NCBI GenBank assembly: GCA_017302215.1
Contig: JAFLDX010000010.1
Span: 1 to 33,701, forward strand
Reading direction: 5' to 3'
DNA length: 33,701 nucleotides
Source: Lysobacterales bacterium
Lineage (GTDB): Bacteria > Pseudomonadota > Gammaproteobacteria > Xanthomonadales > Rhodanobacteraceae
Made by a program: the position numbers and the translations under genes. Below, piece by piece: positions 1 to 33,701 of this stretch (the stretch's first letter is position 1; the number at the start of each line of letters is the position of its first letter). A model generated the notes under the pieces. It was not told the origin of the DNA and did no database searches. It worked only from the letters and a program-made list of their open reading frames with translations.

Positions 1-496
1 ACCAGCGATCGAGTGCCACCACCACGTCGATGCGCTCGATCGGAGCGGGCCCGGCGAGATCGCTGGCGAGCAGGTCGGCGAGGCCGCCGAAGAAGCCGGC
101 GGCCGGGATCACCACGAGGCCGCGGGCCCGCGCCGCGGCGTCGAAGGTGGCGAGCGTGCGCAGCGCGCTTTCCTGTTCGGCGGTGACGTCGATGTAATGG
201 CAGCCGGCCGCGAGCGCGGCCTCGACCAACGGCCCGGCGGTGTCGAGGAACGGGCCCGCGGCATTGATGACGACGGCGCAATCCGCGAAGGCGCCGATCA
301 GTGCATCGCGATCATCGACTGCAGCGATGCGGATCGCTGCTCCGGCGCGTGCCGCCACGTCCCGGCGCCCGACCGCCAGCGCAGGGATTCCACGTCGCGC
401 GAGTTCATCGACGACGAAACCTCCGGTATGTCCGCCAGCGCCGTACACGGCAACGACGTTCCTCGACCGCGCCGCACACATCCTTGAATCGTTCAT
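1..496 (-). CDS. Saccharopine dehydrogenase-like NAD(P)-binding oxidoreductase (partial, C-terminus outside window)
   Basis: The minus-strand frame is open from the start codon to the left edge of the window, showing about 165 residues. After a short leader the protein reads VVAVYGAGGHTGGFVVDEL, a Rossmann fold with a GxGGxxG dinucleotide loop. It continues with ALAVGRRD, then DCAVVINAAGPF and the segment around CHYIDVTAEQE. These are hallmarks of the saccharopine dehydrogenase NADP-binding family (PF03435), a group of poorly characterised reductases, so no substrate is assigned. The ATG at 496 is preferred because GGAG lies 9 bases upstream of it. The ATG at 481 is a second in-frame choice without well-spaced Shine-Dalgarno. 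The remaining part of the family's roughly 350-400 residues lies beyond the window. It reads in the same direction as the AraC gene behind it, 124 bases away. Confidence 0.85.
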   Translation of the reverse strand, partial: MNDSRMCAARSRNVVAVYGAGGHTGGFVVDELARRGIPALAVGRRDVAARAGAAIRIAAVDDRDALIGAFADCAVVINAAGPFLDTAGPLVEAALAAGCHYIDVTAEQESALRTLATFDAAARARGLVVIPAAGFFGGLADLLASDLAGPAPIERIDVVVALDRW

Positions 497-620
497 TCAA
501 CCCCGCTCCCGGACCGTCCGCCATGCACTCGCGTCGCTGCGCAAGCCGCTCACTCGAATGTGACGCGAAGGCTCGAGTCTGCGCTGTCGAAATCTTCATC
601 GATCGCGTGGCCAGGCCATG

Positions 621-1454
621 TCAATGTTGACCGAGGATGTGTCGGCGGAACGCGGAAGGGCTTCGTCGATAGGCCTGCTGGAATGCTGCGGCGAAGTGGC
701 TGTGACTGGAGAAACCGAGATCGTGCGCGAGCGCGGCGAGATCGTCGTAGGCCGCCAGCTGGTCGAGTGCGCGCGCAAGGCGCAGGCGCAGGTGATAGCG
801 ATACAGCGGAACACCTTCGACCTGGCGGAAGCTCTGGGTCAGGTAGACCGGCGACACGCCGACCTCGGCGGCGATCCCGGCCAGGGTCCAGCGCCGCGCG
901 AGATCGGAGGCGAGCACGACCTTCGTGCGTTCGACGAGGCGTCGCTTCGCACCGCTCGAACCGGCCACGTGCGCCGTGTTCCTGCCGAGTGCCCGATGCA
1001 CGAGAACGAGAGCGAGACTCTCCGCTTCGAGCGCATCGGCAACGCGCTGGCGCAGGGAATGGCGCAGCAGTGCGACGAGCACTTGCGCGCGGGCATCGAT
1101 GCCGAGTCGCGCGTGACGAAAGCGCAGCACGGGCCCGTCGACGAGCAGTCCGGGCGGTGCCAGCTCGCGCAACATCGCCTCGTCCATCCACAACGAAAGG
1201 CTTGCGTCGCCGCCCGGGACCGGATGGCTCACCTGATAGCTATCACCGGCACTGAACAGCAGGACCTGGCTGGCATCGGCGACCGACGGTTCTCCGTCGA
1301 CGTGGCGGACGTAGGTGCCCCGATACGGGAACACGAGATGCGTGCGCGTGACGTGCTCGGGCTCGCCACGGTGCACCGGCTCGCCCGGGCACGTCACGTC
1401 GCGCACGCTGACGAGCGGCGTATCGAGCAGCACATCGACGCGGAACGCGGACAT
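621..1454 (-). CDS. AraC-family transcriptional regulator
   Basis: This 277-residue protein has an N-terminal effector-type domain with a cupin-like stretch (about residues 30-85, including HLVFPYRGTYVRH and QVLLFSAGDSYQV). The C-terminal 100 residues form the double helix-turn-helix of AraC/XylS regulators (RWTLAGIAAEVGVSPVYLTQ, then DLAALAHDLGFSSHSHFAAA and the closing segment with SPSAFRR). The frame continues upstream, but residues before MSAFRVDV look non-coding, so the ATG at 1454 was chosen. The divergent small gene begins 144 bases away, so the shared spacer could hold its operator. The effector cannot be read from sequence. Regulation of the left-hand oxidoreductase or of the divergent Cys-rich gene is possible but only inferred from position. 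Confidence 0.88.
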   Translation of the reverse strand: MSAFRVDVLLDTPLVSVRDVTCPGEPVHRGEPEHVTRTHLVFPYRGTYVRHVDGEPSVADASQVLLFSAGDSYQVSHPVPGGDASLSLWMDEAMLRELAPPGLLVDGPVLRFRHARLGIDARAQVLVALLRHSLRQRVADALEAESLALVLVHRALGRNTAHVAGSSGAKRRLVERTKVVLASDLARRWTLAGIAAEVGVSPVYLTQSFRQVEGVPLYRYHLRLRLARALDQLAAYDDLAALAHDLGFSSHSHFAAAFQQAYRRSPSAFRRHILGQH

Positions 1455-1598
1455 GGGATCGGGCGCGAGACGGGATCGTCCAGCATACGCCGCGACGGTG
1501 AGGACGTCGGCCGGTTCGCTAAAGATTCCGACAGCCGCCGCGGCGCGGCGATGGCCCAATGCACTGGCCCGATTCGCGGGTGCCAAGGAGCAACCCCC

Positions 1599-1751
1599 AT
1601 GAGCGAGAAGACCTGTGCGGCCTGCGACTACCCGCTCGACGACAAGGCTATCCCGGTTCGCATCGGCGGCAAGGTCGTCGAGGCCTGCTGCGAGGAGTGT
1701 GCGGTCAAGCTGCGCGAGGCGCATGCTGCGGCGACGCAGGCGCATCGCTGA
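1599..1751 (+). CDS. Small Cys-rich, probably metal-binding protein (50 aa)
   Basis: This short ORF starts MSEKTCAACDYPLDD and has AAGGAG at 1585-1590, eight bases before the ATG. Cysteines occur as CAAC near the N-terminus and ACCEEC about 22 residues later, with a short IPVRIGGKVVE hairpin between them. That is the layout of a treble-clef/YHS- or TRASH-like metal knuckle, so zinc or another soft metal is the likely ligand. The tail is helical and ends QAHR. It is divergent from the AraC gene. Function is unknown. It could be a metal carrier or a structural zinc protein. Confidence rests on the good ribosome site, the Cys spacing and high third-position GC. Confidence 0.75.
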   Translation: MSEKTCAACDYPLDDKAIPVRIGGKVVEACCEECAVKLREAHAAATQAHR

Positions 1752-1956
1752 CACGTTCGCGGATCGGCACGGTGCGGTGGCACGGCCCACTCTCCGGCCG
1801 CGGCGCCACAGCGTGCCGATCCGTCCCGCCGATGCGAAGGACCGCGTACGGATGCCCGCTCGATCGCATGGCGCATGCCGCCGTGCCCGCTTTGACCTCT
1901 ACGCCCCGGCGGTGTTGCAATGGGCGGCAAGGCGAACGTGCGGATCGGACGGGCAC

Positions 1957-2370
1957 ATGGACGATGGCGTGTTGAGCGGACGCTGCCATTGCGGCGATAC
2001 GGGCTGGAGCTTGCGCGGCGCCCCCGGCTCGATCACCGCCTGCAACTGCACGCTGTGCCGGCGGTATGGCGCGCTGTGGGCCTACGATTTCGAGAACGGA
2101 CGCATCGAGATCGGCGGCGTCGTTGGGCGCTACACGCGCCGTGGCAAGGCCGATCCTGCACTGGAAACCCTGTTCTGCCCGACCTGCGCCTGCGTGATCG
2201 CGTGGCGCGGGTTGCGCTTCGAGAAGGATGGCCGTCGGCGCGTTGCCGTCAACGTGCGCATGGCCGAGCCGACGGCGGTCGCCGATCTCGCGATCGACCA
2301 TTTCGACGGCCTCGACCGCTTCGACGACCTGCCCGGCGACGGCCGCTGCGTGCGCGACCTATGGTTCTGA
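1957..2370 (+). CDS. GFA-family (glutathione-dependent formaldehyde-activating enzyme-like) zinc protein
   Basis: This 137-residue protein carries the GFA/CENP-V zinc ligands: GRCHCGDTGW near residue 8, ACNCTLCRRYG near residue 29 and LFCPTCACVIAW near residue 70. Two zinc sites are expected in this fold (PF04828). Members were first linked to glutathione-formaldehyde adducts, but most have unproven activity, so only the family is claimed. The start MDDGVLSGRCHCG was chosen because it places the first CxC motif at the usual distance. The gene ends with DLPGDGRCVRDLWF. A 52-bp tandem copy of its 3' end follows directly, so the same peptide is encoded again in another frame after the stop. Confidence 0.88.
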   Translation: MDDGVLSGRCHCGDTGWSLRGAPGSITACNCTLCRRYGALWAYDFENGRIEIGGVVGRYTRRGKADPALETLFCPTCACVIAWRGLRFEKDGRRRVAVNVRMAEPTAVADLAIDHFDGLDRFDDLPGDGRCVRDLWF

Positions 2371-2426
2371 CCACGACGACCTGCCCGGCGACTGCCGCTG
2401 CGTGCGCGACCTTTGGTTCTGACCAC
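2323..2426 (+). repeat. 52-bp direct tandem duplication of the GFA gene 3' end
   Basis: Bases 2323-2374 and 2375-2426 are the same at 50 of 52 positions, differing at 2341/2393 (g/t) and 2361/2413 (a/t). The unit contains the last codons of the GFA gene, its TGA (2368-2370) and a few bases beyond. Because 52 is not a multiple of three, the second copy sits in a different frame. It is open there through the same DLPGD-CRCVRDLWF peptide to a second TGA at 2420-2422. The near identity suggests a recent duplication. Confidence 0.95.
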
Positions 2427-2513
2427 GACGATCGTCGCGGCCGCGGCGCACATGAAATCGCCGCCGCCGCTCGACCCTGTGTACGATTCCGAAACCCATC
2501 GGAGGATTCGCGC

Positions 2514-2960
2514 ATGAAGCTGATCTGCATTGCCGTATCGATCGCCGTCGCCGCACATGCGTTGCCGGCATGGGCCGGGCCCACGGCGGACACTGCCGGC
2601 ACCTGCCTGACCGACAACACCACGGGCAAGGACCGCAAGATACTGACGCGCTGGGTCTACCTGGCCATGTCCAAGCATCCGGAACTTCGCGCGTTGTCGT
2701 CCGCCACGAGCGCCGACCACGATGCGTCGACGCGCGACGTGGCGGCGCTTTTCCAGCGCCTGGTTGTGGTCGACTGCCGCGACGAGATCAAGGCCATGAT
2801 CGCCGCCGAAGGCAGCGGCTCGATGGGCCTGCCATTCGAAGTGCTCGGTCGCGTCGCCATGCTCGAACTGATGGGCAATCCGGACGTTGCAGCGGAAATC
2901 GCGCGGATCGACCGGTTCATCGACAAGACCAAGGTCGACGCGGCAGTGCGCGCGGATTGA
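2514..2960 (+). CDS. Small exported protein of unknown function (148 aa)
   Basis: The start is set by GGAGG at 2501-2505, eight bases before ATG. Residues 1-21 (MKLICIAVSIAVAAHALPAW followed by A) form a clear Sec signal peptide with an AWA cleavage site. The mature protein is mostly helical, with two cysteines (GTCLTDN and VVDCRDE) that could form one disulphide. No known domain was recognised. It resembles small periplasmic helical proteins that are common as orphans in this bacterial group. It converges on the protease operon across a strong palindrome. Confidence 0.85.
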   Translation: MKLICIAVSIAVAAHALPAWAGPTADTAGTCLTDNTTGKDRKILTRWVYLAMSKHPELRALSSATSADHDASTRDVAALFQRLVVVDCRDEIKAMIAAEGSGSMGLPFEVLGRVAMLELMGNPDVAAEIARIDRFIDKTKVDAAVRAD

Positions 2961-2990
2961 ACATCCCGGCCGGCCGGAGCCGCAGGCGGC

Positions 2991-3034
2991 TGCGCCGGCG
3001 CTCGCGACTCGATCGAGTCGCGAGCGCCGGCGCA
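2991..3034. terminator. Perfect 44-bp palindrome between convergent genes
   Basis: The 22-base arm 2991-3012 is exactly complementary to 3013-3034 with no spacer. The arm starts TGCGCCGGCGC and the centre is CTCGATCGAG. It lies between the stops of two convergent genes (2960 and 3068). As RNA from either strand it would form a very stable hairpin, so a bidirectional terminator is the simplest reading. It lacks a run of T on either side, which is common for terminators in GC-rich genomes. Confidence 0.7.
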
Positions 3035-3067
3035 AGGGGCGGAGACGAAGTCCCGCCCCGCCCTTCG

Positions 3068-4531
3068 TCAGGGCTGCACGTGCTGGCAGGGATTCGCGTC
3101 GAACGACTCGCGGAACAGGATGTTCTCCGGATTCATGCGCCAGCCGATGTCGCGGAACAGCGGCAGGGTCAGGTCGATCCGGTTGAAGATCGAGCGGTTC
3201 AGCGCGGGCTCCATCAGAAGGTTCGGCAGGGCGTCCGAATGAAAATGCGAGACCGACGATCCTGACTGCAGCGGATTCGGCCCGAACATGCGCACGCAGC
3301 CGTCGGTCGTGCCGGACAACGCGCCGCCCGGGTCTGTGCCGAGCGTGACATTGGTGCCCGGCAGGTTCGCCTTGATCGAGGTCGCGAGGGCCTGGGTGAT
3401 GCCGAGGGACGGAATCGTGATCGTCGCATCGTTGCCTCCCATCGGCGGCAGGCCGGCCGTGTTGTTGCCGACAAGCACGCCGATGGCACCGTTGAGCTGG
3501 GCGTTCTTGACCTTGACCGTGAATGCGCAGATGCCGCGGTCGATCAAGGCGATCTTGCCGGCGACGGCGGCGGCATTGGCGAACGGCGTCTCGCAACCGT
3601 CACTGGGGGTGCCGCTGCCGTCGTTGACGAGGACGACGTCGCCGGTCCGCGCGTTGATCACGCTCGGCCCGAACTCGCCGGTCTGCGCCTCGTAGATGCC
3701 GGCGATCCCGGGTGGGGTATTGACGATCGCCTTGGCGGCCGAGCCGAGATAGGCCGAGGACCACGAACTGGTCAGCGGACCGGCCCAGACCAGATCCGGA
3801 TCGTTGATGGCCGAGGCGACGCGTTCGGCGTTCGTCATGTCCTTCCACAGCTTGTCGGTCTCGGTGTCGTACAGATAGAACCCCCAGATCGGCGGGTTGG
3901 CACCGGTCGACGCCGCGCCGGTCGCCGTGTTGTACAGCGCGGTGAAACCGAGTCCGTGCCCGATCTCGTGGAAAACGACCGGCAGCAGCGGAATGCGGTC
4001 GTCCGGCACGGTCACGGCAGGATCGGTGCCGTACCACCAGCCCACCGTGCCGGCCGAGCAGCCCGAATCGATGAGGATGTTGAAGTTTGCGTTGAGGTCC
4101 GCGCTCGCACCGAGATCGGTGCCGGCATACGAGTTGGCCAACGCCTGCACGTAGGCGACGCCGGTGCGCGGCGCGTTCGCGAAATTCGAGTGCGCCGAGG
4201 TGGGTCCCGCCGAGCCCAGGACGGCGCCGCTGGCATCGCAGGTCTGCGCGATCATCTGCGCGCTGACGGTGATCGTGACGTTGGACACCAGCAGGGTGCC
4301 CCACTGCGCAGCCGCCTGATTGAAGACGCGCAGGCGGCACTGGCCGAGCGTCTCGCCGGCATTGCAGCCGGCGCCGGCCTGCGGCGCCGAGCCGTCGTTG
4401 AAACCGACGCCCGCCGCATTGGCGTTCTGGATGACGATCGTCGCACCGTGCACGAACGGAGCAGCACCGACCAGCAACGCGCCGGCGACGAGGCGCGCGG
4501 AAATGCCGTGGAATGCGCGATCAGCGGTCAT
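3068..4531 (-). CDS. Secreted PA-domain zinc metallopeptidase (zincin)
   Basis: This 487-residue exported protein has a signal peptide at about residues 11-30 (ARLVAGALLVGAAPFVHGA). The catalytic motif HEIGHGLGF lies at residues 188-196 (H188, E189, H192). A protease-associated (PA) domain follows at about 300-395 (KIALIDRGICAFTVKVKNA, GVLVGNN). A later HSDALPNLLMEP segment holds H431, which may supply a third metal ligand. The classical metzincin third His (HExxHxxGxxH) is absent, with Ala in that place. The Met in LLMEP resembles a Met-turn. The C-terminus ILFRESFDANPC looks like a degenerate form of the FxDGFD ending of other exported proteins here. The start codon overlaps the upstream gene by 11 bases, so translation is probably coupled. 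The substrate is unknown. Confidence 0.88.
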   Translation of the reverse strand: MTADRAFHGISARLVAGALLVGAAPFVHGATIVIQNANAAGVGFNDGSAPQAGAGCNAGETLGQCRLRVFNQAAAQWGTLLVSNVTITVSAQMIAQTCDASGAVLGSAGPTSAHSNFANAPRTGVAYVQALANSYAGTDLGASADLNANFNILIDSGCSAGTVGWWYGTDPAVTVPDDRIPLLPVVFHEIGHGLGFTALYNTATGAASTGANPPIWGFYLYDTETDKLWKDMTNAERVASAINDPDLVWAGPLTSSWSSAYLGSAAKAIVNTPPGIAGIYEAQTGEFGPSVINARTGDVVLVNDGSGTPSDGCETPFANAAAVAGKIALIDRGICAFTVKVKNAQLNGAIGVLVGNNTAGLPPMGGNDATITIPSLGITQALATSIKANLPGTNVTLGTDPGGALSGTTDGCVRMFGPNPLQSGSSVSHFHSDALPNLLMEPALNRSIFNRIDLTLPLFRDIGWRMNPENILFRESFDANPCQHVQP

Positions 4532-4937
4532 CGCGCACCCCCGTCGCCGGTGTGGCGTGATCGTGAAGGACCCCGTGCTCGCGACAGCGGACGTGCAGCT
4601 TGCCGTCAGCTCCGCGTGTTGCAACAAGGGCCGAATCGACCTGGCCGTTGAAGATCCATTCGATCGAGCCATCGGCCTTGTGGATTTCCTCGATCTTGCT
4701 GAAATCCTGCGGGAACTCGCGCGCGGCAGCGGCCGCCGCGGCGGCGGCCTGCTCCGGCGTGGCTGGCCGGCTGACCAGACGACCGGTGTGCGGATCGACG
4801 TACATCCGCATGCCCGAATCGACTACCCCCGCGTTCGTCGCGGGCGGGGCGGGCGCCGGCTGTCCGGCGGCCGCGGCGACAGCTGCACCGCCGGCGACCA
4901 GGCCCGCCGTGCAGATGATCCATGCTTTCAGTTTCAT
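4521..4937 (-). CDS. Small exported protein of unknown function, first gene of a protease operon
   Basis: This 138-residue protein starts MKLKAWIICTAGLVAGGAA, a Sec signal peptide. Next come an Ala/Pro-rich linker, a short MRMYVDPHTGRLVSRPATPE segment and an Ala-rich helix (about residues 64-74). The acidic/His-rich tail includes IEWIFNGQVDSA and the pair HGVLHDH. The DPxTGRLV segment recurs in uncharacterised exported proteins of related bacteria, as far as I recall, but no family name is certain. AGGAA precedes the ATG on the minus strand. Its TGA lies inside the start region of the downstream zincin gene. A partner or pro-domain-like helper role for that protease is possible but only inferred from the overlap. 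Confidence 0.8.
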   Translation of the reverse strand: MKLKAWIICTAGLVAGGAAVAAAAGQPAPAPPATNAGVVDSGMRMYVDPHTGRLVSRPATPEQAAAAAAAAAREFPQDFSKIEEIHKADGSIEWIFNGQVDSALVATRGADGKLHVRCREHGVLHDHATPATGVRDDR

Positions 4938-5205
4938 GACGCATTCCTGTTCGTGAGGGTGACACCCGGCGGCATCGTCCGCGGGAGCCGCGCGAGAATA
5001 CCCGTTGTCGTGCGCGCCGGCGTGAATGCCCCGTTGCGGGGGCGTCGGCGCACCGGGCTGCGGGAACACATGAAATCCGGCGCATGGACGATCCGGGCAG
5101 GCAACGAACTCCGTTGCCGCGTCGATCGGGGGACGGCAACGCTCCCGCCTTGGGGTTGCGACCGCCGTTTTGCGTAGTACCGGGTGAACTCCGGAGTCAT
5201 CGATC

Positions 5206-6279
5206 ATGCGCATGCGCCTGCTGTCCATCGCCCTCGTGGCCACCGCAATCACCCTGCCTGCTCGAGCCGACATGGGCCTCGGCGGCATCGCCCGGACAGG
5301 CTCGGGCCAGACCACCGTGCCGCTGCGCATCTTCGGGCCTGCGGTCAACGGCACCGGCGCCGCCTCGTACGAGATGAGCGGTCCGGCGATGGGCGTGCAG
5401 GACACGATGTGGGCGACCTACGAGCCGAACGAGCAGCTGCTTTACGTGTCCGACTTCTACGGCAAGGCCATCCGCGTCTATCCCGCGTTCAAGACCGGCA
5501 ACGTCGCACCGATCCGCGTCATCAACCCGCCCGTCCTCTCGCAGACGCGCGCGAACGCGCCGGTGTTCGCCCACGACGAACTCGGCGTCATCACGACCAA
5601 CTGCTGCATCGCCGTCTACCCGCTGCACGGCAACGGCGATACCGTCGCGCCGATCCGCACGATCCTGTGGGGCGGTGGCGCGAATCCGACCACCCAGCTC
5701 AACAACCCGGGGTCGCTGACCTACCTGCCCGACACCGACGAATTCGCGGTCATCGACTACGAACCGGGCACCAATGCGAGTCGCATCATCTTCCATGCGC
5801 GCACGGCGAGCGGCTACGCCACGCCAACGCGCACGATCACCGGCAACGGCGTGGCCGGTGCGGTCGGCATCGCCCACGATCGCCGCGCGCACCTGCTGTA
5901 CGTGCTCGGAAAGACGACCCTCGCCAACCTCGACATGATCGGGCGCGTTGCCGTTTTCCTCGACACGGCCAGCGGCGCCGCGACGCCGCTCTACACGATC
6001 GCCGGTAGCCTGACCCAGCTCAACCGTCCGGCCGGCCACTACTTCGTCGGCATCGGCCACGACCCGTACGAGCGCCGCATCATGGTCAGCAGCAGCACGT
6101 CGTCGGTCCCGGCCGCGCACCGCGTGATCATCTTCAACGAGGACGCGGCCTACAACTCCGTACCGTTGCGCGACCTCTCGGGCGACTCGCTCGGGCCGGG
6201 CTACATGGGCACGCCGTTCGGCGTGCCGTCGTGGGACGTCATCCACCGCAACGGCTTCGACCTGCCGCCGCCGGACTGA
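5206..6279 (+). CDS. Secreted NHL/SMP-30-like beta-propeller protein
   Basis: This is a 357-residue exported protein with signal peptide MRMRLLSIALVATAITLPAR (cleavage near ARAD). GGAG at 5193-5196 supports the ATG at 5206. The ATG at 5212 is an alternative. The mature part has repeated strands of the type LLYVSDFYGKAIRVYPAF, GVITTNCCIAVYPLHGNGD and LTYLPDTDEFAVIDYEPGTN, alternating with PIRTI-type turns. This indicates a propeller with five or six blades. Such proteins are usually extracellular or periplasmic and bind ligands or cell-surface partners, and no enzyme motif is visible. The C-terminus VIHRNGFDLPPPD may be a weak form of the FxDGFD ending. Confidence 0.85.
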   Translation: MRMRLLSIALVATAITLPARADMGLGGIARTGSGQTTVPLRIFGPAVNGTGAASYEMSGPAMGVQDTMWATYEPNEQLLYVSDFYGKAIRVYPAFKTGNVAPIRVINPPVLSQTRANAPVFAHDELGVITTNCCIAVYPLHGNGDTVAPIRTILWGGGANPTTQLNNPGSLTYLPDTDEFAVIDYEPGTNASRIIFHARTASGYATPTRTITGNGVAGAVGIAHDRRAHLLYVLGKTTLANLDMIGRVAVFLDTASGAATPLYTIAGSLTQLNRPAGHYFVGIGHDPYERRIMVSSSTSSVPAAHRVIIFNEDAAYNSVPLRDLSGDSLGPGYMGTPFGVPSWDVIHRNGFDLPPPD

Positions 6280-6550
6280 CGCGGACACCCGCCCTGCGCG
6301 CCGCGAGCGCGTCGTGATCGGATCGTCCTGCGAACACGAAGACAACACCGAACGACGCGTGTGGCAGCGATCGGTCGCGCTGCGGCGACCCGGCCATCGT
6401 CAGCGATGTCGCCTGCGCGCGCCTTTGCGCGTCGAGATCATGCAGCACCCGGGAGGTCGAGGTCGCCCGCGACGGCGCACCCGCCGACGCGTTGCGTCCA
6501 GGGCCTCGCCGGTCGCACCATCACGCCGCATCATCCACAGGGAATCCGCC

Positions 6551-8425
6551 ATGCCACTGCCGTTCCGTGCACGCTTCGCAATGCTGTTCGCCGTCCTGCC
6601 CACGCTTGGCATGGCCACGCCGGCCGACGGCGATCTCGAGGCACGCATCACCGCGATGGGACGGATCGGCTCGGCGAGTTCGCCGCGCTGGTCGCCGGAC
6701 GGGCGCATGATTGCCTTCCATGCCAACCCCGGCGGCGTGCCGCAGGTGTTCTGGATTCCGGCCGAAGGAGGCTACCCGCGTGCGGTCAGTGCCGGGCCCG
6801 ATGCGACGTCGAGCCTCAGCTGGTCGCCCGACGGCCGGCTCGCCTACGCGGTATCGCCGGGTGGCGGCTACCAGGCGCGCCTGCTGCTGACCTCGACCGA
6901 CGGCATCGGCACGATCGCGATGGACGACGACGGCGCGGCCAACACCTTCGCCGGCGAGTTCGCCAGGGACGGTCGCTACCACTTCCGCAGCAACGCGCGC
7001 GATCCGGCCAGCACCGACGCCTGGATCTGGGACCCTGCCAGCGCTCGCGCGCAGATGGCGTTCCGCATCGACGGCTTCGGCGGCATCGCCGACCTGGCCG
7101 GCGACAAGGCGCTCGAATGGAAGCTGGTCAACCGCGGCAACATCGATGCCTACCTGCGTGACCTGCGCAGCGGCGAACGCATCCTGCTGACGCCGCACAA
7201 GGGTCCGGCCTCGATGTCGGGCCGCTTCGGCGCGAATGCGTCGACGATCTATCTCTCGCACAACCTCGAGCGCGACCGCGAGGAATTCGCACGCATCGAC
7301 CTCGACCGCAAGGGCAAGCCGTCGAAGCCGGTCACGCTCGCCGCGCGCAAGGACGCGGAGCTCGACGATTTCGCGCTCAGCGACGACGCGGGCTTCGCCG
7401 TGCTCGTCTGGAACGTCGCCGGCCGCAACGAGCTCGAGCGCATCGACCTCGCCGATGGCCGGCGCAGCCCGTTGCCTGCACCTCCCGCCGAGATCGTCGG
7501 TGACCTCGACATCGCGCCCGATGGTCGGCGCGTCGTCATGTCGGTCGCCGGTTCGATCGCGCCGTCCGACCTGTGGACGCTCGACCTCGCGACGCAGGCC
7601 TGGACGCGCCTGACCTGGAGCGCGCATCCGGGCATCGACCTCGCCGGCCTCGTCAAGCCCGAACTGCGCACGTTCACCTCGCACGACGGGCTCGAGCTGA
7701 CCGGCTGGCTGTACCTCCCCAGAGACTTCCGCAAGCCCGGTCCGGTCGTGCTGAGCTTCCACGGCGGCCCCGAAGGCCAGGAGCGTCCCGGCTTCCGCGC
7801 CGACTACCAGGCGCTGCTTGCGAGCGGCATCGCCGTGTTCGCGCCGAACATCCGCGGCTCGTCGGGCTTCGGCAAGCGCTTCATGCAGATGGACAACCAG
7901 GCCGGCCGATTCGCCGCGAACAAGGACATCAAGGCGAGCGCCGACTTCCTCGTCGCCTCCGGCATCGGCGAGGGCAAGCATCTCGGCATCATGGGCGGCA
8001 GCTACGGCGGTTACGCGACGATGGTCGGCGTCACCGAGTTCCCGGACACGTTCGCGGCGGCGGTCAACCTGTTCGGCATGGTCAACTTCGAGACGTTCTT
8101 CGCGCGCAGCGAGCCGTGGATGGCGGCGATCTCGACCAGTGAGTACGGCGACCCGAAGACCCAGGCGAAACTGCTGCGCGAGCTTTCGCCGATCCACAAG
8201 CTCGATCGCGTGCGCACGCCGCTGATGGTCCTGCACGGCGCGAACGACACCAATGTGCCGGTGGTCGAGGCCGAGCAGATCGTCGACACGCTGAAGGCGC
8301 GCGGGATCGATGTCGAGTACATCCTGTTTCCCGACGAGGGCCATGGCTGGCGCAAGGAACCGAACCGCGTGCGCTCGATCCTCGGCATCACGCACTTCTT
8401 CCGCGAGCACCTGCTCGCCAACTGA
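6551..8425 (+). CDS. S9-family (prolyl oligopeptidase-type) serine peptidase
   Basis: This 624-residue exported peptidase starts with a signal peptide (PFRARFAMLFAVLPTLGMA). Residues about 25-370 form a PD40/TolB-type propeller with RWSPDGRMIAFHA and LSWSPDGRLAYA repeats. The C-terminal alpha/beta-hydrolase domain carries the triad GGSYGGY (Ser484), ANDTNVPV (Asp566) and DEGHGWR (His598). PVVLSFHGGPEGQ forms the oxyanion region. This arrangement is typical of the acylaminoacyl-peptidase/DPP-like S9 group and cleaves short peptides in the periplasm. AGGGA lies seven bases before the chosen ATG, and earlier in-frame Met codons would displace the signal peptide. It converges with the bacterioferritin gene, leaving only nine bases between stops. 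Confidence 0.95.
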   Translation: MPLPFRARFAMLFAVLPTLGMATPADGDLEARITAMGRIGSASSPRWSPDGRMIAFHANPGGVPQVFWIPAEGGYPRAVSAGPDATSSLSWSPDGRLAYAVSPGGGYQARLLLTSTDGIGTIAMDDDGAANTFAGEFARDGRYHFRSNARDPASTDAWIWDPASARAQMAFRIDGFGGIADLAGDKALEWKLVNRGNIDAYLRDLRSGERILLTPHKGPASMSGRFGANASTIYLSHNLERDREEFARIDLDRKGKPSKPVTLAARKDAELDDFALSDDAGFAVLVWNVAGRNELERIDLADGRRSPLPAPPAEIVGDLDIAPDGRRVVMSVAGSIAPSDLWTLDLATQAWTRLTWSAHPGIDLAGLVKPELRTFTSHDGLELTGWLYLPRDFRKPGPVVLSFHGGPEGQERPGFRADYQALLASGIAVFAPNIRGSSGFGKRFMQMDNQAGRFAANKDIKASADFLVASGIGEGKHLGIMGGSYGGYATMVGVTEFPDTFAAAVNLFGMVNFETFFARSEPWMAAISTSEYGDPKTQAKLLRELSPIHKLDRVRTPLMVLHGANDTNVPVVEAEQIVDTLKARGIDVEYILFPDEGHGWRKEPNRVRSILGITHFFREHLLAN

Positions 8426-8434
8426 AACGCGGAC

Positions 8435-8920
8435 TCAGGTATCCGCGACGTCCTTGCCGAGCCGGGCCTGCAGGTAGAGCGGCAAGCCGAGCATGCGGAT
8501 CAGGCGCAGCTGCTGCTCGAGCCAGTGGGTATGGTCTTCCTCGGTGTCCTTGAGCTGCGCCTCGAGGATGTCGCGCGTGACGTAGTCGGCATGCCGCTCG
8601 CTGAGGGCGATGCCCCTGGCCAGGTTGGCGCGCACGGCGTGTTCGGTGTCGAGGTCGCGCTGCAGCATCTGCTCGACCGTCGTGCCGGGCTCGAACGGAT
8701 CGGGACGCATGTCCGGCGTACCCTCGAGGAACAGGATGCGCTGGAGCAGCGCATCGGCGTGCTGCGCCTCCTCGTCCATCTCGTGGCGCATGCGTTCGTA
8801 CAGCGCCTTGAGGCCGAGGTCCTCGTAGCGGCGCGCGTGCACGAAGTACTGGTCGCGCGCAGCCAGCTCGCCGCGCAACAGGAAAACGAGGTACTCGATG
8901 ACTTCGGGATGGCCCTTCAT
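8435..8920 (-). CDS. bfr: Bacterioferritin, haem-ligand Met replaced by Ala
   Basis: This 161-residue ferritin-like protein starts [20 protein letters not shown]. Ferroxidase-centre ligands are present: Glu18, Glu51, His54, Glu93, Glu127 and His130. Family motifs include [14 protein letters not shown]. The position that aligns with the haem-ligating Met52 of E. coli Bfr is Ala52 (DEEAQHAD). The 24-mer may therefore store iron without bound haem, or pair with a second Met-bearing subunit elsewhere. No bfd ferredoxin gene lies next to it. The gene converges with the S9 peptidase. Length is normal for the family (about 155-160 residues). Confidence 0.95.
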
Positions 8921-9047
8921 CGCCGCGGCTCCGCAGGGAATGCGCGCCAGTGTGCCGCAACGCGCGGTGCGATGGCGGGATGAGAATGCGTGCGCTTTGC
9001 CTTCTCACGAACGCGACCGCGCCGGGCAGCGCGCCGGCACGCGCCGG

Positions 9048-9533
9048 TCACCCCCACTTTCCATCGGTGGTCTGGATCATGATGTGTCCGTTCGGCTGCA
9101 GGACCGCCTTGCGGATGTCCTTCTCCGACGCGCAGCCGGCGAGGTGCATGGCATTGATGAAATCGGCGTCGCTGACCAGCTGGCGACGCAACATCGCGCG
9201 ATCGACCTTGCCGTCCGCGGCCAGCACGGAGGGTTTGCCCTCGACGAGTGCGCGGAAGCCCTCGAATCGGGACGACGCCCAGGCAATCACCCAGTTCAAC
9301 GCGAACACGGTGCCGGTCATGACGAATGCGCCGGTCAACGAGTTGTCCCCGCCGTTGATGCCGTTCTGCACGCTGTTGCCGATGAGGATCAGCAGGATCG
9401 TGTCGAACGGGGTGAACTGCCCCATTGCGCGCTTGCCCGAAAGGCGCATCATCACGAGGACGAAAACGTAGATCGCGCTGCCGCGCAGGACGTAGATCCA
9501 CCAGGGAGCGGACATCTGCAGCATCTCGTGCAT
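9048..9533 (-). CDS. DUF421/YetF-family membrane protein
   Basis: This 161-residue protein has three predicted N-terminal membrane segments (WWIYVLRGSAIYVFVLVMMR, FDTILLILIGNSVQNGI and LTGAFVMTGTVFALNWVIA). Between the first two is the DUF421 signature RLSGKRAMGQFTPFD. A soluble C-terminal YetF-like domain follows (EGKPSVLAADGKVDRAMLRR to NGHIMIQTTDGKWG). GGAGG lies eight bases before the ATG at 9533, which fixes the start. The family (YetF, YcaP) is widespread and its molecular role is not settled. Links to cell-envelope or spore-like stress have been reported in other bacteria. The HNH gene is upstream in the same direction, 181 bases away, so an operon is uncertain. Confidence 0.9.
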   Translation of the reverse strand: MHEMLQMSAPWWIYVLRGSAIYVFVLVMMRLSGKRAMGQFTPFDTILLILIGNSVQNGINGGDNSLTGAFVMTGTVFALNWVIAWASSRFEGFRALVEGKPSVLAADGKVDRAMLRRQLVSDADFINAMHLAGCASEKDIRKAVLQPNGHIMIQTTDGKWG

Positions 9534-9714
9534 GGTCGTGCCTCCGAGAACGGGAACATTCGGGCGCATGCAGCGAGCGCGTGACCCGCTACAGCTTGCA
9601 GCAATCCGGGGGCGATCGAAGCCGGTCAAGGACCCGAGCTCCATCACAGTCGATCCGGGCCAGGTGCGGCGCCAGGTGACATGCCGATGGCCCATCGATG
9701 ACCGTTGAGCCCTC

Positions 9715-10692
9715 TCAATCATCCCGCAGGCGCGCCTGCAGGAAGACATTCTGACGATGGAACTGGAGGTATGCACGTTGTCCGGCCGAAAACGAGCCGA
9801 CGTGGGTCATTGTTTCGAGATCCAGTCCCATCGCCCGAATCGATCGCAGGTGAGCGACGGGCGAAACCAGGACTCGTCCGGAATCTTCGAACCCGAGAAA
9901 GCCGCGATCGAACAGGTGATCCGCATCCGGCGTAAGCAGGAGTCCGTTCTCGCCGTCCAGTCGCTCGACATTGTCGGCATCACGCCACGGCTTGCAGTGA
10001 CTCGCGCGCAAGTGCTCGATGCGATCGACTCCGGTGAGGCGGCAACGATGCTCGATCGCCATCACGCGTTGCTTGAACAAACCTTGCCCACGACGTGCCA
10101 GTACCACGGCATCACGAACCGTCGGTGTCAACGACTCATCGGATCGCAGAGCCGCAATTTGGTGCTCCTCCCACTCGACAAGTCCCACAGCGGATGGCGC
10201 GAGCGAGTCCTCGATTCGATCACCACGAAGGATCACACGAGCTTCATGCCCGATGAGATCCGCGAGTTCGAGAGCAAGAACGCCGGGGAGCGAGGTCAGA
10301 TAGACACTCTGCTGCCCGCGTCCGCTGAGCTGCAACGGTGCGTACCGCCGCGGCAACAACGGCGCGATACGATCGATGTGGTCGATCGGGCGGATTGCGT
10401 GGACCAGGCGATGAAATCCGACATCGACCCGCCAGCCAATGCGGTCCCAGTAGGCACCGACACTACCGAATTCCATCGGCTTCGGAGCCTCGTACGCATG
10501 TGACCTGACGATCCCGATGGCCTTGATGGCCACGTCAGAGAACGAGAAGACCACGTCCCCCGGCGCGACTTCCCGCATGAACTCGTAGAACGGATTGGTG
10601 TGGCCGTTGGACTTGCGTTTCGGCGACCACAGGTATCCGCCCGGCACTTCATGGCGGTAGGTCTGGTTCTGGTTCACCCACCAGTAGCGCAT
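9715..10692 (-). CDS. EVE/PUA-like plus HNH endonuclease, probable modification-dependent restriction enzyme
   Basis: This 325-residue protein has two parts. Residues 1-150 start MRYWWVNQNQTYRHEVPGGY and contain LWSPK, GDVVFSFSDVAIKAIGIV and WDRIGWRVDV, the pattern of an EVE/PUA-like domain that flips out and reads modified bases. Residues about 215-275 are an HNH_2 nuclease: HRCRLTG (Cys217), RASHCKPW (His232), NGLLLTPDADHLFDRGF (Asn249, His259, Asp262). The order matches stand-alone type IV-like restriction nucleases that cut DNA with modified cytosine. No methylase or partner is encoded nearby, which fits that role. The DNA looks less GC-biased at third positions than neighbouring genes, suggesting acquisition. 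Specificity is not readable. Confidence 0.85.
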   Translation of the reverse strand: MRYWWVNQNQTYRHEVPGGYLWSPKRKSNGHTNPFYEFMREVAPGDVVFSFSDVAIKAIGIVRSHAYEAPKPMEFGSVGAYWDRIGWRVDVGFHRLVHAIRPIDHIDRIAPLLPRRYAPLQLSGRGQQSVYLTSLPGVLALELADLIGHEARVILRGDRIEDSLAPSAVGLVEWEEHQIAALRSDESLTPTVRDAVVLARRGQGLFKQRVMAIEHRCRLTGVDRIEHLRASHCKPWRDADNVERLDGENGLLLTPDADHLFDRGFLGFEDSGRVLVSPVAHLRSIRAMGLDLETMTHVGSFSAGQRAYLQFHRQNVFLQARLRDD

Positions 10693-10763
10693 CGGCTCCC
10701 CCGAGTCCGGCGCCAGAATACCGAATGCCGTCGAGCGCCGCGGTTTTCGACCACAATGCGAGC

Positions 10764-11384
10764 ATGAGAACCTTCGTCCTGCGTGCCCGCGCCGCGCCGA
10801 CCGACAGCCGCGCCCTGCTCGTCGGCATCGGCAGCGAGGCCCATCCCGAAATCCTCGCGCACGCGCTGATGAACGCGGTCTTCGTCGCCCAGGCGCACCG
10901 CCCCGGCGTCATCGTCCATCTCGTCCTCGAAAGCACGCCGGACTATTCGCGCGCGATCCGCTTCGACTTCGACGCGATGCACGACATCGGCGGCTTCGAC
11001 GAGCGCGCCCTGCTCGGCAGGATCGCGCAGGCACTCGATGTGTCGAGGGGCATGGGCAAGGACGAGGCGCGCGCCGTCGAATCCGGCGTCGAAGTGCGCA
11101 CGACGGGCTTCGAGCGGCTCGTGCAGCGGCTCGCCGCGGACCACGCGCTGTACGTCATGGACCCGAAGGGCCGGCCGATCCGCGACGAGCCGCTGGGCGA
11201 TCGTCCGTGCTTCCTGCTGACCGACCACATCCCGATGCCGAAGAACACGTTCCACACGCTCGACCGGCTCGGCGCGAAGCGGATCGCGCTCGGCCCGACG
11301 ATGCTGTTCGCCTCGCAGTGCGTGACCGTGATTCACCACGAACTCGATCGCGCGCTCGGACCGGCGTCGGTGACGCGCGATTGA
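10764..11384 (+). CDS. trmY: TrmY-type SPOUT RNA methyltransferase (putative pseudouridine-54 N1-methyltransferase)
   Basis: This 206-residue protein starts MRTFVLRARAAPTDSRALLV, matching the archaeal TrmY/UPF0217 (COG1901) N-terminus. VHLVLESTPDYSRAIRFD and the SAM-binding trefoil-knot region follow (PCFLLTDHIPMPKNTFHTLD, GAKRIALGPTMLFASQC, HHELDR). In archaea TrmY methylates N1 of pseudouridine-54 in tRNA. Bacterial homologues exist but most bacteria carry T54, so the RNA target here may differ. No Shine-Dalgarno is obvious before the ATG at 10764, which is chosen because it starts exactly at the family N-terminus. It is divergent from the HNH gene with a 71-base spacer, so the two promoters are close together. 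Confidence 0.85.
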   Translation: MRTFVLRARAAPTDSRALLVGIGSEAHPEILAHALMNAVFVAQAHRPGVIVHLVLESTPDYSRAIRFDFDAMHDIGGFDERALLGRIAQALDVSRGMGKDEARAVESGVEVRTTGFERLVQRLAADHALYVMDPKGRPIRDEPLGDRPCFLLTDHIPMPKNTFHTLDRLGAKRIALGPTMLFASQCVTVIHHELDRALGPASVTRD

Positions 11385-11390
11385 CCGCTG

Positions 11391-11414
11391 GGCGCGCCAG
11401 CTGAATCGCGCGCC
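11391..11414. terminator. Hairpin just after the trmY-like stop codon
   Basis: GGCGCGC (11391-11397) pairs with GCGCGCC (11408-11414) around a 10-base loop, six bases past the TGA at 11384. No T run follows. Position suggests a terminator. Confidence 0.45.
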
Positions 11415-11519
11415 AATGAACTCGCGCGGGCGTGCCAACCGGTGTCGATCCCGACCGCCGTCGTGCGTCGCCTTCGCGAGGAACGTCCCCCGGGCCGCTC
11501 CCCGCGATTCGTTCGGAGA

Positions 11520-11546
11520 CGGTTCGGCCGCGCTTGCGCCGAACCG
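11520..11546. other. Hairpin in the leader of the VOC gene
   Basis: CGGTTCGGC (11520-11528) is exactly complementary to GCCGAACCG (11538-11546), with a 9-base loop, ending 45 bases before the ATG at 11592. It could be a leader hairpin or a terminator of upstream transcription. Nothing else in 11415-11591 was recognised. Confidence 0.35.
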
Positions 11547-11591
11547 CCCGAGCATCCCCCAAACCATTCCGGACCGCCGCAAGGAGATGCC

Positions 11592-12038
11592 ATGAAGATC
11601 GTCACGAGCCTCAGTTTCCAGGGGCAATGCCGCGAGGCGTTCGCGTTCTACGCCAAGGTGCTGGGCGGAAAGATCACGGCCGCGTTCCCGTACGGCGAGG
11701 CGCCGCCGGGCATGCCGATCACCGATGCAAGATACAAGGACTGGCTCATGCACTGCTGGCTCGAAGTCGGCGACCAGGCGCTCATGGGTGCCGACATGGA
11801 CACGACCTGGGCGCCGAACGTCGACAAGCCGAAGAATGGCTTCGATGTCACCCTGCACACCGATGACATCGAGCAGGCGCGACGCTGGTTCACCGCGCTG
11901 TCGGAAGGCGGCAAGGTCGTCATGCCGTTCACGGAGACGTTCTGGTCGCCCGCCTTCGGCTCGCTGGTCGACCGCTACGGCGTGCCCTGGATGGTCAACA
12001 CGAATCCGTCGGCAGACTGGAAGCCGCCCCACGCCTGA
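11592..12038 (+). CDS. VOC-family (PhnB/glyoxalase-like) protein
   Basis: This 148-residue protein shows the PhnB-type vicinal oxygen chelate fold. It starts MKIVTSLSFQGQCREAFAFY, followed by AKVLGGKI, then LEVGDQALMGADM and GFDVTLHTDDIEQARRWF. The paired module ends FWSPAFGSLVDRYGVPWMV. AAGGAG at 11581-11586 places the start. These proteins are often called 3-demethylubiquinone-9 methyltransferase-like, but they lack a methyltransferase fold. Known VOC members act on small molecules or antibiotics, and no substrate is proposed here. Metal-binding His and Glu positions are only partly conserved. Confidence 0.9.
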   Translation: MKIVTSLSFQGQCREAFAFYAKVLGGKITAAFPYGEAPPGMPITDARYKDWLMHCWLEVGDQALMGADMDTTWAPNVDKPKNGFDVTLHTDDIEQARRWFTALSEGGKVVMPFTETFWSPAFGSLVDRYGVPWMVNTNPSADWKPPHA

Positions 12039-12063
12039 CCACGATCGAGAATCGCGTCGGACG

Positions 12064-12098
12064 GCCGGTGACGGCATCGGATCGATGCCGTCACCGGC
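12064..12098. terminator. 16-bp perfect stem between convergent genes
   Basis: Bases 12064-12079 (beginning GCCGGTGACGGC) are exactly complementary to 12083-12098, with a three-base GAT loop. It lies between the stops of the VOC gene (12038) and the TPR regulator (12132), so it likely stops transcription from both sides. Confidence 0.7.
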
Positions 12099-12131
12099 GA
12101 GAACGCATGCCCGGAGCGGGATCCGCCTCGA

Positions 12132-14348
12132 TCACGGTTCGTCGATGCGCGCGCGGATCGGATCGAAACACGGGTCCGCGTCGACGCGTGCGCGCGATAC
12201 GACCTGTCCGGCCGGGCGCTCGAGCAACCCGCGTACGCGTTCCGCTGCCCCGGCGAGATCTCCGGCCTGGATCTCGATCTCCGCCAGTGCGGCGTGCAAG
12301 GGCGGCGCCGTGACGGCATCGCGCTCGAGCGGGAACCTGAGCGCGATGTCGCGCGCGAGGACGAGTGCCTGCGTTGCGTGTCCGGAACGTGCCATGACGA
12401 GGGCGTGCACGATCTGCAGGTTGCGGTCGTCGGCGGATTCGCGGCGTCGTGCCTCGATCAGGCGCGCGGCCTGCGCGAAGGCATCTGCTGCGGCGGTCAC
12501 GTCCGATCTCGACGCGAAGGCGAGTCCTCGCAGGTACGCGGCGGGTGTCTGCGTCGACGGGAGAAACGGCGAGACGACCCAGTCCGGTGCACCTTGCAGC
12601 GCAGCGATCGCGGCATCGGCATCGTGGCGCAGCCACGCGATCGCGAACGCGACGCCATAGCGGTAGCGGTTCTCGCCCGGGCTTTCGGGAAGTGCGCCGA
12701 GCAGCGCCGCGGCGCGGACCGCGTCGCCGCTCATCAGCACCGCGATGACCTCGTGCAGGCGCGCGACATGCTGGGCGGGATCTGCCGCGACCGAGCGCTG
12801 GTAGGCGACCACGGCGTCGTCGTAGCGACGCAGCATCATCAAGGCATGGCCACGCTCCATGTGCCAGCGCGGATTGCGCGGATCGCGGCCGATCGCCTGT
12901 TCGTAGGCATCGATCGCCCCCTGCAGGTGGCCCTGCCGACGCAGCACGCCGGCGATCGCCACGCTGACGTCGCTGTCTCCGGGCTGCAGGGCGCGCGCAC
13001 GCTCGAATGCGGCGAGCGCACCCGCGTAGTCGCGGTCGCGGTAATAGTGGACATAGCCGAGGGCGAGATGGCCCTGGGCGAGGTCCGGCGCGAGCGCGAT
13101 CGCGGTGCGCGCGGCCTGTTCGGCCGAACGCTGCGTGGCCGGATCGTTGTCGAGGTAGTACCAGCCACTCAGGCTCTCGACGTAGGACAGGCGCGCCCAG
13201 GCGAGCGCGAACACCGGATCCGCGGCGATCGCCTGCCGATACAGGCGACGAGCCTCGGTCGCAGCCGCGGTGGCATCGGCACTCGCCTGCCGGGCCAGCT
13301 GGTCGGTGAGGTACTCGGCTCGCAGGAAATCGTCATACGCGGCCAGATTGCGGGTCGGCACGTATGCGACCCTCGCCCGTTCGGCGCTCGTCAGCGCGAC
13401 GCGCAGCGCCGCCGCAACGCGCTCGGCGATCTCGTTCTGCACGTCGAACACGTCGGTCATGCCGCGCACGTAGGTATCCCCCCAGACGTGCTTGCCGGTT
13501 CGGGCGTCGACCAGCACCACGTTGACGCGGATGCGATCGCCGAGCCGCTGCACGCTGCCCTCGAGCAGGTGGGCGACCCCGAGCGCGCGCGCGATCTCCG
13601 CCGGCGCAGCGCCGTCCGCACCGCGATCGCGCGTCGCATCGCGCGCCATCACCTGGAGGTCGCCGACCGCGGCCAGCTTGGCCAGGATCGTGGCCTGCAT
13701 GCCGGCCACGAACCAGTCGCCATCGCTCGAGCCACCGAGATCGGCGAACGGCAGCACGGCCAGCGAGTTGTCGGCGACCGCGCGGGTCGAGGCGGCCGGC
13801 GGCGTCGGCTCGCGCGTTCCGAACCAGGTCGCGGCCAGCACCGCCAGCAACAGCGTTGCCGCGAGAGCGGGCCAGCGCGATCGGCGTCCCGCCATCGGCC
13901 GCTCGAGGTCGGCATCCGCTGCCGGCGGCGCCGCCGCGACCGCCTCCGTCGCGCCATCGGCCGCGCGTTCACGCGCACCTTCCATCGCATCGGCTTCATC
14001 GGGGCCCGGCCGGCGCGGCTCGCGCCGAACCGTCCCGCTGAACCGGTAGCCGTGACCACGCACCGTCTCGACCCATTCGGTGCCCGCGCCGTCGTCGAGC
14101 ACCTTGCGCACCGCGCTGACGTTCCAGCTCAGGTTGTTCTCCTCGACGATCGTCGAGGGCCACAGCGCCTCGATCAGGGCGCTGCGGGTATGCAGACGGC
14201 CCGGCTCCGCGACGAGGATCATCAGCAGGTCGAAGGCTTTCGCGTGCAGCGGCACCGGCATGCCATCGCGATACAGGCGGCGCTCGGCCGGGTCGGCGAG
14301 GAAGGGTCCGAAGACGAAAACGACGTTGCCGGTTTCCGCGGTGGTCAG
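12132..14348 (-). CDS. Membrane-anchored winged-helix transcriptional regulator with TolB/FlgO-like and TPR domains; probable CTG start
   Basis: From the likely start the protein has about 738 residues. An OmpR/CadC-type winged helix is at about 10-107 (FGPF, then PAERRLYRDG, KAFDLLMILV, then LSWNVSAVRKVL and TVRGHGYRF). One membrane span lies at about 159-176 (LAATLLLAVLAATWF). A FlgO/adenylate-cyclase-associated domain is at about 195-310 (NSLAVLPFADLG, VAHLLEGSVQRLGDRIRVNV). A long TPR array reaches the C-terminus. Such ToxR/CadC-like proteins bind DNA directly from the membrane. The first ATG (14261) lies inside the DNA-binding domain. The frame upstream has no ATG, GTG or TTG before a TGA at 14376-14378. 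A CTG at 14348 is preceded by GGAG five bases away and begins the full domain, so it is the best start. ATT at 14366 is an alternative. Confidence 0.85.
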   Translation of the reverse strand: MTTAETGNVVFVFGPFLADPAERRLYRDGMPVPLHAKAFDLLMILVAEPGRLHTRSALIEALWPSTIVEENNLSWNVSAVRKVLDDGAGTEWVETVRGHGYRFSGTVRREPRRPGPDEADAMEGARERAADGATEAVAAAPPAADADLERPMAGRRSRWPALAATLLLAVLAATWFGTREPTPPAASTRAVADNSLAVLPFADLGGSSDGDWFVAGMQATILAKLAAVGDLQVMARDATRDRGADGAAPAEIARALGVAHLLEGSVQRLGDRIRVNVVLVDARTGKHVWGDTYVRGMTDVFDVQNEIAERVAAALRVALTSAERARVAYVPTRNLAAYDDFLRAEYLTDQLARQASADATAAATEARRLYRQAIAADPVFALAWARLSYVESLSGWYYLDNDPATQRSAEQAARTAIALAPDLAQGHLALGYVHYYRDRDYAGALAAFERARALQPGDSDVSVAIAGVLRRQGHLQGAIDAYEQAIGRDPRNPRWHMERGHALMMLRRYDDAVVAYQRSVAADPAQHVARLHEVIAVLMSGDAVRAAALLGALPESPGENRYRYGVAFAIAWLRHDADAAIAALQGAPDWVVSPFLPSTQTPAAYLRGLAFASRSDVTAAADAFAQAARLIEARRRESADDRNLQIVHALVMARSGHATQALVLARDIALRFPLERDAVTAPPLHAALAEIEIQAGDLAGAAERVRGLLERPAGQVVSRARVDADPCFDPIRARIDEP

Positions 14349-14390
14349 GGCAGCTCCAGGGACAATCCCCGGGAATCAGGGGCTTGGCGG

Positions 14391-14425
14391 TTCGTTCACA
14401 GCGAAATCACAGATTAAAACAAGAG
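14391..14425. promoter_or_regulatory. AT-richer segment in the divergent regulator/kelch intergenic region
   Basis: The 208-base spacer between the regulator and kelch gene contains a locally AT-rich stretch (including ATCACAGATTAAAACAAG) in otherwise GC-rich DNA. Promoters for both genes are expected here. No clean -35/-10 pair could be fixed by eye, so only the region is given. Confidence 0.3.
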
Positions 14426-14556
14426 CATCCAAAGGTCACCGGGCAGACGACGATGGCATTGTGCCCCACGTCGTCGATGCGCTCGGCTCGTCGGGCTCAC
14501 GGACGCTTGCGGATGCGCTGGTCCCTATTCTTCGTCCCCCATCAGGAGTACCCGGC

Positions 14557-15759
14557 ATGAACACGTTCGACCTCCCGCGACGCCTGGCGTCAGCCGGACG
14601 GGCCCTCGCCCTGGCCGTTGCGGCGATCGCCTCGGTCCCACTCGCCGCACAGACGCGCGGCCAGCTCGAATACCACTTCGAAGCGCGTGCGGTCATGCCG
14701 CTCAACATCGGCGGACATGCCACCACCGTGCTCGACTCGGGGCTCGTGATGGTCGCCGGCGGGCAGGCCCAGAACGGCACGTACCAGTCCGCGACCTACC
14801 TCTACAACCCCGCATCGGACGAGTGGACGACGTCCGGCAGCCTGGCCCAGGCCCGTCGCGGCATCCGCCTGGCACGCCTCCCGAACGGCGACGTCATCGC
14901 CATCGGCGGCAGTCTCGGCAACTCGTCGGCCCAGGTCGAACGGTTCGACCCGTCAGCCGGCACGTGGAGTTCGCTCAACGCCATGGTCGAGGCGCGTGAC
15001 AACCATGCAGTCGTCGAATTGCAGGACGGATCGATCCTCGTCATCGGCGGCCGCAAGCTCGTGAACGGCGCCGGCACCATCCTGTCGAGCGTCGAACGCT
15101 TCGACCCGGCAACCGGCCAGTGGGAAGCGCGCGCATCGCTGGCTGCCGCGCGCATGAACCACACCGCCACCCTGCTCGCCAACGGCGAAGTGCTCGTGGC
15201 TGGTGGCTACACCTCGTCGCCTGCGGGCGCGATGACGACGGCCGAGATCTACAATCCCGTGACCAACCAATGGCGGGCGGCCAGCCCGCTGCCCGAGCCG
15301 CGCATGAACCAGCATGCGGTCACGATCGCCTCCGGCGAGGTGATGCTCGCGGGCGGAAACGTGGAAGCGTTCGGCGCCGGCGCAACCGTGGGCCTGATCT
15401 ACGATCCCGTGCAGGATGCCTGGCGCTCGAGCGCGCCGTCGACGCTCGCGCGTCGCAACACCAGTGTCGAGCGCCTTCCCGACGGTCGCGTCGCGGTGAT
15501 CGGCGGGGGATCCCCAAGCGAACTGCCGGTCGCCGGATCGGCCGAGATCTACGACCCGGCGAGCAATGCCTGGACACCGCTGTTGACCCTGGTCGAGCGC
15601 CGGTTCTTGCCCGAGACCGTGGTGCTGCCATCGGGAAACGTCCTCGTGATCGGCGGACAGCGCCCGACGCCTTCGACCTCCTACCTCGCGGCCGTCGAGG
15701 AGATGGTCGGCACGGCGCCCGACGCGATCTTCAGCGACGGATTCGACGAAGTGCCCTGA
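14557..15759 (+). CDS. Secreted seven-bladed kelch-like beta-propeller with C-terminal FSDGFD motif
   Basis: This 400-residue protein has a signal peptide (RALALAVAAIASVPLAAQ) and AGGAG at 14544-14548 before the ATG. Seven copies of a kelch-type core follow, for example LDSGLVMVAGG, LPNGDVIAIGG, LQDGSILVIGG, LANGEVLVAGG, IASGEVMLAGG, LPDGRVAVIGG and LPSGNVLVIGG. Each is followed by an ERFDP- or EIYNP-type turn and NxW. This implies a closed seven-blade propeller, similar to galactose-oxidase-like kelch domains but without visible copper ligands. The C-terminus AIFSDGFDEVP matches the short ending found on another secreted protein in this window. It is divergent from the winged-helix/TPR regulator, which could control it. 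Confidence 0.92.
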   Translation: MNTFDLPRRLASAGRALALAVAAIASVPLAAQTRGQLEYHFEARAVMPLNIGGHATTVLDSGLVMVAGGQAQNGTYQSATYLYNPASDEWTTSGSLAQARRGIRLARLPNGDVIAIGGSLGNSSAQVERFDPSAGTWSSLNAMVEARDNHAVVELQDGSILVIGGRKLVNGAGTILSSVERFDPATGQWEARASLAAARMNHTATLLANGEVLVAGGYTSSPAGAMTTAEIYNPVTNQWRAASPLPEPRMNQHAVTIASGEVMLAGGNVEAFGAGATVGLIYDPVQDAWRSSAPSTLARRNTSVERLPDGRVAVIGGGSPSELPVAGSAEIYDPASNAWTPLLTLVERRFLPETVVLPSGNVLVIGGQRPTPSTSYLAAVEEMVGTAPDAIFSDGFDEVP

Positions 15760-16293
15760 GCGCGGGCGTGCATCGCCGTCGCGCATGCGCGCGGATGCAC
15801 GCGCGCGATTCCGCCCGGGGATCGCGCGCGCAGCGCGGCACGGGTCGGCAGCGCCCGACCATCAGGCGGTCGTTGCGGGCAACGCTCCCGCACCGGATCG
15901 GGTAACCCCGGCACGCACACGCGGTGACGCGAACCGCGACGGTGCCGGCGGCATCGGTGGCGACCAGGTCGCGGCCGTCGGCCACGGGGTCGTCGCACGG
16001 CACCATCGCTTCTCGGGCAACCACGAAGATCACCGATGCCGGCGACACGTGCCGCCCGTGCATCAGGCCCGACGGCCGCCGTCCGCTGACGGCCGCATTC
16101 ATCGTGCCCTCGACTGCACGCGCCCGAACGCGCGTCCGCCGGGCCGTCGCGGCGCGCCCACGGCGATTCGACCCCGCTCACGGTTCGCGACGCGCCCGGT
16201 CGGTCGCGCACGTCCGTCGCTCACTCGCATTCCGCTCGGCGCAGTCGTAACGTCCGCACACCTCAACCTGCACCGCACCGCCGGACCATCCCC
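15760..16293. other. 534-base region without a confident gene; one doubtful minus-strand ORF (15731-16102)
   Basis: Apart from the hairpins at its left end, no gene could be assigned. A minus-strand ORF of 123 codons (ATG at 16102, stop at 15731) has strong third-position GC in its first 70 codons, with text such as MHGRHVSPASVIFVVAREAM and DLVATDAAGTVAVRVTA. Its last third is Arg/Cys-rich, it overlaps the kelch 3' end by 29 bases, and it matches no family I recognise. It could be a decayed or lineage-specific small gene, or chance in GC-rich DNA. The right part must hold the promoter of the hydrolase at 16294. Confidence 0.3.
15766..15829. terminator. Two adjacent GC-rich hairpins after the kelch gene
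   Basis: GCGTGCATC (15766-15774) pairs with GATGCACGC (15794-15802), enclosing a smaller CGCGCATGCGCG palindrome. Next, GCGCGCGAT (15801-15809) pairs with ATCGCGCGC (15821-15829). They start seven bases after the stop and probably end the kelch transcript. The second stem shares bases with the first, so the two are alternatives. Confidence 0.5.
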
Positions 16294-18204
16294 ATGACGA
16301 ACGGTTTCCGCCACGCCCTGTTCTGCCTCGCTGTCATCGCGTCGCCGGTGTCGGCCGACGTTCCGCGCGTGACGCCGATGACGCCCGACGTCGTCGAGCA
16401 GTACGAGAGCATCCTTCCCTCCGCCGACTTCATCCGGCGCGAGGCCATGGTGCCGATGCGCGACGGCGTCAAGCTGTTCACCGTGGTGATGATGCGCAAG
16501 GGCACGAAGGACGCGCCGATCCTGCTGTCGCGCACGCCGTACAACGCGAGCCGGCAGACCGGGCGCGTCAGGAGCCAGCGCATCGTCGACGTGCTCGAGG
16601 TGATGGATGCCGAATTCGTCGAAGACGGCTACATCCGCGTCTACCAGGACATCCGCGGCATGCACAAGTCCGAGGGCCAATGGATCCTCAACCGTCCGCT
16701 GTCCGGTCCGCTCAACGATACCGGCATCGACGAATCGACCGATGCGCGCGACACGATCGAGTGGCTCGTCAAGAACGTGCCGGAAGGGAATGGAAACGTC
16801 GGCATGATCGGATCGAGCTACCTCGGTTTCACCGCGCTGATGAGCCTGATCGATCCGCATCCGGCCCTGAAGGCCGTGATCGCGCAGAGCCCGATGGTGG
16901 ACGGCTGGATGGGCGATGACTGGTTCCACAACGGCGCGTTCCGCATCAATGCGCTCGGCTTTCCGCTGAGCCAGGGCTACCAGAAGGGCGATGGCGGCGG
17001 CGAGTTCGCGCTCGGTGGCGGCGACGACTACACGCGCTTTCTCGAAGCCGGCTCGGTCGCCGACTTCGTGCACGGCGTGGGCGCCGACCATGTGCCCGGC
17101 ATCCGCAAGTTCCTCGAAAATCCCGCCTATACGCCGTTCTGGTCGCTGCAGGCGGTCGACAAGTGGCTGGCCGCGCGCCCGCATACGGTGCCGACGATGC
17201 TCGTCGTCGGCCAGTGGGACCAGGAAGACAGCTACGGCGCGCCGGCGGTCTACCGCGCGCTCGAACCGAAGGACGCGAACAACGACCGCGTCTCGCTCGT
17301 GATCGGACCGTGGAGGCACTCCGGCTTCAACCACTACGGCTACGACCTCGGCGACCTGACCTTTACCGGCGACACCGCGCGCGAATGGCGGGTGAAGTAC
17401 GCCAAGCCGTTCTTCGACCACTGGCTCAAGGGCGGGGCCGATCCGAAGACGCCGCCCGTGCTCACCTATGCGACCGGCGTGAACGAATGGAACGTGTCGC
17501 CGCGCTGGCCGATGGGTTCGCCGAAGCCACTGTACCTGGCGGCCCAGGGAACCGCCGGCTTCGACCGTCCCGGCAAGGTCGGAGCCGAAGACTACGTGAG
17601 CGACCCGGCCAGGCCGGTGCCGTTCATCCCGCGCCCGATCGACATGGGGGATGCGAGCCAATGGAAGCCGTGGCTGGTCCATGACCAGCGCTTCGTGACC
17701 GGGCGACCCGATGTCGCCGTCTGGACCAGCGTGCCGCTCGATCGAGCCGTGCACATCATGGGTGCGCCGCAGGTCGAGTTGTTCGCATCGACGACGGGAA
17801 CCGATGCCGACTGGGTGGTCAAGCTGATCGACGTCTACCCGAACGACGTGCCGGAGGACGCATCGCAGGGCGCGAAGCCGACGATGGCAGGGTTCGAGCT
17901 GCCGATCGGCATCGAGATCTTCCGCGGCCGCTACCGCAAGAGCTTCGCGCAACCGTCACCGCTGACGCCCGGCAAGGTCGAGCGCTACACGTGGAAACTG
18001 CCCGACGTCGACCATGTCTTCCGTCCCGGCCATCGCCTCATGGTGCAGGTGCAGTCGACGCTGTTCCCGCTCTACGACCGCAACCCCCAAACCTACGTCG
18101 ACAACATCATGTATGCGCCGAAAGACGCATACCGCAAGGCCACGCAGAGTGTCTGGTTCGGCGGCGATCGCGCCAGCGCGATCATCCTGCCGGTGGTCGA
18201 CTGA
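16294..18204 (+). CDS. CocE/NonD-family hydrolase, alpha-amino-acid ester hydrolase-like
   Basis: This 636-residue exported enzyme has signal peptide MTNGFRHALFCLAVIASPVS. The alpha/beta-hydrolase core (PF02129) has the nucleophile motif GSSYLG (Ser175), GQWDQEDSYG (Asp309) and GPWRHSG (His342). A beta-jelly-roll C-terminal domain (PF08530) starts near residue 400. The acidic residues D208/D209 and E311/D312 match the carboxylate cluster that binds the substrate amino group in alpha-amino-acid ester hydrolases of Xanthomonas and Acetobacter. It therefore probably hydrolyses esters or amides of amino acids, with possible beta-lactam acylase-type activity. Glutaryl-7-ACA acylase-like annotation is the main alternative. 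The ATG is chosen by the signal peptide, and no strong Shine-Dalgarno is seen. Confidence 0.92.
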   Translation: MTNGFRHALFCLAVIASPVSADVPRVTPMTPDVVEQYESILPSADFIRREAMVPMRDGVKLFTVVMMRKGTKDAPILLSRTPYNASRQTGRVRSQRIVDVLEVMDAEFVEDGYIRVYQDIRGMHKSEGQWILNRPLSGPLNDTGIDESTDARDTIEWLVKNVPEGNGNVGMIGSSYLGFTALMSLIDPHPALKAVIAQSPMVDGWMGDDWFHNGAFRINALGFPLSQGYQKGDGGGEFALGGGDDYTRFLEAGSVADFVHGVGADHVPGIRKFLENPAYTPFWSLQAVDKWLAARPHTVPTMLVVGQWDQEDSYGAPAVYRALEPKDANNDRVSLVIGPWRHSGFNHYGYDLGDLTFTGDTAREWRVKYAKPFFDHWLKGGADPKTPPVLTYATGVNEWNVSPRWPMGSPKPLYLAAQGTAGFDRPGKVGAEDYVSDPARPVPFIPRPIDMGDASQWKPWLVHDQRFVTGRPDVAVWTSVPLDRAVHIMGAPQVELFASTTGTDADWVVKLIDVYPNDVPEDASQGAKPTMAGFELPIGIEIFRGRYRKSFAQPSPLTPGKVERYTWKLPDVDHVFRPGHRLMVQVQSTLFPLYDRNPQTYVDNIMYAPKDAYRKATQSVWFGGDRASAIILPVVD

Positions 18205-18219
18205 TGCTCCGGCAGACGC

Positions 18220-18239
18220 CCGAGCGCGATCTTGCTCGG
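18220..18239. terminator. Weak hairpin between convergent genes
   Basis: CCGAGC (18220-18225) pairs with GCTCGG (18234-18239) around an 8-base loop, 16 bases after the hydrolase stop, in the 151-base convergent gap. The short stem makes this only a candidate. Confidence 0.35.
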
Positions 18240-18355
18240 CACGGCGACTTCGACGGAACGGTTCACGCGTCGCGGCAAGTCCGGCTCGCGCCGAACCGAC
18301 CGCTGCGGCGGCGCGCCGGCGCCATCGCGCGTTCGCCGACCCGAGTGGCCCGCAT

Positions 18356-18994
18356 TCAGTCGAGGTAGGGCTGCCTCGCGATCGCGGCGAACTCCTGCTC
18401 GCTCATCGTCGACAGGATGCAGGCCATCAGGCCGGTGGTGGCGAGGAACACCGAACCGATGGAAAGGTCGGCAGTGCGCTCGGGAAGCAGCGTGGCGAGC
18501 AGCCGGGCGAGCGGGATGCCGGCGACGAAGCAGGCGAACGTGGCGAACACCGAGCCGATCACGAGGGCACCACCGCGCATCAACGCACCACGCGCCCAGT
18601 GCGCGCGCGGGTCCGCCGTGGCGCGCGCCGCCCGCCGCATCATCAGGCTGCGGGCCAGGACGAGCAGCGGAACGCCGATGTACTCGCGCGCATCCGGCAG
18701 ACCGCCACGGGTGAACCCCCCGGCCGCCCGGTACGCCGCGAGGATGAAGATCGACAGGAACGCGGTCAGTGCGACCATCCTGGCCACGTCGACCAGGTGC
18801 CGGCGCCATCCGCGTCGAGGATGGAACGCGTGGGTCAGAGCCACCGTCACCACCAGTTCGACCATTACCGCGAGCAACAGGGTCGGCAGGCCGAGCCAGC
18901 CGATGGCCAGCATCGACACGGCGAAGACCCATTCCAGCACTTCCGTGCGCACGGTTGCCGGCTTGACCTTGTGCCACTCGATCCGCGTCGCCAT
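18356..18994 (-). CDS. Multi-span membrane protein of unknown function
   Basis: This 212-residue protein starts MATRIEWHKVKPATVRTEVL, preceded by GGGAGG four bases upstream. It has about five hydrophobic segments (EWVFAVSMLAIGWLGLPTLL, LLAVMVELVVTVALTHA, MVALTAFLSIFILAAY, LVIGSVFATFACFVAGI and IGSVFLATTGLMACILS). Basic loops such as RSLMMRRAARA lie between them. No known family was recognised. The soluble C-terminus is short (EQEFAAIARQPYLD). It is divergent from the SPFH gene, whose start lies 234 bases away. A membrane-stress role is only a guess by neighbourhood. Confidence 0.8.
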   Translation of the reverse strand: MATRIEWHKVKPATVRTEVLEWVFAVSMLAIGWLGLPTLLLAVMVELVVTVALTHAFHPRRGWRRHLVDVARMVALTAFLSIFILAAYRAAGGFTRGGLPDAREYIGVPLLVLARSLMMRRAARATADPRAHWARGALMRGGALVIGSVFATFACFVAGIPLARLLATLLPERTADLSIGSVFLATTGLMACILSTMSEQEFAAIARQPYLD

Positions 18995-19026
18995 GCCGCC
19001 TCCCGCCCTTCGTGACGCCGCCTTCG

Positions 19027-19050
19027 CCGGGCGTCGACCCGGACGCCCGG
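19027..19050. promoter_or_regulatory. Inverted repeat upstream of the membrane-protein gene
   Basis: CCGGGCGTC (19027-19035) is complementary to GACGCCCGG (19042-19050) with a 6-base spacer, 33 bases upstream of the minus-strand start at 18994. It could be an operator or a leader hairpin. No binding protein can be named. Confidence 0.3.
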
Positions 19051-19170
19051 GTTCCACGCGCAGCCGCCCCATCGCGGGCCATGCGCAGCCACGGCAGACG
19101 CCACGTCCGGTCCGCCGTGGCGCGTCGCGGGATGCCCGTCGCCATGCTGCCTCGGCGAGGCCGTGATCGG

Positions 19171-19176
19171 TATAGT
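19171..19176 (+). promoter_or_regulatory. Possible -10 element (TATAGT) of the SPFH gene
   Basis: TATAGT stands out in GC-rich sequence 52 bases before the ATG at 19228. No convincing -35 lies 16-18 bases upstream. A small GCGGGC/GCCCGC hairpin (19188-19204) lies between it and the ribosome site. Confidence 0.3.
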
Positions 19177-19227
19177 GCGCGCTCACGGCGGGCCCGTTGC
19201 CCGCAGGCACAACGCGAAGGAGCGGTC

Positions 19228-20379
19228 ATGGGTCTCATTCAAGCGGCGGTGGGCGCGGTCGGCGGCATGCTCGCGGACCAGTGGAAGGACTTCTACACGG
19301 TGCCGGCCGGCCTGCCTTCGACCGCCGCCCTGTTCGCCGCGGTGCCGCAGGGCACCAATGCCGGGCGTGGCTCGAACACGAAGGGCTCGTCGAACATCAT
19401 CACCAACGGCTCGAAGATCATCGTGCCGGAGGGCTACGGCCTGCTGCTGATGCAGGACGGCGCAATCACCGGACTCGCGGCCGAGCCGGGTGGCTACGAG
19501 TGGCGCTCGGACGATCTCAACTCGAAATCGATCTTTGCCGGCGACGGCCTGGTCAGCCCGCTCATCCTGCAGAGCTGGGAGCGCTTCAAGTTCGGCGGCC
19601 AGCCCGGTTCGCAGCAGGCCGCGTTCTTCGTCTCGCTGAAGGAACTGCCGGACAACCGCTTCGGCACGCAGTCCGAGATCTACTGGGATGATGCCTTCCT
19701 CAACACCCAGGTCGGCGCGGTCACGCGCGGCTCGTACACGCTGAAGATCGCCGACCCGATCCTGTTCGTGAAGAATTTCGTGCCGGCCAGCTACCTGCAG
19801 GCCGGCAAGGTGTTCGACTTCACCGACATGGACAACGCCGCGGCAAGCCAGTTGTTCAACGAAGTCGTCGGCTCGCTCGCGCCGGCCTTCAGCCTGTACT
19901 CGAACGATCCGGCCAAGGGCAACCGCATCACCAAGCTGCAGCAGGATTCGATCGGCTTCGCCAAGAGCCTGTCCGATGCGGTCGAGCAGGCCTACCAGTG
20001 GCGCTCCGACCGTGGCCTCGTGATCGTCAAGACCGCGATTGTCTCGATCGAGTACGACGCCAACACGCGCGAACTGCTGAAGACCGTGCAGCGCGCCGAC
20101 GCGCTCGCCGGGTCGCGCGGCAACTCGAACCTGCAGGCGAGCGTCGCCGCGGGCATGCAGGCGGCCGGCGAGAACGGCGGCGCAGCCGGCATGATGGGCA
20201 TCGGCATGGCGTCGGGCATGATGGGTGGCCTCGGCGGCCTGCAGCAGCCGGCTACGCCGGCGGCACCGGCCGCCGACGATCCGGTTGCCAAACTCAAGAA
20301 GGCGAAGGAGATGCTCGACCTTGGCCTCATCACGCAGTCCGACTACGACGCGCTGAAGGCCAAGGCACTCGGCCTCTGA
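19228..20379 (+). CDS. SPFH (stomatin/prohibitin-like) domain protein with C-terminal SHOCT motif, YdjI-like
   Basis: This 383-residue protein starts MGLIQAAVGAVGGMLADQWK, with GAAGGAG at 19216-19222 fixing the start. The central 60-300 region is the SPFH type once called virion-core-protein-like (SKIIVPEGYGLLLMQDGAIT, QSWERFKFGGQPG, GAVTRGSYTLKIADPILFV, then QADALAG-type helices). The Met/Gly-rich hinge at about 310-335 precedes a SHOCT domain (KLKKAKEMLDLGLITQSDYD). SPFH proteins assemble on membranes. The B. subtilis relative YdjI works with YdjG, YdjH and PspA. Here the next gene is a zinc-ribbon protein of YdjG type and the third a one-span protein, supporting the same module. The 115-base gap to the next gene contains a REP doublet, so co-transcription is likely but not certain. 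Confidence 0.9.
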   Translation: MGLIQAAVGAVGGMLADQWKDFYTVPAGLPSTAALFAAVPQGTNAGRGSNTKGSSNIITNGSKIIVPEGYGLLLMQDGAITGLAAEPGGYEWRSDDLNSKSIFAGDGLVSPLILQSWERFKFGGQPGSQQAAFFVSLKELPDNRFGTQSEIYWDDAFLNTQVGAVTRGSYTLKIADPILFVKNFVPASYLQAGKVFDFTDMDNAAASQLFNEVVGSLAPAFSLYSNDPAKGNRITKLQQDSIGFAKSLSDAVEQAYQWRSDRGLVIVKTAIVSIEYDANTRELLKTVQRADALAGSRGNSNLQASVAAGMQAAGENGGAAGMMGIGMASGMMGGLGGLQQPATPAAPAADDPVAKLKKAKEMLDLGLITQSDYDALKAKALGL

Positions 20380-20393
20380 AGCTGGGCGAAACC

Positions 20394-20453
20394 GATCGCG
20401 ACTGGAGTCGCTCCCACATCGTTTCTGCTGTTGTGGGAGCTTGAGCCGCGATC
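20394..20453. repeat. REP doublet (REPIN-like) between module genes
   Basis: The left arm 20394-20418 begins GATCGCGACTGGAGTCGC and ends CTCCCACA. The right arm 20432-20453 begins TGTGGGAGC and ends CCGCGATC. They are inverted, so GATCGCG...CTCCCACA occurs on both strands around a 13-base spacer, with three bases deleted in the right arm. The left arm contains its own GCGACT/AGTCGC hairpin. The TGTGGGAGC core is a REP type familiar from Pseudomonas and Xanthomonas relatives, normally spread by a RAYT transposase. No RAYT gene lies in this window. Confidence 0.8.
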
Positions 20454-20494
20454 AGCCCCGTTCCGAACTCCCTCCTTCTGCTGAGAACCATCCC

Positions 20495-21811
20495 ATGCCC
20501 GATTCGAGGACGCCGCCCCCGGTGCCGAAGCCGCCCGTCAGCGGCCCCGGTTCCCCGCGCGATGTCCCGCCGGTGCCCGGCGATCATTCGATCGATCTCG
20601 GCGCCCTGCCCGACGCGATCCGCGACGAGCTCGAGGCGCCCGATCCGGTCGCGATCGACACGTCTTCCGCCGAACTGAAGGACGGCCTCAACCGCTGCCC
20701 GAAATGCGGATCGACCGAGATCCGCCACAAGCCCGGCACCGACCTGCTGGTCTGCCTGTACTGCCGCAACGAATGGGACGGTGCGCGCGTCGAGGAAGCC
20801 TTCGGGCTCGGCGAAGGCCTCGCCGACCTGCGCGGCACGGTCATGGCTTCCGGGGCGCGCGACATCGCCGCCGACGCCGCGGCGCTGATGACGTTCAAGT
20901 GCACCGGCTGCGGTGCCGAAGTCACGGTCAACACCGAGAGCGCGATGACGGCGCGCTGCCACTGGTGCCGACACGTGTTCGGCGTCAACGAACAGGTCGC
21001 CAACGGCGCCGTGCCCGATGCCGTGCTGCCGTTCCACATCCGCAAGGAGGACGCGGTCGCGCGCATCCGCCAGTTCGTCGACAAGCGCCGCCTGTTCGCG
21101 CTGAAGGAGTTCAAGGAGCAGTTCACGCCGGAGAACGTCGTCGGCGTCTACCTGCCGTACATGATCGTCGACGGCAACGCGAGCGCCGCGGTCGCCGGCA
21201 AGGGCGAGATCAAGACGCGCGAGTACACGCGCGGCAGCGGCAACAACAAGACCACGTACTACGATGCCGACATCTACCGGGTCGAGCGCCAGGTCGACTT
21301 CACCGTCGACGACCTGCCGCTCGAATCCTCCACCGAGCGCGGCAATCTCGACACGAAGGTCAACACCAACAACATCATCAACACGATCCTGCCGTTCGAC
21401 ACCAAGAACGCGGTGAAGTGGAATGCCTCGTACCTCAGCGGCTTCACCTCGGAAAAGCGCAACAGCAACGTCGATCAGTTGCAGCCACGCCTCGAGGACC
21501 AGTTCCTTTCGATCGCGCGCGCCCAGGTCGCCGATTCGGTGAACCGCTACGACCGCGGCGTGCGCTGGGAACAGGAGCGCCTCGACGTGCACGGCACGCG
21601 CTGGGTGTCGATGTACCTGCCGGTCTGGCTGTACTCGTACCACCAGCCCGCAAGCAACGGCGGCATGCTGCACTACATCGCGGTCAATGGCCGCACCGGA
21701 GAGACCATGGGCAGCGTGCCGGTCCAGCAGTGGAAGCTGCTGCTGACCGCGATCACCACCGGGACCTTCATCGAAGGCATCGTTCTCTGGATCCTGGCGC
21801 ATTCATCATGA
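20495..21811 (+). CDS. Double zinc-ribbon protein with C-terminal membrane anchor, YdjG-like (TFIIB-type zinc ribbon)
   Basis: This 438-residue protein begins with a Pro-rich leader (about 1-30). Two zinc ribbons follow: CPKC and CLYC (Cys68, 71, 87, 90), then CTGC and CHWC (Cys136, 139, 155, 158). The long middle region contains LPFHIRKEDAVARIRQFVDK, FTPENVVGVYLPYMIVDG and YLPVWLYSYHQ. The protein ends with one membrane span (LLLTAITTGTFIEGIVLWIL). This is the NCBI-style TFIIB-type zinc ribbon protein. The Bacillus relative YdjG is membrane bound and recruits PspA, as I recall. The zinc ribbons are probably cytoplasmic, facing the SPFH partner. The downstream small gene starts inside its stop codon (ATGA), so the two are translationally coupled. 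Confidence 0.9.
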   Translation: MPDSRTPPPVPKPPVSGPGSPRDVPPVPGDHSIDLGALPDAIRDELEAPDPVAIDTSSAELKDGLNRCPKCGSTEIRHKPGTDLLVCLYCRNEWDGARVEEAFGLGEGLADLRGTVMASGARDIAADAAALMTFKCTGCGAEVTVNTESAMTARCHWCRHVFGVNEQVANGAVPDAVLPFHIRKEDAVARIRQFVDKRRLFALKEFKEQFTPENVVGVYLPYMIVDGNASAAVAGKGEIKTREYTRGSGNNKTTYYDADIYRVERQVDFTVDDLPLESSTERGNLDTKVNTNNIINTILPFDTKNAVKWNASYLSGFTSEKRNSNVDQLQPRLEDQFLSIARAQVADSVNRYDRGVRWEQERLDVHGTRWVSMYLPVWLYSYHQPASNGGMLHYIAVNGRTGETMGSVPVQQWKLLLTAITTGTFIEGIVLWILAHSS

Positions 21812-22068
21812 GCGACGACGGCGGACTCTGGCTGCTCGCGGCCGGCCCGGCCGGCGCGACCGCGTTGTACTGGGCGCTGTACCGGTACTACCGCAACACC
21901 GACAAGTCGCACGGCTTCGAGCGCGAAACCAAGGTCGAGGCGAAGCCGGTGACCGGCGCCGACGCCAAGATCGACGAGATCAAGGGCACGCGCGCCTCTC
22001 GCATCGGCGGCGAGAACGGGCGGGCCTATCGCACCCGCGTCGAGCGCGTGCGCGGCGATTCGAGCTGA
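21808..22068 (+). CDS. Small single-span membrane protein coupled to the zinc-ribbon gene
   Basis: This 86-residue protein overlaps the previous stop by four bases (ATGA), the classic coupling geometry. It has one N-terminal hydrophobic span (LWLLAAGPAGATALYWALYR), then a charged tail including YYRNTDKSHGFERET and repeated basic residues. By position it could correspond to a YdjH-like third partner, but sequence similarity cannot be judged by eye. The family is unrecognised. A scaffold role with the SPFH protein is an inference. Confidence 0.78.
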   Translation: MSDDGGLWLLAAGPAGATALYWALYRYYRNTDKSHGFERETKVEAKPVTGADAKIDEIKGTRASRIGGENGRAYRTRVERVRGDSS

Positions 22069-22071
22069 GGG

Positions 22072-22087
22072 CCGGCCACGCGGCCGG
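22072..22087. terminator. Short hairpin after the SPFH/zinc-ribbon module
   Basis: CCGGCC (22072-22077) pairs with GGCCGG (22082-22087) over a 4-base loop, just after the stop at 22068 and before a converging gene. It is a candidate terminator for both. Confidence 0.45.
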
Positions 22088-22143
22088 ACGGCGCGGTCGC
22101 GAACACGCTCGCCAACGCGTCCAGGCGCGCCCCACCATCGGTG

Positions 22144-23352
22144 TCAGCGCTGTGCGCGTTCGCTGCCGGCCTCCACCGCCGCCCAGACGCGCAGCAGGTT
22201 GCCGCCGAGGATCTTCCTCAATGCCGCATCGCCGTAACCGCGCTCGCGCAGGCCGGCCACGAGATTCGGATAGTCGGCGACGCTGCGCAGGCCATCCGGC
22301 AGCTTCCCGGATACACCGTCGAAGTCGGAGCCGAGGCCGACGTGGTCGATGCCGATCAGCTGGACGGCATAGTCGATCTGGTCGAGTACGGCGGCGATCG
22401 GCGTCGATGGAGCGGGATGGGCGCGCTGCCACTCCCTGGAGAATGCGCCCGCGTCTTCGGTCGGCTTGCCGGCAGCGCGCGCGGCGATGTTGCGTTGCTC
22501 GAGCGCCGCCTCCGCGTCGAAATAGGCCTGCAGATCGTCCGATGCCTGGCGATTCACGAAGCCGATGCCGAACGCGAGTTGCACCACCCCACCCTTCGTC
22601 GCGATGGCCTTGGCCAGCTCGTCGCTGAGGTTGCGCTCGAAGCCCGGCGTGAAATGACGCAGCCCGGAATGACTGGCGATCACCGGCAACCGGCTCGATT
22701 CCACGGCTTGCCGGGTTGCCGCATCGGACAGATGGGACACGTCCACCATCATGCCGAGCCGGTTCATCTCGGCCACCACCTTGATGCCGAACGGGCTCAG
22801 CCCCTGCCATTGACGGTTGCGATCGTACGACGAGTCGCTGATGCGGTTGCCGGCGCTGTGGGCGAGCGTGATGTAGCGCACTCCGCGTGCATGGAATCGC
22901 GCGAGCTCGGCGAGGTCGTCTCCGATCGGCGCGCCGTTCTCCATGCCGAGTGCGAGCAGCACGCGCTTTCCCGCGCGCATGCGCCCGGCAGCGGCCGGCG
23001 AGGTGACCAGCTCGAACTTGTCGGGGTGCCGCCCCACCATGGCCTCGACCGCATCGATCTGCTGGTTCGCGACACGCCGCGCGGTGCCCGCCCGGTCCTC
23101 GTCCGGCGAGGTGTAGATCGACATGAACGCCACGTCCAACCCGCCCGCGCGCGCACGCGGATAGTCGAACTCGCGATCCGGCGTCGGCTCGCCCAGATCG
23201 CGCCACTGCGCGAGCAACTCGGTAGGCGCATCGATGTGGGTGTCGACGATCAGCGCGTCACGGGCGAACCGGCGTGCATCGGTGATATCGGAACCGGCGA
23301 GGGCATTCCCCGTCGTCAGCACGAGTGCGAGCGCGAAGAGGCGAGCGGGCAT
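22144..23352 (-). CDS. M19-family (renal-type) membrane dipeptidase, exported
   Basis: This 402-residue enzyme has signal peptide MPARLFALALVLTTGNALAG. Zinc ligands of the M19 family are visible: VDTHIDA (His39, Asp41), GMENGAP (Glu138), DVSHLSD (His207) and ASHSGLRH (His228). GIDHVGLGSDFDG lies near residue 345. These proteins cleave dipeptides, including D-residue forms and some beta-lactams, in the periplasm. GGAG precedes the ATG at 23352. The gene converges with the SPFH module and follows the EIIC-EAL gene in the same direction, separated by 218 bases in which nothing else was recognised. A role in peptide scavenging alongside the S9 peptidase is plausible. Confidence 0.95.
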   Translation of the reverse strand: MPARLFALALVLTTGNALAGSDITDARRFARDALIVDTHIDAPTELLAQWRDLGEPTPDREFDYPRARAGGLDVAFMSIYTSPDEDRAGTARRVANQQIDAVEAMVGRHPDKFELVTSPAAAGRMRAGKRVLLALGMENGAPIGDDLAELARFHARGVRYITLAHSAGNRISDSSYDRNRQWQGLSPFGIKVVAEMNRLGMMVDVSHLSDAATRQAVESSRLPVIASHSGLRHFTPGFERNLSDELAKAIATKGGVVQLAFGIGFVNRQASDDLQAYFDAEAALEQRNIAARAAGKPTEDAGAFSREWQRAHPAPSTPIAAVLDQIDYAVQLIGIDHVGLGSDFDGVSGKLPDGLRSVADYPNLVAGLRERGYGDAALRKILGGNLLRVWAAVEAGSERAQR

Positions 23353-23570
23353 GGGCACTCCGGGTGCGCGCAGGAACGACGATGCTAGCAGGCGCGCAAC
23401 GCGATGAGCGCGAATGCGCGCGTTCGAGACCGATTCGCCACACGCGAAGCCGCCTTCCTGCCGTACAACCAGGACGTGTCGCCGACGAGCGACGCGGGTT
23501 CGGCGTGCGCGGGAACTTGACGACACGTGAACCGGCTGCGGTCGCTGCACGACCCTGCCCATCGTCACGC

Positions 23571-25676
23571 TCAGGCGCGAGGGCGGCCGGCGGCATCCGC
23601 CCCGTCGACGTCGGCGACGTCGAGCAGCGGACGCCCGGCCTCGACCAGCGCGCGCATGGCCGCCCACGGCATCGGCTTGCCGATCAGGTAGCCCTGGGCC
23701 TCGTCGACGCCGCACAGGCGCAGGAAACGCAATTGCTCGATCCTCTCGACGCCTTCCACGCAGACCGTCATCTCGAGCTTCTTCGCGAACTCGATGATCC
23801 CGCTCAGCAGCTGCTTCGCGCGCGCGCTGCCGAACGCGGCGTCCAGCATGGACTTGTCGATCTTCAGTTGGGTGATGCCGAGATCGGCCAGCCGTGAAAG
23901 CGAGGAGTAGCCGACGCCGAAATCGTCGATGGCGAGGTGGATGTCATTGCGCTGGAGCAGCGCGATCGAAGTCTTGAAGTCGTCAATCGGGTCCGGGAGT
24001 TCATCCTCGATGATCTCCACATTGATCGGCAGCACGCGCCCGGCCTCGATGATGCGCTCGACCAGGGGCATGCTGAGCAGCGAACGCGGGTGCACGTTGA
24101 CGTGGATGAGCGGCGGCGTCACGCGTTCGATGTCCCATGCGCTCCATTCCGCCACGAGGTTCTCGACCACCCAGCCATCGATCTCGCCCGCCAGGTTGGC
24201 CCGTTTCAGGGCGCCGAGGAAATGCGGTGCGAGGATACCCTCGACGCGATGGTTCAGGCGCAGCAGCGACTCGACACCGACGATGCGTCCGTGCGCGACG
24301 CCGACGATCGGCTGGTAGTACGAGACCAGCGATCCTTCGCGCATGAGCCTGAGGGCGTGCGCGAGATCGCTGTCGTCGCGCGGTTCCGCCGCACCGAGGG
24401 TGTCGCTCTCGACGTGGGTTACGGGCGTCGAGGAGCCGAACCGGAAACGGTCCCTGAACTCCATGACGCTGTCGCCGATCGCGCTCTGCGCGGCTTCCCA
24501 GCGACGAACGAACGGAACGTAGATCGCGATCGCGATGACCAGGTTGAACGCCGCCAACCCCACCGCGGCCCAGCTTCCACCGGTCGCCAGCCAGGCACCC
24601 AGCAACGGCGGCGTGGTCCAGCCCGGGTACTGCGTCGGGATCGGCACGATCCCGGCCGAGATCGCGAAGTACGCGACCGACGTGCATGCCAATGGCGCGA
24701 TGACGAACGGCGGCATGAGGTAGCGATTGAAAATCACGGGCAAGCCGTAGATCAGAAGTTCATTGACGTTGAAACACAGGACCGGCATGGCCGAGGCACA
24801 GATCAGGCGCTTGGTCCGCGAGCGCGCGACCAGGAAGATCGCGATCGCGAGCGCGAGTGCCGTGCCGCTGCCGCCGAGGTTGACGAACGCCGAGAACGCC
24901 GGCGAGGGAAACAGGTTCGGTGCAACGCCGCCCGCGGCGGTCACGGCGGCGTTCTCGCTGAAGTTCATCATCAGGTCGCGCACCCACGGCATGAGCGCGA
25001 GCGAGCCGTGGATGCCCAGCGTCCAAAGTGCATTCAGCACGACGACGTAGACGACGAGCGAAGGAAAGTGGTTGGCCCAGCCGTCGCGGTGCAGGATCGC
25101 GACCAGCGACGACCAGTCGGTGGCCTGGATCGCGCCGTCCAGCACGACCGCAACGGCAACGATCATCACCGTCGGCAACACGTAGTTGAGGAAGCGGCGC
25201 ACGTAGGCATTCTGGTGCGGCGACCGGAACAGCTGCAGGATCGAGATCCGTTCGAGTCGCGACAACGCCCATGGCACGATCGGCCCGACGAACAGCGAGT
25301 ACACGTTGCCGAGCAGCGAAAGCTCGTCGATGCGGCGCGGCGACTCGCGATCGAGGGTCAGCGTGAGCAGCAGGAACACGAACAACGAGAGTGCGACCGC
25401 GAAGGGCCGGTTGCTGCCGTAGAGATTGGCGGCGTGGTAGCTGATCGTGCACACGGCCAGGGCCGGCAGCAACGACAACACGAAGGTGTGCACGTAGAAG
25501 AGGAGGTCGCGCATCGACCGCCACTGTTCCGCCGGAATGAACAGGTCGACTCCGGCGACGATCGCGATGTCGATGCCCTGCAGCAGGATCAGCGGAAGCA
25601 GCGTGGCATAGCCGCTGCGGATCGCGACCAGGGGCCTCCACTCGGACGCGGCATGGAACATTCCGGTGGATTTCAT
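23571..25676 (-). CDS. PTS EIIC (cellobiose/chitobiose type) fused to EAL c-di-GMP phosphodiesterase
   Basis: Residues 1-395 of 701 form a 10-span PTS EIIC of the CelB/ChbC family. GIHG (His223) and FNVNELLIYGLP (Glu306) are present, the sugar-binding residues of the family. PGWTTPPLLGAWLATGG closes it. After a short linker, residues 435-685 form an EAL domain: ESLLRL (Glu469), HVNVHP (Asn527), EIIEDEL (Glu554), AIDDFGVGYSS (Asp584/585), LKIDKSM (Lys605), EGVE (Glu641), QGYLIGKP (Gln661). All catalytic positions look intact, so it likely hydrolyses c-di-GMP. No EIIA or EIIB is encoded nearby. Sugar sensing coupled to c-di-GMP breakdown is inferred. GGGAGG before the ATG fixes the start. It ends with an Asp/Ala-rich tail. 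Confidence 0.93.
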   Translation of the reverse strand: MKSTGMFHAASEWRPLVAIRSGYATLLPLILLQGIDIAIVAGVDLFIPAEQWRSMRDLLFYVHTFVLSLLPALAVCTISYHAANLYGSNRPFAVALSLFVFLLLTLTLDRESPRRIDELSLLGNVYSLFVGPIVPWALSRLERISILQLFRSPHQNAYVRRFLNYVLPTVMIVAVAVVLDGAIQATDWSSLVAILHRDGWANHFPSLVVYVVVLNALWTLGIHGSLALMPWVRDLMMNFSENAAVTAAGGVAPNLFPSPAFSAFVNLGGSGTALALAIAIFLVARSRTKRLICASAMPVLCFNVNELLIYGLPVIFNRYLMPPFVIAPLACTSVAYFAISAGIVPIPTQYPGWTTPPLLGAWLATGGSWAAVGLAAFNLVIAIAIYVPFVRRWEAAQSAIGDSVMEFRDRFRFGSSTPVTHVESDTLGAAEPRDDSDLAHALRLMREGSLVSYYQPIVGVAHGRIVGVESLLRLNHRVEGILAPHFLGALKRANLAGEIDGWVVENLVAEWSAWDIERVTPPLIHVNVHPRSLLSMPLVERIIEAGRVLPINVEIIEDELPDPIDDFKTSIALLQRNDIHLAIDDFGVGYSSLSRLADLGITQLKIDKSMLDAAFGSARAKQLLSGIIEFAKKLEMTVCVEGVERIEQLRFLRLCGVDEAQGYLIGKPMPWAAMRALVEAGRPLLDVADVDGADAAGRPRA

Positions 25677-25904
25677 GCCGCCTCCCGTGCCGAGTCGCTC
25701 TCCTTGACCGATCTGTGTACCACGTCGCCGGGACCACGACCAGCGCGGGCGCCCGCGGTGCTCCCGTGCGGCTCGCGGGCACGACGGCGACACAGCGGAC
25801 GAATGGCGCGGGCAGGCGGCCGCAACGGGCGGACCGGGCACGCGCCGCGCTCCGGCGCGGTGACATCGGAGGGTTTGCGAAGCGTGCGGAGTTGACGCCG
25901 GGAT

Positions 25905-28379
25905 TCAGAGCGCGGGCAAGGCCTGCGCAAGGTCGTCGATGCCGTGCCACGGGTCGCTTCGTCGGCGCGCGAGGCGTTGCAGGGCGTCGCGCGGACCGAA
26001 ATGGTCGCCGCCACGCAGGCGCGCGATTTCGCTCCATGCCACCGGCATCGCCACGCCGGCCGATGCGCGCGCACGCAACGAGTACGCCGCGATGCTCGTC
26101 GCGCTGCGGCCGTTGCGCAGCCAGTCGATGAAGATACGCCCGCGCCGGTTGCGTGCGCCGGCCACGCTGACGAAGCGCTCGGGCTCGAGTTCGGCGAGGG
26201 CTTCGGCGACGCCGCGCGCGAACGCGCGCGCGCGCGTCCAGTCGATCGCCGGGTGGATCGGCACGACCACATGCAGGCCCTTGCCGCCCGAAGTGCGCAC
26301 GAACGATTCGAGCCCTATCGCGGCGAGGTGCCGCCTGACGATGCGCGCGCCGGCGACGATCGCGGCCCAGCCGACGCGCTCGCCCGGATCCAGATCGAAC
26401 ACGAGGCGTGCGGCCCGGTCCGGATGGCCCGGCGCGCACCCGCCGACATGGAACTCGAGTGCATTCATCTGCACGAGCTCGATCAGGCCGTCGACGCTGT
26501 CCACGGCGAAGTAGGCCTTGACCTGGCCGGCCTCGCGCACGCGCATCGTCGCTACGCCGGCACCCCAACCGCGTCCGGCGTGTTTCTGGAAGAAGCATTC
26601 GCCGACGACGCCGTCGGGGCAGCGCAAGACCGAGAGCGGGCGTCCCGCGATCCCGGGCAGCATCCGCGGCGCGACCGCGCGGTAGTAGTCGACGACATCG
26701 CCCTTGGTGAAACCTGCTGCGGGGAACACGACGCGCTGCGGATGCGTGACCTCGATTCCGGCAGAGGGCAGCGCTGGCCGCGCGGTTCGTGCATCTCGCG
26801 TCTTCATGCGTCCACTCCTGCCCACGCGCCGCGTCGAGGCCGCGTCCTGATCCTCGCGCAGACCCTTGAACGAAGCCTGGCGCAGCAGGCCGTGCGCGCC
26901 GCGTCCATGATGGAACACTTCGGCCACGAGGCGCGGCTCGACCCAGTGCGCGCGCTCGCGATCGCTGCGCGCGAGCCCATCGACTGCGGCAGCCGGATGG
27001 TCGATGTGCAACGCGGCGAGCCGACGCTGCAGGGCGACGAGTCCCGCGTCGTCGAACCCGCTGCCGACGCGCCCGGCATAGGCGAGCCCGCCGGACTCGT
27101 CCGGTTCGCCGAGCAACAGGGCGCCGAAACCGGCGCGACGGCCCTTCGGTTCGGTATAGCCGATCACGGTGTACTCGACGCTCGGCCGGATCTTGAGCTT
27201 GAGCCAGTCGCCACTGCGCGCAGCACGGTACGGACTGTCCACGCGCTTGCTGACGATGCCCTCGAGCCCTGCCCGCTTCGCCTGCGCGTACACGTCGGCG
27301 CCGTCGCCGACGTGGTGCTCGGACCAGCGCAGCAGCGCGTCGGGATGACGCTCGAAGCGCTCCTTGAGCACGCGCTTGCGCTCGAGCAGCGGTACATCGC
27401 GCAGCGAACGCCCATCGGCGTGAACGAGGTCGAACATCATGTAGACCAGTGGCTCGCCGGGCTCATCCGACAGCCTTCGTTGCAGGTGCGCGAAGCTGCC
27501 GCCCTTGCCATCGGCGGCGAGCAGTTCGCCGTCGATGCGCGCACTGCGCAAGCCGAGCGACTCGACCGCGCGCGCGATATCGAGCAGGCGCGTGGTCCAG
27601 TCGATTCCGTTGCGCGACCACAGGCGCGTCTTGCCGCGCACGACCGTCGCGAGCAGGCGATAGCCGTCCCACTTGACCTCGTGCAGCCAACCGTCGCCGA
27701 TCGGCGCTTCCGTGGCCGGCTTGCACAACTCGGGCGCGAAAGGCTCGGCACGGATCGTCTCGCGCGGCGCCGACGACGCCGCGGCGCGCGGTGGTTTGGC
27801 ACGGCGCGGCGGCGCTGGCGCGTCCATCGCTGCCCAGGTGCCTCGACGCACGCGCAGCGGCAACGGGCGTTGCGTCTTCGCATCGACGAAATCGTCGGCA
27901 TCACGGGGGCCGGCGTAGTCGTCGACGTGCTTGATCAGCAGCCACGCCGGCTTCTTCCCCTGCGCCCCGGTGCGCACGAGCACCCACGAGCCGCGCAGGA
28001 CGTCGCCGTGCAGGATGAATTTCAGTTCGCCGCGGGCCAGGCCGGCGCGAGCCGAGCCGATCGGCTCCCACGTACCGGTGTCGAAGATATCGACGTGGCC
28101 GGCACCGTACTCGCCTTGCGGAATGTCGCCCTCGAACCCTGCATAGGCGAGCGGATGGTCCTCGACCTGGATCGCCATGCGCTTGACCTTCGGGTCGAAG
28201 CTGGGCCCCTTCGGCACGGCCCAGCTCTTCAGCGCGCCATCGAGCTCGAGGCGGAAATCGAAATGGCGATGCGAGGCATGATGCAACTGCACGACGAAGC
28301 GGCGCCCGCGCTCGCCGCCGCGCGCGGGCTCGGGGCTGCGCTCGAAATCGCGCTTGCGCGAATACTCGGCGAGGCTCAT
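25905..28379 (-). CDS. ligD: Multifunctional DNA ligase D (phosphoesterase-ligase-polymerase)
   Basis: This 824-residue NHEJ enzyme has the Pseudomonas domain order. The 3'-phosphoesterase domain is at about 1-180 (VVQLHHASHRHFDFRLEL, WAVPKGPS). The ATP ligase domain is at about 210-520 with catalytic Lys236 (EVKWDGYR) and ARIDGELL. The primase-polymerase domain is at about 540-824, with FDLDP (Asp662, Asp664), RTSGGKGLHV and IFIDWLRN (Asp752). The start MSLAEYSRKRDFERSPEP is the family N-terminus, and the longer open frame upstream is antisense to ku. The partner gene ku is divergent, 159 bases away. The enzyme repairs double-strand breaks with Ku. The polymerase domain can add ribonucleotides. 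No broken motifs are seen. Confidence 0.97.
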   Translation of the reverse strand: MSLAEYSRKRDFERSPEPARGGERGRRFVVQLHHASHRHFDFRLELDGALKSWAVPKGPSFDPKVKRMAIQVEDHPLAYAGFEGDIPQGEYGAGHVDIFDTGTWEPIGSARAGLARGELKFILHGDVLRGSWVLVRTGAQGKKPAWLLIKHVDDYAGPRDADDFVDAKTQRPLPLRVRRGTWAAMDAPAPPRRAKPPRAAASSAPRETIRAEPFAPELCKPATEAPIGDGWLHEVKWDGYRLLATVVRGKTRLWSRNGIDWTTRLLDIARAVESLGLRSARIDGELLAADGKGGSFAHLQRRLSDEPGEPLVYMMFDLVHADGRSLRDVPLLERKRVLKERFERHPDALLRWSEHHVGDGADVYAQAKRAGLEGIVSKRVDSPYRAARSGDWLKLKIRPSVEYTVIGYTEPKGRRAGFGALLLGEPDESGGLAYAGRVGSGFDDAGLVALQRRLAALHIDHPAAAVDGLARSDRERAHWVEPRLVAEVFHHGRGAHGLLRQASFKGLREDQDAASTRRVGRSGRMKTRDARTARPALPSAGIEVTHPQRVVFPAAGFTKGDVVDYYRAVAPRMLPGIAGRPLSVLRCPDGVVGECFFQKHAGRGWGAGVATMRVREAGQVKAYFAVDSVDGLIELVQMNALEFHVGGCAPGHPDRAARLVFDLDPGERVGWAAIVAGARIVRRHLAAIGLESFVRTSGGKGLHVVVPIHPAIDWTRARAFARGVAEALAELEPERFVSVAGARNRRGRIFIDWLRNGRSATSIAAYSLRARASAGVAMPVAWSEIARLRGGDHFGPRDALQRLARRRSDPWHGIDDLAQALPAL

Positions 28380-28452
28380 GCGGGTCGACGGCGCGGTCGG
28401 GCTCGAGAGGTCCCATGACCGTATCACCCGCCGCGGCTGAACGGTCTGCAAC

Positions 28453-28488
28453 GCGCGCGATGGTGCCCATGGCCAGCACCACGCGCGC
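28453..28488. promoter_or_regulatory. Long imperfect inverted repeat between ligD and ku
   Basis: GCGCGCG-A-TGGTGC (28453-28466) pairs with GCACCACGCGCGC (28476-28488), with one bulged A at 28460 and a 9-base loop holding CCATGG. It lies near the middle of the 159-base divergent spacer, a good place for an operator that controls both genes. A hairpin in the ku leader is the alternative. Confidence 0.4.
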
Positions 28489-28538
28489 CGACTAGGCTCG
28501 ACGTTCCCGTTCGCGCAACGACCTCGAGGAACGATGCC

Positions 28539-29444
28539 ATGGCCCGCCCGATCTGGACCGGTACCCTTTCCTTCGGCCTGCTCCACCTGCCGGTGTCGAT
28601 CGTCAGCGGCGAACGTCGCGTGGACCTGCATTTCCGCATGCTCGACGGCAAGACGAAGAAGCCGATCCGCTACGAGCGCGTCAATGCCGAAACCGGCGCC
28701 GAAGTGCCATGGAAGGACATCGTCAAGGCCTACGAATACCGCAAGGGCAGCTATGTCGTGCTCGAGCCGGAGGACATCAAGTCGGCGGCCCCGGAAAGCC
28801 ATGACTCGATCGACCTCGAGACCTTCGTCGCGGCCGACGCGATCCCGCCGCCGTACTTCGAGAAGCCCTACCTGCTGCTGCCCGGCAAGAAGGCCGAGAA
28901 GGGCTACGTACTGCTGCGCGAGACCCTGCGCAAGACCGCACGCATCGGCATCGGCCGCGTCGTGATCCGCACGCGCGAATACCTCTGCGCGGTGATGCCG
29001 CAGGGCGACGCGCTCGCGCTGAACCTGCTGCGCTACCAGCAGGAGCTCGTCCCGCTCGACGATCACGCCTTTCCCGAAGGCAGCCTGGCCAAGTACCGCA
29101 TCAGCAAGACCGAACTCGACATGGCGGCGCGCCTCGTCGAGTCGATGGGCGGCGAGTGGTCGCCCGGCGGCTACCGCGACGAGTTCCGCGACAAGCTCGC
29201 GAAGGTCGTCGAGAAACGCATCAAGGGCAAGGGTCGCGTGCGCACGATCGACGACGAGCCGGCAGCGGCCGAAGGCACGGCGACGAACGTCGTCGACTTC
29301 ATGGCGCTGCTGCGCAAGAGCATCGCGAGCGACCGCCGTACGCCGGCCAAGGCCGCTGCCGCGCCGCGCAAGAAGGCGGCGAAGGCGGTGCGAAAGAAAG
29401 CCGCGCCGAAAGCCGCCGCAGCGAAGCCGCGCAAGCGCGCCTAG
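28539..29444 (+). CDS. ku: Ku DNA end-binding protein
   Basis: This 301-residue bacterial Ku begins MARPIWTGTLSFGLLHLPVS and contains the core ring motifs (MLDGKTKKPIRYERVN, PPPYFEKPYLLLPGKKAEKG, then IGRVVIRTREYLCAVMP). A Lys/Ala-rich tail (about 265-301, for example KKAAKAVRKKAAPKA) is the basic extension seen in many Ku proteins of soil bacteria. It helps the ring thread and hold DNA. GAGGA at 28526-28530 sits eight bases before the ATG. It is divergent from ligD. The C-terminal extension also recruits LigD in other species. Confidence 0.97.
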   Translation: MARPIWTGTLSFGLLHLPVSIVSGERRVDLHFRMLDGKTKKPIRYERVNAETGAEVPWKDIVKAYEYRKGSYVVLEPEDIKSAAPESHDSIDLETFVAADAIPPPYFEKPYLLLPGKKAEKGYVLLRETLRKTARIGIGRVVIRTREYLCAVMPQGDALALNLLRYQQELVPLDDHAFPEGSLAKYRISKTELDMAARLVESMGGEWSPGGYRDEFRDKLAKVVEKRIKGKGRVRTIDDEPAAAEGTATNVVDFMALLRKSIASDRRTPAKAAAAPRKKAAKAVRKKAAPKAAAAKPRKRA

Positions 29445-29520
29445 CAACGGGACGAACGGAGTCACTTCGCGTCCAGTTCCCCCTCGCCGATCCGATCGTC
29501 GGGAACGCGAACCCGATACG

Positions 29521-29551
29521 CTTGCTGGCGCGGCGCAGGCGGGCCAGCAAG
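29521..29551. terminator. Hairpin downstream of ku
   Basis: CTTGCTGGC (29521-29529) is complementary to GCCAGCAAG (29543-29551) with a 13-base loop, 76 bases after the ku stop. It is a plausible terminator before the VWA gene, but it lacks a T run. Confidence 0.4.
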
Positions 29552-29625
29552 GGCATCCTGCCCGTTCATGGAGCGCCCGGCGGTTCGCTGTAGGCTCGAC
29601 GCATCCGTCGCGGAGGACGCATGCC

Positions 29626-30843
29626 ATGGCCCGGAACGGTTCCTGCTGGATTGCAGCTTGCCTCGTCACGCTCGTCGCCGGTTGCACCGTGCATGCCCCT
29701 GCCGAGGCGAGCGAGGTACCCGCTGCGGGCATTCCCTCCGGCAGCGGGGCTTTCGCTGCGACATCCGCAGGGCTGCGTGCCGACCGCGGTCCCCAACCCT
29801 CCGATTCGGCGCTCGACGCGAAGTGGTTCGTCGACACGAACGGCAACGGCGCGCCGGATTTCGTCGAGATGTCCGCAGGCCTCGATGCGTCTTCGGAAGA
29901 TGGCTGCCTCGTTCACGCCTGCCCGATCCCCGAAGGCAAGGAGGCCGGTGCACCGACGCGGCGCAATCTCCTGTTCGTGGTGGATGCGTCCGGATCGATG
30001 GCGGCGCTCGCCGGCTCCGAGCGCAAGTTCGAGGCCGCGCGGCGCACGCTCGTCGCCCATGCACGCCAGCTGCCGACCGACGTGCGCGCCGGGCTGCTGG
30101 TCTACGGGCACGAGGGCGACAACACGGAAAGCGGGAGAGCGATCAGTTGCCGGTCAGCGACGCTGCTCGCACCGCTCGGCGAGTTCGACGCGCAGCGCGC
30201 GCAACATGCGGCCGACGGCATCCGTGCGGTGGGCTGGACACCGATCGGACTCGCGTTGCAGCGCGCCGGCGCGGCGTTCAAGGGACACGAAGCAGAAGAC
30301 AATCACATCCTGCTGATCTCGGACGGGCTGGAAACCTGTGGCGGCGATGCGGTCGCGGAAGTCGGCAAGCTGCGCGATGCAGGCATCCGCTTCCGGCTCG
30401 ATGTGGTCGGCTTCGACATCGCGCGCGGCGAGGACGCCGAACTGCGCCGCATCGCCAAGGCCGGACTCGGCGAGTACTTCGCGGCGGGAGACGGGCAAGC
30501 GCTGTCGAAACTCTTCGAGATGCAGCTGGAATCCCTGCGCGACCGTCGCGAGGATCTCTGGAATGCCACCCGCTGCAACGCGGACAGCGCATTCGCCTAT
30601 GCACGCTGCCTGACGAAGGTGACGGTCGGGCTGTCGGATGCGAAGAAGGCGGCCTACGGATCGGCCAGCTCCGCGGATCGCGAGCGGCTCGACGACGCGA
30701 TGGAGGCGTGGCAGGAACATGCGCAGAACCTGCGCGAGACGACCTTGAAACGACTCCAGCGCGCCGCCGAAGACGCTGCCGCCGCGACGCGCGAGCAGAA
30801 TGAGCACGTGATCGACGCGCAGCGCCGCAAGCAAGACCGATAA
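29626..30843 (+). CDS. VWA-domain lipoprotein with C-terminal coiled coil
   Basis: This 405-residue protein has a lipobox ending VTLVAGC at Cys20, so it is likely lipid-anchored. A DTNGNGAPD segment (residues 70-78) resembles a calcium-binding EF-hand/thrombospondin-type loop. Next comes a Cys pair (DGCLVHAC) and the VWA domain (about 110-300). Its MIDAS motif is intact: DASGS (Asp120, Ser122, Ser124), Thr205 (GWTPIG) and Asp233 (ISDGLETCGGD). Residues 345-405 form a charged coiled coil ending QRRKQDR. GGAGGA at 29612-29617 fixes the ATG at 29626. The role is unknown. It probably binds a protein partner at the envelope. Confidence 0.88.
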   Translation: MARNGSCWIAACLVTLVAGCTVHAPAEASEVPAAGIPSGSGAFAATSAGLRADRGPQPSDSALDAKWFVDTNGNGAPDFVEMSAGLDASSEDGCLVHACPIPEGKEAGAPTRRNLLFVVDASGSMAALAGSERKFEAARRTLVAHARQLPTDVRAGLLVYGHEGDNTESGRAISCRSATLLAPLGEFDAQRAQHAADGIRAVGWTPIGLALQRAGAAFKGHEAEDNHILLISDGLETCGGDAVAEVGKLRDAGIRFRLDVVGFDIARGEDAELRRIAKAGLGEYFAAGDGQALSKLFEMQLESLRDRREDLWNATRCNADSAFAYARCLTKVTVGLSDAKKAAYGSASSADRERLDDAMEAWQEHAQNLRETTLKRLQRAAEDAAAATREQNEHVIDAQRRKQDR

Positions 30844-31004
30844 CGCGTGACGGCAGGACCAGGTTCGCCTTTCGGCCATCGGGGTGCCGGGGGCGAAAGC
30901 CGAGGAAGCCGGGCCGGCCCCGCATCGTCCATGCCCGTTCGCTTTTGCCACTGCTTGCCGTTCCGTTGACCGACGGCGCCATCGGCGCCGCGAGGGCGAC
31001 GCGC

Positions 31005-32483
31005 GTGGAACGATCATCGGCTCTACCGGCACGGGGACATCGTGGCTGCGCCAGCGCGCTCGCGGCGGTGTTGGCGACAGGGTTCGGTGCACTCGGCGCA
31101 ACGGCCACGGCGGCCGAACTCGCCAGCGTCGGTCCCGTCTACGTCGACTTCGGCGCGATCAAGGTCGGCACGACGGTCAGCATTCCGGTGCGCGTGCGCA
31201 ACCTGACCGCCTTGCCGATGACGTTCGCCGGCGGCGGATTCAGCGACACGCAGGCATTCTTCGGCTCGAACGGCAGCTGCGGCGGCAGTCTCGCGGCCGG
31301 TGCGACCTGCGCCCTCGACTACACGTTCCGCCCGCCCCAAGCCGGCAACACGGCGTTTCAGGCCTCGACCTCGCTGTCGGTCATCGTGGCCGGCTCGGCC
31401 CAGGCGTTCGCGCTCGAGTTCGCCGGCTCGGGCACCGAAAGCCTCGTCCAGCTCACGCCGCGCCACATCGACTTCGGCAAGTGGCTGGTCGGCCAGCAGG
31501 TCATCGTGCCGGTCACCGTCACCAACACGCACGCCTCGACCGTCACCTTCGGCGGCGGCGGCTTCGCCCCGGGACCGTTCACCGGCATCTCGGGCACCTG
31601 CGGCGGCACGCCGCTCGCGGCCGGCGCTTCGTGTCACTTCAACTATCGGTTCATTCCGGCCGAGGTCGGCTCGGTCAGCGCCGCGACGAGCATCGGCGTG
31701 AGTGCCGCCTCGCCGGCACCGGCGCTCGGCGAGGCCTATCCGATCACGGTCACCGGTACCGGCGTCGCGAGCGTGCCGATCGTCGGCGTGGCGCCGGTCT
31801 CGATCGGCTTCGGCAGGATCAAGGTCGGCACGCGCGCGAGCGTGCCGTTTCCGTTTACCAATCAGACCGCGCAGACACTGTCGTTCGGCGGCGGCGGCTT
31901 CAGCCCCGGCAACGACGGCGACGGCGCCTTCAGCGGCGGCTCGGCGACTGGTGCCGGCTGCAACACCGCGATGGGCCAGGCCCTGCCGGGCGCGACCTGC
32001 ACGGGCCAGTACCGCTTCGAGCCGCGCGTCGAAGGCGTCGCCAGCGCGAGCACGAGCTACGGTTTCTCGGTTCCCGGCACGAGCGTCAACCAGCCGATCA
32101 GCGTCACCGGCGAAGGCACCGGCACGCTCGCCCAGCTCACGCCGAACGACATCGACTTCGGCCGCGTCGCGTTCGGCACCACGCTGAGCGTGCCGGTCAC
32201 GCTGACCAACACGAGCGGCAAAACCTTGACCAGCATCCTCGGCGGCTCGGTGACACAGCCGTTCTCGTCGTCGACGACCTGCGGCACGACGCTCGCCGCC
32301 GGCGCGAGCTGCAGCTGGACCTACACCTTCAACGCCGGCCAGCCGAACGCGGCCATCGGCGCCACCGTCACGCGCCAGACCCTGGTCTCGTTCACCAACA
32401 CGACCGGCATCCAGCCCGTGGTCGCCGTGACGATGACCGCGACGCGTGGAGATCGCCTGTTCGGTGATGGCTTCGACGACTGA
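31005..32483 (+). CDS. Secreted choice-of-anchor-D repeat protein with C-terminal FGDGFDD
   Basis: The preferred start is GTG at 31005 with GAGGG at 30992-30996, giving MERSSALPARG-type n-region then ASALAAVLATGFGALGATAT as signal peptide. The frame stays open farther upstream (a TTG at 30945), but that would bury the signal. The 492-residue mature protein has four immunoglobulin-like repeats of the ASH/HYDIN (choice-of-anchor D) type, each opening like VDFGAIKVGTTVSIPV, IDFGKWLVGQQVIVPV, IGFGRIKVGTRASVPF and IDFGRVAFGTTLSVPV. It has Gly-rich FGGGGF turns and several Cys pairs. It ends DRLFGDGFDD, the same signature as the kelch protein. A surface or matrix role is inferred. Confidence 0.88.
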   Translation: MERSSALPARGHRGCASALAAVLATGFGALGATATAAELASVGPVYVDFGAIKVGTTVSIPVRVRNLTALPMTFAGGGFSDTQAFFGSNGSCGGSLAAGATCALDYTFRPPQAGNTAFQASTSLSVIVAGSAQAFALEFAGSGTESLVQLTPRHIDFGKWLVGQQVIVPVTVTNTHASTVTFGGGGFAPGPFTGISGTCGGTPLAAGASCHFNYRFIPAEVGSVSAATSIGVSAASPAPALGEAYPITVTGTGVASVPIVGVAPVSIGFGRIKVGTRASVPFPFTNQTAQTLSFGGGGFSPGNDGDGAFSGGSATGAGCNTAMGQALPGATCTGQYRFEPRVEGVASASTSYGFSVPGTSVNQPISVTGEGTGTLAQLTPNDIDFGRVAFGTTLSVPVTLTNTSGKTLTSILGGSVTQPFSSSTTCGTTLAAGASCSWTYTFNAGQPNAAIGATVTRQTLVSFTNTTGIQPVVAVTMTATRGDRLFGDGFDD

Positions 32484-32487
32484 GACG

Positions 32488-32508
32488 GTGAACCGGGATC
32501 AGGTTCAC
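32488..32508. repeat. Inverted repeat with GATCAGGTTC core, possibly a terminator or REP-type element
   Basis: GTGAACC (32488-32494) pairs with GGTTCAC (32502-32508) around GGGATCA, and TTCTTCTC follows. It lies between convergent genes, so it may end both. A related motif, GGGGTCAGGTTC, occurs at 33579-33590 on the other side of the RDD gene, hinting at a dispersed repeat. Confidence 0.45.
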
Positions 32509-32561
32509 TTCTTCTCGCCGTGCAACGACGCGCGTCGTGTCGCGAGGCGGCATCTGCCCCC

Positions 32562-33530
32562 TTACTGCGCGCTTTCGGACGACGCTTTCGTCTCTTCCGG
32601 AATCTTGAACGACTGACTTTTCGACCACGACACGAGACCCAGGTCGAACCCCCACCGCAATTGGATGACCAGGTCCGGAGTGTTGTCGGCATCGGAAGAG
32701 GACGCGATCACGAGCCCGCCCAGGCGGCGGGCGAGACCTTCATTCACGTCCGCGGCTTCCTTCACTTGGGCCACGGCAACCAGCTCCCTCCTGGTTGCGT
32801 CGCCTTGGGTCCAGAGCGTGCGCAGGGATACGCCCGAAGCCTGCACGCTCGGGTCGGCATTCAGCGCATTCGCGGCCGCGACGAGATCGACGAAGGGCTG
32901 CGTCTTGAGCACGTGCGCGAATGCCAACGGACCGAGCGACGCCATCGCTGCCAGCACGCCAACCGCGATCCGGTGCCCGCCCCGCAGCGGCGACATTGCC
33001 GGCGCCTCGGCCGGCGAAGCCTCGCTCACAACCGATGTTCCGGTTGCGAGGTCATGCAGGGATCGACGCGAGGGGCGATTGAACAGGTACAGATAGATGG
33101 TTGCGAGAGCTCCACCGGAAACGACCACGGAACCCAGCATCATCCATGGCAGCGCACTGTGGAAGGCCGCCGGCAACCACGCTCCGTTCATGTAGAACGG
33201 CAGGCCAAGCACGACCTGGCGTGCGAACGCGCGTCGCACACTGATCAGGCCGCCGTCCGACCCCACCACGCGGATGAACAACGCCGCCTTGCCCAGGGTC
33301 TGGCCCTGTCCGATGCGGCTGTTGAGCAGGCCGAAGTAGAGCAACGCCAAGCCGAAACCGACCCATCGTCCGACCGATCCGAGCGCAACCACCTGCTCGG
33401 TCCAGACCCAGCAAATGACGCCACCCACCAGCATCAGGATGATCGTGTCCAGTGCGAGCGCACCGAGGCGTCGCCAGAAGCCGGCGAATTGCACGGGAGC
33501 GGACACTTCGGCATTCGCAGGGTCGGACAT
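32562..33530 (-). CDS. RDD-family membrane protein
   Basis: This 322-residue protein begins MSDPANAEVSAPVQFAGFWR. The RDD domain (about 16-165) has the characteristic FAGFWRRLGALALDTIILML segment and further spans (WVGFGLALLYFGLL, LPWMMLGSVVVSGGALATIY). GQTLGKAALFIRVV matches the RDD consensus. One more span (AVGVLAAMASLGPLAFAHVL) anchors a C-terminal soluble domain of about 110 residues, probably outside the cytoplasm. The tail reads PEETKASSESAQ. GGGG lies before the ATG at 33530. A longer ORF start at 33572 is possible but lacks a ribosome site. Function is unknown. Some RDD proteins act in ion transport. Confidence 0.88.
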   Translation of the reverse strand: MSDPANAEVSAPVQFAGFWRRLGALALDTIILMLVGGVICWVWTEQVVALGSVGRWVGFGLALLYFGLLNSRIGQGQTLGKAALFIRVVGSDGGLISVRRAFARQVVLGLPFYMNGAWLPAAFHSALPWMMLGSVVVSGGALATIYLYLFNRPSRRSLHDLATGTSVVSEASPAEAPAMSPLRGGHRIAVGVLAAMASLGPLAFAHVLKTQPFVDLVAAANALNADPSVQASGVSLRTLWTQGDATRRELVAVAQVKEAADVNEGLARRLGGLVIASSSDADNTPDLVIQLRWGFDLGLVSWSKSQSFKIPEETKASSESAQ

Positions 33531-33574
33531 GCATTCCCCGAATCGACGAGCGTGCGCGGATGTTGACATCAATC

Positions 33575-33590
33575 GAACGGGGTCAGGTTC
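33575..33590. repeat. GAACGGGGTCAGGTTC motif, second copy near the RDD gene
   Basis: GAAC/GTTC ends flank GGGGTCAG. It resembles the repeat at 32491-32506 (11 or more of 16 bases alike). Similar GGGGTCAGGTTC strings are common as dispersed repeats in related genomes, in my recollection. This suggests a small repeat family. Confidence 0.35.
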
Positions 33591-33662
33591 TGAGGTTTCC
33601 CCACGAATGATCCAGTGAGATCAGTCGTTTGGCATCATCCGTTGGTAGCAAGAGTTGCGCGC

Positions 33663-33701
33663 ATGGCGCAGTCTTCAAGGCGACGAAACCAACGAAGGCT
33701 G
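33663..33701 (+). other. Possible start of a gene cut by the right edge
   Basis: An ATG at 33663 opens a frame of 13 basic codons (MAQSSRRRNQRR) that runs off the window. The local DNA is less GC-rich than average, as is common near transposase or acquired genes. Too little is visible to name it. Confidence 0.15.

What the first reader, a model, noticed from the sequence alone, without database searches (positions are those of the whole stretch)
15721..15759. Shared C-terminal FxDGFD signature on unrelated secreted proteins
The kelch protein ends DAIFSDGFDEVP and the choice-of-anchor-D protein (32451-32483) ends DRLFGDGFDD, although their domains are unrelated. Both have signal peptides, and the motif occupies the last 10-12 residues. 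That pattern resembles a sorting or processing tag (as PEP-CTERM and GlyGly-CTERM do), or a secretion signal. I recall similar IFxDGFE/D endings in Dokdonella and Lysobacter-type secretomes, but know of no named system. A dedicated export or processing machine could recognise it.
Basis: partly seen in the sequence, partly recalled or inferred. Interest (0 to 1): 0.8.

Follow-up and report, generated by a model that had tools for sequence, protein, structure and literature searches.

The report
Portable peptide tag for protein export
Dozens of unrelated proteins of this bacterium, most of them predicted to be exported, carry the same nine-residue peptide (D-x-I/L-F-x-D-G-F-D/E), which likely serves as an address label read by a second type II secretion machine, a kind of linear label that such machines have been thought to lack.

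Summary
In the window's genome the codon pattern for FxDGF[DE] occurs 51 times against 1 backward control; 44 of 50 places read lie in the last 20 residues of a frame. Unselected flanks are conserved: I/L/V at -1 (99%), D at -3 (71%). It is no PEP-CTERM-type signal: no transmembrane part follows, and it also occurs in loops. In a subtilase family 93 of 98 full-length homologs carry exactly one tag, in one of three places; none carries two. Over 200 genomes of the order it tracks a second type II secretion system (class A, gspC-D-E, GspC with PDZ): of 139 genomes at least 95% complete, 56 have both, 77 neither, 4 system only, 2 tag only. A genus that seemed to break the rule uses FxDRF[DE]. I read it as a linear, portable recognition tag for that system. 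Recognition is inferred; two f8 genomes keep tags without the system, and shared descent is not excluded. I found no name for it in the NCBIfam, Pfam and paper searches made.

The parts
15721..15747 (+). tag D-A-I-F-S-D-G-F-D of the kelch protein (followed by EVP and stop 15757-15759)
   Evidence: sequence; residues 391-400 have mean pLDDT 51, after a propeller at about 94-98
14557..15756 (+). kelch beta-propeller protein, 400 aa, predicted signal peptide
   Evidence: (Kelch_4 7.4e-39)
32451..32477 (+). tag D-R-L-F-G-D-G-F-D of the choice-of-anchor-D protein (followed by D and stop 32481-32483)
   Evidence: sequence
31005..32480 (+). choice-of-anchor-D protein, predicted signal peptide; the GTG start at 31005 is my choice, TTG 30945 gives the longer frame, my gene caller took 31068
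   Evidence: NF012200 1.1e-42, four stretches; starts
12132..14261 (-). winged-helix plus TPR regulator, divergent neighbour of the tagged kelch gene; relatives of such regulators often adjoin tagged genes elsewhere
   Evidence: Pfam Trans_reg_C and TPR; adjacency test in other genomes

Best explanation
The FxDGF[DE] ending is one copy of a nine-residue peptide tag, D-x-[ILV]-F-x-[DN]-G-F-[DE], that is found at the C-terminus, after predicted signal peptides or in loops of dozens of unrelated proteins, and it likely acts as the recognition signal by which a second, PDZ-bearing type II secretion system (class A, gspC-D-E) would select folded cargo in the periplasm. Steps: (1) Sec export by the signal peptide (predicted). 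(2) The protein folds and the tag stays flexible (AlphaFold2 models of two proteins). (3) The tag docks on a periplasmic part of class A, most likely the PDZ region of GspC or the N-domains of GspD (inferred from co-occurrence and from published PelI-OutC and VesB-EpsC work). (4) The cargo leaves through the class-A secretin (inferred). Shown: the tag, its conservation, its changing position, one copy per protein in one family, its co-occurrence with class A, and a DRF form of the tag in two genera that have class A. Not shown: binding, secretion, cleavage or not.
For: (a) Co-occurrence over the same 200 genomes of the order (tag; GspC: 49; GspD: 50). Of 139 genomes at least 95% complete: 56 both, 4 class A only, 2 tag only, 77 neither (phi 0.91). 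All 200: 85, 15, 12, 88. (b) Inside families: f1 has 4 genera with both (own genus counted by G031; G000 itself shows only a GspC fragment, 96 bits at a contig end) and 11 with neither; f2 has 1 with both and 11 with neither; f9 has 2 with both, 1 with neither (g30: 4 of its 8 pattern hits were read, none a tag) and 1 with class A only (g48). (c) Genus g24 looked like an exception; its choice-of-anchor-Q proteins end in FxDRF forms (13 of 20 loci), and the DRF codon pattern gives 11-91 hits in 18 of 21 g24 genomes and 44 in g63, but 0-14 in the other 178. (d) Class-A GspD is one clade (SH-aLRT 99); its GspC matches OutC and the PDZ domains of PulC and EpsC. (e) Subtilase family: of 98 full-length homologs (of 120 listed) 71 carry a relaxed form of the tag in one loop only, 12 in a loop near the end only, 10 at the C-terminus only, 5 escape the rule, none has two; with the strict motif 52, 12, 9 and 25 without. 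A signal that works from a loop of a folded domain fits a system that exports folded proteins. (f) In models of two proteins the tag is at mean pLDDT about 51, after or between confident parts. (g) In print, an exposed 9-residue loop of PelI acts as a secretion signal read by GspC and GspD (PMC7949064, abstract and passages), and the EpsC PDZ is needed for VesB (PMC12369372, abstract and Discussion).
Against: G063 and G097 (f8, 97-98% complete) keep by my reading about 10 of 17 and 9 of 14 tag-like endings but have no class-A GspC or GspD and no T2SSC match; G171 (about 5 of 11) and G132 are similar but less complete. G064, G082, G089 and G183 (at least 95% complete) have class A and few pattern hits. 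Within f8 no genus has both. The genomes are related and I had no species tree, so the counts are not independent evidence; roughly three joint absences (f1, f2, f9) carry the weight, and other genes with the same history could show the same profile. Few other families could be tested. GspC columns that differ between DGF and DRF genomes gave no clear contact-like covariation. gspG-gspM of class A were not looked for. The tag is not strictly C-terminal, so classical PDZ binding of a free C-terminus would not be enough. Only the best 120 of 2258 subtilase homologs were listed, and the query was itself tagged.
Confidence: 0.58

Rival explanations
1. The tag is read by another, still unknown export or surface-display factor that shares the evolutionary history of the class-A type II system; class A is only a marker of lineage.
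For: Tags without class A in G063, G097 and G171; profile data cannot separate genes with the same history; I could test only a few families.
Against: Class A fits closely in f1, f2 and f10 and mostly in f9, and its function (export of folded periplasmic proteins) is what a loop-borne tag calls for; exosortase, the one rival family tested over all 200, fits much worse (phi 0.40).
Confidence: 0.25
2. The tag works after export: a surface receptor or matrix component binds it and holds tagged proteins on the cell, as an anchor.
For: Two tagged families here are choice-of-anchor families (NF012200, NF041518), and in genus g24 two choice-of-anchor-Q proteins end in what looks like an IPTL-type anchor where most relatives read end in FxDRF forms.
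Against: The tag tracks an exporter; I know of no receptor gene and searched for none; anchors of the known kinds sit at one end (recalled), this tag also sits in loops.
Confidence: 0.12
3. A C-terminal sorting signal cleaved by a sortase-like enzyme, as PEP-CTERM (exosortase) or GlyGly-CTERM (rhombosortase).
For: Mostly C-terminal (44 of 50 places), dozens per genome, choice-of-anchor domains.
Against: No transmembrane segment or basic end after the motif in the C-terminal copies; positions in loops and after signal peptides; exosortase family in 31 of 58 tag-rich and 13 of 81 tag-poor genomes at least 95% complete, and no match in G110, the genome with most DGF hits. Rhombosortase was not tested.
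Confidence: 0.03
4. Chance, shared ancestry of the proteins, or a DNA-level repeat.
For: Only a few coincidental hits: a sugar-transferase-like protein (L018, L128) and an acetyltransferase-like frame (L044), both judged by eye.
Against: 51 against 1 control; unrelated domains; 19 different codon combinations for the five core codons in the G000 loci; tags are in frame and mostly stop-proximal.
Confidence: 0.01

Closest known systems
Loop secretion signal of pectate lyase PelI/Pel3 for the Out type II system
   Same: Short, exposed, flexible stretch (9 residues in PelI) read by GspC and GspD; lies in an Fn3 loop (PMC7949064, abstract and passages).
   Different: Specific to one enzyme pair and part of a composite signal; here one consensus is shared by dozens of unrelated proteins and moves between loops and termini.
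VesB Ig-fold, dependent on the EpsC PDZ domain
   Same: GspC PDZ needed for export of a particular cargo; the signal can be grafted (PMC12369372, abstract and Discussion).
   Different: A structural domain of one substrate; [quoted passage not shown]
PEP-CTERM/exosortase and GlyGly-CTERM/rhombosortase
   Same: Short C-terminal signature on many unrelated exported proteins of a genome.
   Different: Those have motif, transmembrane helix and basic end (recalled; PMC3237569 and PMC1569441 seen only in the search listing); this tag has none and is not bound to the C-terminus.
Canonical type II secretion system (OutC/OutD, PulC, EpsC)
   Same: Class-A GspC, GspD, GspE, GspF match in Pfam, and GspC and GspD in PDB.
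   Different: Small locus (gspC-D-E, gspF in some) often beside rhlB-, rho-, trx- or ftsE/ftsX-like genes; a second system next to a class-B GspD in the same genomes.

Membership tests
PEP-CTERM / exosortase sorting | transmembrane helix and basic residues after the motif | tested here: not met
   0-14 further residues after the motif in the 44 C-terminal copies, no hydrophobic stretch
PEP-CTERM / exosortase sorting | cognate exosortase in the same genomes | tested here: not met
   PF09721 in 31 of 58 tag-rich genomes at least 95% complete; no match in G110, G012, G000
GlyGly-CTERM / rhombosortase | Gly-Gly motif plus transmembrane helix | tested here: not met
   motif composition and tails
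GlyGly-CTERM / rhombosortase | rhombosortase present | not tested
   no genome search left
Type II secretion substrate | cleavable Sec/Tat signal peptide | tested here: met
   predicted by a home-made rule in 54 of 68 C-tagged genes against 188 of 476 untagged; not every one
Type II secretion substrate | export lost in a gsp mutant | not testable with these tools
   needs an experiment
Canonical type II secretion system (class A) | secretin GspD with N0-N domains | tested here: met
   PF00263, PF03958, PF21305; GspD structures in PDB
Canonical type II secretion system (class A) | GspC with HR and C-terminal PDZ | tested here: met
   PF11356 1.1e-26; profile matches 6hcg, 5hj1, 2i4s; Pfam PDZ models are just under their cut-offs for the one sequence scanned
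Canonical type II secretion system (class A) | GspE, GspF, pseudopilins, GspL, GspM | tested here: inconclusive
   GspE (G031) and GspF (G110) found; gspG-gspM not looked for

The most novel reading that the evidence does not exclude
A type II secretion system with a true linear, portable secretion code: a nine-residue peptide, sufficient in a loop or at either end of any folded protein, is bound by the class-A GspC PDZ (or GspD N-domains), and the code has re-evolved from DGF to DRF together with its reader in one lineage, so that tag and machine form an orthogonal pair.
Probability: 0.35. Interest if true: 0.95.

Novelty: new variant of a known kind. Interest (0 to 1): 0.85.

Why it matters
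How type II secretion systems recognise their cargo is an open question; two papers of 2025 say that a conserved signal has not been identified (PMC11981180, Introduction passage) and that a linear universal signal is lacking (PMC12369372, Discussion). If this tag is such a signal in one bacterial order, recognition becomes testable with a nine-residue peptide, secretomes can be predicted from sequence, and tag grafting could be used to export folded proteins. The DGF/DRF switch offers a natural experiment on co-evolution of signal and reader.

Tried and rejected
Window neighbourhood as the source of the machine: 20 window frames were scanned with Pfam, nothing relevant. General type II secretion as the determinant: TIGR02517 matches in 62 of 62 genomes at E 0.001 (59 over the curated cut-off), so its mere presence does not explain the tag; the split came from a second GspD. 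Exosortase: phi 0.40. Recurrent neighbours of tagged genes gave regulators, no exporter. GspC residues tracking DGF versus DRF: 11 columns differ, none clearly contact-like, and they may just follow the phylogeny. First signal-peptide count was poor because my gene caller misplaces starts; repeated over upstream starts. First gene caller missed many tagged genes and was retrained. Homologs of the window kelch protein helped little: of 120 listed, two end in the tag, one being the window protein itself; the nearest other ends FGSDFE; the rest are without it. One named scan for the exact DNA: 56 of 63 hits end a frame of at least 100 aa; hits labelled Verrucomicrobiales (8-residue frame) and Acidobacteria (92 aa) were discounted. 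Phylum scan: 11 of 299 genomes match; outside the order nine single hits, eight of them in frames of at most 52 aa. Not found in print in these searches: (open-licence PubMed Central only).

Full report
Observation. The window is one whole contig (C2) of a 3.5 Mb, 318-contig draft genome. Of 63 named hits to one exact tag DNA, 34 are Dokdonella; Chiayiivirga, Tahibacter and Pseudofulvimonas also appear. The kelch protein (14557-15759 +) ends DAIFSDGFDEVP and the choice-of-anchor-D protein ends DRLFGDGFDD. The codon pattern for F-x-D-G-F-[DE] occurs 51 times in the genome, the backward control once. I read 50 of the 51 places: 44 lie in the last 20 residues of the frame. By eye the other six are one tag directly after a signal peptide (L036), three inside longer proteins (L003, L024, L032) and two that look like coincidence (L018, sugar-transferase-like; L044, acetyltransferase-like).

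What is conserved. From 118 C-terminal copies (of 143 matches of F.[DN]GF[DE] in the G000 loci and in the 40 neighbourhoods), positions not fixed by my pattern stand out: I/L/V at -1 (99%) and D or E at -3 (71% and 8%); +1 is free with A favoured (45%); 0-14 residues follow, most often none (37 of 118). The tag is therefore D-x-[ILV]-F-x-[DN]-G-F-[DE]. The five core codons appear in 19 combinations in the G000 loci, so selection acts on the peptide. Carriers are unrelated: kelch, choice-of-anchor D and Q, PD40 propellers, glucose/sorbosone dehydrogenase-like, PQQ-like, DUF4394 and others. In 12 tagged proteins scanned with NCBIfam and 11 with Pfam no best-scoring stretch reaches the tag.

Position. 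Of 91 tagged gene entries, 72 have the motif within 20 residues of the end and 19 farther in; some of the latter are coincidence (L128). One tagged subtilase has it in a loop of an insert in its protease part. A search gave 2258 homologs, 120 listed; 98 of these are full length (740-960 aa) and were aligned, 22 were left out. With a relaxed motif 71 have one tag in that loop, 12 one tag in a loop near the end, 10 one tag at the C-terminus, none has two, 5 escape the rule; of those five, three read I-L-x-D-G-F-D near the end and two have a worn form in the first loop. With the strict motif the numbers are 52, 12, 9 and 25 without. The tag thus changes place but is kept once per protein. AlphaFold2 models: kelch residues 391-400 at mean pLDDT 51 after a propeller at about 94-98; subtilase residues 461-470 at mean 51 between two strands. 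Tags directly after a predicted signal peptide occur in L036, L226 and L197.

Distribution. In 299 genomes of the phylum only the own genome (13) and G012 (3) have more than one copy of the motif-plus-stop pattern; only seven of the 299 belong to the order. In 200 genomes of the order counts are sharply uneven: 0-6 in most genera of families f1 and f2, but 108 in G110, 65 in G031, 68 in G091, and tens in f3, f5, most of f4 and f12 and parts of f9 and f10.

The machine. TIGR02517 (GspD) is in 62 of 62 genomes tested, but 29 of the 30 tag-rich ones among them hold a GspD of a separate kind, all but the own draft. In a tree of 39 GspD the 20 of this kind, chosen by score from 20 genomes, form one clade (SH-aLRT 99; quick search); two f2 proteins lie near but outside it, the other 17 form a distant group. 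The locus is gspC-gspD-gspE, with gspF in about half of the stretches, in many loci beside rhlB-, rho-, trx- or ftsE/ftsX-like genes (neighbour names by eye). GspC has the T2SSC domain and matches the EpsC and PulC PDZ structures. I searched the same 200 genomes with class-A GspC and GspD profiles. Counting class A as present where GspC scores at least 100 bits, and tag-rich as at least 10 DGF or 10 DRF hits: all 200: 85 both, 15 class A only, 12 tag only, 88 neither; at least 95% complete: 56, 4, 2, 77. Exosortase, tested the same way in the 139, gives 31, 13, 27, 68. The thresholds were set after seeing the data; 12 and 15 give the same picture. Chance hits reach at least 9 per genome: G060 has 9, and none of the 4 read is a tag.

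Exceptions, and what they taught. Genus g24 has class A (19 of 21 genomes) but few DGF hits, and of all 15 DGF hits of G037 and G009 only one is a tag. Its choice-of-anchor-Q proteins end in FxDRF forms: of 20 g24 loci, 13 end so, 1 in FGSRFD, 1 in FADGFE, 2 in an IPTL-like anchor, 1 in none, and 2 run off the stretch. The DRF pattern is at 11-91 in 18 of 21 g24 genomes (2, 7 and 8 in the others), 44 in g63, 0-14 in the other 178; G163 (g66) has both forms, 36 DGF and 11 DRF. DRF hits outside the choice-of-anchor-Q loci were counted, not read. Family f8 remains unexplained: G063 and G097 have tags (about 10 of 17 and 9 of 14 by my reading) and no class A, other f8 genomes have class A and few tags. 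G019 lacks class A; 4 of its 8 hits were read, none a tag. Seven class-A-negative, tag-rich genomes are drafts of 77-94% completeness outside f8 (G048, G059, G118, G168, G178, G182, G188), and the own genome keeps only the first part of GspC at a contig end, beside relatives of the sigma factor and kinase found at the same locus in G031.

Interpretation. A signal found in loops of folded domains and at both ends is hard to square with a C-terminal processing signal, but it is what an exporter of folded proteins could read. Published work shows an exposed 9-residue loop of PelI read by GspC and GspD (PMC7949064, abstract and passages) and a PDZ-dependent signal in VesB, and speaks of the lack of a linear universal signal (PMC12369372, abstract and Discussion; similar in PMC11981180, passages). 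In Xanthomonas XpsC the corresponding region is a single helix, not a PDZ (PMC11981180); whether class B here is Xps was not tested. I conclude that the tag is likely the recognition signal of class A. The profile rests on few independent events, recognition is inferred, and the f8 genomes speak against a strict one-to-one link.

Verdict. The tag is certain; its role in secretion likely; class A as its reader more likely than not (0.58); direct PDZ binding a guess worth testing.

Noticed in passing
window 12132-14261 (-); L104-L131: Winged-helix/TPR regulators adjoin tagged genes: 11 of 12 in the neighbourhoods are next to one (4.2 expected by shuffling within stretches); the window has one divergent from the kelch gene. 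The stretches were chosen around tags.
   Followed up: partly
L110, L113, L114, L119, L133, L134, L144, L145, L162, L253: ECF sigma factor plus Ser/Thr kinase pairs beside tagged genes (7 of 16 such genes adjacent to one, 2.9 expected) and, in G031, G110, G036 and G000, near the class-A gspC-D-E locus.
   Followed up: partly
L257, L259 (genus g24): Choice-of-anchor-Q proteins ending in an IPTL-like anchor (P-x-P, hydrophobic stretch, Arg cluster) where most relatives read in the genus end in FxDRF forms.
   Followed up: no
75 of 200 order genomes, e.g. G031:C1:684080-684517: Mostly short exosortase-like proteins matching only about positions 100-250 of PF09721; presumably for another tag.
   Followed up: no
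L036, L226, L197: Tag directly after a predicted signal peptide, at the N-terminus of the mature protein.
   Followed up: partly
L261, L271 (G097), L272 (G063); family f8: Looser endings FKDGMED, FYNGLE, YQNGFE, as if the tag were wearing away in genomes without class A.
   Followed up: no
window 23571-25841 (-): One frame holds a PTS EIIC domain and an EAL domain; the pairing struck me as unusual.
   Followed up: no
L018, L128: A sugar-transferase-like protein has FSDGFD at the same distance from its end in two genomes; looks like a family feature, not a tag.
   Followed up: no
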